From the NCBI GenBank assembly GCA_900498245.1, contig LS998015.1, positions 861,125-925,124 on the forward strand: a stretch of 64,000 bases of DNA, in the 5' to 3' direction. A program made the position numbers and the translations under genes. Under the pieces are notes generated by a model. That model was given only the letters and a program-made list of their open reading frames with translations, was not told where the DNA came from and did not search any database. Positions 1-64,000 of the stretch are shown here, piece by piece; position 1 is the first letter of the stretch, and the number at the start of each line of letters is the position of its first letter. This stretch comes from Candidatus Zixiibacteriota bacterium (GTDB lineage Bacteria > Zixibacteria > MSB-5A5 > GN15 > PGXB01).

Positions 1-2997
1 CCCCTCGTGCAAAACATAATTCCTGTCAGGACTCAATTCCGCGGAGTTCCAGGAAATAGTCGCACAGCGCGCGGGAGTCGGCGGAGCGGCACTTCCGTGC
101 GGATCGACTTCAATGGTCCAGAAGTAACAATTTTCGCCTTTCTTCTGAATGTCTTTTGAGTATGGCCCGTCGTAGCCGGAATGCCAGAGTTGAATGGAGG
201 CCGTATATTCGGGCGGTTTGGGAGGAGCATAGGTGACGGTACTGACATCGCCCATTCCGATAACCGCACTTGAGGTCGAAATGGCATTTCCGGCTGTTTC
301 ACCTGTAACAGTTATTGTGGCCGCCCAGTTGGACGGTCCGCTGGTGTCGACCACCGTAATGGGGACAATTTCCGAATCAACCGCCGAAAACGGATCAGTG
401 GCGAAGAATCTGACATTGAATATTCCGGTCTGACCGGGTGCGGGCGTGAAGGAGAAAGAGCCGGTGTTGTTTCCGTTATCGATGAAACCGGCATTAAGAG
501 GCAAGTCGGCGGCCGTCAGAACCAAAGTTTCATTATCCGGATCGGTGGCCGTAACCGAGAAGACAAGGGAATTCCCGAGCGTATCGGTTTGGGGGCTTAT
601 GGCCGCCAAAACCGGCGGGCGATTGGTGTTAAGGACGGAAATATTGACTATTTCCGTGTCGGCCAGGGAACCGTCGAAGGCAACGAAATTGATATTATAC
701 GAGCCGGCCTGAGTATAGTCCGGTGAGAAATTAAAAGTTCCGGTACCGTTGCCGTTATCGACAAAGGCGGCATTGGACGGGAGAGGGGAGGCCGATAGTG
801 CCGGCGTTGTGCCATCGGGATCGGAAGCAGAAACGCCGAAGTTGAGAGTCTGCCCTTCGGCAACCGATTTGGAACCGATGGCCGCGAGGACCGGCGGGAG
901 ATCGGGATTGCCGACAACAATATTATTAGTCGCCCAGGGCGTCCCGGCCTCGTTGGCGGAATAAGGTGTAATTCGCGCCTGCCAGATTTCGCCGATCTGT
1001 GTCTCCTGCGGGACAATCCGGTTGGCGCCGTTGGCCGTATAAAGGGCCGCAATTTGCTGGGGCGTCAGGGGGTAGTTATAAATCCGGGCATCATCGATCT
1101 TACCTTTCCAGGCGTATGCTCCCTGGGTTGCACCCACCAGAACTCCGGCGTCGGTGACATCGCGCTCGTTGGTCGGAGTAATGGCACTGTTCACGAGGAC
1201 GCCGTTGAGATAAAGATCCATTTCTCCGGTTGAATAATTAAAAGTGACCGCGGCGAAGTACCATTGATTGGAGGCGATGGTTCCGGCCGGCGTCTGTACG
1301 ATGCGCCAGTCGCCGTTCTGGCCGGCGCTGAGGCGCTGATCGGCCGTCACACGGAGACCGTGTCCTCCGGTGGTCAGATTGTTGTGATCCCAGCCGGAAA
1401 GTATATGGTTGTATTCGTTGGTGGTGGTGCGGTAAATCCAGACCGTTTTCGTGTATGATGATTTGGTGGGGAAGATATTACCGGCGATCAGATATGAACT
1501 GCCGTCGTAAGTGAAACAGCCGAAGCCGTCATGCCCGCCGTTCGGGGTCCAAACCGGATTTCCCATCGGGAGAGCCGTAATATTATTGCCCGAGGCGTCG
1601 TCGAGAGCGAAAGTCGCGCCGCCCTCGAACGGCATATATAGAGTCATGAGCGGAGCGCCATTTTTGTACCACGCGGTGGCGGCGGTAGTCGCCTCAAGTG
1701 CCAGATTATAGGAAGCGGCGAGGGAATCCCCGGAAATGATATTCAAAGTCTGATTGCTTATGGCCACCGTTGAATCGGCGATATTGATGGTGTAATTCTG
1801 AGTGGCGGACCCGGTGGTATTTATGGCGGATATAGTTACGTTATATGGTCCCGATGAACTCGGATACCACCTGACTATTCCGCTGAGAGTATCGATGGTC
1901 ATCCCCGCAGGGCCCAATGTCAAATTATATATCGGGGTCGGACCGCCGGTGGCGTCAGCGGTGTACGAATACAATTTCCCCGCAATTCCGGTGGTAACCG
2001 GCGCCGATGTAAAAACCGGGACGGTCGGGACTATTGTCAAAGAATTGGAAGCCGTCGTTGTGCCGACCGCGCTTGAGGAAAAAGGTGTCACCTGGGCCTG
2101 CCAGGTATCCCCGACAACGGTCTCGGATGCCGTTATCTTGTCGGCCCCGTGCAAAGCATAAAGGGCCTTGATTTGATCGCCGGTAAGGGCATAATTGTAA
2201 ATTCTGATATCATCCAAAGAACCTCTCCAGGGGGTCGATCCTCCGGTTGCGCCAATTTGCACGGTCGAATCGACCACGTCACGAAGATTCGAAGCGACAA
2301 TGGCGGTATCGATCGGCTGACCGTCCTGGTAAAGAATCATGGTGCCGGTGGTATAATCAAAAGTGACCGCGGCAAAGATCCATCGATTCGACGCAATGCT
2401 GCCGCTCCACCCCTGAACGATTTTAATATCACCGTTCTGGCCGGCGCTGAGCCGTTGATCATAGGTGATGCGCAATCCGTGTCCCGTCGTGGAGGTCTGA
2501 CTGCCGATAATAAAATTATAGGTATTGGTGACGGTACGATATATCCAGGCCGTTTGCGTATAGGAGGATTTGGTGGGGAAAATTTTGCCGGCATTCATGT
2601 AATCGCTGCCACTGAAGGAATATCCCCCAAAACCATCGCGGCCGCCGGTTGCGCTCCAGGTCGGGGCGCCGACGACCGTTACGGTGCGGTTGTTCCCCGA
2701 AAAATCGCGGAGAGCATTGGCCGCCCCGCCTTCGAAAGGCTCGTAGATTGTCATGACCGGGGCGCCATTCTTGTACCAGGCGGTAGCCGCCGTGACCGCC
2801 GTTCCGGTAAGAGTATAGGCGGCACTCAAATCATCATCATTGGTATTGTTCCCCGAAGTTGAATTCAGCGATAAGCCGCTGAGGGCCGGAACCTGAGCCA
2901 GGACTCCGGACGACGCCAACACTACGAGCATTAATGGATAAATGAAAAATGAAAGCCTTGCCCATAGTCCCCGATTAAATAACTTCCCTTTCCGCAT
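1..2997 (-). CDS. Secreted LamG/Ig-repeat protein, C-terminal end outside window
   Basis: The frame stays open for 999 codons from an ATG at 2997 and runs off the left edge, so the C-terminus is missing. GAGGAG precedes the start by about 8 bases. Residues 1-37 form a signal peptide. Two long concanavalin/LamG-type units follow, at about 70-285 and 440-655. They share near-identical openings (TAWYKNGAPxMTxYxPFEGG) and the closing pattern QIxALY, so the unit was duplicated inside the gene. A putative-Ig domain lies between them (about 325-400), and two cadherin/Ig-like repeats of the PPVLAAI type follow (about 697-785 and 792-885). LamG and Ig modules of this kind usually bind sugars or proteins at the cell surface. 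Size and modules suggest a secreted or surface-anchored adhesin or enzyme; a catalytic or sorting domain may lie beyond the edge. Confidence 0.85.
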   Translation of the reverse strand, partial: MRKGKLFNRGLWARLSFFIYPLMLVVLASSGVLAQVPALSGLSLNSTSGNNTNDDDLSAAYTLTGTAVTAATAWYKNGAPVMTIYEPFEGGAANALRDFSGNNRTVTVVGAPTWSATGGRDGFGGYSFSGSDYMNAGKIFPTKSSYTQTAWIYRTVTNTYNFIIGSQTSTTGHGLRITYDQRLSAGQNGDIKIVQGWSGSIASNRWIFAAVTFDYTTGTMILYQDGQPIDTAIVASNLRDVVDSTVQIGATGGSTPWRGSLDDIRIYNYALTGDQIKALYALHGADKITASETVVGDTWQAQVTPFSSSAVGTTTASNSLTIVPTVPVFTSAPVTTGIAGKLYSYTADATGGPTPIYNLTLGPAGMTIDTLSGIVRWYPSSSGPYNVTISAINTTGSATQNYTINIADSTVAISNQTLNIISGDSLAASYNLALEATTAATAWYKNGAPLMTLYMPFEGGATFALDDASGNNITALPMGNPVWTPNGGHDGFGCFTYDGSSYLIAGNIFPTKSSYTKTVWIYRTTTNEYNHILSGWDHNNLTTGGHGLRVTADQRLSAGQNGDWRIVQTPAGTIASNQWYFAAVTFNYSTGEMDLYLNGVLVNSAITPTNERDVTDAGVLVGATQGAYAWKGKIDDARIYNYPLTPQQIAALYTANGANRIVPQETQIGEIWQARITPYSANEAGTPWATNNIVVGNPDLPPVLAAIGSKSVAEGQTLNFGVSASDPDGTTPALSASPLPSNAAFVDNGNGTGTFNFSPDYTQAGSYNINFVAFDGSLADTEIVNISVLNTNRPPVLAAISPQTDTLGNSLVFSVTATDPDNETLVLTAADLPLNAGFIDNGNNTGSFSFTPAPGQTGIFNVRFFATDPFSAVDSEIVPITVVDTSGPSNWAATITVTGETAGNAISTSSAVIGMGDVSTVTYAPPKPPEYTASIQLWHSGYDGPYSKDIQKKGENCYFWTIEVDPHGSAAPPTPARCATISWNSAELSPDRNYVLHEG

Positions 2998-3249
2998 CAG
3001 TAACTCCTCATATTTGAATTATTTCTTTCTATGGTATTAGACATTGCAGTAAAGCAAATTACGCTCCCAAACCGTGGCAGTTTGATATTTATTGACACAT
3101 CTAATTGATTCCCCAATCCCAAGTTACACGAGGGAAATCATAGGGAAATTTGGATTAATAAATAGTTATGGATAAAGTTAAATACTTCTGCCGATATTGT
3201 GCCAAAATTTGCACATCAAACAGATAATCTATTGGGACCTGCAAGACCA

Positions 3250-3963
3250 CTAAGTCTCGCCCAGATAAGCCTTTCTGACTTCTTCGTTCTTCGCCAGTTC
3301 CAACGCGGCCCCCTCCAGCCGGATTTCCCCCGTTTCCAGCACATAGGCATAGTTGGCAATGCTCAAAGCCATATGGGCGTTTTGTTCGACCAGGAGTATG
3401 GTGGTTTGGAGTTCCTTGTTTATTTCCACAATATTCTGAAAGATCGTTTTTACCAGAATCGGGGCAATGCCGAGCGACGGTTCATCGAGCAAAAGAATTT
3501 TGGGACGAGCCAGAATGGCGCGCCCGATAGCCAGCATCTGCTGTTCACCACCGGAGAGCTTCCCCGCCGATTGTTTTATCCGCTCCTGCAATTTTGGGAA
3601 TATAGAGAGGACGTATTGGATATCTTTCTGAATTTCATTTTTATCCTTGCGAGGATAGGCGCCGATTTCCAGGTTTTCACGGGTCGTCAGGTTGGCAAAA
3701 ATCATCCTGCCCTCGGGAGATTGGGCGATTCCTGAAGAGACAATTTTATGAGCCGGCCAATTGGTGATGTCATGGCCGTCATAGAGAATTTTTCCGCTCA
3801 AAACTTTTGCCAGTCCCGATATGGCCCTGAGCGTGGTCGATTTCCCCGCGCCATTGGCCCCAATCAGGGCGACAATTTGTCCTTTGTCGACTTTCAGGGA
3901 AATCCCCTTAAGGGCCGCCACCGCCCCGTAATTGACTTTCAAATCGTCAATTTCCAGGATCAT
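3250..3963 (-). CDS. livF: Branched-chain amino-acid ABC transporter ATPase LivF
   Basis: A 237-residue cytoplasmic ATPase of the LivF type. It has Walker A GANGAGKST near residue 35, signature LSGGEQQML, and Walker B ILLLDEPSLGI, followed by the LivF-typical phrase TILLVEQNAHMAL. It pairs with LivG to energise uptake of branched-chain or other hydrophobic amino acids. Its ATG overlaps the end of livG by four bases, so the two are translationally coupled. It is the last gene of the leftward liv operon. The 252 bases beyond it hold no further gene and no convincing terminator. Confidence 0.95.
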   Translation of the reverse strand: MILEIDDLKVNYGAVAALKGISLKVDKGQIVALIGANGAGKSTTLRAISGLAKVLSGKILYDGHDITNWPAHKIVSSGIAQSPEGRMIFANLTTRENLEIGAYPRKDKNEIQKDIQYVLSIFPKLQERIKQSAGKLSGGEQQMLAIGRAILARPKILLLDEPSLGIAPILVKTIFQNIVEINKELQTTILLVEQNAHMALSIANYAYVLETGEIRLEGAALELAKNEEVRKAYLGET

Positions 3964-4724
3964 ACTTTCTCTCCCAGATACGCTTCTACTACCCGCGGGT
4001 CATTTTGAATTTCGCGGGGATTTCCTTCGGCGATTTTTATCCCATAATCCAGGACCGCAATTCGTTTGCAGATGCCCATAACCACTTTCATGTCATGCTC
4101 AATCAGGAAGACGGCGCATTTGTAATGCTCGCGGACCTGCCCGATGAGCCCCATCAATTCCTTCTTTTCGGCCGGATTCATTCCGGCCGCCGGCTCATCA
4201 AGAAGCAATAATCGCGGCTTGGTCGCCAGGGCGCGAACAATCTCAACCCTTCTCTGAATTCCGTACGGGAGCGAGGTAGCCATCTCTTTCCGGTAGGGAA
4301 GGAGGCCGAAAAAATCGAGTATTTCTTCGATAGTCGCGGCTACTTCCTTCTCCTGCTGAAAAAGGCTATTGGGCTGGACCACGGCCTGCATGAATCCGTA
4401 ACGGATATCTTTCCTAAGCGCCACCTGCACGGTTTCAAAAACACTCAGCGACGGGAAAAGGCGGATATTCTGAAAAGTCCGGGCAATGCCGATAGCGGAT
4501 ATTTCGTGCGGTCTGAGGCCCGCAATATTTCGGCCATCAAAAATAATTTCGCCCGATTTCGGCTGATAGACGCCTGTAATCAGATTGAAGACGGTCGTTT
4601 TTCCCGCGCCGTTGGGGCCGATCAGACCGAGCAAATCATCATTGTCGATATCAAGGCAGAGTTCAGAGACGGCGACCAATCCCCCGAATTTTATGGTGCA
4701 ATTTTGAAGTGACAGAATCGCCAT
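3960..4724 (-). CDS. livG: Branched-chain amino-acid ABC transporter ATPase LivG
   Basis: A 254-residue ATPase partner of LivF. Walker A GPNGAGKTT lies near residue 36. The signature loop is PYGIQRRVEIVRAL and Walker B is LLLLDEPAAGMNP, which is diagnostic for LivG. The C-terminus VVEAYLGE is the usual LivG tail. The gene sits nine bases below livM and overlaps livF, in the order binding protein, livH, livM, livG, livF. Confidence 0.95.
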   Translation of the reverse strand: MAILSLQNCTIKFGGLVAVSELCLDIDNDDLLGLIGPNGAGKTTVFNLITGVYQPKSGEIIFDGRNIAGLRPHEISAIGIARTFQNIRLFPSLSVFETVQVALRKDIRYGFMQAVVQPNSLFQQEKEVAATIEEILDFFGLLPYRKEMATSLPYGIQRRVEIVRALATKPRLLLLDEPAAGMNPAEKKELMGLIGQVREHYKCAVFLIEHDMKVVMGICKRIAVLDYGIKIAEGNPREIQNDPRVVEAYLGEKV

Positions 4725-4733
4725 CGCCGCCTC

Positions 4734-5687
4734 TCAAGTTTTCTCGGGACTCTGTTTCAGGAAACGTTTTATATTGATGCCTATGCCGAAGAGTCCTTGC
4801 GGTCGGCTGAGCATGATGATGACCAAAAGGAGCGAATAAATGACCATACGATATTGAGCGATCGCCCTCAGTGCTTCCGGGAGGATGGTCAATAATATCG
4901 ATGCCAGTATCACGCCGCCGATACTGCCCATACCGCCGACGACCACCATGACGACGATTTCAAACGATCTAAGAAAGCCGAATTGCGAGGGATTTATATA
5001 TGTCACGAAATGGGCATACAATCCCCCGGCGATTCCGGCGAAGAAGGCCCCGGTCACGAAGGCCACGACTTTGTACCGGGTGACATTGATGCCGACCGCT
5101 TCCGACGCGATTTCATCGTCGCGGACCGCCATGAACCCTTTGCCGTAAGTGGAATGAATCAAATTATAAATCAGGAAGATCAATATGGCGACAAAGGCAT
5201 AGACCCAGAAAAAATCGGCCAGTTTGGCGATCCCGGTAAAGCCGCGGGCGGCGCCGAGGAAATCAAGGTTTTGAATGATGACTCTTATGATCTCGCCGAA
5301 ACCGAGGGTCGTGATGGCCAGATAATCGCCTTTGAGGCGAAGACTCGGTATGCCGACCAGAAGGCCAAAAATGGAAGCGATAAGCCCCCCGCATAAAAGC
5401 GCCAGAAGAAACATCGGAATGGCCACTGCGGTTCCGGGCTGAAGATTCATGGCAGTCGTAATGACCGAGGCGGTGTACGCGCCGATAGCCATGAAACCGG
5501 CATGACCCAGAGAAAATTGCCCGGCGAAGCCGTTGATTAGATTGAGACTCGAGGCCAGAATGATATTGATGCCGATATAGATAATAATCTGAAAATAATA
5601 GGGGCTGATATACGGTTGGAGAAATGAAAGTCCTCCGGCCGCGATCAGCGAAATCAAAAGAATAAGTTTGGATCGATGGCGTTTCAT
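4734..5687 (-). CDS. livM: Branched-chain amino-acid ABC transporter permease LivM
   Basis: A 317-residue inner-membrane permease with about nine to ten hydrophobic segments. It contains the LivM hallmark around GYLAIxTLGFGEIIR (here LKGDYLAITTLGFGEII) and the conserved loop VVGGMGSIGG before the last helices. With LivH it forms the membrane channel of the importer. It starts three bases after livH ends. Confidence 0.95.
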   Translation of the reverse strand: MKRHRSKLILLISLIAAGGLSFLQPYISPYYFQIIIYIGINIILASSLNLINGFAGQFSLGHAGFMAIGAYTASVITTAMNLQPGTAVAIPMFLLALLCGGLIASIFGLLVGIPSLRLKGDYLAITTLGFGEIIRVIIQNLDFLGAARGFTGIAKLADFFWVYAFVAILIFLIYNLIHSTYGKGFMAVRDDEIASEAVGINVTRYKVVAFVTGAFFAGIAGGLYAHFVTYINPSQFGFLRSFEIVVMVVVGGMGSIGGVILASILLTILPEALRAIAQYRMVIYSLLLVIIMLSRPQGLFGIGINIKRFLKQSPEKT

Positions 5688-5690
5688 GAC

Positions 5691-6596
5691 TCAAACTTTC
5701 TCGGTTTCATATTTCCCCATTATTCCCGACGGCTTCACGAGGAGGATCAGGATCAGGATAGAAAAGGAAATGGCATCTCGGTAGGTCGACGAAATATAGC
5801 CGGTGACCAGTGTTTCCACCAACCCGATAATCAATCCGCCGATGGCGGCCCCGTACAAATTTCCGATCCCGCCCAATACGGCGGCAATGAAGGCTTTGAG
5901 TCCCGGGAATATTCCCATCAAGGGATTGATGCTGGGATAAACCGAGGAATAAAGCACGGCGGCCGCTCCCGCGAGACTGGAGCCGATGGCAAAAACAAAG
6001 GATATGACCGTGTTGATATTGATTCCCATCAGACTGGCGGCATAATGATTGTATGATACCGCCCGCATCGCCGTCCCGATTTTGGTTTTATATACAATCG
6101 TACGGAGCAGTATCATCAGGATAAAAGCCGTCACGATTACGATCAGGGAATTGGTGCTGATGACAAGCGTCTCGGTATTGACAATGGCGGTCGAGGGCAT
6201 CAGAGCGGGGAACAATTTCGGATCCGGCCCGAAAACCAGTTGCCCCCCGAATTCCAGAAACAGGGACATCCCGATCGCGGTAATCAGCACCGTCAACTTG
6301 GGCCGATTGCGGAGTGGTTTGTAGGCGAATTTTTCGATGGTTACGCCGAGGACGGCGCAGATGATCATGGCCGCCGCCATGACCATGAGACCGTTGACAA
6401 ATGTCGAGCCCCCGAAGATCTTGGTAAAAATTGGGGCGGTATAAAATCCGACAAAGGCCCCGACCATAAAAACATCGCCATGGGCGAAGTTAATGAAGCG
6501 CAGGATACCATATATCATCGTGTATCCGAGCGCTATTAACGCATAGATACTGCCGAGCGATACGCCGTTAATGACCTGTTGGAGAAGTTCGTTCAT
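5691..6596 (-). CDS. livH: Branched-chain amino-acid ABC transporter permease LivH
   Basis: A 301-residue permease. It opens with QVINGVSLGSIYALIALGY and continues with MIYGILRFINFAHGD, both classic LivH features. Near the C-terminus the loop AAVLGGIGNLYGAAIGG is where the ATPases are expected to dock. Family length is about 290-310 residues, so it is complete. GTTGGAGAAG precedes the ATG on the opposite strand only weakly; coupling to the upstream binding-protein gene (18 bases away) probably matters. Confidence 0.95.
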   Translation of the reverse strand: MNELLQQVINGVSLGSIYALIALGYTMIYGILRFINFAHGDVFMVGAFVGFYTAPIFTKIFGGSTFVNGLMVMAAAMIICAVLGVTIEKFAYKPLRNRPKLTVLITAIGMSLFLEFGGQLVFGPDPKLFPALMPSTAIVNTETLVISTNSLIVIVTAFILMILLRTIVYKTKIGTAMRAVSYNHYAASLMGININTVISFVFAIGSSLAGAAAVLYSSVYPSINPLMGIFPGLKAFIAAVLGGIGNLYGAAIGGLIIGLVETLVTGYISSTYRDAISFSILILILLVKPSGIMGKYETEKV

Positions 6597-6614
6597 TTAA
6601 ACGGCTTTAGAATT

Positions 6615-7760
6615 TTATTCCGGCTGTATGGTTTCTTTGTACTTCATCTTGCCGTCGGCAATCGCAATAATCACAATCGGTTTTCGGGCATTGCGGTCGG
6701 CATCTATTGTAATGTATCCGGAAACTCCGGGGAAGTCCCTGGTGGCCTTCAAGGCATCGCGAATCTTATCCCCTTCGACACTGCCGGCCCGTTTAATGGC
6801 ATCGAAGAGAAGTCGCGCCGCATCGTAGCCGAGGACCGCAAAGGCATCAGGCGATTCATTGTAAAGTTTTTGATATTTCGTGACAAAATTCTGGACCACC
6901 GGATTAGGGTCATCGGCCGAATAGGCGGTACTAAAATAGCTATTATTCATGGCCGCTCCGCCGATTTCGATAAGTTTGGCCGAATCCCAGCCGTCTCCGC
7001 CGATAAATGGCATATTCATATTCAGGTCGCGGGCCTGTTTTACAATCAGGGCCGCCTCGGTATAATAGCCGGGGACAATTATCGCTTCCGGATCACTCCC
7101 TTTGAGGGCCGTCAACTGGGCCTTGAAATCGGTGTCCCCCTCGCTGTAGGCCTGGGTGGCGACAATCTCACCGCCGAGTTTCTTGAAATTCTCTTCAAAA
7201 TATTGCGCCAGTCCGATGCTGTAATCATTTTTGACATCTTTTAGAATGGCGACCCTTCGCAATTTCAGGGAATTGTATACGAATTTGGCCATGACTTCGC
7301 CCTGGAAAGGATCGATATAGCAAACCCGGAAAATATAATCGCCCTTTTTGGTAACCTCCGGATTGGTCGAGGCGTTGCTTACCATCGGAATCTTATTTGC
7401 CTGACAGATAGGCGCCGCCGCCAGGCTTCGCGACGACGACACCTCGCCGATGACCGCCTTTACTCCGTCCCGCGAAATCAATTTCGTGACCGCCATCGCC
7501 GCTTCTTCCGGTTTGGATTGATCGTCTTCGGTCAGGAGTTTTATCTTTTTCCCCAGAACGCCGCCGTCCTGATTGATTTCATCGACCGCCATCAAGACAC
7601 CGCGATGAGTCGATTGGCCAAAAGTCGCCGTCGTTCCGGTAAGCGATGAATATTCTCCGATCAAAATTTCATTATTGGGCGCTTTTTGCCCGCAAGAGAT
7701 GATCATTACCCCCGCTATTGCCGGTATCATAATTTTAAAGACCAAAATTAATTTTTTCAT
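6615..7760 (-). CDS. Branched-chain amino-acid-type substrate-binding lipoprotein, copy 1
   Basis: A 381-residue periplasmic binding protein of the Leu/Ile/Val-binding family (type I, Peripla_BP_6). The signal peptide ends in a lipobox (MIISC-G), so it should be membrane-tethered. Diagnostic segments are EILIGEYSSLTGTTATFGQ, the NDYSIGLAQYFEE helix and the ligand-wall region VPGYYTEAALI. It is a close tandem copy of the neighbouring upstream gene; differences are scattered substitutions. A good Shine-Dalgarno (GAGGATAAA) precedes the ATG. The pair probably gives the importer two binding proteins with related specificities; the ligand cannot be read from sequence alone. Confidence 0.92.
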   Translation of the reverse strand: MKKLILVFKIMIPAIAGVMIISCGQKAPNNEILIGEYSSLTGTTATFGQSTHRGVLMAVDEINQDGGVLGKKIKLLTEDDQSKPEEAAMAVTKLISRDGVKAVIGEVSSSRSLAAAPICQANKIPMVSNASTNPEVTKKGDYIFRVCYIDPFQGEVMAKFVYNSLKLRRVAILKDVKNDYSIGLAQYFEENFKKLGGEIVATQAYSEGDTDFKAQLTALKGSDPEAIIVPGYYTEAALIVKQARDLNMNMPFIGGDGWDSAKLIEIGGAAMNNSYFSTAYSADDPNPVVQNFVTKYQKLYNESPDAFAVLGYDAARLLFDAIKRAGSVEGDKIRDALKATRDFPGVSGYITIDADRNARKPIVIIAIADGKMKYKETIQPE

Positions 7761-7837
7761 TTTATCCTCTATCGTGTCGCGGTTCCCTATATGGCTAAAT
7801 TCAGATCATCCCTGTTCCGGCTCTGCGGCTTCCCATC

Positions 7838-8980
7838 CTATGGCTGAATGGTTTCCTTATATTGCATTTTACCGCCGCTGATTTCGAGGAAAACGATCGG
7901 TTTGCGAGCGTTTCTCTCGGCATCTATCGTGATCGACCCCGTTACCCCGGGAAGGTCTTTCGTTGTGGCCAGCGCCTGACGGATTTTATCGCCGTCGGTA
8001 CTTCCCGCCCTCTTGATAGCGTCGAACAGGAGCATGGCAGCATCATATCCCAGGGCGGAAAGAGCATCGGGGGGCACATTATAGGCCTTTTTGTACTGGG
8101 TGACAAAATTCTGGACAATCGGGCTGGGATCATAAGCCGAATAGTGGGTGCAGAAGTAGGTCCCGTTCATGGCATCGCCGCCGATCTCGATCAATTTTTC
8201 CGAGTCCCAACCGTCGCCGCCGATGAACGGCATATTCATATTGAGTTCACGCCCCTCCTTGACAATCAGGGCCGCTTCGGTATAGTATCCGGGAACAAGG
8301 ACCGCGTCGGGATTGGCTGCTTTGATTGCCGTCAACTGGGCCTTGAAATCGGTGTCGCCTTCGCTGTAAGCCCGGCTGTCGACCACTTCACCGCCCAATT
8401 TCTGAAAACTTTGTTCAAAAAACTGCGCAAGCCCGATACTGTAATCGTTCTTTACATCCTTCAATATCGCCACTCTTCTCAAATTGAGAGAATTGTAAAT
8501 AAATTTGGCCAGAACCTCTCCCTGAAACGGGTCAATAAAACAGACCCGGAATATATAATCTCCCTTCTGCGTCACTTCGGGATTGGTCGAAGCATTGCTT
8601 ATCATCGGAATATGGTTCGCCTGACAGATGGGGGCGGCCGCCAGACTGCGCGATGATGCCGCTTCACCGATTATCGCCTTGACACCGTCGCGGGAAATCA
8701 GTTTGGTCACCGCCATGGCGGCTTCTTCCGGCTTCGACTGGTCGTCCTCCGTCTGCAATTTAATCTTCTTCCCGAGCACGCCTCCGGCCGCGTTGGTTTC
8801 ATTGACCGCCATTAAAATACCCCGATGCGTCGATTGGCCGAACGTGGCGGTCGTGCCGGTCAGGGATGAATATTCGCCGATCAGGATTTCGTTTTGAGGC
8901 GTTTTCTGCCCGCACGAAAAAAGGCCAAGACTAAAAATTAAAATAATAATAAAGGAAAAAAATGGCTTCAGATGCCGCAT
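7838..8980 (-). CDS. Branched-chain amino-acid-type substrate-binding lipoprotein, copy 2
   Basis: A 380-residue lipoprotein (lipobox GLFSC-G) homologous along its whole length to the gene below it. It shares the segments EILIGEYSSLTGTTATFGQ and NDYSIGLAQ, so a recent tandem duplication is clear. It is the first gene of the liv operon: a near-consensus sigma70 promoter lies about 30 bases upstream and GAGG precedes the ATG. As first and presumably most abundant product it is the likely main receptor of the importer. Confidence 0.93.
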   Translation of the reverse strand: MRHLKPFFSFIIILIFSLGLFSCGQKTPQNEILIGEYSSLTGTTATFGQSTHRGILMAVNETNAAGGVLGKKIKLQTEDDQSKPEEAAMAVTKLISRDGVKAIIGEAASSRSLAAAPICQANHIPMISNASTNPEVTQKGDYIFRVCFIDPFQGEVLAKFIYNSLNLRRVAILKDVKNDYSIGLAQFFEQSFQKLGGEVVDSRAYSEGDTDFKAQLTAIKAANPDAVLVPGYYTEAALIVKEGRELNMNMPFIGGDGWDSEKLIEIGGDAMNGTYFCTHYSAYDPSPIVQNFVTQYKKAYNVPPDALSALGYDAAMLLFDAIKRAGSTDGDKIRQALATTKDLPGVTGSITIDAERNARKPIVFLEISGGKMQYKETIQP

Positions 8981-9008
8981 TGTGACCTCGCTTATTGTTT
9001 AAGGATAA

Positions 9009-9038
9009 ATCATAGCAATTTTTGTGGCGATTTGTCAA
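9009..9038 (-). promoter_or_regulatory. Sigma70-type promoter of the liv operon
   Basis: On the minus strand a perfect TTGACA (9033-9038) and TATGAT (9009-9014) are separated by 18 bases. The predicted start lies near 9001, about 20 bases before the first liv ATG. Confidence 0.8.
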
Positions 9039-9080
9039 GTATTCAAGTCGGAGGACTAGGACCGGTTCTGGAATTAAAAC

Positions 9081-9109
9081 TTTATATAACTCCTCTTCGG
9101 CAGTATAAT
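9081..9109 (+). promoter_or_regulatory. Candidate sigma70 promoter of pgi
   Basis: Perfect TATAAT at 9104-9109, with a weak TTTATA (9081-9086) 17 bases upstream. It would start transcription near 9116, about 30 bases before the pgi ATG. Confidence 0.5.
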
Positions 9110-9144
9110 AACTGATATCGAAAAACCGGGAATGGAGAAGCCTG

Positions 9145-10617
9145 ATGAAAAAAATATCTTTTGATTTCAATAATATGATGAGTCATACGGTAGGGGGAGA
9201 ACATGGCGTAACCGAGGCCGAGTTGCGACTGATGGCCGAGCCCGCGCGCAAAGCGCGGGAACATCTGACAAAACTTATGAAAGACGCGCGTAACCGGACG
9301 GCCCTCGAATTGGAATGGACCCGTCTCCCGTATCAGAAGAAAAGCGAATTGGCGAGGATTTGGAAGCTCGGCCGTGAAATTTCAAAAAAATATAAAAATG
9401 TGATATTTCTGGGGATCGGAGGGTCATACCTGGGCCTCAAAGCCGCCCAGGATGCACTATGCCCCCCCTATTATAATGACTTCGAGAAACTGCGCCGGGG
9501 GAAGCCGAAAATATTTTTTGAAGGAAACAATCTTGATCCTGATACAATCGGAAATTTGCTTGCCAATTTAAAGCCAAAAGAAACTTTTGTGGTCGTAATA
9601 TCCAAATCGGGCGAAACCACCGAAACTAAAGTGGCCCTGGCGGTGGTCAGCAACTGGCTCAAAAAGGGGGTTGGCTCCAAATATGGACGTCAGATTTTGG
9701 CCATTACCGACCCGAAATCAGGTTCCCTCCGCAAACGGGTGGAAAAGGAGCAGGTAAAGGATAAATTATCGTTTCGAAGTCTCCCGCTGGAGCGGGGTGT
9801 GGGCGGGCGCTACTCGGAATTCAATATGGGACTTCTTCATCTGGCCATAATTGGCATAAGACCCGACCAGGTCCTCTCCGGAGCCAGGCAGATGGCTGTT
9901 AGATGCATGAAACCAAAGTTAAGCGCAAATCCGGCCCTAATGTACGCCGTCCTTCACACCGTTTTATATCTGAAAAAAGATAAGGGGATTGCCATCATGA
10001 TGCCCTTTTCCGAGACTCTTAAAGCGACCGGGGATTGGTATGCGCAACTCCTCGCGGAAAGTCTCGGCAAGAAATTTTCAAGAAAAGTGATCTCCCATCC
10101 CGACCGAACGGAGAAATGGGAAAATGACCAGCAGCAAATTGTTCATACCGGGCGCACCCCGGTGGCCACCCGTGGCACCAATGATCTCCATTCCATTCAC
10201 CAGAACAATGTTGAGGGGGAAAATAACAAGGTCGTAACCTTCCTCAGGATAGACAAATTCGCCGGCAGAGTGCGGGTGCCCTCGGGCAATGGTTTCGTCT
10301 CCGGAAAGGAATATGGAGAATTAATTAAATTGGCCCAGGAAGCAACCGCCTGGTCGCTGGCCCGCGAAAACCGTGCCAGCTGTGTCGTGAGCCTTCCCGA
10401 ATTGACTCCATATAACTGGGGCGCACTTCTATTCTTCTTCGAAATGGCCACTGCCTATGAGGGAGAACTACTCAATGTCAACGCCTTTAACCAGCCGGGA
10501 GTAGAGAGTTATAAAAATTATATGTACTACAAACTGCGCAAGCCGGGTCTCGCCGCTGATATTGAAAAAGAAATCAAAACGCATTCCTTTCCGAAGAAAA
10601 AGAAATATATTCTTTAG
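9145..10617 (+). CDS. pgi: Glucose-6-phosphate isomerase
   Basis: A 490-residue cytosolic enzyme interconverting glucose-6-phosphate and fructose-6-phosphate. SIS-type sugar-phosphate motifs are plain: GIGGSYLGLKAAQDAL near residue 93 and VVISKSGETTETK near 150. The PGI segment GVGGRYSEFNMGLLHLA follows, and the GTNDLHSIHQ region supplies active-site side chains. Length fits the bacterial 450-490-residue subgroup. GGAG lies 8 bases before the ATG. It is monocistronic: the next gene is convergent. Confidence 0.95.
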   Translation: MKKISFDFNNMMSHTVGGEHGVTEAELRLMAEPARKAREHLTKLMKDARNRTALELEWTRLPYQKKSELARIWKLGREISKKYKNVIFLGIGGSYLGLKAAQDALCPPYYNDFEKLRRGKPKIFFEGNNLDPDTIGNLLANLKPKETFVVVISKSGETTETKVALAVVSNWLKKGVGSKYGRQILAITDPKSGSLRKRVEKEQVKDKLSFRSLPLERGVGGRYSEFNMGLLHLAIIGIRPDQVLSGARQMAVRCMKPKLSANPALMYAVLHTVLYLKKDKGIAIMMPFSETLKATGDWYAQLLAESLGKKFSRKVISHPDRTEKWENDQQQIVHTGRTPVATRGTNDLHSIHQNNVEGENNKVVTFLRIDKFAGRVRVPSGNGFVSGKEYGELIKLAQEATAWSLARENRASCVVSLPELTPYNWGALLFFFEMATAYEGELLNVNAFNQPGVESYKNYMYYKLRKPGLAADIEKEIKTHSFPKKKKYIL

Positions 10618-10640
10618 CAGAATCAGCGAAATACACGAGG

Positions 10641-10663
10641 ACGGAACTCCTAATCGGTTCCGT
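10641..10663. terminator. Weak hairpin between convergent genes
   Basis: ACGGAAC (10641-10647) pairs perfectly with GTTCCGT (10657-10663) around a 9-base loop. It lies between the ends of pgi and the cytochrome gene. It has only a broken T-tract (CATTTT) on the plus strand, so termination is possible but unproven. Confidence 0.4.
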
Positions 10664-10674
10664 TCTCTGTCATT

Positions 10675-12555
10675 TTAGAAGCGCGGCTCCTGCAGCGATT
10701 TGGTTTCGTCATCGTCGTACCCCAGGGCCTTGAAGTCGAGAACACCGGAAGATGAGTGGCAACTATTGCAGGAGAGGGCGCCGTCCTTTCGAATCGCGTG
10801 ACTTATTTCGAGAGATGCGTCCTGCGGGATCCAGCGCGGTTCCACCTTGCGGAGATGCCGGACGTCATTGTACGCCGCTCCATCCCAGGTCGGGACGTCC
10901 ATAAACGACATGAATTTATCCATCATGTAATATTTGAAAAGCGTTCCGTACATCATCGCCATCATCGGATGTTCCATTTCCCGCGCGGCCGCGCTGTCGG
11001 GGTTGCCGCTGGTATAATAGACGGGTAGATTATAGGGTAGATACATCCCGCCGAACGGCCCCATATTCTGAAGATCGATATGCTGGCGCCCGTTGAACAA
11101 TTTCATGGCGTACAATTTTGACGGTCGTCCCTTTTTGGCAATCGGCCGCATCACTTTTTCATACCAGGCGGCGTAATCGAAATCTTTGTATTCCGGCCAG
11201 ATATGGGTCGGCCGGTAGAAACGATAAAGGTTCTTGCCATTGGGATTATCCCCGATCGGGTTGCCGAGAAAAGTCGCGTCGCCGTTCCACCATGCATATA
11301 TTATTCCTTTGCCGGGGGCAGTTTCTTTAGAGATATCGGTGTAAACATAAATTCCGAGGTTTTCCTCATATTCCGGAGTCGCGAAATCCCGCATCGTGGC
11401 ATTATCCGGATTCAAACTCGGTATATGGCAGGTCACGCAGGCGATTTTGTCGGTATGTCCGTTGAGATAATCGGCCAGATCGGGATTGCTCTTATGGGGA
11501 GCAGCGGAATGGCACTTCTCGCAGGCCACTTCCGTGTCGGGCAGATCGTTGGCCATCATTGTGGTGGTGTGGGTCCCTTTGGCGATGCGATGACCCTCGG
11601 TGATATGGCAGTCGATGCAGTCAAGTCCGGCCGCGGCGTGAACATCCCATGACGGAGAAAATGGTGTTCCGCGTTTGCTTCCGGGGTGATGAACCCGCGG
11701 GCGGTTTGTCCCGGCGTTAAGCATACTTTGAAAATATGATGAATCGGCGGGGTCAATATATATGTCGCCTCCGAGATTATGCTGATGGCACCGCAGGCAG
11801 GCTTGAGAGGTCGGCCGTCCGACCGTCACGGCCGCTTTGAGAGTGCGATCTTGATCCCAGTACATCTGCCCGTCGTCCGTAAGAGCCACCTGCTTATGAT
11901 TCATATCATACGCCGCGGAGTGACACATCAAACAGTCGATAGTTTCTTTCTCTTCATCCAATGTTTTGTATCCGGGCATCATTTCTCCCAAGGGGGGAGC
12001 CGGTTGACCCCCGATATGGCATTGCCCGCATCCTTCCGATAAAGTATCCCCGTTTTTCAGCACCACCAGCGAGGCCCAGGCGGTCATGGCAAATGACCCC
12101 GGTTTGGGGCAGGGGCGATTGATTTTTCCCATCGCAAAATTATCCGCCAGTTGCCCGTTGAAACCATATACATTGGGATGGCGGATCGTATAGAAGCGGA
12201 AATGGGCGGACGCAATCAGATTGTCCATCAGATCGACCGTCTTTTTGGTCTTGGTATCGACGTCCTCGAAAGTAATATCCTTGTGGCAGGTCAGGCAGGT
12301 TCTCGGCCCTTCATAGGTCAAAATACCGGCTTTGCGGAATCTTTCAACGTGAGGGAACTCCTTACCGTATCCGGCCTTCAATTGCACCGCCATTGTTTCA
12401 AACTGGTCCGATGTCGCCTTTTCAACCTGAAAATTTACTTTCGCGGGACGACTCCCCGGCGGAAGCACTAAATTGATCATCCGGGACCAATTCAAATAGG
12501 CGAGGCCGATGATAACGAGAATAATTATGATGACAAAAATTAATTTACCTTTCAT
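10675..12555 (-). CDS. Membrane-anchored octaheme cytochrome c
   Basis: A 626-residue protein with one N-terminal membrane anchor (residues 4-22, no obvious cleavage site). It carries eight CxxCH heme c sites, in order: CLTCH (87-91), CGQCH, CLMCH, CLRCH, CIDCH, CEKCH, CVTCH and CNSCH (596-600). The bulk should lie in the periplasm. Eight hemes with a single anchor recall the octaheme nitrite/tetrathionate/hydroxylamine oxidoreductase group, but I cannot assign a substrate; an electron-transfer-only role is equally possible. It is divergent from the ECF sigma gene and has a copy of the shared promoter motif 44-72 bases upstream of its ATG, so it probably belongs to that sigma factor's regulon. 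Confidence 0.9.
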   Translation of the reverse strand: MKGKLIFVIIIILVIIGLAYLNWSRMINLVLPPGSRPAKVNFQVEKATSDQFETMAVQLKAGYGKEFPHVERFRKAGILTYEGPRTCLTCHKDITFEDVDTKTKKTVDLMDNLIASAHFRFYTIRHPNVYGFNGQLADNFAMGKINRPCPKPGSFAMTAWASLVVLKNGDTLSEGCGQCHIGGQPAPPLGEMMPGYKTLDEEKETIDCLMCHSAAYDMNHKQVALTDDGQMYWDQDRTLKAAVTVGRPTSQACLRCHQHNLGGDIYIDPADSSYFQSMLNAGTNRPRVHHPGSKRGTPFSPSWDVHAAAGLDCIDCHITEGHRIAKGTHTTTMMANDLPDTEVACEKCHSAAPHKSNPDLADYLNGHTDKIACVTCHIPSLNPDNATMRDFATPEYEENLGIYVYTDISKETAPGKGIIYAWWNGDATFLGNPIGDNPNGKNLYRFYRPTHIWPEYKDFDYAAWYEKVMRPIAKKGRPSKLYAMKLFNGRQHIDLQNMGPFGGMYLPYNLPVYYTSGNPDSAAAREMEHPMMAMMYGTLFKYYMMDKFMSFMDVPTWDGAAYNDVRHLRKVEPRWIPQDASLEISHAIRKDGALSCNSCHSSSGVLDFKALGYDDDETKSLQEPRF

Positions 12556-12598
12556 CGCATACCTCTCCGGGAAATTTAAGAATATGATTCATCATTAA

Positions 12599-12627
12599 TT
12601 AGATAGCAAAAAGATGGAATTGATTCA
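12599..12627 (-). promoter_or_regulatory. Shared ECF-type promoter motif, cytochrome copy
   Basis: On the minus strand, TGAATCAATTCCA (12615-12627), 10 bases, then ATCTAA (12599-12604). The predicted start near 12592 leaves a leader of about 37 bases before the cytochrome ATG. Two further copies with identical spacing precede the sigma gene and the RND operon. Confidence 0.6.
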
Positions 12628-12695
12628 AGACTTTTGCGGAATTTGATATTTTCGATTCTTACGGCCGATAGTCCTATTCCGGTTCCTTGTTTTTT

Positions 12696-12724
12696 TGAAT
12701 CATTTCCGATATATTGGCATCTAA
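12696..12724 (+). promoter_or_regulatory. Shared ECF-type promoter motif, sigma-gene copy
   Basis: TGAATCATTTCCG (12696-12708), 10 bases, then ATCTAA (12719-12724). The last A is also the first base of the sigma gene's ATG, so a transcript started here would miss the start codon. It may be an autoregulatory site rather than the main promoter. Confidence 0.5.
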
Positions 12725-13326
12725 TGGATGAAAAACAACTGATAGAAAGGGCCAAAGCCGGCGACTTTTCGGCTTTTACGGAGCTTGTTGAAGCCCATAA
12801 AGTTAAACTTTTCGCACTGGTACGGCGCCTGGCCGGAAATGAGCAGGATGCCGAGGATATAATGCAGGAGACTCTTCTGAAAGCGATTGACAAAATTGAT
12901 ACTTTTCGCGGCGATTCGTCCTTCGGAACCTGGATTTATGCCATCGCTCTGAACGAGGCCAGGGGACATATTATCCGGGAAAAACAGCGGGATTTGAGAA
13001 GTATCGAAGATTATCTTCCCGATCATGACGGCCGCCCCGAAAAGAGCACGGCTCATCATCCCCTTTTTGAATGGGAGGACCCCCATCGCCGTCTGGAATC
13101 AAAAGAATTGCGCCGGATTATCGAAGAAGGAATGCAGCAATTACCGTATAATTATCGCGAGGCTTTCGTGCTTCGTTTTATCGAAGATCTCCCCGTAAAA
13201 GAAGTTGCGGCTTTGATAGGTGAATCCGAGGCCGCCGCCAAGTCCCGTATTTTGCGTGCCCGGCTGGCGCTGCGCGAATTTCTTGCCGGAAAATTTGAGG
13301 TGAGTCATGACCAGAAAATGTCCTGA
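12724..13326 (+). CDS. ECF RNA polymerase sigma factor
   Basis: A 200-residue extracytoplasmic-function sigma factor. Region 2 holds the core-binding and -10 recognition helix (DAEDIMQETLLKAIDKI, about 45-60). Region 4 carries the helix-turn-helix LPVKEVAALIGESEAAAKSR near the C-terminus. The ATG at 12724 is chosen because MDEKQLIERAKAGD is the standard ECF opening; the frame extends further upstream, but that stretch does not look like protein. There is no clear ribosome-binding site. It overlaps the downstream anti-sigma gene by 20 bases. The RND operon follows, and the shared motif suggests this sigma controls it, the cytochrome gene and possibly itself. Confidence 0.9.
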   Translation: MDEKQLIERAKAGDFSAFTELVEAHKVKLFALVRRLAGNEQDAEDIMQETLLKAIDKIDTFRGDSSFGTWIYAIALNEARGHIIREKQRDLRSIEDYLPDHDGRPEKSTAHHPLFEWEDPHRRLESKELRRIIEEGMQQLPYNYREAFVLRFIEDLPVKEVAALIGESEAAAKSRILRARLALREFLAGKFEVSHDQKMS

Positions 13327-13558
13327 TTTTGTGAAAGAACTGAATGATTATCTCGACGGTACTCTCGATCCGCAACTTTGCCGGGAAATCGACACCCATC
13401 TGGGGGAATGTGAAAACTGCCGCATCATGATTGATACTCTGCGGCAGACCGTGAAACTCTGCCAGGATGGCAAAGAGGTGCCATTGCCGACACATCTTGA
13501 ATCGCAACTTAATGATTTGCTCAAAATCCGTTGGGAGAAGAAATTCGGCCATTCCTGA
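13307..13558 (+). CDS. Zinc-finger anti-sigma factor
   Basis: An 83-residue soluble protein with the anti-sigma zinc-binding pattern: Cys5, then His31-x3-Cys35-x2-Cys38 (HLGECENC). It has no membrane segment, so it would sense a cytoplasmic signal such as redox state rather than an envelope signal; that is inference from the family. Its overlap with the sigma gene implies tightly matched synthesis. GAGG lies about 8 bases before the ATG. Confidence 0.85.
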   Translation: MTRKCPDFVKELNDYLDGTLDPQLCREIDTHLGECENCRIMIDTLRQTVKLCQDGKEVPLPTHLESQLNDLLKIRWEKKFGHS

Positions 13559-13597
13559 TTCCCGCTTTCCTTTCAGGTCAATAATCAACTAATTCAG

Positions 13598-13621
13598 TCG
13601 GTGCCCGTGACCGATTTTTTT
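13598..13621 (+). terminator. Terminator after the sigma/anti-sigma pair
   Basis: TCGGT (13598-13602) pairs with ACCGA (13610-13614) around a 7-base loop, followed immediately by seven T residues. The stem is short but the T-run is good. Confidence 0.5.
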
Positions 13622-13659
13622 GTTTTCTAATTCCATACGTCTGGATGACTTACAAATAA

Positions 13660-13689
13660 ATTCAGATATTTTTTGAGAGATGTCTGAAT
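13660..13689 (+). promoter_or_regulatory. Operator-like inverted repeat at the RND promoter
   Basis: ATTCAGATAT (13660-13669) and ATGTCTGAAT (13680-13689) match as an inverted repeat at 9 of 10 positions with a 10-base spacer. The right arm overlaps the upstream half of the shared ECF-type motif, so a bound regulator could block or assist RNA polymerase. Confidence 0.4.
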
Positions 13690-13713
13690 CATTTCCGGCC
13701 CCAATCTATCTAA
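13685..13713 (+). promoter_or_regulatory. Shared ECF-type promoter motif, RND operon copy
   Basis: TGAATCATTTCCG (13685-13697), 10 bases, then ATCTAA (13708-13713). The predicted start near 13720 gives a leader of about 35 bases before the RND ATG. The first 13 bases are identical to the copy at the sigma gene. A perfect TTTCAT-N4-ATGAAA dyad (13716-13731) sits at the predicted start point. Confidence 0.65.
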
Positions 13714-13754
13714 CCTTTCATATAAATGAAATTTTTTTTGCGAAAGGCATATGA

Positions 13755-16094
13755 ATGAAAAAAGGGCTGACGAATTTTTCGACCAAACATCCCTGGCTGG
13801 TAATCAGTCTGGCGGTGCTAATAACCGCCTTCTTCGGGGCGCAATTCCCCAAAATGAAAATCGACACCGACCCGCAAAATATGCTCAAAAAAGATGAGCC
13901 GGTGCGGGTTTTCGACGAGCAAACCAAGGATAATTTCTCCCTTCATGATTTTATCGCCGTCGGCGTCATCAATGACAAAGGCGCTTTCACTTCCGATCAA
14001 CTCAACCGAATCTACAAAATCACGCAAGAGATCGAGAAAATCGACGGGGTTATCGTGGATGACATTCTGGCTCCATCGACAGTCGATGATATCAAACAGG
14101 GAGCCGGCAACGCCATTATTATCGAACCGCTTATGGGGGGAGAGATATCCACTCAGGCCGAGGCCGATTATATTTTGAGCCGTATCAAAAGCAACCCGGT
14201 TTTGAGAGGAAAACTGGCCTCCGATGACGGCAAAGCGATCGCCCTTTTCATTCCGATTCAATCCAAGGATATGTCGAATCGTATCGCCGGAGAAATCAGT
14301 GACATCACCAAGAAGTACGGCGGAGGTGCCAAATATCATATCGCCGGACTCCCCGTGGCCCAGGATTCATTCGGGGCGCAGATGTTCGCGCAGATGGCGT
14401 ACGCTGCTCCGGCAACCTTCCTGATTATATTCCTCCTCCTGTTCCTCTTCTTCCGCAACATGAAAGTGATTATTGCCCCGATGATTGTGGCTATAATGGC
14501 GGTGGTCTGGGCAATGGGCCTGCTTATCCTGACCGGCAACACGGTCCATATTATGGCGTCCATGATACCGATCTTCCTGATACCGATTGCCGTGTTGAAT
14601 TCGATATATATAATTTCGGAATTTCACGCCCATTATAAAAAGAATAAGCATAAAGATGCCGCCATTCGGCATTCCATAAATGAATTATTTGTTCCGATGC
14701 TTTTTGTATCGTCAACTGCGGCTGTCGGCTTTCTCGCCCTGGCTGTGACCCCGATCCCGCCGGTGCAGGTTTTCGGGATTTTTGTCGGATTCGGTACCAT
14801 GGTGGCCTGGTTCCTGTCACTGGCCATAAACCCGGCCATCGGTATGCTGATTTCGGAAAAAACCTTGCATCGTTTCGCCGACGCCGATGACGCCCACGGT
14901 CCGCTGGCCCGATTGCTTCATTTCCTGCGTGATTATTCGGCCCGTCATAATAAGGGTATCATTGCCACGGCTATGGTCGTGGTGGCGGTTTCCGCGGTCG
15001 GTTTATCTTTGATTATCGTCAATGATAATCCGGTCAAGTGGTTTAAGAAATCGCACCCTATCCGGCAGGCCGATGTCGCCATGAACGAGCATCTGGCCGG
15101 AACCTATATGAATTATCTGGTCTTTGCGACCTCGGAACCGGATGAGATCAAGACCCCCGAAGCGGAATCATATATCGAGGGAATGCAGCGCGAATTGGAA
15201 AAAGAACCGATTGTCGGGGCCACCACCGGACTTCCGGATATCGTCAAGAAGGTCCGATACGAATTATTCGGCGCCGACAGCACGAAAATGGCTCTTCCCA
15301 AGAGTCAGGACGAAATTGCCCAGATGCTTTTCATGTTTGAAATGTCCGGCGGTAATCCCGATGACCTTTTCAAATTCGTCACCCGCGATTACGACCAGGC
15401 CAATCTCTGGGTACAATTGCGCAACGGCGACAATCAGGCGGTCAGCAAGGTTATTGCCCGGGCCGACGACTATATGGCCAAGAATCCCCCCCCGGCCGGA
15501 ATGACTGTCAAGTGGGCCGGATTGCCGTATGTCAATGTTGTTTGGCAGAAACTGATGGTCAGCGGCATGCGCGAAGCGCTCTTTATCGCCTTCGGGATCG
15601 TCTTTATAATGATGGTGAGTCTCTTCCGCTCCCTCCGCTGGGGTCTCATCTCGATGCTTCCGCTGACAATCACCGTCATGGCCATCTACGCCTTTATCGG
15701 CTTTGTCGGCAAACCGTACGATATGCCGATTTCGGTGCTTTCTTCGCTGACATTGGGGCTATCGGTCGATTTTGCCATCCAGTTCATTCAGCGACTGCGG
15801 ACGATATATTCGCGCACCCATGATTTTAATCAGTCATATCATGACATTTTTGAGGGTGTCGGACGGGCGATCGCCAGGAACGTCCTGGTGGTCTCAATCG
15901 GCTTCGTGCCGATGCTCTTCTCCAGCCTGGTGCCGTATGTTACGGTCGGGGCCTTCTTCCTGGCGATCATGCTGGTTTCCGGATTGGTGACCATGATGCT
16001 TCTTCCGGCCCTCGCCAAGACCTTCCAGAAGAGCCTGTTCCCGGCCGTAAGCAAGAGTGATAAAGAGCCGGAGACGGCTCATCAAGCGGCTTAA
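13755..16094 (+). CDS. RND superfamily exporter (MMPL/SSD type)
   Basis: A 779-residue inner-membrane transporter built as two homologous halves, each with one helix, a large periplasmic loop and five further helices. First helix about 13-30; the helix cluster around 213-370 is repeated at about 610-760. The segment KIDTDPQNMLKKDEPVR after helix 1 is typical of hydrophobe/lipid exporters of the MMPL or hopanoid-transporter type. The next two genes encode a LolA-like carrier and an outer-membrane porin, so the set probably moves a lipid or hydrophobic compound across the envelope. GAAAGG precedes the ATG. Confidence 0.88.
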   Translation: MKKGLTNFSTKHPWLVISLAVLITAFFGAQFPKMKIDTDPQNMLKKDEPVRVFDEQTKDNFSLHDFIAVGVINDKGAFTSDQLNRIYKITQEIEKIDGVIVDDILAPSTVDDIKQGAGNAIIIEPLMGGEISTQAEADYILSRIKSNPVLRGKLASDDGKAIALFIPIQSKDMSNRIAGEISDITKKYGGGAKYHIAGLPVAQDSFGAQMFAQMAYAAPATFLIIFLLLFLFFRNMKVIIAPMIVAIMAVVWAMGLLILTGNTVHIMASMIPIFLIPIAVLNSIYIISEFHAHYKKNKHKDAAIRHSINELFVPMLFVSSTAAVGFLALAVTPIPPVQVFGIFVGFGTMVAWFLSLAINPAIGMLISEKTLHRFADADDAHGPLARLLHFLRDYSARHNKGIIATAMVVVAVSAVGLSLIIVNDNPVKWFKKSHPIRQADVAMNEHLAGTYMNYLVFATSEPDEIKTPEAESYIEGMQRELEKEPIVGATTGLPDIVKKVRYELFGADSTKMALPKSQDEIAQMLFMFEMSGGNPDDLFKFVTRDYDQANLWVQLRNGDNQAVSKVIARADDYMAKNPPPAGMTVKWAGLPYVNVVWQKLMVSGMREALFIAFGIVFIMMVSLFRSLRWGLISMLPLTITVMAIYAFIGFVGKPYDMPISVLSSLTLGLSVDFAIQFIQRLRTIYSRTHDFNQSYHDIFEGVGRAIARNVLVVSIGFVPMLFSSLVPYVTVGAFFLAIMLVSGLVTMMLLPALAKTFQKSLFPAVSKSDKEPETAHQAA

Positions 16095-16125
16095 ACGAAA
16101 ATTAATAACCGAAAGGATTCATAAA

Positions 16126-16926
16126 ATGAAACGCTTCTCACAGATTCTGACATTGGCCCTGGTGGCCCTCCTGGCCCGCACGGTCGCGGTCAAGGCCCAG
16201 GACGCCACGGAAATTATGAAGAAATCGCATCTGGCATACTACTATGCCGGTAACGACGGCGTGGCCGAAGTGACCATGCATCTGATAGATAAAAAAGGCG
16301 GCGAAAGACTGCGGGAATTCACGATGCTTCGCCTTGATAAAGAGGACGGCGGCGACCAGAAGTACTATACCTATTTTAAAAAACCGTCCGATGTCTCCCG
16401 CCTGACCTTTATGGTCTATAAGAGTGCCGCCGGCAATGACCAGCGCTGGATCTATGTCCCTTCGGTGGATCTGGTCAAGCCGATCTCGGCCGATGACAAA
16501 AATTCCAGTTTTGTCGGGTCCGATTTCACTTACGAAGATGTCTCCGGGCGTCATTGGACCGAGGACAATCATAAATTGCTCCCCGACGGGCAGGTTGACA
16601 GCAAAGCGGTTTATGTGGTCGAATCGGTTCCCAAGAAGCCGTACAAAGGTTTTGCCAAAAGCATATCCTATATAGACAAGGACACCTATCTGCCGCTAAA
16701 GGAAGAATATTTTGATGATAAAGGGGAGATGATTCGGCGCCTGCATGCCGACAAGATCGAAGTCATTGACGGTATCCCGACCGTAACCATCCGTTCCATG
16801 GAAAATTTGAAAAAAGGTAGTAAGACGATCGTGGAGTTCTCCAAGATTACCTATAACATCGGTCTGAAAGATGACATTTTTACGGAAAGATACCTTAAGA
16901 CCCCGCCTCATGAGTACATCAAGTAG
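16126..16926 (+). CDS. LolA-like outer-membrane lipoprotein-sorting protein
   Basis: A 266-residue periplasmic protein of the LolA-fold group often annotated as outer membrane lipoprotein-sorting protein (TP_0789-type domain). The signal peptide ends near residue 24 (AVKA-QD). Hallmarks are the YTYFKKPSDVSRLTFMVY strand region and RWIYVPSVDLVKPI. The ATG at 16126 is preferred over the longer open frame that begins inside the RND gene, because AAAGGATT and a clean signal peptide match it. Such proteins regularly accompany RND exporters and probably shuttle hydrophobic cargo. Confidence 0.85.
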   Translation: MKRFSQILTLALVALLARTVAVKAQDATEIMKKSHLAYYYAGNDGVAEVTMHLIDKKGGERLREFTMLRLDKEDGGDQKYYTYFKKPSDVSRLTFMVYKSAAGNDQRWIYVPSVDLVKPISADDKNSSFVGSDFTYEDVSGRHWTEDNHKLLPDGQVDSKAVYVVESVPKKPYKGFAKSISYIDKDTYLPLKEEYFDDKGEMIRRLHADKIEVIDGIPTVTIRSMENLKKGSKTIVEFSKITYNIGLKDDIFTERYLKTPPHEYIK

Positions 16927-16940
16927 GAGAGGAGTCAACC

Positions 16941-18233
16941 GTGAAATTGATTATTCGCAATAAATCCCTCATTTTAATTTTTCTTATGGCGGCTGCCGTG
17001 GCCGCCCCGGTCCGGGCCGATCTCAAACTCGACGGATTCATGCAGGGCCTGTACGGCGGACGGCTCGATCAAAAGAACCCGACATCGTCCGAACAGACCG
17101 CCAGTGAGAGCCGCCTTCAGCTTCGTCTGGAACAGATCAGCGACAAGAGCGAGTTTTTTGGCCGGCTCGATTTTACCTATGATGGTACCCGCGACGGCCT
17201 GAATAACGACAATTATATTTGGGAGTTGCGCGAGGCGTATCTTAAGACGCGCCTCGGCAGTCATATCGATCTCAAACTGGGGCGGCAGATTATGACTTGG
17301 GGAACCGGCGACCTGATTTTCATCAATGATGTCTTCGCCAAGGATTACCGATCTTTCTTCGTGGGGCGGGATGACCAGTATCTGAAAGCGCCCCAGAATG
17401 CACTCCGGATGGAATATTACGGTGGAATCGGCTCTCTGGCCCTCATCTGGACTCCGCGATTCGAACCGAATCGCCTGCCGGACGGCCGAACCCTCAGTTA
17501 TTTCAATCCCTTTTCAGGTACAATAGTCGGCACCGGGATGGGCGAGCAGTATTATTTCTCGCCGGCACTGCCGCCCGCGAAATTCGAGAACGGAGAGTGG
17601 GCCACCCGATACAGCCGAAGAATCGGGACTTTCAATACCGCGCTCTATTTCTATAAGGGTTTCTATAAGAATCCGAACGGGGCCGTAATGACTCCCGATG
17701 GCCCGATGCCGGTCTTTCCGAAATTGAACCTCTACGGGGCCTCAATTCGCGGACCTCTGGCCGGCGGAATTGTCTGGCTGGAGGGGGGGTATTACGATTC
17801 CCGTCAGGATCGCGGGGGCCAGAATCCCCTGATGCCCAATTCCTCAACATCCGGGTTGCTCGGTTTCGAACGCCAGATAGCGACCAATCTGACGGTCAAC
17901 GCCCAGTGGCAGGTTGATATCATGTCCAGTTATGACACCTACAAGGCCCAGCAGACCGCTATGCATGCTTATGCGCGCGACGAAGTCTACCATCTCTTGA
18001 CATCACGTATTACCAAATTGCTTCATTCGGAACTGGTGACCGTCTCCGGCTTTGTCTTTTATTCCCCGACCGACGAAGACCTATACGCCCGCTTCTCCAC
18101 CGAATACAAGTACACCGATCAGGTCACGTTCGCGGTCGGGGGGAATATTTTTGACGGCAAGCATGATGCAACTACGTTTGGTCAATTTCGGCGCAATGAT
18201 AATGTATATTTGAAAGTAACTTATAACTACTGA
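16941..18233 (+). CDS. Outer-membrane porin-like beta-barrel protein
   Basis: A 430-residue protein with a signal peptide (cleavage near residue 26, VRA-DL). Alternating polar/hydrophobic strands run throughout, and it ends in an aromatic residue (VTYNY), typical of outer-membrane barrels. The segment LKLGRQIMTWGTGDLIFINDVF resembles the DUF1302/alginate-export porin group seen beside RND-LolA pairs. The start is GTG with a strong GGAGAGGAG ahead of it. It likely forms the outer-membrane outlet of the exporter. Confidence 0.8.
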   Translation: MKLIIRNKSLILIFLMAAAVAAPVRADLKLDGFMQGLYGGRLDQKNPTSSEQTASESRLQLRLEQISDKSEFFGRLDFTYDGTRDGLNNDNYIWELREAYLKTRLGSHIDLKLGRQIMTWGTGDLIFINDVFAKDYRSFFVGRDDQYLKAPQNALRMEYYGGIGSLALIWTPRFEPNRLPDGRTLSYFNPFSGTIVGTGMGEQYYFSPALPPAKFENGEWATRYSRRIGTFNTALYFYKGFYKNPNGAVMTPDGPMPVFPKLNLYGASIRGPLAGGIVWLEGGYYDSRQDRGGQNPLMPNSSTSGLLGFERQIATNLTVNAQWQVDIMSSYDTYKAQQTAMHAYARDEVYHLLTSRITKLLHSELVTVSGFVFYSPTDEDLYARFSTEYKYTDQVTFAVGGNIFDGKHDATTFGQFRRNDNVYLKVTYNY

Positions 18234-18243
18234 CGGTGACTTT

Positions 18244-18462
18244 ATGACCCTTGAAAATTCCATTCGCCTGCTGGCCGGAACCCTGATTGTCCTGTCATTG
18301 AGTCTGGCAGTTCTGTTTTCGCCCTATTGGCTGTTTCTGACTCTGTTCGTCGGTCTCAATCTGATTCAATCGTCCTTTACTGGATTCTGTCCGGCAGAAA
18401 TAGTTATAAAAAGATATTGCTTCAGAGCCGATACCGTCAGCACCAGGAACAAAACTGATTAG
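18244..18462 (+). CDS. DUF2892-type small membrane protein
   Basis: A 72-residue protein with two transmembrane helices. The motif NLIQSSFTGFCPAEIVIKR matches the rhodanese-associated DUF2892 family (YgaP-like membrane domain). It lies 10 bases below the porin gene and closes the operon before a strong terminator. Its exact role is unknown. Confidence 0.8.
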   Translation: MTLENSIRLLAGTLIVLSLSLAVLFSPYWLFLTLFVGLNLIQSSFTGFCPAEIVIKRYCFRADTVSTRNKTD

Positions 18463-18504
18463 CGGCTGGAAAATTAATCTGATTTCCAATGGATGATATG
18501 CGCA

Positions 18505-18538
18505 AAAAAGACCGCCGGAATCACCCGGCGGTCTTTTT
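18505..18538. terminator. Strong bidirectional terminator
   Basis: A 14-bp perfect stem (AAAAAGACCGCCGG with CCGGCGGTCTTTTT) surrounds a 6-base loop and works in both directions. It separates the RND operon from the convergent subtilase gene. Confidence 0.9.
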
Positions 18539-18559
18539 ATTGGCAACGAATCTCCGAAC

Positions 18560-20368
18560 CTATTTCAAAAGACTCATCTTTTTGGTGACGCTCTTGTCAC
18601 CAGCGGTCATTTTGTAGAAATAAATGCCGCTGGCGACTCCGGCGCCGGCCTGATTAGTGCCATCCCATGTTACAGCATGAGATCCGGCTTCAAATTCGCC
18701 GTCAGCCAGAGTTTTCACCTTCTCACCAAGAATATTATAGACAGTGAGGTTGATTTTGGAATGCTCCGGCAGATAGAAGGAAATGGAGGTTCCGGGATTG
18801 AACGGATTGGGATAATTCTGGTAAAGGGCGAATTCCATCGGTATAGAATGAAGCGACATTTCTTTCGGGGCCGGCGTTCCGCCGATGGCCCGGCAGGCAT
18901 TCACTCTTCCGGTGCCAAGTTTCCCGGCATAGGTCGGATTCAAAACGTCAATATTGTCGGCCGTACTCTCCAGACGATTGTGGATATCGAGCCAGGAGTA
19001 TGAGGGGAACTGGGATTTGATCAGGGCGGCGACACCGGCGACCATCGGGGTAGCCATCGAGGTCCCGCTCATTACGGCATAATAGTCATTGGTCGGATCG
19101 CTGTAATTGTGATATGTACTGGCGATATCGACCCCGGGAGCGGAAACATCAACCCATGTTCCATAACTTGAGAAACTGGCCTTCAGGTCACTGCTGTCGG
19201 TCGCGGCGACATTAACGACATCGGTCCGAGTCCCAAGGTAATCAGCCGTTTCATTGTTGCTGTTTCCGGCGGCATGAACCACCAGCACCCCCTTGCTGAT
19301 AGCGTAGTCTATAGCCGCTCCCATGCCGCTGGTATTGGATGAGCCCCAACTGCAACTGGCGATATTGGCCCCCATATTGGCGGCATAATAAAAGGCCTGG
19401 GCGGCAAAATCCATTCGGACATATCCGGTTCCGCCGGATGACAGCCAGCCGATCCTGAGACACATCACCTTCGCGCCGTTTCCGACGGCGTTTATCGTGC
19501 CGTCGCCCCAGCCGCCGGCGGTTCCGGCCACCCCGCGGTTGTTATTGGTCATGGCCGCGACAATGCCGGCACAATGAGAGCCGTGCCCTCCGAAATCGGC
19601 CGGATCATTATCGGGAGTACTGCAATCTTCCCCTTTTTTGCATCCTTTGACTCCGGTAACCCAGTCCCAGCCCATCCAGTCATCAATAAAGCCATTGCCG
19701 TCGTCGTCGATACCATTGCCTTTTATTTCACCGGGGTTGATCCAGATGTTTCCGCTGGTGGTGGGCCAGGCGGCTCCCCCCAGGTCCTTATGGTAATAAC
19801 GAACACCGCCGTCAAGCACCGCCACCGTAACATTCGGATTGCCGGGATTTATGCCCCAGGCGCAGGGGCCGTCGATATCATTGTCGGTGTTGTCCGCGTA
19901 TCCCCATTGATACCAGGGATAGGCCTGTCCGGAAAAATAATAATCATTCGGGACGGCATCGTAGAAGGGATGAATGCCGATCGGTTCCACCGATTCCACC
20001 TGCGGACAAGCCGCATAGGCGCTGATTACTTCTTCCAGCGGACGGCTGCCGTTATAGGTCACAATTCTGTACCCGCTCAAATCCGGGGCGCCGGCCTCCG
20101 CTTGCGCGCCGGGGAATTCCTCTTCAATCGCCACAACCCCGAATCGCTGATTCAAAACATCGATATCGGGGAGGCCGGTTACGATATTTCCTTTGGCCGC
20201 AATCGGTATGCGTGAACTTGAAGTGCTCTTGAATTTTACTACAAACTGGTCGGGGACGTATTGAGTGCCGTCGGGTGTTCCCTCGAAAGGCACATAGATC
20301 GTGTTGTCCGCCATGACGGTGGCGGCAACCAAAAGTAATGAGATTAGAAGGGATAAAGCCTTCCTCAT
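18560..20368 (-). CDS. Secreted subtilisin-like serine protease with C-terminal sorting domain
   Basis: A 602-residue S8 peptidase. Signal peptide 1-20; an inhibitor-like propeptide about 35-135; the catalytic domain has Asp186 (VAVLDGG), His262 (GGHGSHCAG), oxyanion Asn369 and Ser437 (SGTSMATP). The last 90 residues start with ALYQNYPNPFNPGTSISFYLP and end KKMSLLK. This FlgD/Ig-like C-terminal module serves secretion or anchoring in FCB-group bacteria. The start is the ATG at 20368, six bases after GGAGG; a TTG two codons upstream is too close to it. It is divergent from the sigma-CHAT-subtilase operon and is a paralogue of that operon's protease: both share the phrase NADNID/TADNID...LNPxYAGxLG. 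Confidence 0.93.
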   Translation of the reverse strand: MRKALSLLISLLLVAATVMADNTIYVPFEGTPDGTQYVPDQFVVKFKSTSSSRIPIAAKGNIVTGLPDIDVLNQRFGVVAIEEEFPGAQAEAGAPDLSGYRIVTYNGSRPLEEVISAYAACPQVESVEPIGIHPFYDAVPNDYYFSGQAYPWYQWGYADNTDNDIDGPCAWGINPGNPNVTVAVLDGGVRYYHKDLGGAAWPTTSGNIWINPGEIKGNGIDDDGNGFIDDWMGWDWVTGVKGCKKGEDCSTPDNDPADFGGHGSHCAGIVAAMTNNNRGVAGTAGGWGDGTINAVGNGAKVMCLRIGWLSSGGTGYVRMDFAAQAFYYAANMGANIASCSWGSSNTSGMGAAIDYAISKGVLVVHAAGNSNNETADYLGTRTDVVNVAATDSSDLKASFSSYGTWVDVSAPGVDIASTYHNYSDPTNDYYAVMSGTSMATPMVAGVAALIKSQFPSYSWLDIHNRLESTADNIDVLNPTYAGKLGTGRVNACRAIGGTPAPKEMSLHSIPMEFALYQNYPNPFNPGTSISFYLPEHSKINLTVYNILGEKVKTLADGEFEAGSHAVTWDGTNQAGAGVASGIYFYKMTAGDKSVTKKMSLLK

Positions 20369-20817
20369 ACTCAACCTCCAAATAGTTAGCCATTACAAGG
20401 TCACTGTTGACAAGCATGAGAATTGATATTTGATATTCTGATACACCTCCTCTCGTCTAAAAATAAGACCGAACGACGCCATGGAGAATCGTCGCCCGGC
20501 CTTTCTCCTTCTACCCTGAGCGCATTGGGACCAATGATGGTTCCAAGCTGTTACCTCAAGAGCAACAGAGATGGTTCTCGTAGATTTCGTTCATCAATTT
20601 TCATATTTTTTTAAAATCGCCCATGTTTTCGCTGGACAAGGGGCCGATCGAAGTGAATAATGACTGAGATATGATGAGAATAGTCAGGATTCAACCGAAT
20701 TTCAGATGGGCGATTAATGATCAAAGGGAGAGCGCCTCAAACTGTAAGATAGACCATAGCATCATCGGAATATCTGTTTTTCAGACCGTGATACGAAATG
20801 AGAGATAAGGGCTTACT
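20369..20817. other. 449-base divergent intergenic region
   Basis: No gene is visible. It contains a perfect 10-bp inverted repeat (20615-20624 with 20706-20715, 81 bases apart). Near the right end is a GGAAT...CGTGATA arrangement that could be an ECF-type promoter. A TTGACA at 20406 lacks a matching -10. Confidence 0.6.
20767..20793 (+). promoter_or_regulatory. Candidate ECF-type promoter of the CHAT operon
   Basis: GGAAT (20767-20771) and CGTGATA (20787-20793) are 15 bases apart, close to the general ECF pattern (GGAAC, then CGTC). It would start transcription about 20 bases before the sigma ATG. Only one copy was found, so support is thin. Confidence 0.3.
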
Positions 20818-21390
20818 ATGAATGATTGCGAGCTCTGGCAAAAAATCATTGAAGGTGACAATGAGGCCTGGGCCCGGCTGATCCGCAAATATCAGTCTCT
20901 CGTTTATGCCGTTTCGACCCGGGCCGGCCTTTCCCTGTCTGATTGCGCCGATTGCTTTCAACAGACCTGGGTCATTCTTTTCAAAAATCGCCATCATATC
21001 AAGGACCCGGCTCGCCTTTCGGCCTGGCTGGTCACGACCGCCAAAAGAGAGGCCCTCCGACTGAGGCGCCGGGCGGAGCGATTCGAAGAGGATGCCGAGG
21101 ATTTTTCCCTGATATCCGAAGATCCCCTTCCGGATCGGGAAGTGGAGTTGTTGGAGTGTCAGGCGCAACTGGAAATAGCGCTGAAAGAAATTGACACCCG
21201 GTGCCGCAACGTCCTGAAAGCTTTTTTCTATGCACCCGAGGAAAAATCATATGATGAAATCGCCAAAGCCTTTGGAATTCCAGCCAATAGTCTTGGGCCG
21301 ATACGCCGCCGCTGCCTGGAACGCTTGAAACAAATACTACTAAAAACGGGGTATTTTGAAGAACGAAATGAGGGCAAGGAGCCTCTGTAG
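20818..21390 (+). CDS. ECF sigma factor heading the CHAT-subtilase operon
   Basis: A 190-residue ECF sigma factor. Region 2 runs from DNEAWARLIRKYQSLVYAV through DCADCFQQTWVILFKN (about 14-60). Region 4 holds the helix-turn-helix KSYDEIAKAFGIPANSLGPI (about 143-162). It is clearly different from the other sigma gene in the window. AAGGG precedes the ATG by about 7 bases. It sits two bases upstream of a zinc-finger protein gene and co-directional with the CHAT and subtilase genes. This suggests the sigma activates its own protease operon; that is inference from layout. Confidence 0.9.
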   Translation: MNDCELWQKIIEGDNEAWARLIRKYQSLVYAVSTRAGLSLSDCADCFQQTWVILFKNRHHIKDPARLSAWLVTTAKREALRLRRRAERFEEDAEDFSLISEDPLPDREVELLECQAQLEIALKEIDTRCRNVLKAFFYAPEEKSYDEIAKAFGIPANSLGPIRRRCLERLKQILLKTGYFEERNEGKEPL

Positions 21391-21392
21391 AT

Positions 21393-21980
21393 ATGAAAAC
21401 GAGAAAGAAAATGTTGGAAGGACATCTCAATAGAAAAGAGCTAATTGAGGTCGGTCGAAAACCTGAAAAGGAGCGGCCCCGGCATCTGTCTGAGTGCGAT
21501 GATTGCCGAATGGCCCTGGAATTTCTTATAAGGTTTCCGGTGGCCGGTCAGCTTCCTTTGGCCGACGCCCCGAGCGGATGGATTAATAAGGCCGTTGCTA
21601 TCGCGGAGCAAAAAAGAACGGCCGATATAATAACCGGGGTGCTGGCGAAATTGATATTTGATTCCTGGACAATGTCGGAGCCGGTGGGGGTCCGGGGGCA
21701 GGGGGCAATTGAACATCGCCGTCTAAGATACGAGGCCGCCGGAATTATTTTCGATATGCGGGCCGAGCAGGGGCCCGGGGAGTGGCATATGGTGGCCCGG
21801 GCCGAAGGTGCCATTAAGGCGGCGCCGGTTCTCCTGATTGGAAAAAATAGTCATTTCGCAAATGCGGATGGCCTTTATCAATGGTCGGCCAAAAGGCCGC
21901 CCCGAAATATCAGGCTGAAATCAGATGAGGGGATAATCAAATTTCCGGAGCTGTCGTGGAAGAAAACACGAAAGAAATAG
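21393..21980 (+). CDS. Probable zinc-finger anti-sigma factor with C-terminal sensory-like domain
   Basis: A 195-residue soluble protein. The first 40 residues carry His31-x3-Cys35-x2-Cys38 (HLSECDDC), the anti-sigma zinc-binding signature; the usual extra N-terminal Cys is absent. Residues 100-195 look like a small beta-sandwich (RRLRYEAAGIIFDMRAEQG, then GEWHMVARAEG); I do not recognise this family with certainty. No membrane helix is seen. Position between the sigma and CHAT genes supports an anti-sigma role. The 3' end overlaps the CHAT gene by 25 bases. The C-terminal part could be where a signal or the CHAT protease acts. Confidence 0.75.
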   Translation: MKTRKKMLEGHLNRKELIEVGRKPEKERPRHLSECDDCRMALEFLIRFPVAGQLPLADAPSGWINKAVAIAEQKRTADIITGVLAKLIFDSWTMSEPVGVRGQGAIEHRRLRYEAAGIIFDMRAEQGPGEWHMVARAEGAIKAAPVLLIGKNSHFANADGLYQWSAKRPPRNIRLKSDEGIIKFPELSWKKTRKK

Positions 21981-24685
21981 CCGCCCTCAAGTTTATCAGA
22001 ACGGGAAAAACATCCGCAGGTGATCTCGCCGAACTGGCGGCGAACTGCGATCGCCTGATTCAGAAGTCGATGCATCGTTCCCTCAAAGAGGCCCTGGTTC
22101 TGGCCCGTTCTTTGGCCCGGCATGCCGGAGACAGAAAAGAATTCGCTCTCACCGCCTATCGCGCTCTCGCCAGAGTCACGCACATGAGCGGTAAACATCG
22201 CGAGGCCCTGAAAGCCTATCTTCGGGCCCGCCAACTGGCATCGACCGATCCGATGATTCGCGCCCGCATCGATCGGGCCCTGATCGATGTCTATATGTAT
22301 ATCGGGGATTTCGGCAAGGCGCAAGATTGCGCCCGTCGTGCTATCGTGACTTTCAAGCGGCTCAAGTCGGATGCGGATCTGGCCCAGACGCGGGTCAATT
22401 TCGGCAACTTGCTGCATCGCCGCGATAAGCATCGCGATGCCGAGAGATTGTACCGTCAGGCGGCAGAGTATTTCGAGACCACCGAGAACGAGACCGCAAC
22501 AGCCCGCTGCTATTACAACCGGGCCAATACGCTGGTGCAGTTATTCGATTTCCCCGAGGCCGAGAGGCTTTATAAAAAAGCGCTCGAAATTAACAGCCGC
22601 GCCGGGTACTCACTCGAAGCCACCGATGCCCGCTATGGTCTGGCCTGGCTTCGGATGTTACAGGGGAAATTTCACGAGGCCCTGTTGGAACTCAATGTCT
22701 GCGAGAACTCTTTTCGGGAAGGCGGCGACCCCCGCGGTGAAGCGTTATGCATTCTTGACCGGGCCGAGGTTTATCTGGGGTTGGGATTGTACTCCGATGC
22801 CCTTAAAAGAGCCGGCGAAGCCATGCATCGTTTTGCCCGACTTCGCCTGCGCTATGAAAATGCCAAGGCGTCCCTTTTTAATGCCCAGGCGGCCTTCGCC
22901 ATTGGGATGAAATCCCGGGCCCGCAAATCAATGGCCGCTGCAATGAAGGAATTCGGGCGTGAAAAAAATGACGGCTTTCTCGGAGTGGTGCATTTATTGT
23001 CGGCCGATTTCGCCGGCCGGAGTACCACCGCGCGCCGGTATGAAATCAAGGCCGCCCGCGATTTATTCCGACGGACCCAATTACCCCTCTGGGAAGCGGT
23101 TTGTGATCTGAAGATGACTTCCGATGCCCAGACGGCGGCTGCGGCCTTTATCCGCCTAGCCAAAAATCCCGCTGCCGGTACCGTTCCCCATCTCTATACC
23201 GCCTGGCAAACCGCTCTCGGGGACCGCAAATTCCGCCAGGGGATTGACAGCGAAGCGATGCAACACTGGCGGCAGGCCGCAAGGCGCCTTGATTTGGTGC
23301 GGGCGCAACTGCCACCTTTGGAATTGCGGGGTGCCTACACGCGCCGTTTCAATTTGCCGCATCGACGTTTGATTGAAATAGAGATGACCAAAAGGCCGCG
23401 TGTCGCTGCTGTCTGGTCGGAACGGGAAAAAACGGCCGGACTCTGGGCCCCGATTGTTGCCGATGATTCCAATCCGCAGCGTCGAAAGGTCCGGGATAGT
23501 CTATCGAAACTGGCCGCAGAAATTACCGCGCTATCGGGACAATTATATGGCAAGTCCGGAGAAAGAAATCTCTCGCCTCTGACAGAGAGCAAGGCCCTTG
23601 CGGATATGCGCCGTCAATTTCGCGAGGAACTGCTAGAATTGGAAAAAATGCCTGAAAATCCTCGGCTTTCTGATGCGACAATGAGTGAGGAGATAGCTGC
23701 ACTTTCATATCGATTGCCCATCATTCAATTCCATTTGCAGGGAAACGAAATAATCGCCTTCGTCCATTCCGGTGGAAACAGTTACCTTCGTCGCTTCCGG
23801 GGCGGCCGGGATTATCTTGCCGATATGATGCGACGCTGGCACTTTATACTGGAAAATGAAGTCCTTGAGAAATTTCTCACCGGACATAGACCGCTTGAGG
23901 CTGAACGCCAAATTTGGACTGAATTGGGCGAGAAAATCTGGATTCCTCTGGAAGTACCGACCGATGCGGAAAAGATTCTTATAATCGCCCCTGGCGAACT
24001 CGCTAATTTGCCCTGGGGGGCGTTGGAAGTCGGCGATAGCCCGCTTTTTGAGCGGCATCACTTTATTCATTCTCCAAGCATAAGGCATTTTCTTGCGGCT
24101 GAGAAAAAGCGCAGTCTGTCCGGGGAGGTCATAGTTTTTCAGGGACGCAGTGATGACTTGCCCGCCTCGAGTCGGGAAATTGAATCACTTCTCGAAAGGA
24201 CGAGGGCGAATGACAATATCCATATGCCTTGCTACCGGGACGATTGGCCCAAAAGAGGACCGGCCCGTCTTTGGCATTATTCCGGGCACGCCGTTTTTTG
24301 CGCTGATAATCCTTTTTATTCCTACCTTGTACTTGAAGATGGCCCGATTTTTGCAGCCGATTTCAGGTTGAGAAACTGCGTGGTCGACCTGGTGACCCTG
24401 GCCGCTTGTCGTTCCGGTGAAGAAATTAACCTTCCCGGCGAAGAGTCTTCCGGATTTGTTCGTTCCTTACTCGAAATGGGGGCCCGAAATATAATTGCGA
24501 GTCGCTGGCCGGTATCCGATGAGACCACCGCCCTCTGGATGAAACTGTTTTATGATAGATTCTTTAATGGCGATACTATTCTGGATGCGATCCGTTATGC
24601 CGCGAGAAATGTCCGCGAAAGCCACCCCTCGGCGTATCATTGGGCGGCTTTTGCTCTCTCAGGCGCGGGCGATTTAGGAGGATGA
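21956..24685 (+). CDS. TPR-CHAT caspase-like protease
   Basis: A 909-residue cytoplasmic protein. About residues 40-430 are tandem TPR-like helical repeats (for example DAERLYRQAAEYFETTENE and EAERLYKKALEIN); the last 250 residues are a CHAT domain. The caspase-type dyad is intact: His778 in WHYSGHAVF and Cys818 in LAACRSGE. Further CHAT signatures are GFVRSLLEMGARNIIASRW and the closing HWAAFALSG. The GTG start at 21956 has GGAG eight bases upstream, inside the preceding gene. CHAT proteases are cysteine peptidases linked in several systems to regulated cleavage or cell death, with TPRs sensing a partner. Coupling to a sigma factor and a secreted subtilase suggests a signal-gated proteolytic pathway. 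Confidence 0.92.
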   Translation: MEENTKEIAALKFIRTGKTSAGDLAELAANCDRLIQKSMHRSLKEALVLARSLARHAGDRKEFALTAYRALARVTHMSGKHREALKAYLRARQLASTDPMIRARIDRALIDVYMYIGDFGKAQDCARRAIVTFKRLKSDADLAQTRVNFGNLLHRRDKHRDAERLYRQAAEYFETTENETATARCYYNRANTLVQLFDFPEAERLYKKALEINSRAGYSLEATDARYGLAWLRMLQGKFHEALLELNVCENSFREGGDPRGEALCILDRAEVYLGLGLYSDALKRAGEAMHRFARLRLRYENAKASLFNAQAAFAIGMKSRARKSMAAAMKEFGREKNDGFLGVVHLLSADFAGRSTTARRYEIKAARDLFRRTQLPLWEAVCDLKMTSDAQTAAAAFIRLAKNPAAGTVPHLYTAWQTALGDRKFRQGIDSEAMQHWRQAARRLDLVRAQLPPLELRGAYTRRFNLPHRRLIEIEMTKRPRVAAVWSEREKTAGLWAPIVADDSNPQRRKVRDSLSKLAAEITALSGQLYGKSGERNLSPLTESKALADMRRQFREELLELEKMPENPRLSDATMSEEIAALSYRLPIIQFHLQGNEIIAFVHSGGNSYLRRFRGGRDYLADMMRRWHFILENEVLEKFLTGHRPLEAERQIWTELGEKIWIPLEVPTDAEKILIIAPGELANLPWGALEVGDSPLFERHHFIHSPSIRHFLAAEKKRSLSGEVIVFQGRSDDLPASSREIESLLERTRANDNIHMPCYRDDWPKRGPARLWHYSGHAVFCADNPFYSYLVLEDGPIFAADFRLRNCVVDLVTLAACRSGEEINLPGEESSGFVRSLLEMGARNIIASRWPVSDETTALWMKLFYDRFFNGDTILDAIRYAARNVRESHPSAYHWAAFALSGAGDLGG

Positions 24686-24689
24686 GTTT

Positions 24690-26096
24690 ATGTTTAAGTC
24701 GAAATATTTATTTATTTTTCTCGCAATCCTCACAATGCTGAGTTTGTTATCCCCGCCCTCATTCGGCCAGAAGCGTCCGGCCGGATTTAAGCCCGATGAA
24801 CTGGTCTGCAAAATGCAGCCCGGCTACAGTATCGATATCATCAATTCCGAATATGGAACTCAGACCAAAAGCCATCAGCTCCAGACCAATTGCTATCTTT
24901 TGCTTATTATGCAGGGGCATGATGCCGAAAGTCTGGCCACAATTATAGATGCCCGCCCCGAAGTGGTCTATTGTTGTCCCAATTATATTCTATCGGCGCC
25001 CGAGCCATATCAGAGAAGCGAACCCTTTTTGGATGTACAGTATATCGGTTCCGTGGAATTGCAGACGGCCGCGGTATCTCTTGATCTCAATACGGCACAC
25101 GCGATTTCCGAAGGGAGTAATGTCCGGGTGGCGGTGATCGATTGCGGTGTTAATTACCTTCACCCGCAATTTCTTACCATGCCGGGGAGCGTTGTTTCCC
25201 GCTGGGACTACATTGATAATGACTCTGTGGCCATGGACGAGCCGGGGGGAAGCGCCTCCGGTCACGGGACCTTTGTCGCCGGGATAATTGAACTCGTCGC
25301 TCCCCAATCCGATATTTTTGTCTATCGCGTTCTGGATACGGCGGGTATGGGCGACGGATACAGTATTGCCGAAGCAATACTTAAGGCGGTGGATGACAGT
25401 TGCCGGGTAATCAATCTCAGTTTGGGGATGATCGGCGTTCATGATGATCTGGATGATGCCATTCGATACGCGCGCGACAATGAAGTTCTGGTGGTTGCCG
25501 CCGCCGGCAATGATTCCACCGACAGCAATCTTATTTTCCCGTTCCCCGCTTCGCGGGAATATTGTCTGGCCGTGGCGGCAGTCGATTCGATAAATCTTAA
25601 AGCCGATTTCTCCAATTACGGGGATAAAGTGGACGTCTGCGCCCCCGGAACCAGGATTTATGCCCCATTCCTCGACACCAGTTATGCCTGGTGGGATGGA
25701 ACCAGTTTTTCCACCGCTTTTGTGTCCGGGGCAGCTGGGCTCATTCGGTCTATTCGGCCCGATTTGACTCTGGGAGGATTGGACAGCCTGATTCTGGATA
25801 ATGCCGACAATATCGACACGCTAAACCCGGATTATGCCGGACTGCTGGGTGTCGGAACGATTAATATTGTCCGGGCCCTGACCGCGGCGACCCAGTCACT
25901 TATCCGAGGCGATATAAATGTCGATCAGGCCGTCAACATTCTGGATATTTCGTATTTGATTGAGTTCCTCTACAGAGACGGTCCGGAACCATTGATATAT
26001 GAAAACGCCGATGTCAATGACAATCAGGTGTTGAATATTTTGGATGTCGCCTATCTGGTCAACTTTTTATATAAAAGCGGTCCGGCTCCAAAATAG
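24690..26096 (+). CDS. Secreted subtilisin-like serine protease with dockerin-like repeats
   Basis: A 468-residue S8 peptidase. Signal peptide 1-26; short propeptide region; Asp151 (VAVIDCG), His192 (SGHGTFVAG), oxyanion Asn274 (AAGND) and Ser339 (DGTSFSTA). Residues 405-465 are two dockerin-like calcium loops (GDINVDQAVNILDISYLIEF and DVNDNQVLNILDVAYLVNFL), common at the ends of secreted proteins in Zixibacteria-like genomes. GGAGG overlaps the end of the CHAT gene four bases upstream, so the two are co-expressed. The protease is exported while the CHAT protease is cytosolic, so they are unlikely to meet before secretion unless the cell lyses. Confidence 0.92.
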   Translation: MFKSKYLFIFLAILTMLSLLSPPSFGQKRPAGFKPDELVCKMQPGYSIDIINSEYGTQTKSHQLQTNCYLLLIMQGHDAESLATIIDARPEVVYCCPNYILSAPEPYQRSEPFLDVQYIGSVELQTAAVSLDLNTAHAISEGSNVRVAVIDCGVNYLHPQFLTMPGSVVSRWDYIDNDSVAMDEPGGSASGHGTFVAGIIELVAPQSDIFVYRVLDTAGMGDGYSIAEAILKAVDDSCRVINLSLGMIGVHDDLDDAIRYARDNEVLVVAAAGNDSTDSNLIFPFPASREYCLAVAAVDSINLKADFSNYGDKVDVCAPGTRIYAPFLDTSYAWWDGTSFSTAFVSGAAGLIRSIRPDLTLGGLDSLILDNADNIDTLNPDYAGLLGVGTINIVRALTAATQSLIRGDINVDQAVNILDISYLIEFLYRDGPEPLIYENADVNDNQVLNILDVAYLVNFLYKSGPAPK

Positions 26097-26146
26097 CCGA
26101 TATAGGTGCCATGCGGCGACTCGTCCGGCAACATTAAAAATCCTCG

Positions 26147-26177
26147 ACCTGCGACCAATAGGCCGCAGGTTTTTTTG
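26147..26177 (+). terminator. Terminator of the CHAT-subtilase operon
   Basis: ACCTGCG (26147-26153) pairs with CGCAGGT (26164-26170), followed by a T-run to 26176. A second hairpin (TGTCCC-TGAC-GGGACA, 26176-26191) follows directly. Confidence 0.8.
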
Positions 26178-26367
26178 TCCCTGACGGGACAGGTATGTCC
26201 CCACCGGTTCATCCCGGATTTTTAGCATCTATTGAAAGCCGAATGTGACCATTTTTTCCTCTTTTTGCCGAACGGACCTGAACGAAAAGTCCCGTTCTCC
26301 TCTCTGTATCCATAGAATGAACAAAACAGCCAACCATAATTTATCTAAAACATTTTGGAGGTTTAAG

Positions 26368-27351
26368 ATGAAACGTTTTTGGACCGTCTTCGGATTATTG
26401 ACCCTTGCGGCCATGATCGCCGTAATCGGCGGCTGCTCGCGCGATAACGTGGCCGGGCCGACCGGCAGTTTTGCCGACAATACCGGCTGGGTGATCCCCT
26501 CTCTGGTGGCTTCTCCGGGCGATTCGGTGCAGTTCACGGCCCGCGTGAGAACGATGGATCAGAACCGCCTGATGCTGACCTTTATGGGCTTGAGCGATAC
26601 CGTTATCGCCACCCACAATTGCGAAATAGTTCGCCTCAATAACACGGGCGAAACGCCCATACCGTTCTCCGATATTCATAATGGCGATTCCCTCAAAATT
26701 AATGGCGTCAAACAGCAGAATCAGTACATTCTGGCGTACAAAATTCAGAATTGCACGGGAGACTGCTACAAATATGATCTGGCCTTCCGCGACACCATCA
26801 TCTCGATCGATTATGATGCCATGACCTTTACCGTGGCCAATCGCACCGAGGTCATAACGGTCGATGAAAACACCGAAATCTGGGGAAATATCGTCCATCA
26901 ATACGGCTATGACAATCGGGTCAACGGCGATACTCCGCCGAGCGGCGGAGCCGGAAAATTGATCTATCAGTATCAGTTCATGTCTTCTTCGCGTGATACC
27001 ACGCTGACTTTTGCCGACCTGACTATCGGGGATGTGGTCGAGGTGAAGGCCGATATCGTTGACGAGAGTACTCTTCTCGCGGTTAAAATAAAAGTCGCCA
27101 ACTGCCTCGATCAGGAACCGCAGTGCACGCAGTTTACCGCTCCTCTGGCGAGCGTCGACGTCGATGGCAAAATCGTGACGTGGGAAGGAAACAGCTGGAT
27201 CGGGTTGGTCTGCAAAGGGAGCCAGCTATTGGCCGCCGATGGGACCGAATTGACCCTGGCCGATTTTGCGGTGGGAGAAAATGTCGCTGTCAAGGGGCTT
27301 CCACTGACCGGCGATACGTTGAAAGTCTGCAAGATGCAGAAGGTTGATTGA
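26368..27351 (+). CDS. DUF5666-repeat lipoprotein
   Basis: A 327-residue lipoprotein: the signal peptide ends in the lipobox IGGC-S. The rest is three repeats of a small beta-barrel fold of DUF5666 type, roughly 45-135, 140-250 and 255-325. Each repeat has the order 'modified metal-like strand, then FADLxxGDxVxVKA, then AxKIxV' (for example LTFADLTIGDVVEVKADIVD). DUF5666 proteins are of unknown function, often periplasmic. The ATG at 26368 is chosen for GGAGG nine bases upstream and the lipoprotein signal; a longer frame begins at 26245 but lacks both. Confidence 0.85.
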   Translation: MKRFWTVFGLLTLAAMIAVIGGCSRDNVAGPTGSFADNTGWVIPSLVASPGDSVQFTARVRTMDQNRLMLTFMGLSDTVIATHNCEIVRLNNTGETPIPFSDIHNGDSLKINGVKQQNQYILAYKIQNCTGDCYKYDLAFRDTIISIDYDAMTFTVANRTEVITVDENTEIWGNIVHQYGYDNRVNGDTPPSGGAGKLIYQYQFMSSSRDTTLTFADLTIGDVVEVKADIVDESTLLAVKIKVANCLDQEPQCTQFTAPLASVDVDGKIVTWEGNSWIGLVCKGSQLLAADGTELTLADFAVGENVAVKGLPLTGDTLKVCKMQKVD

Positions 27352-27415
27352 GTAAATAGGGACGGTCACAGGGGAACCATCCGTCCCGACTTTGCCTCCG
27401 AATAAGGGGTGTCAA

Positions 27416-27445
27416 GGGTGAGCGTTACCGCGCTCACCCGTCTTT
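27416..27445 (+). terminator. Terminator after the DUF5666 lipoprotein
   Basis: GGGTGAGCG pairs perfectly with CGCTCACCC around TTACCG, followed by a T-rich tail. A weaker hairpin (GGGACGG with CCGTCCC, 27359-27387) lies just upstream. Confidence 0.85.
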
Positions 27446-27565
27446 TATTCGTCTTAATTTTGCGTCAATTTTGGGGACAGGTCACATCTGGGGTTCCTTC
27501 TTCCCACGGGCGTGATGGCAAAAAATGTCGTAAATTGATGTTTTCTGCAAATGCCTGAATAAAAA

Positions 27566-27638
27566 TAGCGGTACGGGGAATCGAACCCCGGTTTGATGGC
27601 TGAGAACCACCCGTCCTGGGCCACTAGACGATACCGCC
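27566..27638 (-). tRNA. tRNA-Glu (anticodon CTC)
   Basis: On the minus strand a 73-base cloverleaf folds: acceptor GGCGGTA with TACCGCT, a D-arm with TCGTCTAGTGGCC as in other tRNA-Glu, anticodon loop TTCTCAG (anticodon CTC) and T-arm GGGGTTCGATTCCCC. The 3' CCA is not encoded. Five T residues follow the 3' end. Confidence 0.95.
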
Positions 27639-27661
27639 ATAGAGACGCCCGACTTCGGCCG

Positions 27662-27689
27662 AATATAATCAGTTTTGAGTCTTTGTCAA
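27662..27689 (-). promoter_or_regulatory. Promoter of tRNA-Glu
   Basis: On the minus strand a perfect TTGACA (27684-27689) and TATATT (27662-27667) are separated by 16 bases, about 25 bases ahead of the mature tRNA 5' end. Confidence 0.75.
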
Positions 27690-27696
27690 GTCTGCC

Positions 27697-27725
27697 TTGT
27701 TTTGAGGCTTTGAAGCACTTATATT
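27697..27725 (+). promoter_or_regulatory. Candidate promoter of the LonB-like gene
   Basis: TTGTTT (27697-27702) and TATATT (27720-27725) are 17 bases apart. Transcription would begin about 25 bases before the GTG start. The -35 is weak; a TATAAT closer to the gene lacks a -35. Confidence 0.35.
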
Positions 27726-27756
27726 TACGGCAACATATAATTTTGGAGGTCCGCCC

Positions 27757-30252
27757 GTGCCCAATAAATCTTCTGAACTCAAAGCCAAAGATCTCACTCC
27801 CCGGATAGATTTCAAAAAATTGAATATCTCGTCGTCCAAAGACGCCGAGCCCTGTTGCAGTGTTATCGGTCAGGAGCGGGCGGTCAAAGCCATCCGCCTC
27901 GGTCTTAAGATCCACAGCCGCGGTTATAATATTTTTGTCACCGGGCTGACCGGAACGGGACGATCCACCACCATCAAGCAACTTCTCGAGGAACTCGATC
28001 ATTTCAAGCCGGATCTTCAGGATGTCTGCTATGTCAACAATTTTCAGTCTCCCGATTCCCCGATAGCCCTGATTTTCAAAGCGGGCGAGGGGCGGGTCTT
28101 CAAGCGCGATGTCGAGTACATGATCGCCAGTCTGCGCAAGTCGATTCCCAAAGTCTTCATGAGCCAGGATTACAAAGCGAAACGAAGCGCCATCGCCTCG
28201 GATTTCGGGGATCGCCAGAAAAAATTTATCAACGATTTCGAGAAGAAGATGTCCGACGAGGGCTTTGTCATGGTCCAATTGCAGGTCGGCCTGGGAGTTC
28301 ATAACGAACTCCAGCCCCTGGTCGATAATGAGCCGGTTTCGGTGGGAAAACTCGAGCAGTTGGTGAAGGAAGGAAAATTCGCGGCCCAGAAACTGGAGGA
28401 AATCGAGCAGAAACTGGAACGTCTCAAACGGGAAATGTCGGTGGTTGAAATCGAGTCGAAAAAACTAGCGATGAAAATGGAAGAGGCCCTGGAGAAACTG
28501 GATCAATCGATTATTTCTCCTCTCATCATAGACAAAATCGATGTTCTTAAAAAGAAATTCCCGGACAAGAAGGTCGTCGGCTATCTCGATCAAGCAGCGG
28601 CCACACTCCTCGGGGAACTGGATCGTTTCCGCGAAGCCACCCCGCGGCGGGGCGAAGAGGAGGCGCCGCCGTTCCGCAAGAGAGAACCGTTCGAAGAGTT
28701 CACCATTAATCTCATCCTTGACAATTCCGAGACGCAAAAAACGCCGGTTATCGTGGAGCATTCCCCGTCGTACCGCAATCTTTTCGGAAGCACCGAACGA
28801 GTGGTCGACAGGTACGGTTACTGGCGGACCGATTTTTCCCGGATTCGGGCCGGCTCGCTTCTCAAGGCCTCGGGGGGATTTCTTGTCCTCCACGCCATGG
28901 ATCTGTTCACCGAGGTCGGGGTCTGGCAGCCATTGAAACGGGCCCTTATGACCGGACTTCTGGAGATCGGCAGTTTTGATCCTTTCTATATGATGGCCGG
29001 TTCGGGGCTGAAGCCGGAGCCGCTTCCGATCAAATTGAAAGTGGTTCTTATAGGCGAGCGGCGCATCTATAACGCCCTTCTCGAACTCGAAGAGGATTTC
29101 AAGAAAATTTTCAAAATCAAGGCGGAATTCGATTCGCAGATGAAAATGGATGATACCGCCCTGCGGCAGTACGTCTCTTTCGTGCGCAAGATTACCGAGG
29201 AAGACAGCCTCCCGGCGTTCGACAATTCCGCTCTCGAAGCGATTGCCGCGCAGGGGAGCCGTCTGGCGGGGCGCAAGGATCGAATCTCGACCCGGTTCAC
29301 CAATATCGCCGATTTGATCCGCGAGGCGGCACTGGTCGCCGGGGAAGCGAAACATAAAATGGTCAAAGCCGGAGATGTCATACAGGCGATCCGCCAGGGA
29401 CAGGAGCGGGTCAATCTGATTGAGGATCGGATTCAGGAAATGTATGACAATGACCTCCTTTTGATTTCGACGACCGGCAAGGCGGTCGGGCAGATTAACG
29501 GCCTTTCGGTTTTCGATACCGGCGAGTACGCGTTCGGGCGTCCCACCCGTCTGACCGTCAGCGTCTCGGTCGGCCGCGCTGGGGTGATAAATATTGAGCG
29601 CGAGGCGGAACTCTCCGGGCCGATTCATAACAAAGGGGTGCTGGTTTTGAGCGGTTATCTGCGGGGCAAATTCGCCAAGAGCAAACCGCTCGTGATGTCG
29701 GCGTCGATCTGTTTCGAGCAGTCTTATTCGGGGGTCGACGGTGACTCGGCCTCGTCGACCGAAATCTACGCTATCCTTTCGGCCCTTGCCGGCCTTCCGA
29801 TCGATCAGGGGATCGCGGTCACCGGCTCGGTCAACCAGTTGGGACTGATACAGCCGATCGGCGGGGTGAATGAAAAAATCGAAGGATTTTTCGCGGTCTG
29901 CAAGGCCAAGGGACTGACCGGCAAGCAGGGGGTTGTCATACCGGTACAGAACGTGGCCGATTTGCACCTTAAGGATGAAGTCGTACAGGCGGTGGAGAAG
30001 GGGAAATTTCATATCTATCCGGCGACGACCATTGACGAAGGCATCCAAATCCTGACCGGCAAGCCGGCCGGGAAGGACCTTCCCAAGGGCGGCTTCACTG
30101 CTGGCTCGGTGTTCGATCTGGTCGATAAGGCGCTCGACAAGATGGCCAAGGAGTTTAAAGAGAGCGAACAGCGCGGCAACGATAATAATAAAAAGGCCGC
30201 CAAGAAGAAAGCTCCCGAACCGCCCAAAAAACGGAAGCCGAAAAGGAAATAG
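27757..30252 (+). CDS. LonB-like ATP-dependent serine protease
   Basis: An 831-residue protease of the AAA_32/LonB group. The P-loop near residue 65 reads TGLTGTGRST, with Arg in place of the usual Lys, as in many members of this subgroup. A coiled-coil stretch (about 205-250) follows, then the AAA remainder. The C-terminal Lon protease domain has the catalytic Ser in GVDGDSASS and the Lys in IGGVNEKIEG. The C-terminus is a short Lys-rich tail. The start is GTG with GGAGG seven bases upstream. It is expected to degrade damaged proteins. It is monocistronic. Confidence 0.92.
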   Translation: MPNKSSELKAKDLTPRIDFKKLNISSSKDAEPCCSVIGQERAVKAIRLGLKIHSRGYNIFVTGLTGTGRSTTIKQLLEELDHFKPDLQDVCYVNNFQSPDSPIALIFKAGEGRVFKRDVEYMIASLRKSIPKVFMSQDYKAKRSAIASDFGDRQKKFINDFEKKMSDEGFVMVQLQVGLGVHNELQPLVDNEPVSVGKLEQLVKEGKFAAQKLEEIEQKLERLKREMSVVEIESKKLAMKMEEALEKLDQSIISPLIIDKIDVLKKKFPDKKVVGYLDQAAATLLGELDRFREATPRRGEEEAPPFRKREPFEEFTINLILDNSETQKTPVIVEHSPSYRNLFGSTERVVDRYGYWRTDFSRIRAGSLLKASGGFLVLHAMDLFTEVGVWQPLKRALMTGLLEIGSFDPFYMMAGSGLKPEPLPIKLKVVLIGERRIYNALLELEEDFKKIFKIKAEFDSQMKMDDTALRQYVSFVRKITEEDSLPAFDNSALEAIAAQGSRLAGRKDRISTRFTNIADLIREAALVAGEAKHKMVKAGDVIQAIRQGQERVNLIEDRIQEMYDNDLLLISTTGKAVGQINGLSVFDTGEYAFGRPTRLTVSVSVGRAGVINIEREAELSGPIHNKGVLVLSGYLRGKFAKSKPLVMSASICFEQSYSGVDGDSASSTEIYAILSALAGLPIDQGIAVTGSVNQLGLIQPIGGVNEKIEGFFAVCKAKGLTGKQGVVIPVQNVADLHLKDEVVQAVEKGKFHIYPATTIDEGIQILTGKPAGKDLPKGGFTAGSVFDLVDKALDKMAKEFKESEQRGNDNNKKAAKKKAPEPPKKRKPKRK

Positions 30253-31007
30253 ATTTCCGGCCGGCCGGGCGGTCCGGCGACCGCCGGATCATCCGCCATC
30301 CTTTCATGCAACGTCTTCCTGACGCCCACCCCAAGGGGTGGGTTACCCGTTGCGGAACAACAACATAACTTTTCATATAAAGAAACGAAGCCGGTTGATT
30401 TTTGGGTGTAAGGGGGTGGGTGGTATAGGGATGGGGGAGATTTGGGTTCGCTTTCTGATACAAAAGGGGGCCCCATTTTTAGTGTCTTTTCTGTCAAGCG
30501 GTTGCAGAGTTTGAGATTACGGGAATGTTTCGGCGCAAATTCAGGCGTCATTTGGCGGGCGCAATGACCGATCGGGTTTTGATAATATACGGGCATATTT
30601 TTGGACCTCTCTGTACCTATTGGCCCCCTGAACCGAGCCACACCAAATTGATACCAAAATTGCACCGTGCATGTGGCGCGGGGTCACATCTCGGACAAGA
30701 GTCCTCGGCAAGACCCCGCGCAACTTTGGAAATTGCAGGTCGAGTTCCGAATCCGGCCTTTGACGGATGAGTAACCCGACATCTATTTTTCTTGGAATCT
30801 GGATTTATGGCTATATATTGGTTGTACCATTGGGGTTTATGGCATTATGCGAATAATTCGGGAAATTGGATTTAAGTTTATAGATAGGTGTTGAAGAATG
30901 AAATATCATGGTGTCAAGACCGTCGCCACATGCCATCCCCTCCCAACCGATCGAGGTCTTGACCTACGCTGGCTGGCTTTCGGCCATAGTGGTCGAATAA
31001 AATATTT
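30253..31007. repeat. 755-base repeat- and hairpin-rich intergenic region
   Basis: No credible gene. Several perfect dyads are seen: GGCGGT/ACCGCC (30268-30285), CCCACCCC-AA-GGGGTGGG (30325-30342), GCGCGGGGTC/GACCCCGCGC (30676-30721) and TCAAGACC/GGTCTTGA (30914-30962). The last continues as GACCTACG, the same ending as repeats near 33.3 kb. A G-rich tract at 30412-30437 could form a G-quadruplex. Confidence 0.6.
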
Positions 31008-31712
31008 ATGAAATGCTATACAGACTCACTCCTTCAATATTTGCCAAAAGGTCTGCGATATATGATGGTCTGCGGGCTGATGCTATTTTTTATTTCGGCC
31101 TGCGGGCACACGCGATATACAAAGTGTTTTCGTTTTGAAGAGAACATTTCTCAGGAACCGGAAAAGGCTAATACTTGGGAGGAATGGCGGCAACTGAATA
31201 ACATAAGCGACGTTTTCGGGCATTGGAATATTAGTCTTGCGGTCTATTCCATGTTAGAAGACTACCCCGGGGAAAGGGCCGGAGCACCTATAGAAAAAGA
31301 AGACGATAAGGGAGAAAATCGATTCAGGACGGAGATTTTTAATGAGAACAGCAGGAATCCGATTCACTGGATCTGGAAAGATAACCATATGGAAACTGAC
31401 AGACCCATTTTGGATGAGTGGATCGATATTGATACTGTATATTTTGTTTTTCTCCCGTCGGAAGACAGCACTTATGCCATTCTGGATAGTGCCGCTATTG
31501 AGGAACCTCCGCTGTGGATTTGGCGATTTGGGATCGCATATCCTTTCAAATTGATCACTATTCCGTCGACTGTCGATAAGCTCCGTATAGAATTCACGGC
31601 GCGATTGTTCAGGGAGCGGGAAGGAATGATTGCGGATACTACAATCCGGAAAGAGATGGTACGATACGAAAGCAAATCCAAAGGGGATTATTGGTGGAAC
31701 CGCCGAGACTGA
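31008..31712 (+). CDS. Putative lipoprotein, unknown function
   Basis: A 234-residue protein I do not recognise. A hydrophobic stretch followed by FFISAC-G (Cys32) looks like a lipobox, but the n-region is long if translation starts at 31008. The ATG pair at 31062/31065 would give a more usual lipoprotein signal and is a fair alternative; neither start has a strong ribosome-binding site. The mature part is mixed alpha/beta and Trp-rich, with several short acidic segments. It stands alone between two repeat-rich zones. Confidence 0.6.
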   Translation: MKCYTDSLLQYLPKGLRYMMVCGLMLFFISACGHTRYTKCFRFEENISQEPEKANTWEEWRQLNNISDVFGHWNISLAVYSMLEDYPGERAGAPIEKEDDKGENRFRTEIFNENSRNPIHWIWKDNHMETDRPILDEWIDIDTVYFVFLPSEDSTYAILDSAAIEEPPLWIWRFGIAYPFKLITIPSTVDKLRIEFTARLFREREGMIADTTIRKEMVRYESKSKGDYWWNRRD

Positions 31713-31788
31713 CCGCGCCGACCCGATAAACAATAGAAGACTGTTGTGCGATACGGCGGGAATTTATTGGGGCACTGAATAGGCCTGT

Positions 31789-33006
31789 TTATTTCCGCCA
31801 ATTGCCTTTGAAATTGAGACTTTTCAGAAATTGGTTCAGAGTCTCGTGGAAACTCCAGCCCGTCACCAAAGAAATCGTTAAAGTATTGCCGGAAAGATCG
31901 GTTCCTTTCGGGTTAGAATAGTTGACGATGCCGTATTTGACTATGGCGCCAATATAGCACCCGGTGCGCTGGTCGAGAAAGAATCTCTGCCGAAGGCCAA
32001 GATCGATCCCCAGCGATCCGTGACTGACAAATTCCTCAGGATCGCCGGCGGTCTTGATACTATAGATGACATCATAACCGATCCCGGCGAAAATGTCCGC
32101 ACTATATACAGCACGGTCAATTACTTTGAAGCCGCCCTCGATGCCGAAAAGCCAACTGTTGAATTTATCGGTGGATGTCAAATGGCCCAAGCTGTCCACA
32201 GTAAAGTTATTTTTTGCCGATAAAAATCGGCCGCTGATCACCGCATCGACCCTGAATTTCGGCCATTCGCTGCCTAATTGTATGCCAATATCAGGATGGT
32301 TGCCCAGGATTCGGTTGCTGCCCTGCGGCATCCAGCTACCGGCAAATATGCCAAAATGCCCTCGGGAAGGGAATTTTCGTTTGATCTGAAGTACGTACGA
32401 ATCATAACTCCTGCGAATCTCAGTATTCCGCATTTCCTTGGACTGAATAAGACTAAAAGCGCTGTCAAAGGAGCCGCTATAAAACAGGCCAAGGGCGCGA
32501 CCGGTCGATGAAATTTGAGGTTCCGACTCTATTTTGCGAGCCAGGTTGTCGATAAATTTGCTGAAATTGTCATGAGTGTTATCAACCGGTTGCGATGTTC
32601 CGTATAGATAATACCAGTCCTTCCATCTCATGAGATTTTCCTGCTCGCCTCGATACCAGAGCATTTGCGGAATTGTCGAGCGGCCGATCAAGGAATCGTC
32701 GAATTCCCCGTTGTCAGCGAGCAACAAAAGGCGCGTGTACTCCAGATTAAAGGCCGGTCCGCACTCCGTCTTTATATATTCAATGATATCAAAGATGGAA
32801 TCGGTCTGGTGCTCGTCGTACAGACGCGGGGTCTGCCGTTCAAAATTATAGTGATAAAGCCGGCAGTCCCCGGGATTTTCCCGTGACAGAAATTCGTGCA
32901 TATCCCGGAGTTCAGAGGGCATCATTTTTGTCATCCGGGCACAAGAAACTATCAAAAATAGCGGGATTAAAATTAGTAAGGAAATACATTGACGCCTAAA
33001 CAGCAT
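31789..33006 (-). CDS. Putative lipoprotein with C-terminal beta-barrel-like domain
   Basis: A 405-residue protein of unknown family. The signal peptide ends in LIVSC-A (Cys22). Residues 25-200 are helical with an RLLLLADNGEFDDSLIG segment. From about 215 (RGHFGIFAGSWMPQGSN) alternating strands with Gly/aromatic spacing resemble an outer-membrane or beta-sandwich domain. The neighbours on both sides are repeats and unrelated genes, so context gives no function. Confidence 0.65.
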   Translation of the reverse strand: MLFRRQCISLLILIPLFLIVSCARMTKMMPSELRDMHEFLSRENPGDCRLYHYNFERQTPRLYDEHQTDSIFDIIEYIKTECGPAFNLEYTRLLLLADNGEFDDSLIGRSTIPQMLWYRGEQENLMRWKDWYYLYGTSQPVDNTHDNFSKFIDNLARKIESEPQISSTGRALGLFYSGSFDSAFSLIQSKEMRNTEIRRSYDSYVLQIKRKFPSRGHFGIFAGSWMPQGSNRILGNHPDIGIQLGSEWPKFRVDAVISGRFLSAKNNFTVDSLGHLTSTDKFNSWLFGIEGGFKVIDRAVYSADIFAGIGYDVIYSIKTAGDPEEFVSHGSLGIDLGLRQRFFLDQRTGCYIGAIVKYGIVNYSNPKGTDLSGNTLTISLVTGWSFHETLNQFLKSLNFKGNWRK

Positions 33007-33466
33007 TGGATACTCCCTCGGTCAAGTTGACCTTATTATATCGTTTCGCAGAGGAAATGGCAAAAGAAAAATGGGGATCTTAAGACACCAGAAAAACCGG
33101 GTAAGACGCCCCTTGGGGTAGGCGACAGGATGATGTTTGATGGCGGGGGGAAACACCCCCTAATCCCGAAGAGCCGTCCCGCCCGTCCCGCAGTTTGGGG
33201 GTGGCACCCAGGGGCCAGAATCGCAAAGAGATGTCGGGTTTCTCATTCCGGCAGGAGCCGGGATTCGAGACCCGACCTACGAAGAAGATGTCAAGCCCCG
33301 AGTGGGCTTGACCTACGAAACTGTATTCTCATTTTGTCAAGCTCCCAATGAAACCCGGAATGACAATGAATAAAGAAAAGATGTCGGGTTTCTCTCCCGA
33401 CCAAGGGTCGGAGTCGGAACCGGACCTGTGAAGCCTTCTATTGGGATAGGGAATTATCCCTAAAGT
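33007..33466. repeat. Hairpin repeat cluster
   Basis: About 460 bases with no gene. Repeated phrases are seen: ATGTCGGGTTTCTC at 33231 and 33381, and GACCTACGAA after both the hairpin GTCGGGT/ACCCGAC (33233-33276) and the hairpin TCAAGCCC/GGGCTTGA (33291-33311). Another hairpin, GGGATA/TATCCC, lies at 33443-33460. These look like a dispersed palindromic repeat family. Confidence 0.65.
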
Positions 33467-33494
33467 GTCGTTCCCGCGTAGGCGGGAATCTAGG
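33467..33494 (+). repeat. Left inverted palindromic repeat of the GIY-YIG element
   Basis: It starts GTCGTTCCCGCGTAGGCGGG and is itself a hairpin (TTCCCGC-GTAG-GCGGGAA). Its reverse complement at 33791-33817 matches at 26 of 27 positions. Confidence 0.85.
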
Positions 33495-33496
33495 AC

Positions 33497-33781
33497 TTAA
33501 AGCAATTCATCGTAAAGATCGCGCCAGTCAGAATTCACGCTTTCAATGAGTCTCAATTTCCATTTCCGATTCCATTTTTTCAAACGCTTCTCGCGCAAGA
33601 TAGCGTCGGCGGCCTCCCCAAAAACTTCATAATAGACCAGATTATGCACTTTATATTTGCTGGTGAAACTCTCCTTCAAGTCGTTCCTATGCTCATAAAT
33701 CCGCTTTGCCAAGTTATTTGTGATTCCGATGTAAAGGGTTCCGTTTCTTTTGCTGGCAAGTATGTATACATAATAATTCAT
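33497..33781 (-). CDS. GIY-YIG family nuclease
   Basis: A 94-residue single-domain protein. The GIY-YIG core is present as YYVYILAS...GTLYIGIT followed by NNLAKRIYEHR (catalytic Arg) and the Glu-containing helix further on. Length is normal for the small UPF0213-like group. The gene starts and ends within a few bases of two inverted copies of a 27-bp palindromic repeat, which suggests a functional or mobile unit. There is no clear ribosome-binding site upstream of the ATG. Confidence 0.9.
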   Translation of the reverse strand: MNYYVYILASKRNGTLYIGITNNLAKRIYEHRNDLKESFTSKYKVHNLVYYEVFGEAADAILREKRLKKWNRKWKLRLIESVNSDWRDLYDELL

Positions 33782-33790
33782 ATTCTCTTT

Positions 33791-33817
33791 CTGGATTCCC
33801 GCCTACGCGGGAACGAC
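33791..33817 (-). repeat. Right inverted palindromic repeat of the GIY-YIG element
   Basis: This is the reverse complement of the left copy with one mismatch (CCAG in place of CTAG at the inner end). It lies 9 bases before the nuclease ATG. No target-site duplication is visible outside the pair. Confidence 0.85.
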
Positions 33818-34064
33818 ATAAGTTTGCCTTTTATTTCTATTGAATAGTTGTCTTCATCAGCATATTACCTTTCAAATAATATTATATATTTATCGGAGCA
33901 AAATTACGGGGATATATTAAACGTAAATACTGACACGGGCTGTCATATAATTTATCGTCTTGATTATTTGGTTGATTGTGATATGGCCAAAGATTATTTT
34001 TCGTACGCAACTTCTTTGAGCATATTGGCCGCAGGCATACATGAGCCGGAAAGGGCAGAGAACT

Positions 34065-34637
34065 ATGAGATATAAATTAATTAAGGTTATACTGGTAAGT
34101 TTTGGCATAATGACATTTTCGATCGCATCAGCGCAGAATAAAACCGAAACGGCATCAACCCCGGAAAGTGTCATGCAGAAGTTTTTCGAGGCGATGAAAG
34201 CGGGCGACGCCAAAACGGCGGCCGATTTAATGGACCCGCAAATCCTGAGCGATTTTGCGTCGGGAATGAAAAAAATTATCACAGCCACCGATAGTTCGAT
34301 TCGCGAACAGCAGTGGGGTGGGCTTATCCAAAGAGCGGGATCGCTTGACAAACTCCTGGCGCTCGATTCGGTGCAGATATTCGAGACCTTTTTGAAATTC
34401 AGTTTCGAACAGGAACAAGGAAACGAAATCTTCAAAAAGATATCATACAAAATTCTGGGGCATGTGATGGAGGGCGACGACAAGGCGCATGTTCTTTTCC
34501 GTGTCTATCCCGATTCGGCCGATGAAAGCACCTCGGCGCTCGATATTTTCAGTGTCCGCAAGCGGGGCGCCCAGTGGAAAGCGCTCTACCGCGGCGATAT
34601 GACCGGCGCCATGAACCTTCCGGCCGGGGAGAAGTAA
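34065..34637 (+). CDS. Secreted NTF2-like protein
   Basis: A 190-residue protein with a signal peptide (cleavage near residue 23, IASA-QN). The region ESVMQKFFEAMKAGDAKTAADLMDP is typical of NTF2-like/DUF4878 folds that bind small molecules or act as accessory domains. The ATG at 34065 has AAGGG nine bases upstream; the longer frame from 34041 would spoil the signal peptide. It lies 42 bases before the methyltransferase gene. Function unknown. Confidence 0.8.
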   Translation: MRYKLIKVILVSFGIMTFSIASAQNKTETASTPESVMQKFFEAMKAGDAKTAADLMDPQILSDFASGMKKIITATDSSIREQQWGGLIQRAGSLDKLLALDSVQIFETFLKFSFEQEQGNEIFKKISYKILGHVMEGDDKAHVLFRVYPDSADESTSALDIFSVRKRGAQWKALYRGDMTGAMNLPAGEK

Positions 34638-34679
34638 GGTTCAATTCGATTGCTGCGCCGAATGAACGGAAGATAAAAA

Positions 34680-35354
34680 ATGTCAGGATATTATCGCGAA
34701 AAACTGGCGGGGGAACGGCTGAAGCGATGTTACGATATCGCCGGGCCGCGAATCAGGCAATACCTCAAGGCCGAAATCGATTTCGTGACAGATCATATCA
34801 GGCCGGGAAGCCGGGTGCTGGAATTGGGGTGCGGCTGCGGGCGAATCTTGCCGGAACTGTCAAAAAAGGCGGGTATGGTGGTCGGTATCGATAATGCCGC
34901 CGAGTCCATTCATTTCGGATCAGAGAACCTTCGCCAATATCAAAATTGTCTTCTGGCCGTGATGGATGCGGTAAATCTCGGGTTTGGCAATCGTGTTTTC
35001 GATTATGTGGTCTGCATCCAGAACGGGATATCGGCCTTTCATGTCAATCAGGAGGTTTTGATCCGCGAGAGTATCCGGGTGACCAAACCGGGGGGGAAGA
35101 TATTTTTCTCGACTTATGCCGACAAATTCTGGCCGTACCGTCTGGAATGGTTTGAACGGCAGGCGGAAGAAGGTCTGGTGGGGGAGATCGATCATAAGAA
35201 AACCGGCAAGGGGATTATTGTCTGCAAAGATGGTTTTACGGCCACGACCGTCGATGGCGAGGGATATTTTAGATTGACATCGGGGCTTAAAATCGAAGCG
35301 GAAATCGAAGAAATCGACGGCTCCAGTCTTTTCTGCCTAATTACCGCGCGTTAA
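34680..35354 (+). CDS. Class I SAM-dependent methyltransferase
   Basis: A 224-residue enzyme with the Rossmann-type SAM site: motif I VLELGCGCGRILPEL (about 41-55), the acidic end of strand 2 (VVGIDNAAESI) and motif post-I/II (NRVFDYVVCIQNGISAF). The substrate is not identifiable. It follows the NTF2-like gene in the same direction. Confidence 0.9.
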   Translation: MSGYYREKLAGERLKRCYDIAGPRIRQYLKAEIDFVTDHIRPGSRVLELGCGCGRILPELSKKAGMVVGIDNAAESIHFGSENLRQYQNCLLAVMDAVNLGFGNRVFDYVVCIQNGISAFHVNQEVLIRESIRVTKPGGKIFFSTYADKFWPYRLEWFERQAEEGLVGEIDHKKTGKGIIVCKDGFTATTVDGEGYFRLTSGLKIEAEIEEIDGSSLFCLITAR

Positions 35355-35534
35355 TCATTGAAAATAGTCAAATTGAATCAGAAATTTTAAACCGCCTGAA
35401 GACGACAAAACTGAAACTTTTGGCATATCTTTTCGTCTTTTCCAATAACACCGCCGATGGGATGTACTTATTTTGAATTTGGGCAAATGGTTGTCAGTCA
35501 ATAAACAATTAATCCATTAATATGTAAAGGGGAC

Positions 35535-38267
35535 ATGATGAAAAGGAAATCTATTGCTTTCCTGGTGGCGCTGATCGCCGTTTTTTCGGGTCTTACGCTG
35601 GCCTTTGCCGGCGACCTGCCGGACCTGAAATTTGAAAAATATATTCTGCCGAACGGCCTCAATGTGATTCTCCACGAGGATCACTCGGTGCCGGTGGCCT
35701 CGGTCAATATCTGGTACCATGTCGGCTCCAAAAACGAAAAGCCGGGGAAAACCGGGTTCGCCCATATTTTCGAGCATATGATGTTCCAGCAGTCGGAACA
35801 TCATCAGGCCTATTTTGCCGATGCCGTCGAAAAAATCGGCGGAAACAAGAACGGCGGAACCTCGGTCGATAAAACCGTCTACTGGGACGAAGTGCCGAGC
35901 AATTATCTTGAAAAAATTCTGTGGCTGGAGGCCGACCGCATGGGGTACCTTCTGCCGGCCGTCGACCAGGAGCATCTTAACATACAAAAAGATGTGATAA
36001 AAAACGAGCGCCGGGAATCGTACGATAACCAGCCGTACGGCAAAGCGCAGGAACTGATGCTGTCACTTCTCTATCCCCCGGGACATCCCTATTCCTGGCC
36101 GATAATCGGCAGTATGCAGGATATCGGGTCGGCGAGTATCGATGATGTGTCGGAATTCTTCAAGACGTATTATGCCCCCAATAACGCTTCGCTCTGTATC
36201 GCCGGGGATTTCGATCCGGTCCAGGTGAAGAGTTGGGTGGAAAAATATTTCGGTCCAATTCCGCCCGGCCCGGTAATCGACCGGCCCAAAAACTGGCTTC
36301 CGGAACTGAACTCGGTCAAGAGAATCGAAGCCGAGGATAACGTGAAATTGGCGCGTCTCTACATCGCCTGGCCGACTCCGGCCAGTTATGCGCCGGGGGA
36401 CGCCGAATTCGATCTTCTGGCCAGCATCCTGACTAATGGGAAGTCATCGCGCCTCTATAAGTCGCTTGTTTATGACAAGAAACTTGCTCAGGACGTCAAT
36501 GCCTACCAGTATTCTAAGGAACTGGGGAGCGATTTCAATATTGTCGTAACCGCCCGCGAAGGTGTTTCCCTCGACGAGCTTGAAAAAGAAGTGGATCGGA
36601 TACTGAATGACGTGATAACCAATGGCGTTACGGCTGACGAATTCGCCCGGTCAAGAACCAAATGGGAAACTGATTTTGTCCGCCAGTTGGAAAGACTCGG
36701 CGGCTTTGGCGGACGGGCCAATACTCTGAATGCCTATAATACCATGCTGGGAGATCCGGGGAAATTGAAATGGGATCGCGACAGATATACCAATGCCACG
36801 GCCGAAGGGATGCGGCAATATGCCGCCAGGTATCTTAAGTTGGACAGCCGGGCAATTTTGCGGATTACGCCGCGTCAGAAATTGGAGGCGTCGGAAATCA
36901 AGACCGATATGGCAGTGGAGCCGGGGCCGGCCGCGGAGCCGTCATTCACACCCCCGACCATTCAAAAGGCGACTCTTTCCAACGGGATGGAGCTGTATCT
37001 GGTGGAGGATCATAAACTACCCCTGGTGCAGGTGAATTTGCTTCTGAAAAGCGGCTGGGCGGCGGACCCGTCGGATCGGTTCGGCGCCGGCGCCCTGACG
37101 GCGGAACTGCTCAATGAAGGGACCAAGACCAGAAATGCCCTGGCGATTTCGGATGAGGCCCAGCGCCTCGGGGCGGAACTTTCCACGGGGAGTTCGTTCG
37201 ACAGATCGAATGTCAGCCTGAACGTGCAGAAAAAGAACCTGGAGCCGGCTCTGAACCTTATGGCCGACCTGGTTCTCAACGCCACTTTTCCCCAGGATGA
37301 ATTGGATCGCCAGAAAGAAAACTATCTGGGCCGGATCATGCAGGAATCGCGGCAGCCGATTCAAACGGCATACAAAATATTCGGCCGGGAACTGTACGGC
37401 GCGAGTCATCCGTACGGACAACCGTATACCGGTTCCGGTACGAACCAGACCATCAAGGCCATTACCCGGGATGATTTGCTTAATTTCTACAGGGCCAATT
37501 ACCTGCCCAATAATTGCGCCGCTATCGTGGTCGGCGACATGACGCTTGACGAAGCCAGGAATCAACTGGAAAAATCATTTAAAAACTGGAAACCGGGAGA
37601 TGTTGTTAAGCATGATATCCAGCCGGTGAAGTCGCTGGACAAGACAAAAATCTGCCTGATCGACAAGCCGGGGGCGCCCCAAAGCGTGATTTTCGTGGGG
37701 AATCTGGTGCCGCCGCGGAACAATCCCGATTATGACGCGGCGCAGGTCATCAATCAGGCCCTGGGAAGAAGCACGGTGGCGCGCCTCTTCATGAACCTTC
37801 GCCAGGACAAGGGGTACACTTACGGTTCCTACAGTTTCTTCACCTCACGGCTCGGGCAGGGTCTATTGGCCGGATACGCTCAGGTCAAATCCGAGGTGAC
37901 CAAGGAGTCGCTTTATGAATTGATCAAAGAGTTTCGGGAGATCACGGCCGATCGGCCGGTGGCGGGGACGGAACTGGCTGACTGCAGAGCCACCCTCATA
38001 AAGGGATTTCCCCAGGGGTTTATTTCCATTGGCGATATCGCCGGCGGCATCAGCGATCTGGTAAGTTACAACCTGCCGTTGGATAGTTGGCGCTCCTTTG
38101 AATCGAAAATAAGCAGTGTCAGCGAGGAGATCGCCGGCCGAGTAGCGGGGGAGTACATTCATCCGGAAGCGCTCTTGATTGTCATTGTCGGCGACCGGGC
38201 CAAGATTGAGCCGGGTCTCAAAGAACTGAATCTGGGCGAAATTGTCACAGCCGACGCCGAAATTTGA
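35535..38267 (+). CDS. M16 family zinc metallopeptidase, two-domain
   Basis: A 910-residue exported peptidase with a signal peptide ending near residue 25 (AFA-GD). The first M16 domain has the inverted zinc motif HIFEH (77-81) and the distal Glu at about 158 (NERRES). The second M16 repeat begins near residue 470 (TLSNGMELYLVEDHKLPLVQ), lacks the zinc ligands and presumably closes over substrate. AAAGGGG precedes the ATG pair at 35535/35538. It probably degrades peptides in the periplasm. A strong terminator follows. Confidence 0.93.
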   Translation: MMKRKSIAFLVALIAVFSGLTLAFAGDLPDLKFEKYILPNGLNVILHEDHSVPVASVNIWYHVGSKNEKPGKTGFAHIFEHMMFQQSEHHQAYFADAVEKIGGNKNGGTSVDKTVYWDEVPSNYLEKILWLEADRMGYLLPAVDQEHLNIQKDVIKNERRESYDNQPYGKAQELMLSLLYPPGHPYSWPIIGSMQDIGSASIDDVSEFFKTYYAPNNASLCIAGDFDPVQVKSWVEKYFGPIPPGPVIDRPKNWLPELNSVKRIEAEDNVKLARLYIAWPTPASYAPGDAEFDLLASILTNGKSSRLYKSLVYDKKLAQDVNAYQYSKELGSDFNIVVTAREGVSLDELEKEVDRILNDVITNGVTADEFARSRTKWETDFVRQLERLGGFGGRANTLNAYNTMLGDPGKLKWDRDRYTNATAEGMRQYAARYLKLDSRAILRITPRQKLEASEIKTDMAVEPGPAAEPSFTPPTIQKATLSNGMELYLVEDHKLPLVQVNLLLKSGWAADPSDRFGAGALTAELLNEGTKTRNALAISDEAQRLGAELSTGSSFDRSNVSLNVQKKNLEPALNLMADLVLNATFPQDELDRQKENYLGRIMQESRQPIQTAYKIFGRELYGASHPYGQPYTGSGTNQTIKAITRDDLLNFYRANYLPNNCAAIVVGDMTLDEARNQLEKSFKNWKPGDVVKHDIQPVKSLDKTKICLIDKPGAPQSVIFVGNLVPPRNNPDYDAAQVINQALGRSTVARLFMNLRQDKGYTYGSYSFFTSRLGQGLLAGYAQVKSEVTKESLYELIKEFREITADRPVAGTELADCRATLIKGFPQGFISIGDIAGGISDLVSYNLPLDSWRSFESKISSVSEEIAGRVAGEYIHPEALLIVIVGDRAKIEPGLKELNLGEIVTADAEI

Positions 38268-38287
38268 TCGATTCAGCCGGCAAAATA

Positions 38288-38320
38288 AAAGGCGGCCTTT
38301 GGGCCGCCTTTATTATTTGA
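38288..38320. terminator. Bidirectional terminator between convergent genes
   Basis: AAAGGCGGCC (38288-38297) pairs perfectly with GGCCGCCTTT (38302-38311) around TTTG, with A- and T-rich flanks on both sides. Confidence 0.9.
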
Positions 38321-38336
38321 CAGAATTGAGATTATA

Positions 38337-41300
38337 TCAGAATCCGGCACCGAGGGAAAAGTAATATTTCGGATGAGGGACGACCGTCTGGAAATTTGTC
38401 CGCCAGGCGAGATCGTAGCGAAGCACCAGAAATCCAAGATTGGCCTGCACGCCGAAACCGAAGGCCGATTTGATATCCTGCAGGTGATTTCCTCCCAGAG
38501 ATGATCCGCCCTTGAAAGTTTGATCGTTATCCCAGGTGGCGCCCATATCATAAAAGAGAGAGCCGGTGATATAGCGCAGGGTCATCGGAAGCGGGAATCC
38601 CAGTTTTAAATATTCCACGAAAGGATAGCGGAATTCGAGATTGGAAAGGAGATACCTGGTCCCGGAAAGTTCATAATATTCGAATCCCCGCAGAGGTGTG
38701 ACCACTTCGGCAAAATAGAGATTCTCCGGTTCATAAACATTGTCGGCCACCACGACACTTCCGATCGAGTTGGTCGTGCCGCCCAGGAAATACCGCTTGG
38801 GGTTTTTCCCCCAGGAGGCGCCGCCAGCGAAGCGGAGAGCGGTTGAAAAGAGACCCCGGATATGCCAGTACTTACGCCAGTCACCGTCGAGAGAATAAAA
38901 TGATATCCCGTTTCCTCCCAGGACATCGGTGGCGCCGCTGATATTTAGGCGCGCCCTCTGACCATTGATCGGCGTGGTAATTCCCCAGAGGATATTGTCG
39001 CTTACCAAAGAGAGGGTTCCCAAAGCGACCTTGGTGGAGCGTCCTACGCGCGGATCGTTGCTATCGAGATATTTGCGGTCAATGAAATACTGGGAGCCGG
39101 TGAATTCCACCCGCGAAAATTTGGAGAAAGGATACGACAGGTAACCCTGAAAGCCGTAGAAGCGATCCGAAAAGAGATGATCGAAATTATCGATATAATA
39201 ATTTTTGGTATGAAAAACGCCGAATCCGAAGTTGGTACGGAGACGGTTATACAGGTAAAACAACTGGATATTGGATTGGTCGATCGTGTTAACCAGATCG
39301 GTAATCAAATATATCTGATGATCCCCCAAATAATCGGAAAACACGAACGCCGATTGCCCGCGCAGGCCGAAAAAAGTGTCATAAGAAAATCCGCCGCTGA
39401 CATAATCGGGAGTGAATTTCACCCGGTACTTGTGCACCTTGAAATCGCCGTTGGGAAGACGGCCGGAACTGCCCACCGAATCGAAAGCCGCAATTTCAGC
39501 GGGGGTCAGGTAATTTTTCCCTTCGGCGGCGCTGTCGGGAAGGTCTTCGAATATTTTCCCCATCGGATTTTCCTTTTTCTTCTGTTCGGGGGCAACATAA
39601 ATATATTCCCCGCCTTCCACACGGGTGCTGTCTGATTTAGCCTTCGCCGTGCCCGTACTGTCTGACGTCGTATGTGCCACGGAAGTGCTGTCATGATGCG
39701 TGCTGTCCGCCGCCGTTTGCGCTACGGAACCGCTGTCACGCTGAGCGCTTTCTTCCGCCGCGCCGGAATCGATTTTTGCGGCCAGGGCCGGAAGGGTGTC
39801 TTTGACCGATACCGTGCTGTCCTTGGAGGCCACCGATTTAACCTCTCTCAAATAGCGATCCATGATGAAGTCGGTCGGCGCCAACTGGCCGTTGTCCCCG
39901 GCCGGTTTGATATCTTTCAGAAGAAAAATATCGAAACCGGCTTTGTTGAAGGAAGAAAAGGCAATCTGCTTGCCGTCGGGCGACCAGGTCGGCGAGCCGA
40001 CTCCGGTGAGAATATCGGTGATGGCAAAGGCCCCGGAGGAATCGACATAGGCAATATAGAGGTTGTCGATGCCATTCCGGTTGGAAACAAAACAGACCTT
40101 CTTACCATCGGGAGAAACCGACGGCTCGCGGTTTTGTCCGATCCCGACACGGAGCGGCTCAATCTCTTTGGAGTCGATATTGATGGTGAAAAGATTGTAA
40201 TTGCCGTAGCCGAATTTGGTGTAGAGGGTGCGGTAGTCCACCGAGTCGGCCGGTTTATATTCGGGATTGTTGGCAATAAAGGCGTTATCGGGATGCGGCC
40301 GGTCCGAAGTGAAAGCCAGGATTTTGGAATCGGGGAACCAACTCGGGTCGAGATTATCGTAATTTCCTTCGGTTAAGTCGTACGTCGAATCGGTATCGAC
40401 ATTATATACGGCGATCGTTCTTCGGTCGCCGTCGAGGGCGGCGAAGGCGATCTTTTTGCTGTCGGGCGACCAAACCGGCGATTGCACGCTGTTGAAATGG
40501 AAAAACTGCTTTTTATAAATATTTTTATCCTTGATGGTCAGAAAATAGAGGGCGTCTTTCCCTTTGGCCTTGGCGACAAAAGCGATTCTCTTGCCGTCGG
40601 GTGAGAAGGTGATCCCTGAAAAATAGGAATGAAGCGATTCCAGATCGCCGGTTCTCTCGCCCTTGACGAGACGATCGAGGATTTTGCCGTCGACGGCGGA
40701 AATGAGATAAATGCCCATATAATCGGAACGATCGGAAAACATGGCGATTTTGTCCCCGGTCGGGGCGAAAATCGGCTTCTCATTGAAATTGGAGCCGTCC
40801 TTTTCATGATTGGTCAGGGCCTTGGAAAATTCGCCCGGTTCTTTTCTCTTGGCGATTTCCGGCCAGTAGCGCCGTTTCATCTCCTTGGAAAATCCTTTCC
40901 AGAATTCCTCGGTGGTGACGCCGATCGATGCTTTCATGGCCTTATTCATGGTCAGGTAGAGTTTCCCTTTGGCCAGGATTTCGCCCAGTTTCTGCTCGCC
41001 GTAATTGTCGACTATATAGGCGATCATGGCCTGACCCTCTTTATAGGCGAGATAACCGCCGAGATAATCGGGAGGCGCCAGATAGTTATTGATAGTGGCG
41101 TCGCGGACGACCATGTCGGCATAGTAGTCCCAGCCGTAACGGGAGGACCATTCCGCGAATCCTTCGGCGAACCAGAGAGGCAGATCAAAAAATCTCTGCC
41201 GCGAAATCAGCGAGGAGAACATGTTGCCGAAAAGCATATCATAGATCACGGCGTGGGTCAATTCATGATGCAAAACATGGCGGAAATCCTCGTAGGAACC

Positions 41301-41675
41301 GTCAAACGGCATGACCATCCGGTTTTTGAACGCCTCGGTGAATCCCCCGACACTCTCGTCGATCAGATCCGGCACGATATTGGTTTGCTGAAAGTCGTTG
41401 GGCGAAGCATAGAGGAACACCGGGACCCGGCGATGAATGCGGTAATTGAGCTGGGAGGAGATTTCGACATAGGACGATTCCAGAACCCCGGCGGCGAATT
41501 TGGCCAGTCCGTAGTTTTGATTATAGAAATAAATGTCAAAGTGCATGGTCTGGATATAATCCCAGCTGAAGCCGCGGTACTGAACCTTATTCTGGCCGAA
41601 ATAGGTTTCCTGCCCGAAGGCGAGACTCGAGGCGACGATGAAAATTATCAGGATAAACAAAGATTTTCTGAACAT
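38337..41675 (-). CDS. Metallopeptidase/PD40-propeller/outer-membrane barrel fusion
   Basis: An 1112-residue exported protein with three parts. Residues 1-21 are a signal peptide. About 40-280 form a gluzincin (MA-clan) peptidase domain with HELTH (137-141) and WFAEGFAEW (169-177, third ligand). About 290-620 hold TolB/PD40 propeller repeats (for example FSPDGKRIAFVAK, WSPDSKKIAFAAL, VSPDGKKVCFVSN). A low-complexity Ser/Thr/Asp linker (about 640-690) follows. The rest (about 740-1112) is a BamA/Omp85-like barrel ending in Phe (SLGAGF). The barrel likely sits in the outer membrane with the propeller and peptidase in the periplasm. Its substrate is unknown. Confidence 0.88.
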   Translation of the reverse strand: MFRKSLFILIIFIVASSLAFGQETYFGQNKVQYRGFSWDYIQTMHFDIYFYNQNYGLAKFAAGVLESSYVEISSQLNYRIHRRVPVFLYASPNDFQQTNIVPDLIDESVGGFTEAFKNRMVMPFDGSYEDFRHVLHHELTHAVIYDMLFGNMFSSLISRQRFFDLPLWFAEGFAEWSSRYGWDYYADMVVRDATINNYLAPPDYLGGYLAYKEGQAMIAYIVDNYGEQKLGEILAKGKLYLTMNKAMKASIGVTTEEFWKGFSKEMKRRYWPEIAKRKEPGEFSKALTNHEKDGSNFNEKPIFAPTGDKIAMFSDRSDYMGIYLISAVDGKILDRLVKGERTGDLESLHSYFSGITFSPDGKRIAFVAKAKGKDALYFLTIKDKNIYKKQFFHFNSVQSPVWSPDSKKIAFAALDGDRRTIAVYNVDTDSTYDLTEGNYDNLDPSWFPDSKILAFTSDRPHPDNAFIANNPEYKPADSVDYRTLYTKFGYGNYNLFTINIDSKEIEPLRVGIGQNREPSVSPDGKKVCFVSNRNGIDNLYIAYVDSSGAFAITDILTGVGSPTWSPDGKQIAFSSFNKAGFDIFLLKDIKPAGDNGQLAPTDFIMDRYLREVKSVASKDSTVSVKDTLPALAAKIDSGAAEESAQRDSGSVAQTAADSTHHDSTSVAHTTSDSTGTAKAKSDSTRVEGGEYIYVAPEQKKKENPMGKIFEDLPDSAAEGKNYLTPAEIAAFDSVGSSGRLPNGDFKVHKYRVKFTPDYVSGGFSYDTFFGLRGQSAFVFSDYLGDHQIYLITDLVNTIDQSNIQLFYLYNRLRTNFGFGVFHTKNYYIDNFDHLFSDRFYGFQGYLSYPFSKFSRVEFTGSQYFIDRKYLDSNDPRVGRSTKVALGTLSLVSDNILWGITTPINGQRARLNISGATDVLGGNGISFYSLDGDWRKYWHIRGLFSTALRFAGGASWGKNPKRYFLGGTTNSIGSVVVADNVYEPENLYFAEVVTPLRGFEYYELSGTRYLLSNLEFRYPFVEYLKLGFPLPMTLRYITGSLFYDMGATWDNDQTFKGGSSLGGNHLQDIKSAFGFGVQANLGFLVLRYDLAWRTNFQTVVPHPKYYFSLGAGF

Positions 41676-41717
41676 TAGGGACTCTTCTACTAAAAAGTTT
41701 ACAAACTATATAAAAAA

Positions 41718-42977
41718 TCAATCCACTCTCTTAATATCGGCGCCGAGCGATTGAAGCTTTTCCTCCAATTTATCATATCCTCTATCTATATGATAAACCC
41801 GCAGGACCTCGCTGGTTCCCTCGGCCCCCAGGCAGGCCAGAACCAGCCCGGCCCCGGCCCTTATATCCGATGCCATGACCGACGTTCCCTTCAGTTTCGC
41901 GACCCCCTTCACGATGGCTTCGTCACTGCTGACAGTAATGTCGGCCCCGAGGCGCCGCATTTCCATGGTATGACCGAACCTGTCTTCAAAAACAGTCTCC
42001 TTAATACTGCTGGTTCCCTCGGCCACGGTGGCCAGGGCCATAATGCAGGCTTGAAGGTCGGTGGGGAAGCCGGGGAAGGGGAAAGTGACGACTTTGGTCG
42101 CCTTTAACTGTTTGGGGCCCTGAATCTTAATGCTACTTTTGCCCTCGGTTATAACGCAACCCATTTCGTATAATTTACGGGAAACCATGGTTAAATGAGA
42201 AGGATTTATACCTGTCACTTCCACGGAACCCCCGGTGATTCCGGCCCCGCACATGAACGTCCCGGCCACCAGGCGATCGCCGGAGACCTTATATTTTATC
42301 GGATTGAGCGTCTTGACGCCCTCGATGAGAATAGTCGAGGTTCCGGCCCCTTTTATTTTGGCCCCGGCCTGATTCAGGAAATTGGCGACATCGACCACCT
42401 CGGGGTCGCAGGCGGCGTTGACGATTCGAGTCGAACCTTTGGCCAAAACTGCGCCGAATATGATATTTTCCGTGCCGGTATGCGACGGGCGGTCGAAATG
42501 GATGGTGGCGCCGATAAGAGGTTTGGCCTTGGCCACCACATAACCGCCTTCCTCGGTGACTTCCGCTCCCAGCGACTTGAATCCATTAATATGATAATCG
42601 ACCGGCCGGGCGCCGAGAACGCATCCGCCGGGAAGCGATACCCGCGCCTCGCCGAGACGGGCCAGTAGCGGGCCAAGGACCAGGAAAGAAGCCCGCATTT
42701 GGCGCATCAGTTCGTACGGAGCCGTGCTTTCGGTGATATGTGTGCTGTCGACTTTCATCCGCATCCCTTTCGCGTCATAATCCACTTTGGCCCCGATATG
42801 CTCCAGCATCTTTTTGATCGTATAGATGTCGCGCAGAGGCGGGATATTGTCGATCGTGGTTTCCCCTTTGGCAATCAGGATGGCGCCGGCGATAATCGGC
42901 AGTCCGGCGTTTTTGGAGCCTTCGGCTTTGACCGTGCCGCTCAGTTTTTTCTTTCCGTTAATTACGAATCTATCCAT
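41718..42977 (-). CDS. murA: UDP-N-acetylglucosamine 1-carboxyvinyltransferase
   Basis: A 419-residue cytosolic enzyme that transfers enolpyruvate from PEP to UDP-GlcNAc, the first committed step of peptidoglycan synthesis. Active-site Cys119 lies in PGGCVLGARPVDYHI (so fosfomycin sensitivity is expected), Lys22-Asn23 in the N-terminal SKNAG, and FPTDLQA at the UDP-sugar site. Length is standard. It is transcribed alone, divergent from the YiiX-like gene. Confidence 0.97.
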   Translation of the reverse strand: MDRFVINGKKKLSGTVKAEGSKNAGLPIIAGAILIAKGETTIDNIPPLRDIYTIKKMLEHIGAKVDYDAKGMRMKVDSTHITESTAPYELMRQMRASFLVLGPLLARLGEARVSLPGGCVLGARPVDYHINGFKSLGAEVTEEGGYVVAKAKPLIGATIHFDRPSHTGTENIIFGAVLAKGSTRIVNAACDPEVVDVANFLNQAGAKIKGAGTSTILIEGVKTLNPIKYKVSGDRLVAGTFMCGAGITGGSVEVTGINPSHLTMVSRKLYEMGCVITEGKSSIKIQGPKQLKATKVVTFPFPGFPTDLQACIMALATVAEGTSSIKETVFEDRFGHTMEMRRLGADITVSSDEAIVKGVAKLKGTSVMASDIRAGAGLVLACLGAEGTSEVLRVYHIDRGYDKLEEKLQSLGADIKRVD

Positions 42978-43150
42978 CTTCGTTCCCTTCGAGTTATAAG
43001 ACGCACTCCGGCGTCATAACATTTAAGCAAATGAACTGCGGTTTAATCGATTCATCGAAGTTAGGATAGGTTTTTGATATTTGCGAGGCAAGGAGAAAGA
43101 TGTATCGAAATTGTTGCCTTTGAACCTCATTTTATGACGGGCGATGATAT

Positions 43151-43179
43151 TTGACTGGCAGGCGGCGTCCCATTATGAT
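43151..43179 (+). promoter_or_regulatory. Promoter of the YiiX-like gene
   Basis: TTGACT (43151-43156) and TATGAT (43174-43179) are exactly 17 bases apart. The predicted start lies near 43186, about 29 bases before the ATG. Confidence 0.7.
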
Positions 43180-43214
43180 ATTCTTGTGCTTTATATATTA
43201 AGTCGAGGATGAAT

Positions 43215-44690
43215 ATGTTGATTCGGCTCATTTCCAAAGCCCTTCTGGTTCTGGCGGCTCTTTATTTGGCCTTGCTTATACCATTGGCGTCGCCTCCGGA
43301 ACCGGCGGCCGGCACAAGAAACCCCTTTGCCTGGAACCAGGATCAATATTGGTCGGCGCTGGAAAGGGAATTTCGCGCCGCCCGGGCCGCGGGATGTGAT
43401 AGAGTGGATTCCGATAGTCATAATATTTTCAATGAATTTGACACTATTTTGGATTCGCTGGCATATCGGGAATACCAGCCGGATGAGCCAATTTTCAAAT
43501 CGCTCGAAACTTCATTTTTTACAATGGCCCCGCAGGTCGGCGCTTGTCATGAATTGCTTCCGGGCTATCTTCAACGATTCAATAGAATGCGGAGTCTTTT
43601 AAAAGCGCAATCCCACGAATGGGACATAAATAGCGAAGAGGCCAAAAATCGTCTCTACCGCCTGATTTACGGAGGAAGAATCGCGACCGAAGAGGTCATG
43701 CTTCAAATGCCGAAAGATTCGGTTCCGGCCCTGACCATTGCTGATTCAGTTGCATCAGTGACTCCCTCTGCTGAGATTCTTGGTGTCACTATTCACAGCG
43801 GTGATATCCTGGTATCGCGCGGAGGCGCGGCGACATCGGCTCTGATCGCACGGGGTAACGATTATCCCGGAAATTTTTCGCATGTGGCCCTCGTTTATGT
43901 CGATGATTCCAGCGGGGAGGCCTCGGTAATCGAGTCGCATATCGAAAAGGGAGTCGCGATAGCGTCGCTTGATCAATATTTGAAAGATACCAAATTGCGG
44001 GTTATGGTTTTGCGCCTTCGGCCCGATCTGCCAACAATGCAAAAAGACCCAATGCTTCCCCATAAGGCGGCGAAATGGATGCTCGCGAAAGCCAGGGCGC
44101 GGCATATCCCGTACGATTTTGAAATGAATTTCGATGATACGACCGAATTTTTCTGCTCCGAAGTCGCCTCGCGGGCCTATCGGCAGTTCGGTATCAATCT
44201 TTGGATGGGGTTATCGCATATTTCGTCACGAGGAGTCAAATCGTGGCTGGGGGCCTTCGGTGTGACCCATTTTGAAACGCAGGAGCCGTCGGATCTGGAA
44301 TATGATCCCCAGTTATCGGTGGTGGCCGAATGGCGCGATCCGGAGACACTATACAAGGATCATATCGACAACGCCGTGATCGATGTCATGCTGGAAGGGG
44401 CCGAACGGGGGGAGCGCCTGAAATACGATTGGTACCTGCTTCCGATGGCCCGGGTGATGAAAGCCTATAGTGCGGTTCTGAACATGTTCGGCAAAATCGG
44501 GCCGGTGCCGGAGGGAATGAGCGCCACCGCGGCCCTGCGGAACAAATGGTTCACAACACGGCATACGCGAATCAAGGAACGCCTGTTGACATTGGCCGAG
44601 CAATTTAAGACTGATAATAAGTATGTACCGCCGTACTGGGAACTGGTGAATCTGGCGCGAAAAGCGGAACAGATGGAATTTGGCAATTGA
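43215..44690 (+). CDS. YiiX/YebB-like permuted papain-fold hydrolase
   Basis: A 491-residue protein with an N-terminal membrane anchor or signal (about 5-25). The NlpC/P60-related YiiX-like domain has the permuted His in NFSHVALVY (His223) and the catalytic Cys in FFCSEVA (Cys314); GDILVSRGG opens the domain. Such enzymes cleave amide or thioester bonds in peptidoglycan or lipids; the substrate here is unknown. The ATG at 43215 is preferred to the one six bases earlier because GAGG then sits at proper spacing. The gene converges on the propeller-lipoprotein gene. Confidence 0.87.
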   Translation: MLIRLISKALLVLAALYLALLIPLASPPEPAAGTRNPFAWNQDQYWSALEREFRAARAAGCDRVDSDSHNIFNEFDTILDSLAYREYQPDEPIFKSLETSFFTMAPQVGACHELLPGYLQRFNRMRSLLKAQSHEWDINSEEAKNRLYRLIYGGRIATEEVMLQMPKDSVPALTIADSVASVTPSAEILGVTIHSGDILVSRGGAATSALIARGNDYPGNFSHVALVYVDDSSGEASVIESHIEKGVAIASLDQYLKDTKLRVMVLRLRPDLPTMQKDPMLPHKAAKWMLAKARARHIPYDFEMNFDDTTEFFCSEVASRAYRQFGINLWMGLSHISSRGVKSWLGAFGVTHFETQEPSDLEYDPQLSVVAEWRDPETLYKDHIDNAVIDVMLEGAERGERLKYDWYLLPMARVMKAYSAVLNMFGKIGPVPEGMSATAALRNKWFTTRHTRIKERLLTLAEQFKTDNKYVPPYWELVNLARKAEQMEFGN

Positions 44691-45578
44691 ATTCGAGAGT
44701 CTTAAATCAAGGGGGCACCCGACTTCTCGGGGCCGATCCACCGCCGGCACAAAAGGGACCGGCAGTTGTCCGGCGAAGTCGGAAACATAGAACCGTCCGT
44801 CCCGCCCGGTATAGATAATCTTATTGGCGCTGACGATGACCGAGCCGGCGAAGTCGGTGCTGTCAATCAGGTGAGTTTCACCGCGTCTGACGCCGGCATA
44901 GATTCTCTTTTGCCCGTATTCATTAACGGTATAAGTCAATCTCTGGGAGAATGTATCATAAGACGGCCAGGAAGGGGCCGCATCGCCGCCAATAGACAAT
45001 ATATAATCCTCGATATGAGCACTTAAGGGCAGTCTATAGATGCCAAAATTGCCGCTGACTTTTCTAATATAGACAAAATCATCTATTCCGCAGGCCACCG
45101 GATCCCAGAGTGAAATGAATCGATCGACGGTCTTTTTTTCAATATTGATAATAAAAAGCGACGAGTCGAATTGCCCGGCCATCAGAGTATCGCTAAGGAA
45201 AGTAATCGACGCAATTGTATCCGGGATGCCGGATGGTTGTAACGCTTTATTAATCAGGTCGTAAAGTTTTATTTTTCCGGAATCAATGAAAGCCAGGGTG
45301 CGGTTGTCGGGGGAGATGGTCGGAGATGAAAAATGATCACCGAGAAGAATTTTTTCTCTTTCGGCCGTCGAAGTGTTAATGCGATAAATACCATCATTGG
45401 CGGGAACGGTGGTATCGATATTTATATAGTAGATAAATTGACGGTCAGCCGAGAGTGAGGGCTGAGTTTCAATCGGATATGCCCCGTCCGGACCGGAATT
45501 GGGGCGCGTAATCGTGCCTTTGTTGCAAGAGGATGCCAACAATACCAGAAATAGAGATATTCTTAAAAATTTACTCAT
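44349..45578 (-). CDS. PD40/propeller-like lipoprotein with probable 3' frameshift
   Basis: The open frame encodes a lipoprotein (lipobox LASSC-N) with propeller-like repeats up to about residue 290 (for example SPTISPDNRTLAFID). After VPAVDRP the frame continues as about 115 residues that lie antisense to the YiiX-like gene and do not resemble protein. Removing one C from the CCCC run (GGGG at 44729-44732 on the plus strand) gives a frame ending ...DRPEKSGAPLI at a TAA (44702-44704), 11 bases from the convergent stop. So the real gene probably ends at 44702. The ATG at 45578 overlaps the DUF4416 gene by eight bases. Confidence 0.7.
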   Translation of the reverse strand: MSKFLRISLFLVLLASSCNKGTITRPNSGPDGAYPIETQPSLSADRQFIYYINIDTTVPANDGIYRINTSTAEREKILLGDHFSSPTISPDNRTLAFIDSGKIKLYDLINKALQPSGIPDTIASITFLSDTLMAGQFDSSLFIINIEKKTVDRFISLWDPVACGIDDFVYIRKVSGNFGIYRLPLSAHIEDYILSIGGDAAPSWPSYDTFSQRLTYTVNEYGQKRIYAGVRRGETHLIDSTDFAGSVIVSANKIIYTGRDGRFYVSDFAGQLPVPFVPAVDRPREVGCPLDLRLSNSIAKFHLFRFSRQIHQFPVRRYILIISLKLLGQCQQAFLDSRMPCCEPFVPQGRGGAHSLRHRPDFAEHVQNRTIGFHHPGHRKQVPIVFQALPPFGPFQHDIDHGVVDMILV

Positions 45579-46110
45579 CAAATTCCATTTTCTTCATGGT
45601 GGCGCGGACTTTGGACAAAAAATCAATCGTCTTTTCGTCCCGATAGTCGGGATAGGTCCAGGGGAGAACCAGAAACTGCTTCTTGGCGTAAATCAGGGTG
45701 ACCTCGGCGAAGATGCCGTCGCGAAGATATATCCGGTGGGCGAAATCCTTGGTTGACGCCAGAGTCAGTCCCGACAGACGCATGATGCCGGGGTCGAGAT
45801 TGATGGTGCGGAAGACAAAATCATCGACCTTGTCGCCGAACTGCTCTTCGAGTTTGTTGGTGAATAACTTGATATCGGCCAGACTGTCGCGGGGTACCAT
45901 TTTCTGAAAGGAAATAAATTTGCGGCGGAGATTTTCCCCCATTTCCTCCTTGTAATAGTCGGTGTGAGTGAAGTCGCACTCCTCGGTTTCGAATTCGATC
46001 CGCCCGAATTTCTTTTCCATTTTTCGCATGGTCGAATAAAGGGCCTCCGGCTCGGAATAGATGGCCGAAAGAATCAACTTCCCCGGGAGGGGTATTTTGA
46101 TTCGTCCCAT
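45571..46110 (-). CDS. DUF4416 family protein
   Basis: A 179-residue protein matching the DUF4416 pattern: NLDPGIMRLSGLTLASTKDF, then HRIYLRDGIFAEVTLIYAK, and the closing PWTYPDYR. Its function is unknown. It sits between a QueG-like iron-sulfur gene (one base upstream) and the propeller-lipoprotein gene (overlapping), so it belongs to that small operon. Confidence 0.92.
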   Translation of the reverse strand: MGRIKIPLPGKLILSAIYSEPEALYSTMRKMEKKFGRIEFETEECDFTHTDYYKEEMGENLRRKFISFQKMVPRDSLADIKLFTNKLEEQFGDKVDDFVFRTINLDPGIMRLSGLTLASTKDFAHRIYLRDGIFAEVTLIYAKKQFLVLPWTYPDYRDEKTIDFLSKVRATMKKMEFDE

Positions 46111-46111
46111 G

Positions 46112-46789
46112 CTATTTCTTCCCCCGGCAGACTTTCAGGCAGAGACCGCAAATCAACAGGCCATAGTTATTTTCGCGGGCGAATTTATGAACCTGCGCCG
46201 AGCAGGCCTCCAGATTGAACCTTTCTTCATCCTCGAAAATGGCCCCGGCCGGACATGCTTTCAAGCAGGCCCGGCACTCCCCGCAATCATCTTTGGATAT
46301 TTCGTCCGGGTCCGTCTCGAAGTCGGTCAAAACTGTCACCAGCCGTACCATGGAGCCGTATTTTTTGCTGACCAGCAAATTGTTTCTGCCCCGCCAGCCC
46401 AGTCCGGCTCGATAGGCGATTTCGCGATGCGACAAGTGGGCGATCATCGGACGGCGCTTGAGAACCATCGACGCCGGAAGCGGCAGGGCGCGGTGACCGG
46501 CTGACTCTATCTCTTTCGAAACGGCCAGGGCGATATCGTCGAGAGTGGCGTTGACCTGGCGGTAATGGGCCTTATAGAGCATATTGGGGCGATCCACCAA
46601 AGTATCCATCACGGATTTTGACAGAGCGACTCCGATCGATATGGCGTGGGTCATCTTTTCCGAGATTTTCCGGATTTCGAAATGAAAATCCTGTCGCAAT
46701 TCGTCGTCGATTCGGCAAATCCCGCAAAGGGCGGCGCCATTCTGCACGGCCAAATTTTGAATCGCCGTCTTTGTAACGGAATGAGTCAT
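46112..46789 (-). CDS. QueG-like 4Fe-4S protein
   Basis: A 225-residue cytosolic protein resembling the ferredoxin-type half of epoxyqueuosine reductase. RAGLGWRGRNNLLVSKKYG is the QueG-like core. Two 4Fe-4S sites follow: CGECRACLKACPAG and a C-terminal CGLCLKVC with an upstream Cys. It is shorter than true QueG and lacks its C-terminal HEAT-like part, so queuosine reduction is not assured. The ATG at 46789 is chosen because the longer frame upstream reads as non-coding and because a promoter ends only a few bases before it. Confidence 0.85.
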   Translation of the reverse strand: MTHSVTKTAIQNLAVQNGAALCGICRIDDELRQDFHFEIRKISEKMTHAISIGVALSKSVMDTLVDRPNMLYKAHYRQVNATLDDIALAVSKEIESAGHRALPLPASMVLKRRPMIAHLSHREIAYRAGLGWRGRNNLLVSKKYGSMVRLVTVLTDFETDPDEISKDDCGECRACLKACPAGAIFEDEERFNLEACSAQVHKFARENNYGLLICGLCLKVCRGKK

Positions 46790-46795
46790 AAATTG

Positions 46796-46825
46796 AAAAT
46801 ATGGGCAAAAAATTGAATATGTCAA
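46796..46825 (-). promoter_or_regulatory. Promoter of the QueG-like/DUF4416 operon
   Basis: On the minus strand, TTGACA (46820-46825), 18 bases, TATTTT (46796-46801). The predicted start coincides with the ATG at 46789, suggesting a leaderless message. Confidence 0.55.
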
Positions 46826-46862
46826 TCGAAGTTCGCCCGATACCAACAAGTTCACTTTAAAG

Positions 46863-46891
46863 TTGCCAAAAATTGGATTTGGAGATATATT
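46863..46891 (+). promoter_or_regulatory. Promoter of hutU
   Basis: TTGCCA (46863-46868) and TATATT (46886-46891) are 17 bases apart, ahead of the GGAGG (46904-46908) and the hutU ATG. Confidence 0.7.
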
Positions 46892-46918
46892 TACAACTCT
46901 TATGGAGGACCATTCGAT

Positions 46919-48571
46919 ATGAAATATACCCCGGTTAAAGCCGCGCATGGCACAAAGATAAGTTGTAAAGGATGGCACCAGGAAGCCGCTCTCCGCATGC
47001 TCAATAACAATCTCGATGAAGATGTCGCCGAAAAACCGAAAGAATTGATTATCTACGGCGGTTCCGGAAAAGCCGCCCGCAATTGGGAATGTTATCAGGG
47101 AATAGTCAAATCACTCAAATCACTGGAGAATGATGAAACGCTTCTGGTGCAATCGGGCAAACCGGTCGGTATTTTTCGCACCCATGAATACGCCCCGCGG
47201 GTCCTGATAGCCAATGCCCATCTGGTGCCGGCCTGGGCCACCTGGGAAAAATTCCGTCAATTGGAAAAACTCGGCCTGATCATGTACGGTCAGATGACCG
47301 CCGGAAGTTGGATTTATATCGGGACGCAGGGCATACTGCAGGGAACATACGAGACCTTCGCCGCGGTCGGGCAGACCCATTTCGGAGGCGATCTTTCCGG
47401 ACGCTGGATACTGACCGCCGGTATGGGGGGCATGGGTGGGGCCCAGCCCCTGGCCGGAACCATGAATGGGGCTTCCATCCTCTGTGTCGAAGTCGATGAA
47501 GAGCGGATCAACCGCCGGGTCAAACTTGGCTATTGCGATATTAAAGTCAAGGCGCTGGATAAGGCCCTGAAGTTAATCAAAGACAGTGTCAAGGACAGAA
47601 AACCGATATCAATCGGGCTTGTTGGTAACGCCGCTGAAATTTTTCCCGAAATTTTCCGCCGCGGCATCATCCCGGATATCGTGACCGATCAAACCTCGGC
47701 CCATGACGAACTGAACGGCTATGTGCCCGAGGGCTTGACTATCACCGAAGCTGATCGTCTTCGCCGGGCCAATCCGCGGGAATATATTCAGCGCTCGTAT
47801 GAATCGATGGTCAAGCACTGCGGCGCCATGGTCAAATTCCTTCGGGCCGGCTCGATCGTTTTCGATTACGGCAATAATCTTCGCGGCCAGGCCGAAAAGG
47901 GAGGTCTCAAAGAGGCCTTTGAATTTCCCGGTTTCGTTCCGGAATATATCCGTCCCCTCTTCTGCAGCGGGCGGGGACCGTTCCGGTGGGTGGCCCTCTC
48001 CGGCGACCCCAAAGATATTCATGTCACCGATGACGTCATTTTAAGCGAGTTCAAAGAAAACAAGTCGTTGTGCCGCTGGATAAAAATGGCGCATGATAGA
48101 GTCTCGTTTCAGGGATTGCCGGCCCGAATTTGCTGGCTTGGTTACGGGGAACGGGCTCATTTCGGCGCTATCATTAATGATTTGGTGAAAAAGGGTAAGA
48201 TCAAGGCGCCGATTGTCATCGGGCGGGATCATCTCGACTGCGGCTCGGTGGCCTCGCCGTACCGCGAGACCGAAAATATGAAAGACGGCTCCGATGCCAT
48301 CGCCGACTGGCCGCTTCTCAACGGAATGCTTAACGCCGTGTCCGGCGCCAGTTGGGTATCGATTCACCACGGCGGCGGGGTCGGGATCGGAAATTCGATT
48401 CATGCCGGGATGGTGGTAGTGGCCGATGGTTCCAAAGAGATGGAGGCTCGCCTGAACCGGGTTCTCACCAATGACCCCGGAACCGGTGTCATGCGCCATG
48501 CCGATGCCGGATATAAAGAGGCCGCCGCTTTTGCCAAGAAAAATAAAATCAAACTCCCGATGATCAAATAA
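46919..48571 (+). CDS. hutU: Urocanate hydratase
   Basis: A 550-residue cytosolic enzyme converting urocanate to imidazolone propionate using tightly bound NAD. Signatures include [21 protein letters not shown] near the start, [19 protein letters not shown] in the NAD domain, [18 protein letters not shown] and [20 protein letters not shown]. Length is as for the family. It leads a rightward series with hutI 1.1 kb downstream. No hutH or formiminoglutamate hydrolase is in the window. Confidence 0.97.
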
Positions 48572-48617
48572 TTCTCCTGGTATTTTATTTCCGGGAATTA
48601 TTGATCGTCAGTCCATT

Positions 48618-49577
48618 TTGAAAAAACGATTCACACCTGTTGCCTTTTTATGGGTCGTAATTTTGTTGTCGGGTTGCGGTCCCGGAAAATACAAAGAGAA
48701 GGGGTTCACGACGCCGCCCGCGATTCCTCAAACGCCCTGCGTCGCTTATGACTTCAAAATCGATTCCCTTCCATATGATTCCATACCCAATACCGGTTAT
48801 TCCCTGAAAAGCGCCGAAGATACTTCATTTCCCCGGGATTCCGAAGGGGTGGCGATGTTTTCTCTGGACGATAAATTGTATTATCATCCGGTTGTCATCT
48901 GTAATAAGGTCTTTGCTTTTCTTGATGTCTATCATAGGAGCGGCGATCGCCGCTGGCTGGATTTGGCGCGCCGTAATGCCGACCGGCTCATTAAGGAAAG
49001 CATGATATTCGACGATGCCGTCTTTTACCCCTACCGTTTCGATTATAAAGTGAACCAGAGAGATGAAGGGCTCCTTAAAGCGCCGTGGTTCTCCGGCATG
49101 GCCCAGGGAGAGGCCCTCGGAGTTCTGACCCGGCTGTTTCTTGCGACCGGTGATTCCCGGTATCTTGAATATGCCCGGAAAACCTTTAAGTCGCTGACTC
49201 GCCCCGCGGGACAGAGCGAACCGTGGGTTACTTTCATCGATAGCCGGGGGTGCTTCTGGATCGAGGAGTATCCGGTCTGGCCGCCGAGCATGACCCTGAA
49301 TGGATTCATTTACGGGCTCTATGGCGTCTACGATTACTACGAATTGACAAAAGATCCGGCGGCGGAAAAAATGCTTAAGGATTCTTTCAGCACTATCAAA
49401 AACTATATCCCGACTTTTCGGCGCCCGGGGCACGCCAGTTTCTACGGTTTGAGATTCGGGCACTATTCTTTTCAGTATCATCCGGAGCATATCAGGCAGT
49501 TGCAGATGCTGGGCAGAATGACCGGGGACCGGTTCTTTTTCGATTGGGCCGACAGTTTGCGAAAGGATTTGCCGTGA
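48618..49577 (+). CDS. C5-epimerase-domain lipoprotein
   Basis: A 319-residue lipoprotein (lipobox LLSGC-G). The body is an alpha/alpha-toroid resembling the C-terminal domain of D-glucuronyl C5-epimerase: KAPWFSGMAQGEALGVLTRL, FWIEEYPVWPPSMTLNGFIY and GLYGVYDYY. The family epimerises uronic acids in polysaccharides, but many bacterial members have unknown substrates. The start is TTG with no clear ribosome-binding site, so it may rely on read-through from hutU. Its place between hutU and hutI is odd because no link to histidine breakdown is known. Confidence 0.82.
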   Translation: MKKRFTPVAFLWVVILLSGCGPGKYKEKGFTTPPAIPQTPCVAYDFKIDSLPYDSIPNTGYSLKSAEDTSFPRDSEGVAMFSLDDKLYYHPVVICNKVFAFLDVYHRSGDRRWLDLARRNADRLIKESMIFDDAVFYPYRFDYKVNQRDEGLLKAPWFSGMAQGEALGVLTRLFLATGDSRYLEYARKTFKSLTRPAGQSEPWVTFIDSRGCFWIEEYPVWPPSMTLNGFIYGLYGVYDYYELTKDPAAEKMLKDSFSTIKNYIPTFRRPGHASFYGLRFGHYSFQYHPEHIRQLQMLGRMTGDRFFFDWADSLRKDLP

Positions 49578-49657
49578 TTTTTGGACTGCATACGATACAT
49601 TTTCGTCTTGAAATATTGATTGACAGTTTTCCCGCTGTCGGGTTATATTGATCGCCT

Positions 49658-50923
49658 ATGGCGGCAGTAAAAAGAGCGACACTTCTAATCACCAATATCG
49701 GTCAATTGATCACACTGGAGGGTCCGGTTCCTCGTCGCGGCGAACGGATGAAGGACCTTGCCATTATCGAAAACGGCGGCATTGCGGCGGCCGGGAATGA
49801 AATCCTGGCGGTCGGGAAATCGGACGAGGTCGCCGGTAAAGTCAGCCCGGCGGAAGGGTGTAAATTGATTGACGCCAAGGGGGCGGTGGTTACCCCCGGC
49901 TTTATCGATGCTCACACCCATCCGGTTTTTTCCATGACAAGAGAGAATGAATTCGAGATGCGCCTCCAGGGAAAGACCTATATGGAAATCGCCGCGGCCG
50001 GCGGGGGGATTCGGGCATCGGTCCGAGATCTTCGGGAGACCACGATTCCGGTTCTGACTGAAAAAACATCCCGCCGTCTTGATACCATGCTGGCCTGCGG
50101 AACGACCACGCTAGAAGCCAAATCGGGATACGGATTGTCGACCGAGGCCGAAATAAAGTCTCTGCAAATAATCAAAAATCTGGGCGAGACGCACCCGATT
50201 GAAATGGTCTCGACCTTTCTCGGCGCCCACGAGGTCCCCGATGAATATCGCGAAAAGCGGCTTCAATATATCGATTTGCTGGTTAAAGAGATGATCCCCA
50301 GAGTGGCTTCGGAGAAACTCGCTGAATTTTGTGATATTTTTTGTGAAAAAGAAGTTTTCGACCTTGATGACTCGCGGAAAATTATGTCGGCGGCGAAAAG
50401 CCACGGCCTGAAATTGAAATTTCACGCCGATGAATTGACCCCTCTCGGGGGCGCCGAACTGGCCGCCGAGATGGGGGCGGTTTCGGCCGACCATCTGGTC
50501 TTTATCTCTGAAAATGGTATAAAGGCGCTGGCCAAATCGGGAACGGTGGCGGTCCTTCTCCCGGGGACCAGTTTCTCCCTGAACCACGGCCACTATGCTC
50601 CGGCCAGAAAGATGATCGAGGGCGGAGTGACAGTGGCGCTTTCGACCGACTGCAATCCCGGTTCCAGTTATACCGAATCACTTCCGATGATAATCACGCT
50701 GGCGGCGCTTAACTATAAAATGACGGCGGCCGAGGCGATTACAGCGGTTACTGTCAATGCCGCCTGTGCTATCGACCGGGCCGCGCAAATCGGCCAATTG
50801 CGGGTCGGACTTCCCGCCGATCTCGTTCTCTGGAACATGAATGATTACCGCGAACTCCCTTATCATTACGGTGTTAACCCTGTCCAGAAGGTGATCAAGC
50901 GGGGTAAAATTGTCTATGAATGA
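49658..50923 (+). CDS. hutI: Imidazolonepropionase
   Basis: A 421-residue amidohydrolase opening the imidazolone ring in histidine degradation. Metal ligands and signatures: GFIDAHTHPVF (His-x-His, about 86-96), KFHADELTPLGGAELAAEMG, the conserved SADHL and the catalytic Asp in STDCNPGSSY. It acts directly after HutU. The start is ATG at 49658 with only a weak ribosome-binding site. Confidence 0.96.
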   Translation: MAAVKRATLLITNIGQLITLEGPVPRRGERMKDLAIIENGGIAAAGNEILAVGKSDEVAGKVSPAEGCKLIDAKGAVVTPGFIDAHTHPVFSMTRENEFEMRLQGKTYMEIAAAGGGIRASVRDLRETTIPVLTEKTSRRLDTMLACGTTTLEAKSGYGLSTEAEIKSLQIIKNLGETHPIEMVSTFLGAHEVPDEYREKRLQYIDLLVKEMIPRVASEKLAEFCDIFCEKEVFDLDDSRKIMSAAKSHGLKLKFHADELTPLGGAELAAEMGAVSADHLVFISENGIKALAKSGTVAVLLPGTSFSLNHGHYAPARKMIEGGVTVALSTDCNPGSSYTESLPMIITLAALNYKMTAAEAITAVTVNAACAIDRAAQIGQLRVGLPADLVLWNMNDYRELPYHYGVNPVQKVIKRGKIVYE

Positions 50924-50968
50924 AAGGCGGCTGAAACCGCGACCGTTCTTCGAGTGTTTAATAACCAG

Positions 50969-51460
50969 ATGAAGATTTTCCACGGCATTTTGATCGCGAT
51001 TTTTGCGGCTGTCACAATTTCTGGGTGCGCCGTCTATACCTTCAATCCCGGCGGAAAATCCTCGATTAAGACTGTCGCCGTGACCCAATTTGATAATAAG
51101 ACGGTCGAAGCGTCGCTCACGAGTCAATTGACCGATTTGATAGTAAATGCCTTTATCGCCGACGGCAATCTCAAGGTCGCCTCGGAAGATCAGGCGGACG
51201 CCGTCCTGTCGGGGACCCTGTTACAGTATGAAAGAAAGCCGGTCAATTTCACCGCCGGGGACACGGTGAATCTCTATTCGGTCGATCTCATTTTTGACAT
51301 AACCCTCAAGGATCGCAAATCCGATAAGAATATCTGGAGTGATAAACTGGTCAGCGAAGGGGTCTATGCGGTGGATAAGGAGACCGAGGAAATCGGGCAA
51401 TCACGGGCGATCACCAAACTGGTAACCGATATAATCAACCGCACGACCAAAAGCTGGTAA
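50969..51460 (+). CDS. LptE-like LPS-assembly lipoprotein
   Basis: A 163-residue lipoprotein (lipobox TISGC-A). YTFNPGGKSSIKTVAVTQFDNKTVE followed by the LTDLIVNAFIADGNLKVAS helix fits the LptE-like group, which plugs the LptD barrel for LPS export. A GTG 15 bases upstream is an alternative start; the ATG gives the better signal peptide. It is followed by a PorV-like gene with its own promoter. Confidence 0.8.
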   Translation: MKIFHGILIAIFAAVTISGCAVYTFNPGGKSSIKTVAVTQFDNKTVEASLTSQLTDLIVNAFIADGNLKVASEDQADAVLSGTLLQYERKPVNFTAGDTVNLYSVDLIFDITLKDRKSDKNIWSDKLVSEGVYAVDKETEEIGQSRAITKLVTDIINRTTKSW

Positions 51461-51467
51461 TTTTTAT

Positions 51468-51495
51468 TTGACAGGGTGCGACAATCGTCTATATT
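51468..51495 (+). promoter_or_regulatory. Promoter of the PorV-like operon
   Basis: A perfect TTGACA (51468-51473) and TATATT (51490-51495) are 16 bases apart, 18 bases before the gene start region. Confidence 0.75.
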
Positions 51496-51513
51496 GAAAT
51501 AAAGAGGTATCCG

Positions 51514-52470
51514 ATGACTTCAATAAAAAAGACTATTTTCTTCACTTTGGCGGTTATTCTCATTTTGACCCAACTGGCCGCGGCCGCTGTGAGTAATTCC
51601 AATTCCGGAACCCGCTCTTTCAATTTCCTGAAAATTGAAGTTGTGGCCCGCCCGACGGCGATGGGCGGGGCGTTCACCGGGGTCGCCGATGACCCCTCGG
51701 CTCTGTACTATAACCCGGCGGGAGTGGCCGGGTTGCAGGGGCGCCAATTCCTGGTAGGTTATCATAATACGATCTTCGATATGCAATCCGGTTTCATGGG
51801 ATATGTCCATTCGCTCAGCCAAACAAGAAAATTATATTTTGTGGTCAGTTATTTGAATTACGGCGACTTTATCCGGACCGACGGCCAGGGGAATGAATTG
51901 GGCACCTTTTCCGGCGGGGACTTCCTCCTGGGAGTTGGATACAGTGCCGTCGTCAAAGAGCGGTTTCAGTTGGGCGGAACGGTCAAGTTCATGTACGAAA
52001 AAGTTGATTCCTATTCCGCGACGGGTATTGCCCTCGATCTCGGCGCCAAGATGAAATTGCCCGATCGGCGCACCACGCTGGGGCTGATGGTTCAAAACCT
52101 GGGGACCCAACTTTCGGAATATACCAGTACCTCGGGAAAAGATCCGCTGCCCCTTAATCTGCGGGGCGGTTTCTCCAGCCGCCTCAAAGGTATGCCGATT
52201 TTATTCGCGGTCGATGCCGTTCTGCCGAGCGATAACGACCTTTATTTTTGCCTGGGGGCGGAATATTACAAGTTGAAACCGCTGTACCTTCGCCTGGGAT
52301 GGACCAGTTTCGGTTCCAACTACAAAACTAATTCCAGCAAAGATGACCTGGCTGGCTTCTCTGCCGGTTTCGGGATCGATTATAATAAATTTCAGATATC
52401 CTATTCTATTTCGCCTCAGGCCGAATTGGGCACGACTCATCGCGTAACCCTGTCGGGAGGTCTTGATTGA
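51514..52470 (+). CDS. PorV/PorQ-family outer-membrane protein
   Basis: A 318-residue outer-membrane barrel with a signal peptide (about 1-25). The opening after cleavage (ARPTAMGGAFTGVADDPSAL followed by YYNPAG) is the hallmark of the PorV/PorQ/FadL-like group, abundant in FCB bacteria. It ends in a strand with a weak C-terminal signature. PorV proteins shuttle or hold secreted proteins in type IX secretion, but many relatives are uncharacterised. AGAGG precedes the ATG. Confidence 0.88.
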   Translation: MTSIKKTIFFTLAVILILTQLAAAAVSNSNSGTRSFNFLKIEVVARPTAMGGAFTGVADDPSALYYNPAGVAGLQGRQFLVGYHNTIFDMQSGFMGYVHSLSQTRKLYFVVSYLNYGDFIRTDGQGNELGTFSGGDFLLGVGYSAVVKERFQLGGTVKFMYEKVDSYSATGIALDLGAKMKLPDRRTTLGLMVQNLGTQLSEYTSTSGKDPLPLNLRGGFSSRLKGMPILFAVDAVLPSDNDLYFCLGAEYYKLKPLYLRLGWTSFGSNYKTNSSKDDLAGFSAGFGIDYNKFQISYSISPQAELGTTHRVTLSGGLD

Positions 52471-52931
52471 AAAAAAGCGGAATAATTCTGTTGGCGGGAT
52501 TTCTGGCCCTGATATTGATATCGGGATGCGCCGACAACCGGGCCAATCTTAGCCCCAAGGATGTGGTGATCAAATTATTCGGCGCCATGGAACGGAACGA
52601 TCGCGCCGCCATCCCGCATTTGGTGAACCTGGTGGCCCTGATGAATAACCGTGACGAGGATTATGCCCTTCAGGCCGACACGCCCCGGGTTTTTCGTAAC
52701 CCCGAAGATATTCTGGACGACTTGACCGGAAGCGGGCTTACCAAATCGCGCTGGTTTTCGATGCAGAGAGTGATTGGTCAAACAGAGCTTGTGGGTGATA
52801 CGGCTTATGTCGAGGTCTCCTTCATCGACAAACAGGCTGATGTTCAATATTATAATAAATTCGGTTTGGCCAAAAGCGGCGGGATATGGAAGATATTTAG
52901 TTTTAAGACCTTGTCTGACACCCGGAAATAA
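52467..52931 (+). CDS. NTF2-like lipoprotein
   Basis: A 154-residue lipoprotein (lipobox LISGC-A) with an NTF2-like/DUF4878 pattern: PKDVVIKLFGAMERNDRAAI at the N-terminus and the late strand pair GDTAYVEVSFIDK and GGIWKIFSF. The start is TTG overlapping the PorV-like stop by four bases, with GGAGG well placed. Translationally coupled; function unknown. Confidence 0.82.
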   Translation: MKKSGIILLAGFLALILISGCADNRANLSPKDVVIKLFGAMERNDRAAIPHLVNLVALMNNRDEDYALQADTPRVFRNPEDILDDLTGSGLTKSRWFSMQRVIGQTELVGDTAYVEVSFIDKQADVQYYNKFGLAKSGGIWKIFSFKTLSDTRK

Positions 52932-53009
52932 GTCGCTATTGACTTCCTAAGGGGCATGGTCTTCATTTTCGCGGAGTAAGTTAGAGCGTCATTGACATCA
53001 TCAGGTCCT

Positions 53010-53273
53010 ATGTTCAGAGGCAAAGTCATCGAAATCGACCGCCCTCGCGGTTTCGGCTTTATCAAAACCGATTCCGGGGAGAAGATTTTTTTCCATCAGC
53101 GGTGGTTGCGCAAGATCCGGTTTCGGGAATTGCAGATCGGCGATGAGGTAATCTTCACTATCAACCAGGGACCGCGCGGACCGCGCGCCCACAATCTGCG
53201 ACTGGCCGCCGATGCCGAAGAGATAGTGCAAGTCTCCCGGGGCGATGAGTTGTTCAAAGAACAATTCGACTGA
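53010..53273 (+). CDS. Cold-shock-domain protein
   Basis: An 87-residue RNA/DNA-binding protein. The OB-fold motifs RGFGFIKTD (RNP1-like) and KIFFHQRW (RNP2-like) match the cold-shock domain, with QIGDEVIFTINQGPRGPRAHNL as the C-terminal half. It is longer than the usual 67-70 residues because of a short acidic tail. The ATG at 53010 has AGG five bases upstream; a TTG 18 bases earlier is less likely. Confidence 0.85.
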   Translation: MFRGKVIEIDRPRGFGFIKTDSGEKIFFHQRWLRKIRFRELQIGDEVIFTINQGPRGPRAHNLRLAADAEEIVQVSRGDELFKEQFD

Positions 53274-53708
53274 AAATTAAAGAAGCCCACCGGTAAAGTT
53301 CTTGGGGATAGAGGGGGAGATCCCCGATAGAATTTAGATACCGATGCGCTTCGCTAATAAATCTAACAAGATTTCCACAACCTGTCAACATATTTCCCCT
53401 AATGTCATGGAATATAATAGGTTAAGGGTAGGCTCAGCGAGCGCGAATTTCCCGCAGGCGAGATAAATTTCTTTGTTCATCATACAAAATCAGTCATACC
53501 GTTACGGTAGAATTCTCTTGAAATTGCGGATTATTACCGTATATTGTGACCCTTCGCTTCGGATGTCGAACGTGCTGAATAATTCGGCTGTCGATTTTTC
53601 GGGGCGGACCGAAATCATAGAGATTCGATTGGGGATAATGGGTTAGAATGGTCGGCCATTCCGGCTCGCCCTCCGGATCGGCAATGTTTCGGATATCTGA
53701 TATCGTAA
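53274..53708. other. 435-base intergenic region before tRNA-Ser
   Basis: No gene is seen. It contains a good promoter at 53518-53545 and a TACCG-TTA-CGGTA dyad near 53497-53509. The 160 bases between that promoter and the tRNA have no open frame and could be a tRNA leader or a small RNA. Confidence 0.5.
53518..53545 (+). promoter_or_regulatory. Candidate promoter upstream of tRNA-Ser
   Basis: TTGAAA (53518-53523) and TATATT (53540-53545) are 16 bases apart. The next gene downstream on this strand is tRNA-Ser, about 155 bases beyond the predicted start. Confidence 0.5.
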
Positions 53709-53795
53709 GGAGAGGTGGCCGAGCGGCCGAAGGCAGCTGCCTGCTAAGCAGTTGACGGCGAAAGTCGTCCCTGGGTTCGAATCCCAGCCTCTCCG
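53709..53795 (+). tRNA. tRNA-Ser (anticodon GCT)
   Basis: An 87-base cloverleaf with a long variable arm. Acceptor GGAGAGG pairs with CCTCTCC, the D-arm contains TGGCCGAGCGG, the anticodon loop is CTGCTAA (GCT), and the T-arm is CTGGGTTCGAATCCCAG. CCA is not encoded. Confidence 0.96.
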
Positions 53796-53946
53796 TTTAA
53801 TCAAATCGAAAGATCCATAAAGGTTTGAGTCCGGCACATTTTTCCGACTCTATGCTGCTAATCATCTTCTCCCAATAGGTTGCCACCATTTCCGGATTAG
53901 CCCCGGTCTTCTTTCGTCAATACAAGACATTTTTTGCAATATTTTA

Positions 53947-53975
53947 TAGACTAAATTTGCTCCTGTGCGTATAAT
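53947..53975 (+). promoter_or_regulatory. Promoter of the marR-efflux operon
   Basis: A perfect TATAAT (53970-53975) has TAGACT (53947-53952) 17 bases upstream. An AT-rich imperfect dyad around GTATAC (53985-54008) lies at the predicted transcript start and could be the MarR operator. Confidence 0.6.
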
Positions 53976-54008
53976 TTCGCATGCAAAATATTGGTATACA
54001 AAATATTT

Positions 54009-54479
54009 ATGACTGACAGAGCCCAAAAAAGAGCTTCCGGCGTCAGGAAGGAAATTGCCGAAATCGTAAGTTATCTCCGCCATATAAAGGGGGTCAACCA
54101 GACTCAGGCGCAGGAACTTATGAAAAAGTACGGTATCACCGCGGAGCAATTGGGGGCCCTGCGGCTGGTGGCCGCTTCGGATGAAATCACGCTGGGGAAA
54201 CTGAGCGGCCTCATGTATCTGCATATCAGCACCTGTTCGGGAATCGTGGATCGTCTCGAAAAAAGGAAATACCTGAAACGGGAACGAAGCCGCGAAGATC
54301 GCCGCGTGGTGCATCTCAGAATTACGCCGCTGGGGATTTCCGTAATTAAGAAGACCCCCCTTTCGGGTATCGGGCGGCTGATGCGCGATATCGAAAAACT
54401 CCCGGCGAAAGATATCCTGAAAATAAGAGACGCCATGTTTATTTTGTCGCAGGTAATGGATATAGAAAAAATTAAATAG
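54009..54479 (+). CDS. MarR-family transcriptional regulator
   Basis: A 156-residue winged-helix regulator. ITLGKLSGLMYLHISTCSGIV forms the recognition helix-turn-helix, followed by the wing RLEKRKYLKRERSREDRR. MarR proteins commonly repress neighbouring efflux genes and release DNA on binding a toxic ligand; here an EmrAB-TolC set follows immediately. The ATG at 54009 is used; an in-frame TTG 18 bases earlier is possible. No strong ribosome-binding site is seen. Confidence 0.9.
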   Translation: MTDRAQKRASGVRKEIAEIVSYLRHIKGVNQTQAQELMKKYGITAEQLGALRLVAASDEITLGKLSGLMYLHISTCSGIVDRLEKRKYLKRERSREDRRVVHLRITPLGISVIKKTPLSGIGRLMRDIEKLPAKDILKIRDAMFILSQVMDIEKIK

Positions 54480-54531
54480 AGCGCTTTCGTAGAGATAGGT
54501 AAATATAGAAATAGAGAAAAGGTTTAATCTT

Positions 54532-55494
54532 ATGGATGATAGCAAAATGCCGCCGGAGGCAAATAACAATAATGTCCCCAAAAAGAAATTCTATTCCCGC
54601 AAACGGTTCTTAATCCCGACCTTCATTTTTCTGTTGCTGGCCGGAGTGGTGGTCGGCTACTGGTATTTGTTTCTGAAAGGATATGTCGGGACCGATGACG
54701 CCTATATCGACGGGGACCCGGTTACGATCAGTCCCAAGATCCTGGGTCGGATCACAATGCTGGCCGCCGATGAAGGGGATACGGTTGCATCGGGCGAGGT
54801 GCTGGTAAATCTGGACGACAGCGATTTGAAGGCGCAGGAAGCCGAACTGGGGGCCAACCTCGAACTGACCCGGAAAAATCTTCCGGTGGCGGGTATCAAT
54901 CTAGACAAAGCCAAAGATGATTTCAGCCGGGCTTCTATGCAATTCAACAGCAACGTGATTACCAAAGAGCAATTCGACCACGCCCGGAAAGCGCTGGAAT
55001 TGGCCGAGGCCCAGTACGCGGTCGCCAGAAGCCAGATCACCGCTTCGGAAGCGCGCCTGGCTGTGATTGAAACGCAACTAAAAAACACGAAAATCATATC
55101 CCCCACTCTCGGGGTAGTGGCCAAGAAATGGAGTGTGGTGGGCGATATTGTCCAGCCCGGTCAGCCAATTTTCACCCTGTATGACCTGAAAAATATCTGG
55201 ATCACGGCCAATTTTGAGGAGACCAAGATCGGTGTTATCGCCCCCGGGACCCCGGTCGAAATATCGGTCGATTCCTATCCCGACCGCAAATTTACGGGGA
55301 AAGTCCTGCTTATCGGGGCGGCGACGGCCTCGCAGTTTTCCCTGATCCCGCCCGATAACGCCTCCGGCAATTTCACCAAGGTCACTCAGCGTATTCCTGT
55401 CAAAATCTCCATAGAACAACCCGCAAATGATGCTCCGGCGTCACTTCTTCCCGGGATGTCGGTCGTGGTCAAAATCAGGGAAAAAGAGAATTGA
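54532..55494 (+). CDS. HlyD-family membrane fusion protein (EmrA-like)
   Basis: A 320-residue periplasmic adaptor with one N-terminal helix (about 25-45). The biotinyl-lipoyl half-motifs are GYVGTDDAYIDGDPVTISPK and SPTLGVVAKKWSVVGDIVQP, with a coiled-coil hairpin between (about 100-180). It links the inner-membrane pump to TolC. It starts 52 bases after marR with AAAGG upstream. Confidence 0.93.
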   Translation: MDDSKMPPEANNNNVPKKKFYSRKRFLIPTFIFLLLAGVVVGYWYLFLKGYVGTDDAYIDGDPVTISPKILGRITMLAADEGDTVASGEVLVNLDDSDLKAQEAELGANLELTRKNLPVAGINLDKAKDDFSRASMQFNSNVITKEQFDHARKALELAEAQYAVARSQITASEARLAVIETQLKNTKIISPTLGVVAKKWSVVGDIVQPGQPIFTLYDLKNIWITANFEETKIGVIAPGTPVEISVDSYPDRKFTGKVLLIGAATASQFSLIPPDNASGNFTKVTQRIPVKISIEQPANDAPASLLPGMSVVVKIREKEN

Positions 55495-55497
55495 TCT

Positions 55498-57135
55498 ATG
55501 GTGGCCGACCGCTGGCAAAAATTCCATGATTCGCTAATCAGCGACTTCCCACCGCTTCAGCCGGAGAACGCCGCCTATAAGTGGCTGGTTTTGGCCGGGG
55601 TGATGATTACTACTTTTATGGCGGTGCTTGACGCTACTATTGTCAATGTCGCTCTGCCGAAACTGATGTCATCCTTCGGGGTGTCGGTGGATCAGGTGGA
55701 ATGGGTGCTGACGGCGTACCTGCTGGTGTTCGGTGTGATGCTGCCGTCATCGGGCTGGCTGGCGGATCATCTGGGATATAAATTCATATTTCTCATCGGT
55801 GTTTTACTTTTCACGATTGGTTCAGTCCTATGCAGTCTCGCCTGGGATTTTAACATGCTGATTGTTTTTCGAATCGTCCAGGGCGCCGGTTCAGGGATTT
55901 TGATGCCAGTCGGCATGGCGATTCTTACCCGCGCCTTTCCCCCGGAGAAACGAGGTATTGCTCTGGCCTTCTGGACCGTGGCCGCTTCGGCCTCGGTTTC
56001 CCTGGGCCCGGCTATCGGCGGATACTTGATAGACAATTACTCCTGGCACTCGATTTTCGATGTCAATGTTCCGGTCGGGATTTTTGGAATGGCGGCACTG
56101 ATGATTATACTTCGGGAATACAAGGCCGAGACCAGCCGGTCGTTCGACCTTATCGGCTTTGTTTCGTTGACCGCCTTTCTGACCTTTCTCCTGTTGGCGC
56201 TGGCGAATGGGAACTCGGCCTGGAACACCGGCGGATGGACATCGAATTATATCCTGACCTGTCTGGCCATTTCGGTTGTCGGATTAGTGGTCTTCCTCAT
56301 TACCGAATTCAGCGTAAAGCATCCGCTTATTGAATTGAACCTGTTCAAAAATTTCAATTTTGCCGTCAGCAATATTATCCTGTTTATTTTCGGGTTCGGC
56401 ATGTTTGGGAGTACTTTCCTGTTGCCGATTTACCTCCAGGATTCTTTGGGCTACACCCCTTTGCAGGCCGGACTGGTATTCCTTCCGGTTGGGATCATTC
56501 AGGGTATTAGCGCCCCGCTGGCCGGCGTATTTTCGGATCGGTTCTCACCCAAAATCCCGGCGTTTCTCGGTCTGGTCATAATGGCCTATACCTTTTATCA
56601 ATTCAGCACCCTGTCGCTTTATTCGGAGCGGCCGGAGATCATGATTCCCCTCTATTTACGGGGTCTGGCGATGGGGATTTTATTTGCCCCGCTGACGACC
56701 ATGGCGATTTCGGAAATAAGTCATCAGAGGATGGCTCAGGCCTCGGGGCTGTTTAATGTGATTCGTCAGATTGGGGGGAGTTTCGGGGTGGCGGTGTTCG
56801 GCTCGACCCTCACCCGACGGACCATCTATCATGCCGCCATCTACGGTCAGCAGGTTAATGCCGATTCGGATAGTTTTAAACAGACCGTTATGAGACTCCA
56901 GCATCACGTCATGCACAATTTTGGAACGACGGCGGCCGACGCCCTGAATAAAGCCAAGGCCCTGATCGGCTCGTATGTAGCCAACCAGGCCTTTATCAGC
57001 GCCATCGATGATGTTTTTCTGGCGGCAGGAATAATTATTCTGGTGAGCGCTTTTCCGGTAATTCTCCTGAGGACCCATAAAATGAAGAAAGCCAAGGGCG
57101 CCGGAATGAAACCGGCCGGCGCCGCTGTGGACTAA
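55498..57135 (+). CDS. DHA2-type MFS multidrug efflux pump (EmrB-like)
   Basis: A 545-residue 14-helix drug:proton antiporter. Motifs: LDATIVNVALPKL in helix 1, GWLADHLGYK (motif A) after helix 2, and the motif C region ASASVSLGPAIGGYL. The C-terminal tail contains a short periplasmic loop and a basic end. It is three bases from the adaptor gene, so the two form one unit. Typical substrates are hydrophobic antibiotics or detergents. Confidence 0.94.
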   Translation: MVADRWQKFHDSLISDFPPLQPENAAYKWLVLAGVMITTFMAVLDATIVNVALPKLMSSFGVSVDQVEWVLTAYLLVFGVMLPSSGWLADHLGYKFIFLIGVLLFTIGSVLCSLAWDFNMLIVFRIVQGAGSGILMPVGMAILTRAFPPEKRGIALAFWTVAASASVSLGPAIGGYLIDNYSWHSIFDVNVPVGIFGMAALMIILREYKAETSRSFDLIGFVSLTAFLTFLLLALANGNSAWNTGGWTSNYILTCLAISVVGLVVFLITEFSVKHPLIELNLFKNFNFAVSNIILFIFGFGMFGSTFLLPIYLQDSLGYTPLQAGLVFLPVGIIQGISAPLAGVFSDRFSPKIPAFLGLVIMAYTFYQFSTLSLYSERPEIMIPLYLRGLAMGILFAPLTTMAISEISHQRMAQASGLFNVIRQIGGSFGVAVFGSTLTRRTIYHAAIYGQQVNADSDSFKQTVMRLQHHVMHNFGTTAADALNKAKALIGSYVANQAFISAIDDVFLAAGIIILVSAFPVILLRTHKMKKAKGAGMKPAGAAVD

Positions 57136-57144
57136 GGATATAAA

Positions 57145-58449
57145 ATGAAAATTCAGACGATAATTTTAGGATTGCTTCCAATTATAGTTATGCCCATCGT
57201 GGGACTGGCGCAGGTATCGGATGATTCCCTGACAATGGAACAATCGATAAAAATGGTCCTGGAAAATCATCCGCTTGTTCAGCAGGCGATGCAGGCCGAA
57301 AGTGCGGCGGCCGCCCGGACCGGCGCGAGCCGAAGCGCCTATTTTCCCGATATTACCTTTTCCGGCGATTATACCCGGCTCGGACCGGTCGCTTCGATTG
57401 AACTCGGCGGCGAACCGTTCGATCTCTATCCGGCGAATAATTATGATTTGCATCTTGGTCTCCACCAAACCATATATGATTTTGGAAAAACCAGGGTCGA
57501 AGTTGACGCTTCCCGATCCGGACAGAAATCTGCCGCCGACTACCTGACACTCGTCAAATCGAATTTGGCCTATCAGACGATTGCTGTCTTCAACGCCATC
57601 CTCATTTTGCATCAAAATATCTCGGTCCTCGACGAGCAAATCGGGGCCCTCAACGAACATCTGGAGGTGGCGCAAAAAAAGGTCCAGGCCGGGACAGCCA
57701 CCGACTACGATGTTCTGACCACCAAGGTCCGGATTGCTATGGCGCAGGACGAAAAAATCGATGCCGCCAACGCCCTGACCCGGCAGGAGATCATCTTCAG
57801 GCAGTTGACAGGAATTCCCCAGCAGAATCCGATTATTCTTAAGGGGGATTTTTCCGCATCCGAAACAAATCTGAATCAGGACTCCCTCCTGACCACGGCC
57901 GATAGCCAGCGCCCGGAACTGACTCTGGCTCATGATGCCGAAAATGTCGCTTCGATACAAAAAAGTCTGGCTTCGCTCGGAGATAAACCATCGCTGGCTT
58001 TCGATTTCACCTCCGGGTTCAAAAATGGTTATGTTCCCAACCTGAACGAATGGAAAGCGAATTACACCGCCGGCCTCTTATTGAAAATCCCGATTTTTAG
58101 CGGGCACAAGACCGGATTTCATGAAAAAGAAGCCGAAGCCAATCTTTACTCGGCGCGGGCCAGGACCGCCGATGTCCAACGGCAAATTAAATCGGAAGTG
58201 GAGCAGGCACTTGCCGCGGTCAATTCCAGCCGCGAAAAAATTCAAAATGCGGAACTTCAGGTAAGGCAGGCCCAGGACGCTCTGACACTGGCCCGGGCAC
58301 GGTACGAAGCGGGCGTGATTACCAATCTGGACCTTCTCGATACCCAGACGACATTATCGCAGGCCAAGCTGGTTCATCTGCGGGCCGTATATAATTACAC
58401 TGTCAGCCGGAATGCCCTTGACCGGGCCTCGGGAAAAAAAATCTGGTGA
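57145..58449 (+). CDS. TolC-family outer-membrane efflux channel
   Basis: A 434-residue outer-membrane protein with a signal peptide (cleavage near residue 22, GLA-QV). Two homologous helical halves show Ala/Gln-rich coiled coils, for example KKVQAGTATDYDVLTTKVRI and its repeat RARYEAGVITNLDLLDTQTT. AAGGATAT precedes the ATG. It completes the tripartite pump. Confidence 0.94.
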   Translation: MKIQTIILGLLPIIVMPIVGLAQVSDDSLTMEQSIKMVLENHPLVQQAMQAESAAAARTGASRSAYFPDITFSGDYTRLGPVASIELGGEPFDLYPANNYDLHLGLHQTIYDFGKTRVEVDASRSGQKSAADYLTLVKSNLAYQTIAVFNAILILHQNISVLDEQIGALNEHLEVAQKKVQAGTATDYDVLTTKVRIAMAQDEKIDAANALTRQEIIFRQLTGIPQQNPIILKGDFSASETNLNQDSLLTTADSQRPELTLAHDAENVASIQKSLASLGDKPSLAFDFTSGFKNGYVPNLNEWKANYTAGLLLKIPIFSGHKTGFHEKEAEANLYSARARTADVQRQIKSEVEQALAAVNSSREKIQNAELQVRQAQDALTLARARYEAGVITNLDLLDTQTTLSQAKLVHLRAVYNYTVSRNALDRASGKKIW

Positions 58450-58459
58450 TCGATTTGGT

Positions 58460-59209
58460 ATGAATAGTGATGTCATATTGAAAATAAGCGGTCTGACCAA
58501 GGAGTATGGGACCCTGAAAGCAGTCGATCATATCTCTTTTTCCGTTCATTCCGGTCAGATTGTCGGCCTGCTCGGTCCCAACGGCGCCGGCAAATCGACC
58601 ACCATCAATATGATTTTAGGTATCCTGCAGCCGACCGATGGCACGGTTGAAATATTCGGCCGGGATCTCTCCAAAAATCGCTCCGCGATCAGTCGGGAAC
58701 TCAATTTTGCGGCCGTCTACGCCCATATGCCCCCCAACTTAACGGTTAAGCAGAATCTCCGCCTGTTCGGGCATCTGTACGGTGTCAAGAATGTGAATGA
58801 CCGGATCGGCGAACTATTGCAGGAATTTGATCTGGAAAAATTCGCCTCGAGCAAAGCCGGGGTCTTATCTTCCGGCGAACTGAGCCGTCTCAGTCTGGCC
58901 AAAGCGGTCATCAACAGGCCGAAACTGCTTCTTCTCGATGAGCCGACCGCATCGCTCGATCCCAGCATTGCCCTGAGCATCAGGGAGAAAATTAAGGAGT
59001 ATGTCGATAAAACCGGGACCGCCGTTCTCTGGACCTCGCATAATATGCGGGAAATCGAGGCGGTCTGCGATGAGGTGATGTTTCTGTCACACGGGCATAT
59101 TCTTCTTTCCGGGCATCCGCGAACGCTTCCCCTCGATCATGGCAAGAAGGATCTGGAAGAACTCTTTATTGCCGTGGCGCGGGAACCGCTTTCCCTGAGG
59201 GAAACCTGA
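58460..59209 (+). CDS. ABC transporter ATP-binding protein
   Basis: A 249-residue ATPase of the ABC-2 drug/polysaccharide export type. Walker A GPNGAGKSTT, signature LSSGELSRLSLAKA and Walker B LLLLDEPTASLDP. The ATG at 58460 is chosen because MNSDVILKISGLTKEYG is the normal opening; a longer frame would overlap tolC. Partner of the next gene. Confidence 0.93.
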   Translation: MNSDVILKISGLTKEYGTLKAVDHISFSVHSGQIVGLLGPNGAGKSTTINMILGILQPTDGTVEIFGRDLSKNRSAISRELNFAAVYAHMPPNLTVKQNLRLFGHLYGVKNVNDRIGELLQEFDLEKFASSKAGVLSSGELSRLSLAKAVINRPKLLLLDEPTASLDPSIALSIREKIKEYVDKTGTAVLWTSHNMREIEAVCDEVMFLSHGHILLSGHPRTLPLDHGKKDLEELFIAVAREPLSLRET

Positions 59210-59210
59210 G

Positions 59211-60020
59211 ATGATATTTTCACGAGTCTACGCCGTATTCCTGCGGCAATTATACTTGATCCGCAACAATCCGACCCGTCTGGCCAGCATCTTCCTGTGG
59301 CTCCTGGTCAATATTATAATGTGGGGCTTCATAAGCAAATATCTCGGTTCGTTCGGCAAAGCGACTTTCAATTTCGTGACCGTCATTCTGGGCGCGATTA
59401 TACTCTGGGAATTCGTGACCCGCATCCAGCAGGGGATGATGACCAGTTTTCTGGAGGATATCTGGACCCAGAATTTTGTCAACTTCTTTGCCTCACCGTT
59501 AAAAATAATCGAATACTTGAGCGGGCTGGTGCTGAACAGCATCACCACCGGCCTTCTGGGATTTTTCATGGTGACAATAATTGCGGGAATCGCCTTTGGC
59601 TATAATATTTTCAAAATCGGTCTGCTTCTTATCCCCGCCATGGCAATTTTATTTGTTTTTGGAATTTCGATGGGGATTGTCGTTTCGGGATTGATCTTCC
59701 GTCTCGGCCCGACCGCTGAATGGCTCGGCTGGCCGATTCCGATGGTGCTGTCGCTTTTTTCCGGTGTTTTTTACCCGGTCGCGACCCTGCCGCCTGCTCT
59801 GAGAATAGTCGCCGATATCGTTCCGGCCTCTTATGTTTTCGAAACTGTCCGGGCGGTTTTGTCAAATTCTTCCACGGGAACGGAAATCGCGTCAAATTTA
59901 CTGATTGGTGCTGCCCTCGTGCTGGTATATCTGGCGGTGGCTTATATCTTATTTATCAGAGTTTACGCCCGCAATCTGAAAAACGGGGCGATCGCCCAGT
60001 TCAGCGCCGAATCTTTCTGA
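59211..60020 (+). CDS. ABC-2 type transporter permease
   Basis: A 269-residue inner-membrane protein with six helices and the ABC-2 signature GVFYPVATLPPALRIVADIVPASY near the end. It begins one base after the ATPase stop. With that ATPase it forms an exporter that shares an operon with EmrAB-TolC. What it carries is unknown. Confidence 0.92.
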   Translation: MIFSRVYAVFLRQLYLIRNNPTRLASIFLWLLVNIIMWGFISKYLGSFGKATFNFVTVILGAIILWEFVTRIQQGMMTSFLEDIWTQNFVNFFASPLKIIEYLSGLVLNSITTGLLGFFMVTIIAGIAFGYNIFKIGLLLIPAMAILFVFGISMGIVVSGLIFRLGPTAEWLGWPIPMVLSLFSGVFYPVATLPPALRIVADIVPASYVFETVRAVLSNSSTGTEIASNLLIGAALVLVYLAVAYILFIRVYARNLKNGAIAQFSAESF

Positions 60021-60251
60021 GTTTTCTTGTCCCACAGCAGCCCGAAATGTCCACGGAAAACCGAATAATCCAAAAAAGAGATTTCGCCACGTTTATTTGT
60101 GATTGACGGAGCAATTTCATTTGATAACGGCAAGGTCTGAATTGCTCGGGGAATCACCAGGAATACCTAACTTTAGCATGTGATACCCAAAAATTTTTAG
60201 TCGAATCCTCCTGTTATCCGGGACCTCTTACGCGCGGGAGCCGCTTTGCTT

Positions 60252-60455
60252 TCAGGATTTTATCAGAAAAGGGATAATACAGAGAATCAGACTTATCGCC
60301 ACAGTCAAACCGGTTCCCAAAGGCAAGTACGGCATGACAAAAAGACCGATACCGGCCACCATCGGAATCCAACGCCGCTGTTTCTTGCCGTAAATGAAAT
60401 ACCCGGCGCCGACCGAGCCGATCACCAATCCCATAAACAATGTTGTGCCACTCAT
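60252..60455 (-). CDS. Small conserved-looking membrane protein
   Basis: A 67-residue protein with two helices separated by YGKKQRRWIPMVAGIGLFV. It opens MSGTTLFMGLVIGSVGAGYF, a pattern I have seen in short uncharacterised inner-membrane proteins. It is read leftward between two rightward operons and has a weak AGAG upstream. Confidence 0.7.
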   Translation of the reverse strand: MSGTTLFMGLVIGSVGAGYFIYGKKQRRWIPMVAGIGLFVMPYLPLGTGLTVAISLILCIIPFLIKS

Positions 60456-60493
60456 AATATCTCTATAATATAAAACTGCTCAAGACTGATTTA

Positions 60494-60522
60494 TAGACTT
60501 TATTCGAGACCAAACGTAATAT
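60494..60522 (+). promoter_or_regulatory. Candidate promoter of ridA
   Basis: TAGACT (60494-60499) and TAATAT (60517-60522) are 17 bases apart. The same TAGACT hexamer serves the marR promoter. Confidence 0.45.
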
Positions 60523-60537
60523 TATTGGAGAAAATAA

Positions 60538-60927
60538 ATGTCGCAGAGAATAAATATCGGTTCCGGGACGGAATGGGAAAAAACGGTCGGTTACAGCCGG
60601 GTGGTGCGGGTCGGAAATGTTATCGAGGTTTCAGGAACGGTGGCGGTCGAAAACGGGGACGTGGTCGCCCAGGATAATCCCTATGAACAAACCCGCTTCA
60701 TCCTGGCCAAAATCGCCGATTATCTGAAGCAGGCCGGTGGCACCGCCGCCAACATCGTCCGTACCCGGATTTATGTCACCAATATCCTGGATTGGGAAGA
60801 GGTCGGCAGGGCCCACGGTGAATTCTTTGGGGACATCAGGCCGGTGACGTCGATGGTGGAAGTTCGGGCTCTGATCGAACCGGAATATTTGGTCGAAATC
60901 GAAGCCACCGCTATTATCGCCGAATAA
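60538..60927 (+). CDS. RidA/YjgF-family enamine/imine deaminase
   Basis: A 129-residue chorismate-mutase-fold protein. The segment GNVIEVSGTVAVENGDVVAQ, the ALIEPEYLVEIEATAI tail and the Arg in NIVRTRIYVTN fit the RidA/RutC superfamily, which clears reactive enamines made by PLP enzymes. GGAG precedes the ATG. It stands alone. Confidence 0.9.
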   Translation: MSQRINIGSGTEWEKTVGYSRVVRVGNVIEVSGTVAVENGDVVAQDNPYEQTRFILAKIADYLKQAGGTAANIVRTRIYVTNILDWEEVGRAHGEFFGDIRPVTSMVEVRALIEPEYLVEIEATAIIAE

Positions 60928-60969
60928 GTCCGGAAACGGCCCCCCGGATATTAGCTACTCAGAATGATT

Positions 60970-62226
60970 TCATCCGCCTTTCTGCATGAACTGCAGAAAT
61001 GACGACCGCAGAGTTTCGGACATCAGGCTCTTCTTGATTGGCGGTAATCGAAGAAATCCGCCGACCATTCCCCGCATGAATTTATGAGTCAGCCGCTGCG
61101 TGTCGGCGAACATCAGGTTCTGCAGGGTGCCCCGCTCCAGCGACTGCAGGATGATTCTCTCAAAGGTCGTTTCCGGATGCAGGACCCGTTCTTTTCTTTT
61201 GACCAGTGTCATCGAACCGGTAGCGCATTTCAATCCGCAAACCCCACAACCGATACAGAATTTTTCATCGACTTCCGGACCGCCCTCGGTTTTCATTTTG
61301 ATGGCGTTTATCGGGCAGGCCGATGCGCAATCGCCGCATTCCGAGCAGTTTTCCGAAGTATGATGGGCGATAAAGGTCGAGGTGACAACGGCGTTGGGAT
61401 AGCCGAATCGGCTTATCCCCAGAAGGACATTACAGCAACAGCCGCAGCAGAAGCAAATGAAAGAAATATCCTTTTTGATATTGTCGGCGCACATAACCAG
61501 TCCCATTTCGCGGCACCGGTCGAGATTTTCCTTCATTTCGCTCTTGGAAACCGCCTTGCCGAAACCGTGCTGCACCATATAGTCGCTGCTCTCGCCGAAA
61601 GTCGAACAGGTGTCCAGGGGAATACTGCAGGTCTTTTTGCCGACATGCAGTTTCTCATGACGGCAGGAGCAAATCCCGATCGAGAATTTATTCGCTGACT
61701 CGACAATGGATGAGGCTTTTTCATAATCGAGTATTTCCACATATTCCGCTTGGTCGATGGCCTCTTCATAGGGCAGAGCCCGCAGGGGGAAAACTCTTTT
61801 CCCGCCGGCCATATTGGCCCGATAGAAGGAATCATCGCCGTGGAGGTATTCGTTAAACAACCGGGCCCATTCTTTTAAATTAAGGTTATCGCCGGTCCGC
61901 ATCATGGTAAATTCAAAAATTCCGATAACCAACGGTGAAAGAAGATAACGATATTCTCCGTTCATCCAGAGATCCATCACCAAGCCTTTAGCCGCCAGCC
62001 CCTCAAGTATTTTTTTCAGTTTCGCCGGCTCGAATCCGGTCGCCTTTAATATTTGCGGCAGAGTTGAAAGCCCATAGGGCATTTTCACGGCCACTTCCGC
62101 CTCGTCGGCGGAATACAACTCTTTAAGCACAGCATATAGCCGGTCGTTCCAGGGAGCGCGGGTCGGCATGTTGTCGATTTTCCGCCCCAGTTGCCGATAG
62201 ATATCTTTGCCTGCCAGATGGCCCAT
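60970..62226 (-). CDS. Multi-cluster 4Fe-4S protein with winged-helix N-terminus
   Basis: A 418-residue cytosolic protein. A winged-helix-like N-terminus (about 50-105) is followed by a Cys-rich middle: ICSCRHEKLHVGKKTC and the unusual ICFCCGCCCNVLLG. A ferredoxin module has two 4Fe-4S sites, CSECGDCASACP and CIGCGVCGLKCA. Related proteins are annotated as 4Fe-4S ferredoxins of unknown function. GGAGG is seven bases before the ATG. It is divergent from an exported aldo/keto reductase that also carries ferredoxin cysteines. Confidence 0.85.
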   Translation of the reverse strand: MGHLAGKDIYRQLGRKIDNMPTRAPWNDRLYAVLKELYSADEAEVAVKMPYGLSTLPQILKATGFEPAKLKKILEGLAAKGLVMDLWMNGEYRYLLSPLVIGIFEFTMMRTGDNLNLKEWARLFNEYLHGDDSFYRANMAGGKRVFPLRALPYEEAIDQAEYVEILDYEKASSIVESANKFSIGICSCRHEKLHVGKKTCSIPLDTCSTFGESSDYMVQHGFGKAVSKSEMKENLDRCREMGLVMCADNIKKDISFICFCCGCCCNVLLGISRFGYPNAVVTSTFIAHHTSENCSECGDCASACPINAIKMKTEGGPEVDEKFCIGCGVCGLKCATGSMTLVKRKERVLHPETTFERIILQSLERGTLQNLMFADTQRLTHKFMRGMVGGFLRLPPIKKSLMSETLRSSFLQFMQKGG

Positions 62227-62454
62227 CTTATCACCTCCGATTTAAATAAATTCGGCCTTATTGAATCTAAGCGATGTCATGATAAGCTCGGATTGAATAA
62301 TATTTATTTAATCTATATCCCGGTCACGCCGTGGGCAAGCGCTTTTTATATGACAATCCGGCCTTCTTCAGCGGGCATTTTTGTCTGTCCTTAACCTGGA
62401 GGAAGTGGTATATTTGAAAAAATATTCAGATCTCGATATTGCAGGAAAGGGTGT

Positions 62455-63702
62455 ATGAAATTTCCGGAAAGCGAACTCTCCCGAAGAAAATTTCTGGGCG
62501 CCGCGTCCGGCCTGGTCGCGGCCGGGCTGACCGCCATGCCGGCGGCTAATCTGCTCGCCCAGACTGAAAATAAAGATAGCAGTAAGGCATCGGCTTCCAC
62601 CGAGCTGAAGCCGGTCATTTACAGGACCCTCGGAAGAACCGGCATCAAAATGCCAGTTATCGGCATGGGCGTGATGAACGCCGATGTTCCCGAAGTTCTG
62701 GCGGCGTCATACGAAGAAGGGGTTCGCTTTTTCGATACCGCCGCGCTCTACCAATACGGCAGGAATGAGCAGATGGTCGGGAACGTCATTAAGAAACTCG
62801 GCGTGCGTGATAAAGTGACAATTGCAACCAAGGTCTATGGACAGCGGAAAAAAGGAGATATTCCGGCATCGGAAACCAAAGCCGCCATAATAAAAGAAGC
62901 CGAAGAGAGTCTGAAGCGTCTGCAAATGGATTATGTCGACATACTTTACATTCATTCGGTGTCGGATCCGGCCGAGATGCAGAACCCGGCGATTGCCGAG
63001 GCGATGAACCAGTTGAAAGAGCAGAAAAAAATCGGTTTTGCCGGTGTGACCTGCCATTCCGGCATGACCGCGGTCCTGAATCAGGCGGCCAAAGGGGGAT
63101 TCTGCGATGTCGTTCTGGCCGTGATTAATTTTGCACTCTCACCGGAAACACGATTATTCGACGCCATCAAGAATGCCGCTTCTGCCGGGGTGGGGGTGAT
63201 CGCCATGAAGACCTTTTACGGGAGCCCGGAAAGTCTCTCGGTCGATAACGCCGAATGGCTGAAAAATTATTCCGGCGCCACGATTGCGGCCGCGTCGCTC
63301 AAATGGGTGCTGAAAAATGAAAATATCACCGCTGCCATCCCCGGGTACACCAATTTCGAGCATATGAAACAGGATTTTGCCGTGGCCCGAAATCTCGAAT
63401 TTACACTGGAGGAAGCGAAATTCCTCGACGAGCGGGGCCTCAAACTCGGGTTCGATTTCTGCCGTCAATGTCGCTCCTGCCTGGCCGCCTGCCCCCGCGA
63501 TGTCGATATCCCGGCCCTCATGCGGACCCATATGTATGCGATGCAGTATCGTAACCCGGTTCACGCTAAAATAACGTTCGACGGGATTCCCGAAAATCGC
63601 TCCCTCAAAAATTGCCGTTCCTGCGATTCCTGTTCGGTGCAATGCGCCCATGACGTGAATATCGAAAGACGGATAGAAGATTTAAAACTGATTTACGCTT
63701 GA
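62455..63702 (+). CDS. Tat-exported aldo/keto reductase with 4Fe-4S tail
   Basis: A 415-residue protein. The N-terminus has a twin-arginine signal (SRRKFLGAASGLVAAGL). The aldo/keto-reductase barrel follows: RTLGRTGIKMPVIGMGVMN, FDTAALYQYGRNE (catalytic Asp/Tyr), and YVDILYIHSV. The C-terminal 75 residues carry CRQCRSCLAACP and CRSCDSCSVQCA, enough for two iron-sulfur centres. Family members couple sugar or aldehyde reduction to a redox chain. GGAAAGG precedes the ATG. Confidence 0.92.
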   Translation: MKFPESELSRRKFLGAASGLVAAGLTAMPAANLLAQTENKDSSKASASTELKPVIYRTLGRTGIKMPVIGMGVMNADVPEVLAASYEEGVRFFDTAALYQYGRNEQMVGNVIKKLGVRDKVTIATKVYGQRKKGDIPASETKAAIIKEAEESLKRLQMDYVDILYIHSVSDPAEMQNPAIAEAMNQLKEQKKIGFAGVTCHSGMTAVLNQAAKGGFCDVVLAVINFALSPETRLFDAIKNAASAGVGVIAMKTFYGSPESLSVDNAEWLKNYSGATIAAASLKWVLKNENITAAIPGYTNFEHMKQDFAVARNLEFTLEEAKFLDERGLKLGFDFCRQCRSCLAACPRDVDIPALMRTHMYAMQYRNPVHAKITFDGIPENRSLKNCRSCDSCSVQCAHDVNIERRIEDLKLIYA

Positions 63703-63722
63703 CAGGGCGGAATAGAAAAAAC

Positions 63723-64000
63723 ATGAAATCCTGGGAGAGGGCTTTAAGGAAATTTTTGGATGAATGGGAAGGGCGGCCGGAAGTTATCGGGGCTCTGGTC
63801 ACAGGCAGTTTTGCGGCCGGAACAGCCACGAAATATTCCGACATCGACATTCACATCGTGCTTTCCGACAAGGTCACATGGCGGGAAAGGGGAAACAGGG
63901 TTGTCGATGGTTATCTAATAGAATACTTCGCCAATCCGGTTCGTCAAATAATGAAATATTTTGAGAATGATTTCAGAATCGGACGGCATACCGATGCCCG
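63723..64000 (+). CDS. Nucleotidyltransferase-domain protein, cut by window edge
   Basis: 92 residues are visible before the edge. The nucleotidyltransferase motif GSFAAGTATKYSDIDIHIVL (Gly-Ser then Asp-x-Asp) is intact at residues 29-48. Such domains transfer nucleotides to antibiotics, proteins or RNA; the specific activity depends on the missing part. It starts 21 bases after the aldo/keto reductase and may be co-transcribed. Confidence 0.85.
   Translation, partial: MKSWERALRKFLDEWEGRPEVIGALVTGSFAAGTATKYSDIDIHIVLSDKVTWRERGNRVVDGYLIEYFANPVRQIMKYFENDFRIGRHTDA

Follow-up and report, generated by a model that had tools for sequence, protein, structure and literature searches.

Control of ECF sigma factors through the proteolysis of their inhibitors is well established for membrane anti-sigmas such as RseA and RsiW, which are cut by membrane proteases to free the sigma factor. 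Soluble and CRISPR-linked versions of this logic are known as well: in type III-E CRISPR systems the ECF factor CASP-sigma is inhibited by Csx30, which Csx29 cleaves (PMC10028731), and the type III CRISPR system CalpL/CalpT/CalpS joins a Lon protease, an anti-sigma and an ECF sigma (PMC11417357). In Myxococcus xanthus, the ECF factor DdvS has DdvA as its anti-sigma (PMC4374960). The principle is therefore not new, and the statement of the initial annotation that no characterised system has exactly the parts described below holds for the exact set, while the underlying logic has precedents in Csx29/Csx30/CASP-sigma, CalpL/T/S and DdvA; no paper describing the four-gene set was found in the literature searched, which covered few subscription journals.

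The window, i.e., the whole stretch of 64,000 nucleotides analyzed here, is contained in a complete 3.5-Mb genome (Candidatus Zixiibacteriota relatives). Four ORFs, encoding an ECF sigma factor, an anti-sigma-like protein (hereafter anti), a TPR-CHAT protein and a subtilase, are packed on the forward strand at 20818-26096, as originally described, with 2 nt between the sigma and anti genes, an overlap of 25 nt between the anti and CHAT genes, and 4 nt between the CHAT and subtilase genes (Table 1). They form a real and conserved module whose members are probably co-regulated.

Table 1. Coordinates of the operon, its domains and sites, and the adjacent lipoprotein gene, in window positions.
Feature	Position	Strand	Evidence
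ECF sigma factor, 190 aa (sigma2 + sigma4)	20818..21390	+	TIGR02937, Sigma70_r2; directly upstream of anti (50/50 loci)
Anti-sigma-like protein (anti), 195 aa, soluble, without membrane segment	21393..21980	+	zf-HC2, RsiW
ZAS-like motif H31-x3-C35-x2-C38 (HLSECDDC) of anti	21483..21506	+	Pattern scan
C-terminal beta-sandwich domain of anti, residues 82-189	21636..21959	+	AlphaFold2, pLDDT mostly >90
Loop FDSW...VGVR...RRL of anti, residues 88-111, candidate docking/cleavage segment	21654..21725	+	
TPR-CHAT protease (predicted activity), 909 aa, GTG start, without signal peptide or membrane segment	21956..24685	+	
TPR solenoid with conserved polar groove, residues 61-352	22136..23011	+	AlphaFold2 helices
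Catalytic His778 (predicted)	24287..24289	+	WHYSGH; invariant 41/41
Catalytic Cys818 (predicted)	24407..24409	+	LAAC; invariant 38/38
Subtilase, 468 aa, predicted exported, signal peptide, triad D151/H192/S339	24690..26096	+	Peptidase_S8
Dockerin-like C-terminal domain of subtilase	25908..26069	+	Dockerin_1 2.2e-6
DUF5666-type lipoprotein	26368..27351	+	DUF5666 2.6e-8

A search with the anti protein gave matches in 31 of 117 genomes, and a profile search in 40 of the 132 genomes of the phylum (E <= 1e-3), a count that includes a few of the weakest matches taken on E-value alone. The operon could be assigned to 50 distinct loci (counted in one set only, duplicate loci of the same genome being excluded), 37 belonging to subfamily A, that of the window, and 13 to a very divergent subfamily B. 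Each of the 50 has the sigma gene directly upstream of anti; on the downstream side, anti is adjoined by the CHAT gene in every A locus with room for it and in 12 of the 13 B loci; and a subtilase is present in 39 of 39 evaluable loci (27/27 A, 12/12 B), i.e., those on a contig long enough for a subtilase call. The search for this gene order across genomes, set as a test in the initial annotation, thus shows that the arrangement is not unique, and with 50 separate loci in the phylum its recurrence is beyond chance. In the thirteenth B locus (L134, 8835-12985) the CHAT gene lies beside sigma and is divergent from the sigma-anti-subtilase genes. One locus (L070) that appeared to lack the subtilase was rejected as an exception, since the assembly has a run of N at the end of its CHAT gene. 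Two complete subfamily B operons stand in tandem at L137 (6934-18221), and one genome (G011) carries one A unit and three B units.

The single scan of genome contigs gave only Zixibacteria-like loci; two of these, labelled Calditrichaeota (L099) and Ignavibacterium (L090) in public records, are of Zixibacteria type and coincide with contigs of genomes assigned to the phylum (G054 and G006, respectively), and their labels are probably wrong. Relatives were found neither in plasmids nor in viral contigs, and among PADLOC defence families only generic TPR and subtilase matches were obtained; with no specific defence family and no mobile context, an assignment to anti-phage defence is not made.

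Mean identities between the two subfamilies are only 26% for sigma, 17% for anti, 22% for CHAT and 30% for subtilase, and the A and B anti profiles are homologous (hhalign E 2.7e-15). Within subfamily A, pairwise distances correlate at r 0.80-0.83 among sigma, anti and CHAT, as opposed to r 0.48-0.59 between the subtilase and these three, every correlation exceeding those of 500 permutations (0/500). This pattern indicates a tighter core of sigma, anti and CHAT, with the subtilase as the more variable part; such correlations are also expected when a linked operon is inherited vertically, so co-divergence is no proof of contact.

The identification of the sigma factor as ECF agrees with its matches to TIGR02937 (sigma70-ECF, 1.6e-24) and Pfam Sigma70_r2 (6.6e-11), together with a weak region 4 match, and with the presence of sigma2 and sigma4 only, which places it in the ECF family. 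Over 50 regions upstream of sigma no ECF promoter motif was enriched, the sole enriched word being TATATT, a -10-like element (15 observed, 4.5 expected). Autoregulation and target control are consequently unsupported, and control of the subtilase by sigma, as expected in the initial annotation, is suggested by gene order only.

The anti protein of the window has by itself no Pfam match, and zf-HC2 is the family most frequently matched among anti members of both subfamilies, the best E-values being 0.0051 (A) and 5.2e-7 (B). When the subfamily A profile was compared with the PDB, the sole match was RsiW, weak (E 0.37) and with the ZAS motif in register. A pattern scan recovered H-x3-C-x2-C in 28 of 37 A loci, the nine without it including two (L051 and L059) that were missed through the choice of ORF start; the motif is absent from subfamily B, where the N-terminus nevertheless remains a zf-HC2 match (up to 5.2e-7). 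The zinc ligands have been lost throughout B and in part of the A members. No member has a hydrophobic or membrane segment. Taken together, the zf-HC2 and RsiW matches strengthen the original proposal of a zinc-finger anti-sigma, and anti is likely a sigma inhibitor of zf-HC2 type.

In the AlphaFold2 model of anti, N-terminal helices are followed by a beta domain that is well predicted over residues 82-183 and gave no confident or significant match among PDB folds and, in subfamily B, shows weak similarity to CarboxypepD_reg. Within this domain, D90, R101 and R109 are 100% conserved across both subfamilies despite the 17% overall identity, and they lie shortly behind the N-terminal domain, in a loop predicted with lower confidence (pLDDT 73-74). 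With the zinc ligands lost in places and these three residues invariant, the C-terminal segment is the most constrained part of the protein. The solubility of anti has two consequences: regulated intramembrane proteolysis of the RseA/RsiW kind does not apply, and any cleavage would require a cytosolic protease, since the exported subtilase cannot reach it.

The TPR-CHAT protein has TPRs and a strong CHAT match (Pfam PF12770, 5.5e-32, 111.8 bits for a cut-off of 24), and the His778/Cys818 dyad, found intact as annotated, is invariant in 41 of 41 and 38 of 38 sequences, respectively, counting only those that reach each position. Its AlphaFold2 model (pLDDT 85.8) is closest in the PDB to separases and Csx29 by Foldseek, with E-values down to 3e-13 and TM-scores of only ~0.3-0.5, whereas a CHAT-domain profile built from both subfamilies retrieves TPR-CHAT/Csx29 (5.5e-10 to 6e-5), DdvA (5.1e-8) and, weakly, separase, making Csx29 and DdvA the nearest solved relatives of the domain. 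The DdvA CHAT region aligns His and Cys at the dyad positions. A-helices of TPRs line the concave groove, and of the helical polar residues with >=95% conservation across A and B every one (10/10) sits on them, a pattern suggesting that a ligand or partner is bound there. The genome has only one other CHAT protein (970 aa; L152, 5623-8535; G000:C1, ~372 kb), beside which no sigma or anti gene of this family lies.

The helical-repeat, pseudo-caspase and caspase architecture is shared with separase, the eukaryotic cohesin protease. Cleavage after arginine, as in separase, was considered because D855 first seemed a suitable pocket residue, and was dropped: both the offset from the catalytic Cys and the alignments place A859 at the position of separase D2151. 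The residue of the P1-Arg pocket is thus apparently not conserved, and with a non-acidic residue at this position the invariant arginines of anti cannot be claimed as the cut site.

The subtilase is, as initially annotated, an exported enzyme with an intact triad, as judged from its Pfam Peptidase_S8 match (3.5e-37), an N-terminal hydrophobic segment predicted as a secretion signal, and the invariance of D151, H192 and S339 in 25 aligned subtilases. The Pfam search also revealed a dockerin-like domain that had not been recorded before. Across loci the enzyme takes two forms, one short (~470 aa) with dockerin, the other long (1000-1700 aa) and carrying TSP3 repeats or T9SS-type tails. The dockerin-encoding 3' end (25908-26096) has several relatives at the DNA level around the chromosome (L002-L008), suggesting from similarity that many dockerin-tailed proteins are encoded in this genome.

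The adjacent DUF5666-type lipoprotein has homologs close to the operon in around a dozen loci of subfamily A, some with two copies, and it is possibly a fifth member or a target of the operon. A second subtilase gene with a T9SS-type tail (18560-20374, reverse strand) is divergent from the operon, and such a subtilase also neighbours the operon in seven further loci (L039, L040, L041, L043, L046, L047 and L051); it may be a co-regulated target. Downstream of the operon lie a tRNA gene (27566-27638, reverse strand) and a gene for a LonB/LonC-like ATP-dependent protease (27757-30252).

Among known systems there is a close likeness to CASP/Craspase, as the ECF sigma is encoded together with a Csx29-related TPR-CHAT protein and with a soluble inhibitor of its own (here predicted) that has two domains. 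However, type III RAMP/Cas7-11 proteins are absent from the genome of the window and from 14 of 16 operon-bearing genomes tested, and no CRISPR array-like direct repeats were seen in the window between 16000 and 30500. Anti matches Csx30 neither by profile among PDB chains nor by fold, and the two differ in size and composition, Csx30 having 565 aa and anti 195 aa with a zf-HC2/ASD-type part and an unrelated beta domain; moreover, an exported subtilase is attached here in every evaluable locus. The operon would therefore resemble CASP in its working without being a member, given that neither a RAMP-type (Cas7-11) effector nor a Csx30-type inhibitor was found. With CalpL/T/S it would share the protease - anti-sigma - ECF sigma logic, although the protease there is a SAVED-Lon protein activated by cA4, as opposed to a TPR and CHAT protein here, with neither SAVED nor CRISPR. 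DdvS/DdvA likewise consists of an ECF sigma whose anti-sigma system includes a CHAT region, but DdvA is one transmembrane chain (title of PDB 8rot/8rw5), whereas anti and TPR-CHAT are separate, soluble and accompanied by a subtilase. Proteolysis of the anti-sigma to free an ECF sigma, finally, would be common to this operon and RseA/RsiW.

The presence of an ECF sigma, a soluble candidate inhibitor and a protease related to Csx29 in a genome without RAMP proteins, and with no array seen around the operon, leads us to propose that these genes form a proteolytic sigma switch that is CRISPR-free and has the exported subtilase among its outputs, a reading to which we give an even chance. In the resting cell, soluble anti would hold the sigma factor through its N-terminal zf-HC2/ASD-type helices, as expected from its family, while its beta domain would dock on TPR-CHAT by the FDSW-GVR-RRL loop. 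A signal from within the cell, received by the TPR region or the N-terminus, would then activate the CHAT protease, as target RNA does for Csx29, the His778/Cys818 dyad would cut anti, and the freed sigma could drive a programme including the co-transcribed subtilase and probably the neighbouring lipoprotein.

These observations may be read in other ways. Anti could itself sense the signal through its beta domain, with TPR-CHAT and the subtilase being outputs of sigma, i.e., a stress-induced pair of cytosolic and exported proteases that have other substrates and may serve defence or controlled death. Effector roles are known for CHAT proteases, both proteases are encoded downstream of the regulator pair, and the C-terminal domain of anti is indeed distinct and conserved, with residues that never vary. 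Yet the divergence of TPR-CHAT follows that of anti and sigma (r ~0.8) far more closely than the divergence of the subtilase does, the CHAT gene starts within the anti gene, and in the nearest characterised cases CHAT either acts on an anti-sigma protein or is part of one; the generic PADLOC matches and the absence from viral contigs and plasmids speak against the defence part. We consider this account rather unlikely.

More doubtful still is control of anti by TPR-CHAT through binding only (partner switching or co-inhibition), the protease serving turnover or another substrate. The polar groove, conserved across both subfamilies and only on the TPR A-helices, fits such a role, as does DdvA, where by analogy the CHAT region within the anti-sigma chain could have a non-catalytic sensing role, but a pure scaffold would not need the dyad, which is invariant. 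Very improbable, finally, is a secreted-protease operon of the ordinary kind, linked to an ECF regulator pair and with CHAT as an unrelated passenger: exported subtilases with dockerin or T9SS-like tails are common secreted enzymes and the genome has several ECF sigmas, but CHAT adjoins the regulator genes wherever there is room for it, which holds in both of the very divergent subfamilies, and its co-divergence with sigma and anti is closer than that of the subtilase. Overall, the initial interpretation of the locus as a regulated protease system is partly supported.

The proteolytic sigma switch can be extended, tentatively and with a good deal less confidence than we give the switch itself, to a stand-alone, CRISPR-free mode of signalling from caspase to anti-sigma, ECF sigma and secreted subtilase that is widespread in Zixibacteria and represents the kind of module from which the type III-E CASP system was recruited, the TPR groove reading an internal ligand instead of target RNA. 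Craspase has been treated as a CRISPR-specific link between a caspase-like protease and a sigma factor inhibitor. If the conserved CRISPR-free unit does follow this logic, caspase-type control of ECF sigma factors would be a general mode of bacterial signalling, the unit would be a plausible source of the CRISPR version, and the operon would provide a small, reconstitutable system for asking what TPR-CHAT proteases sense.
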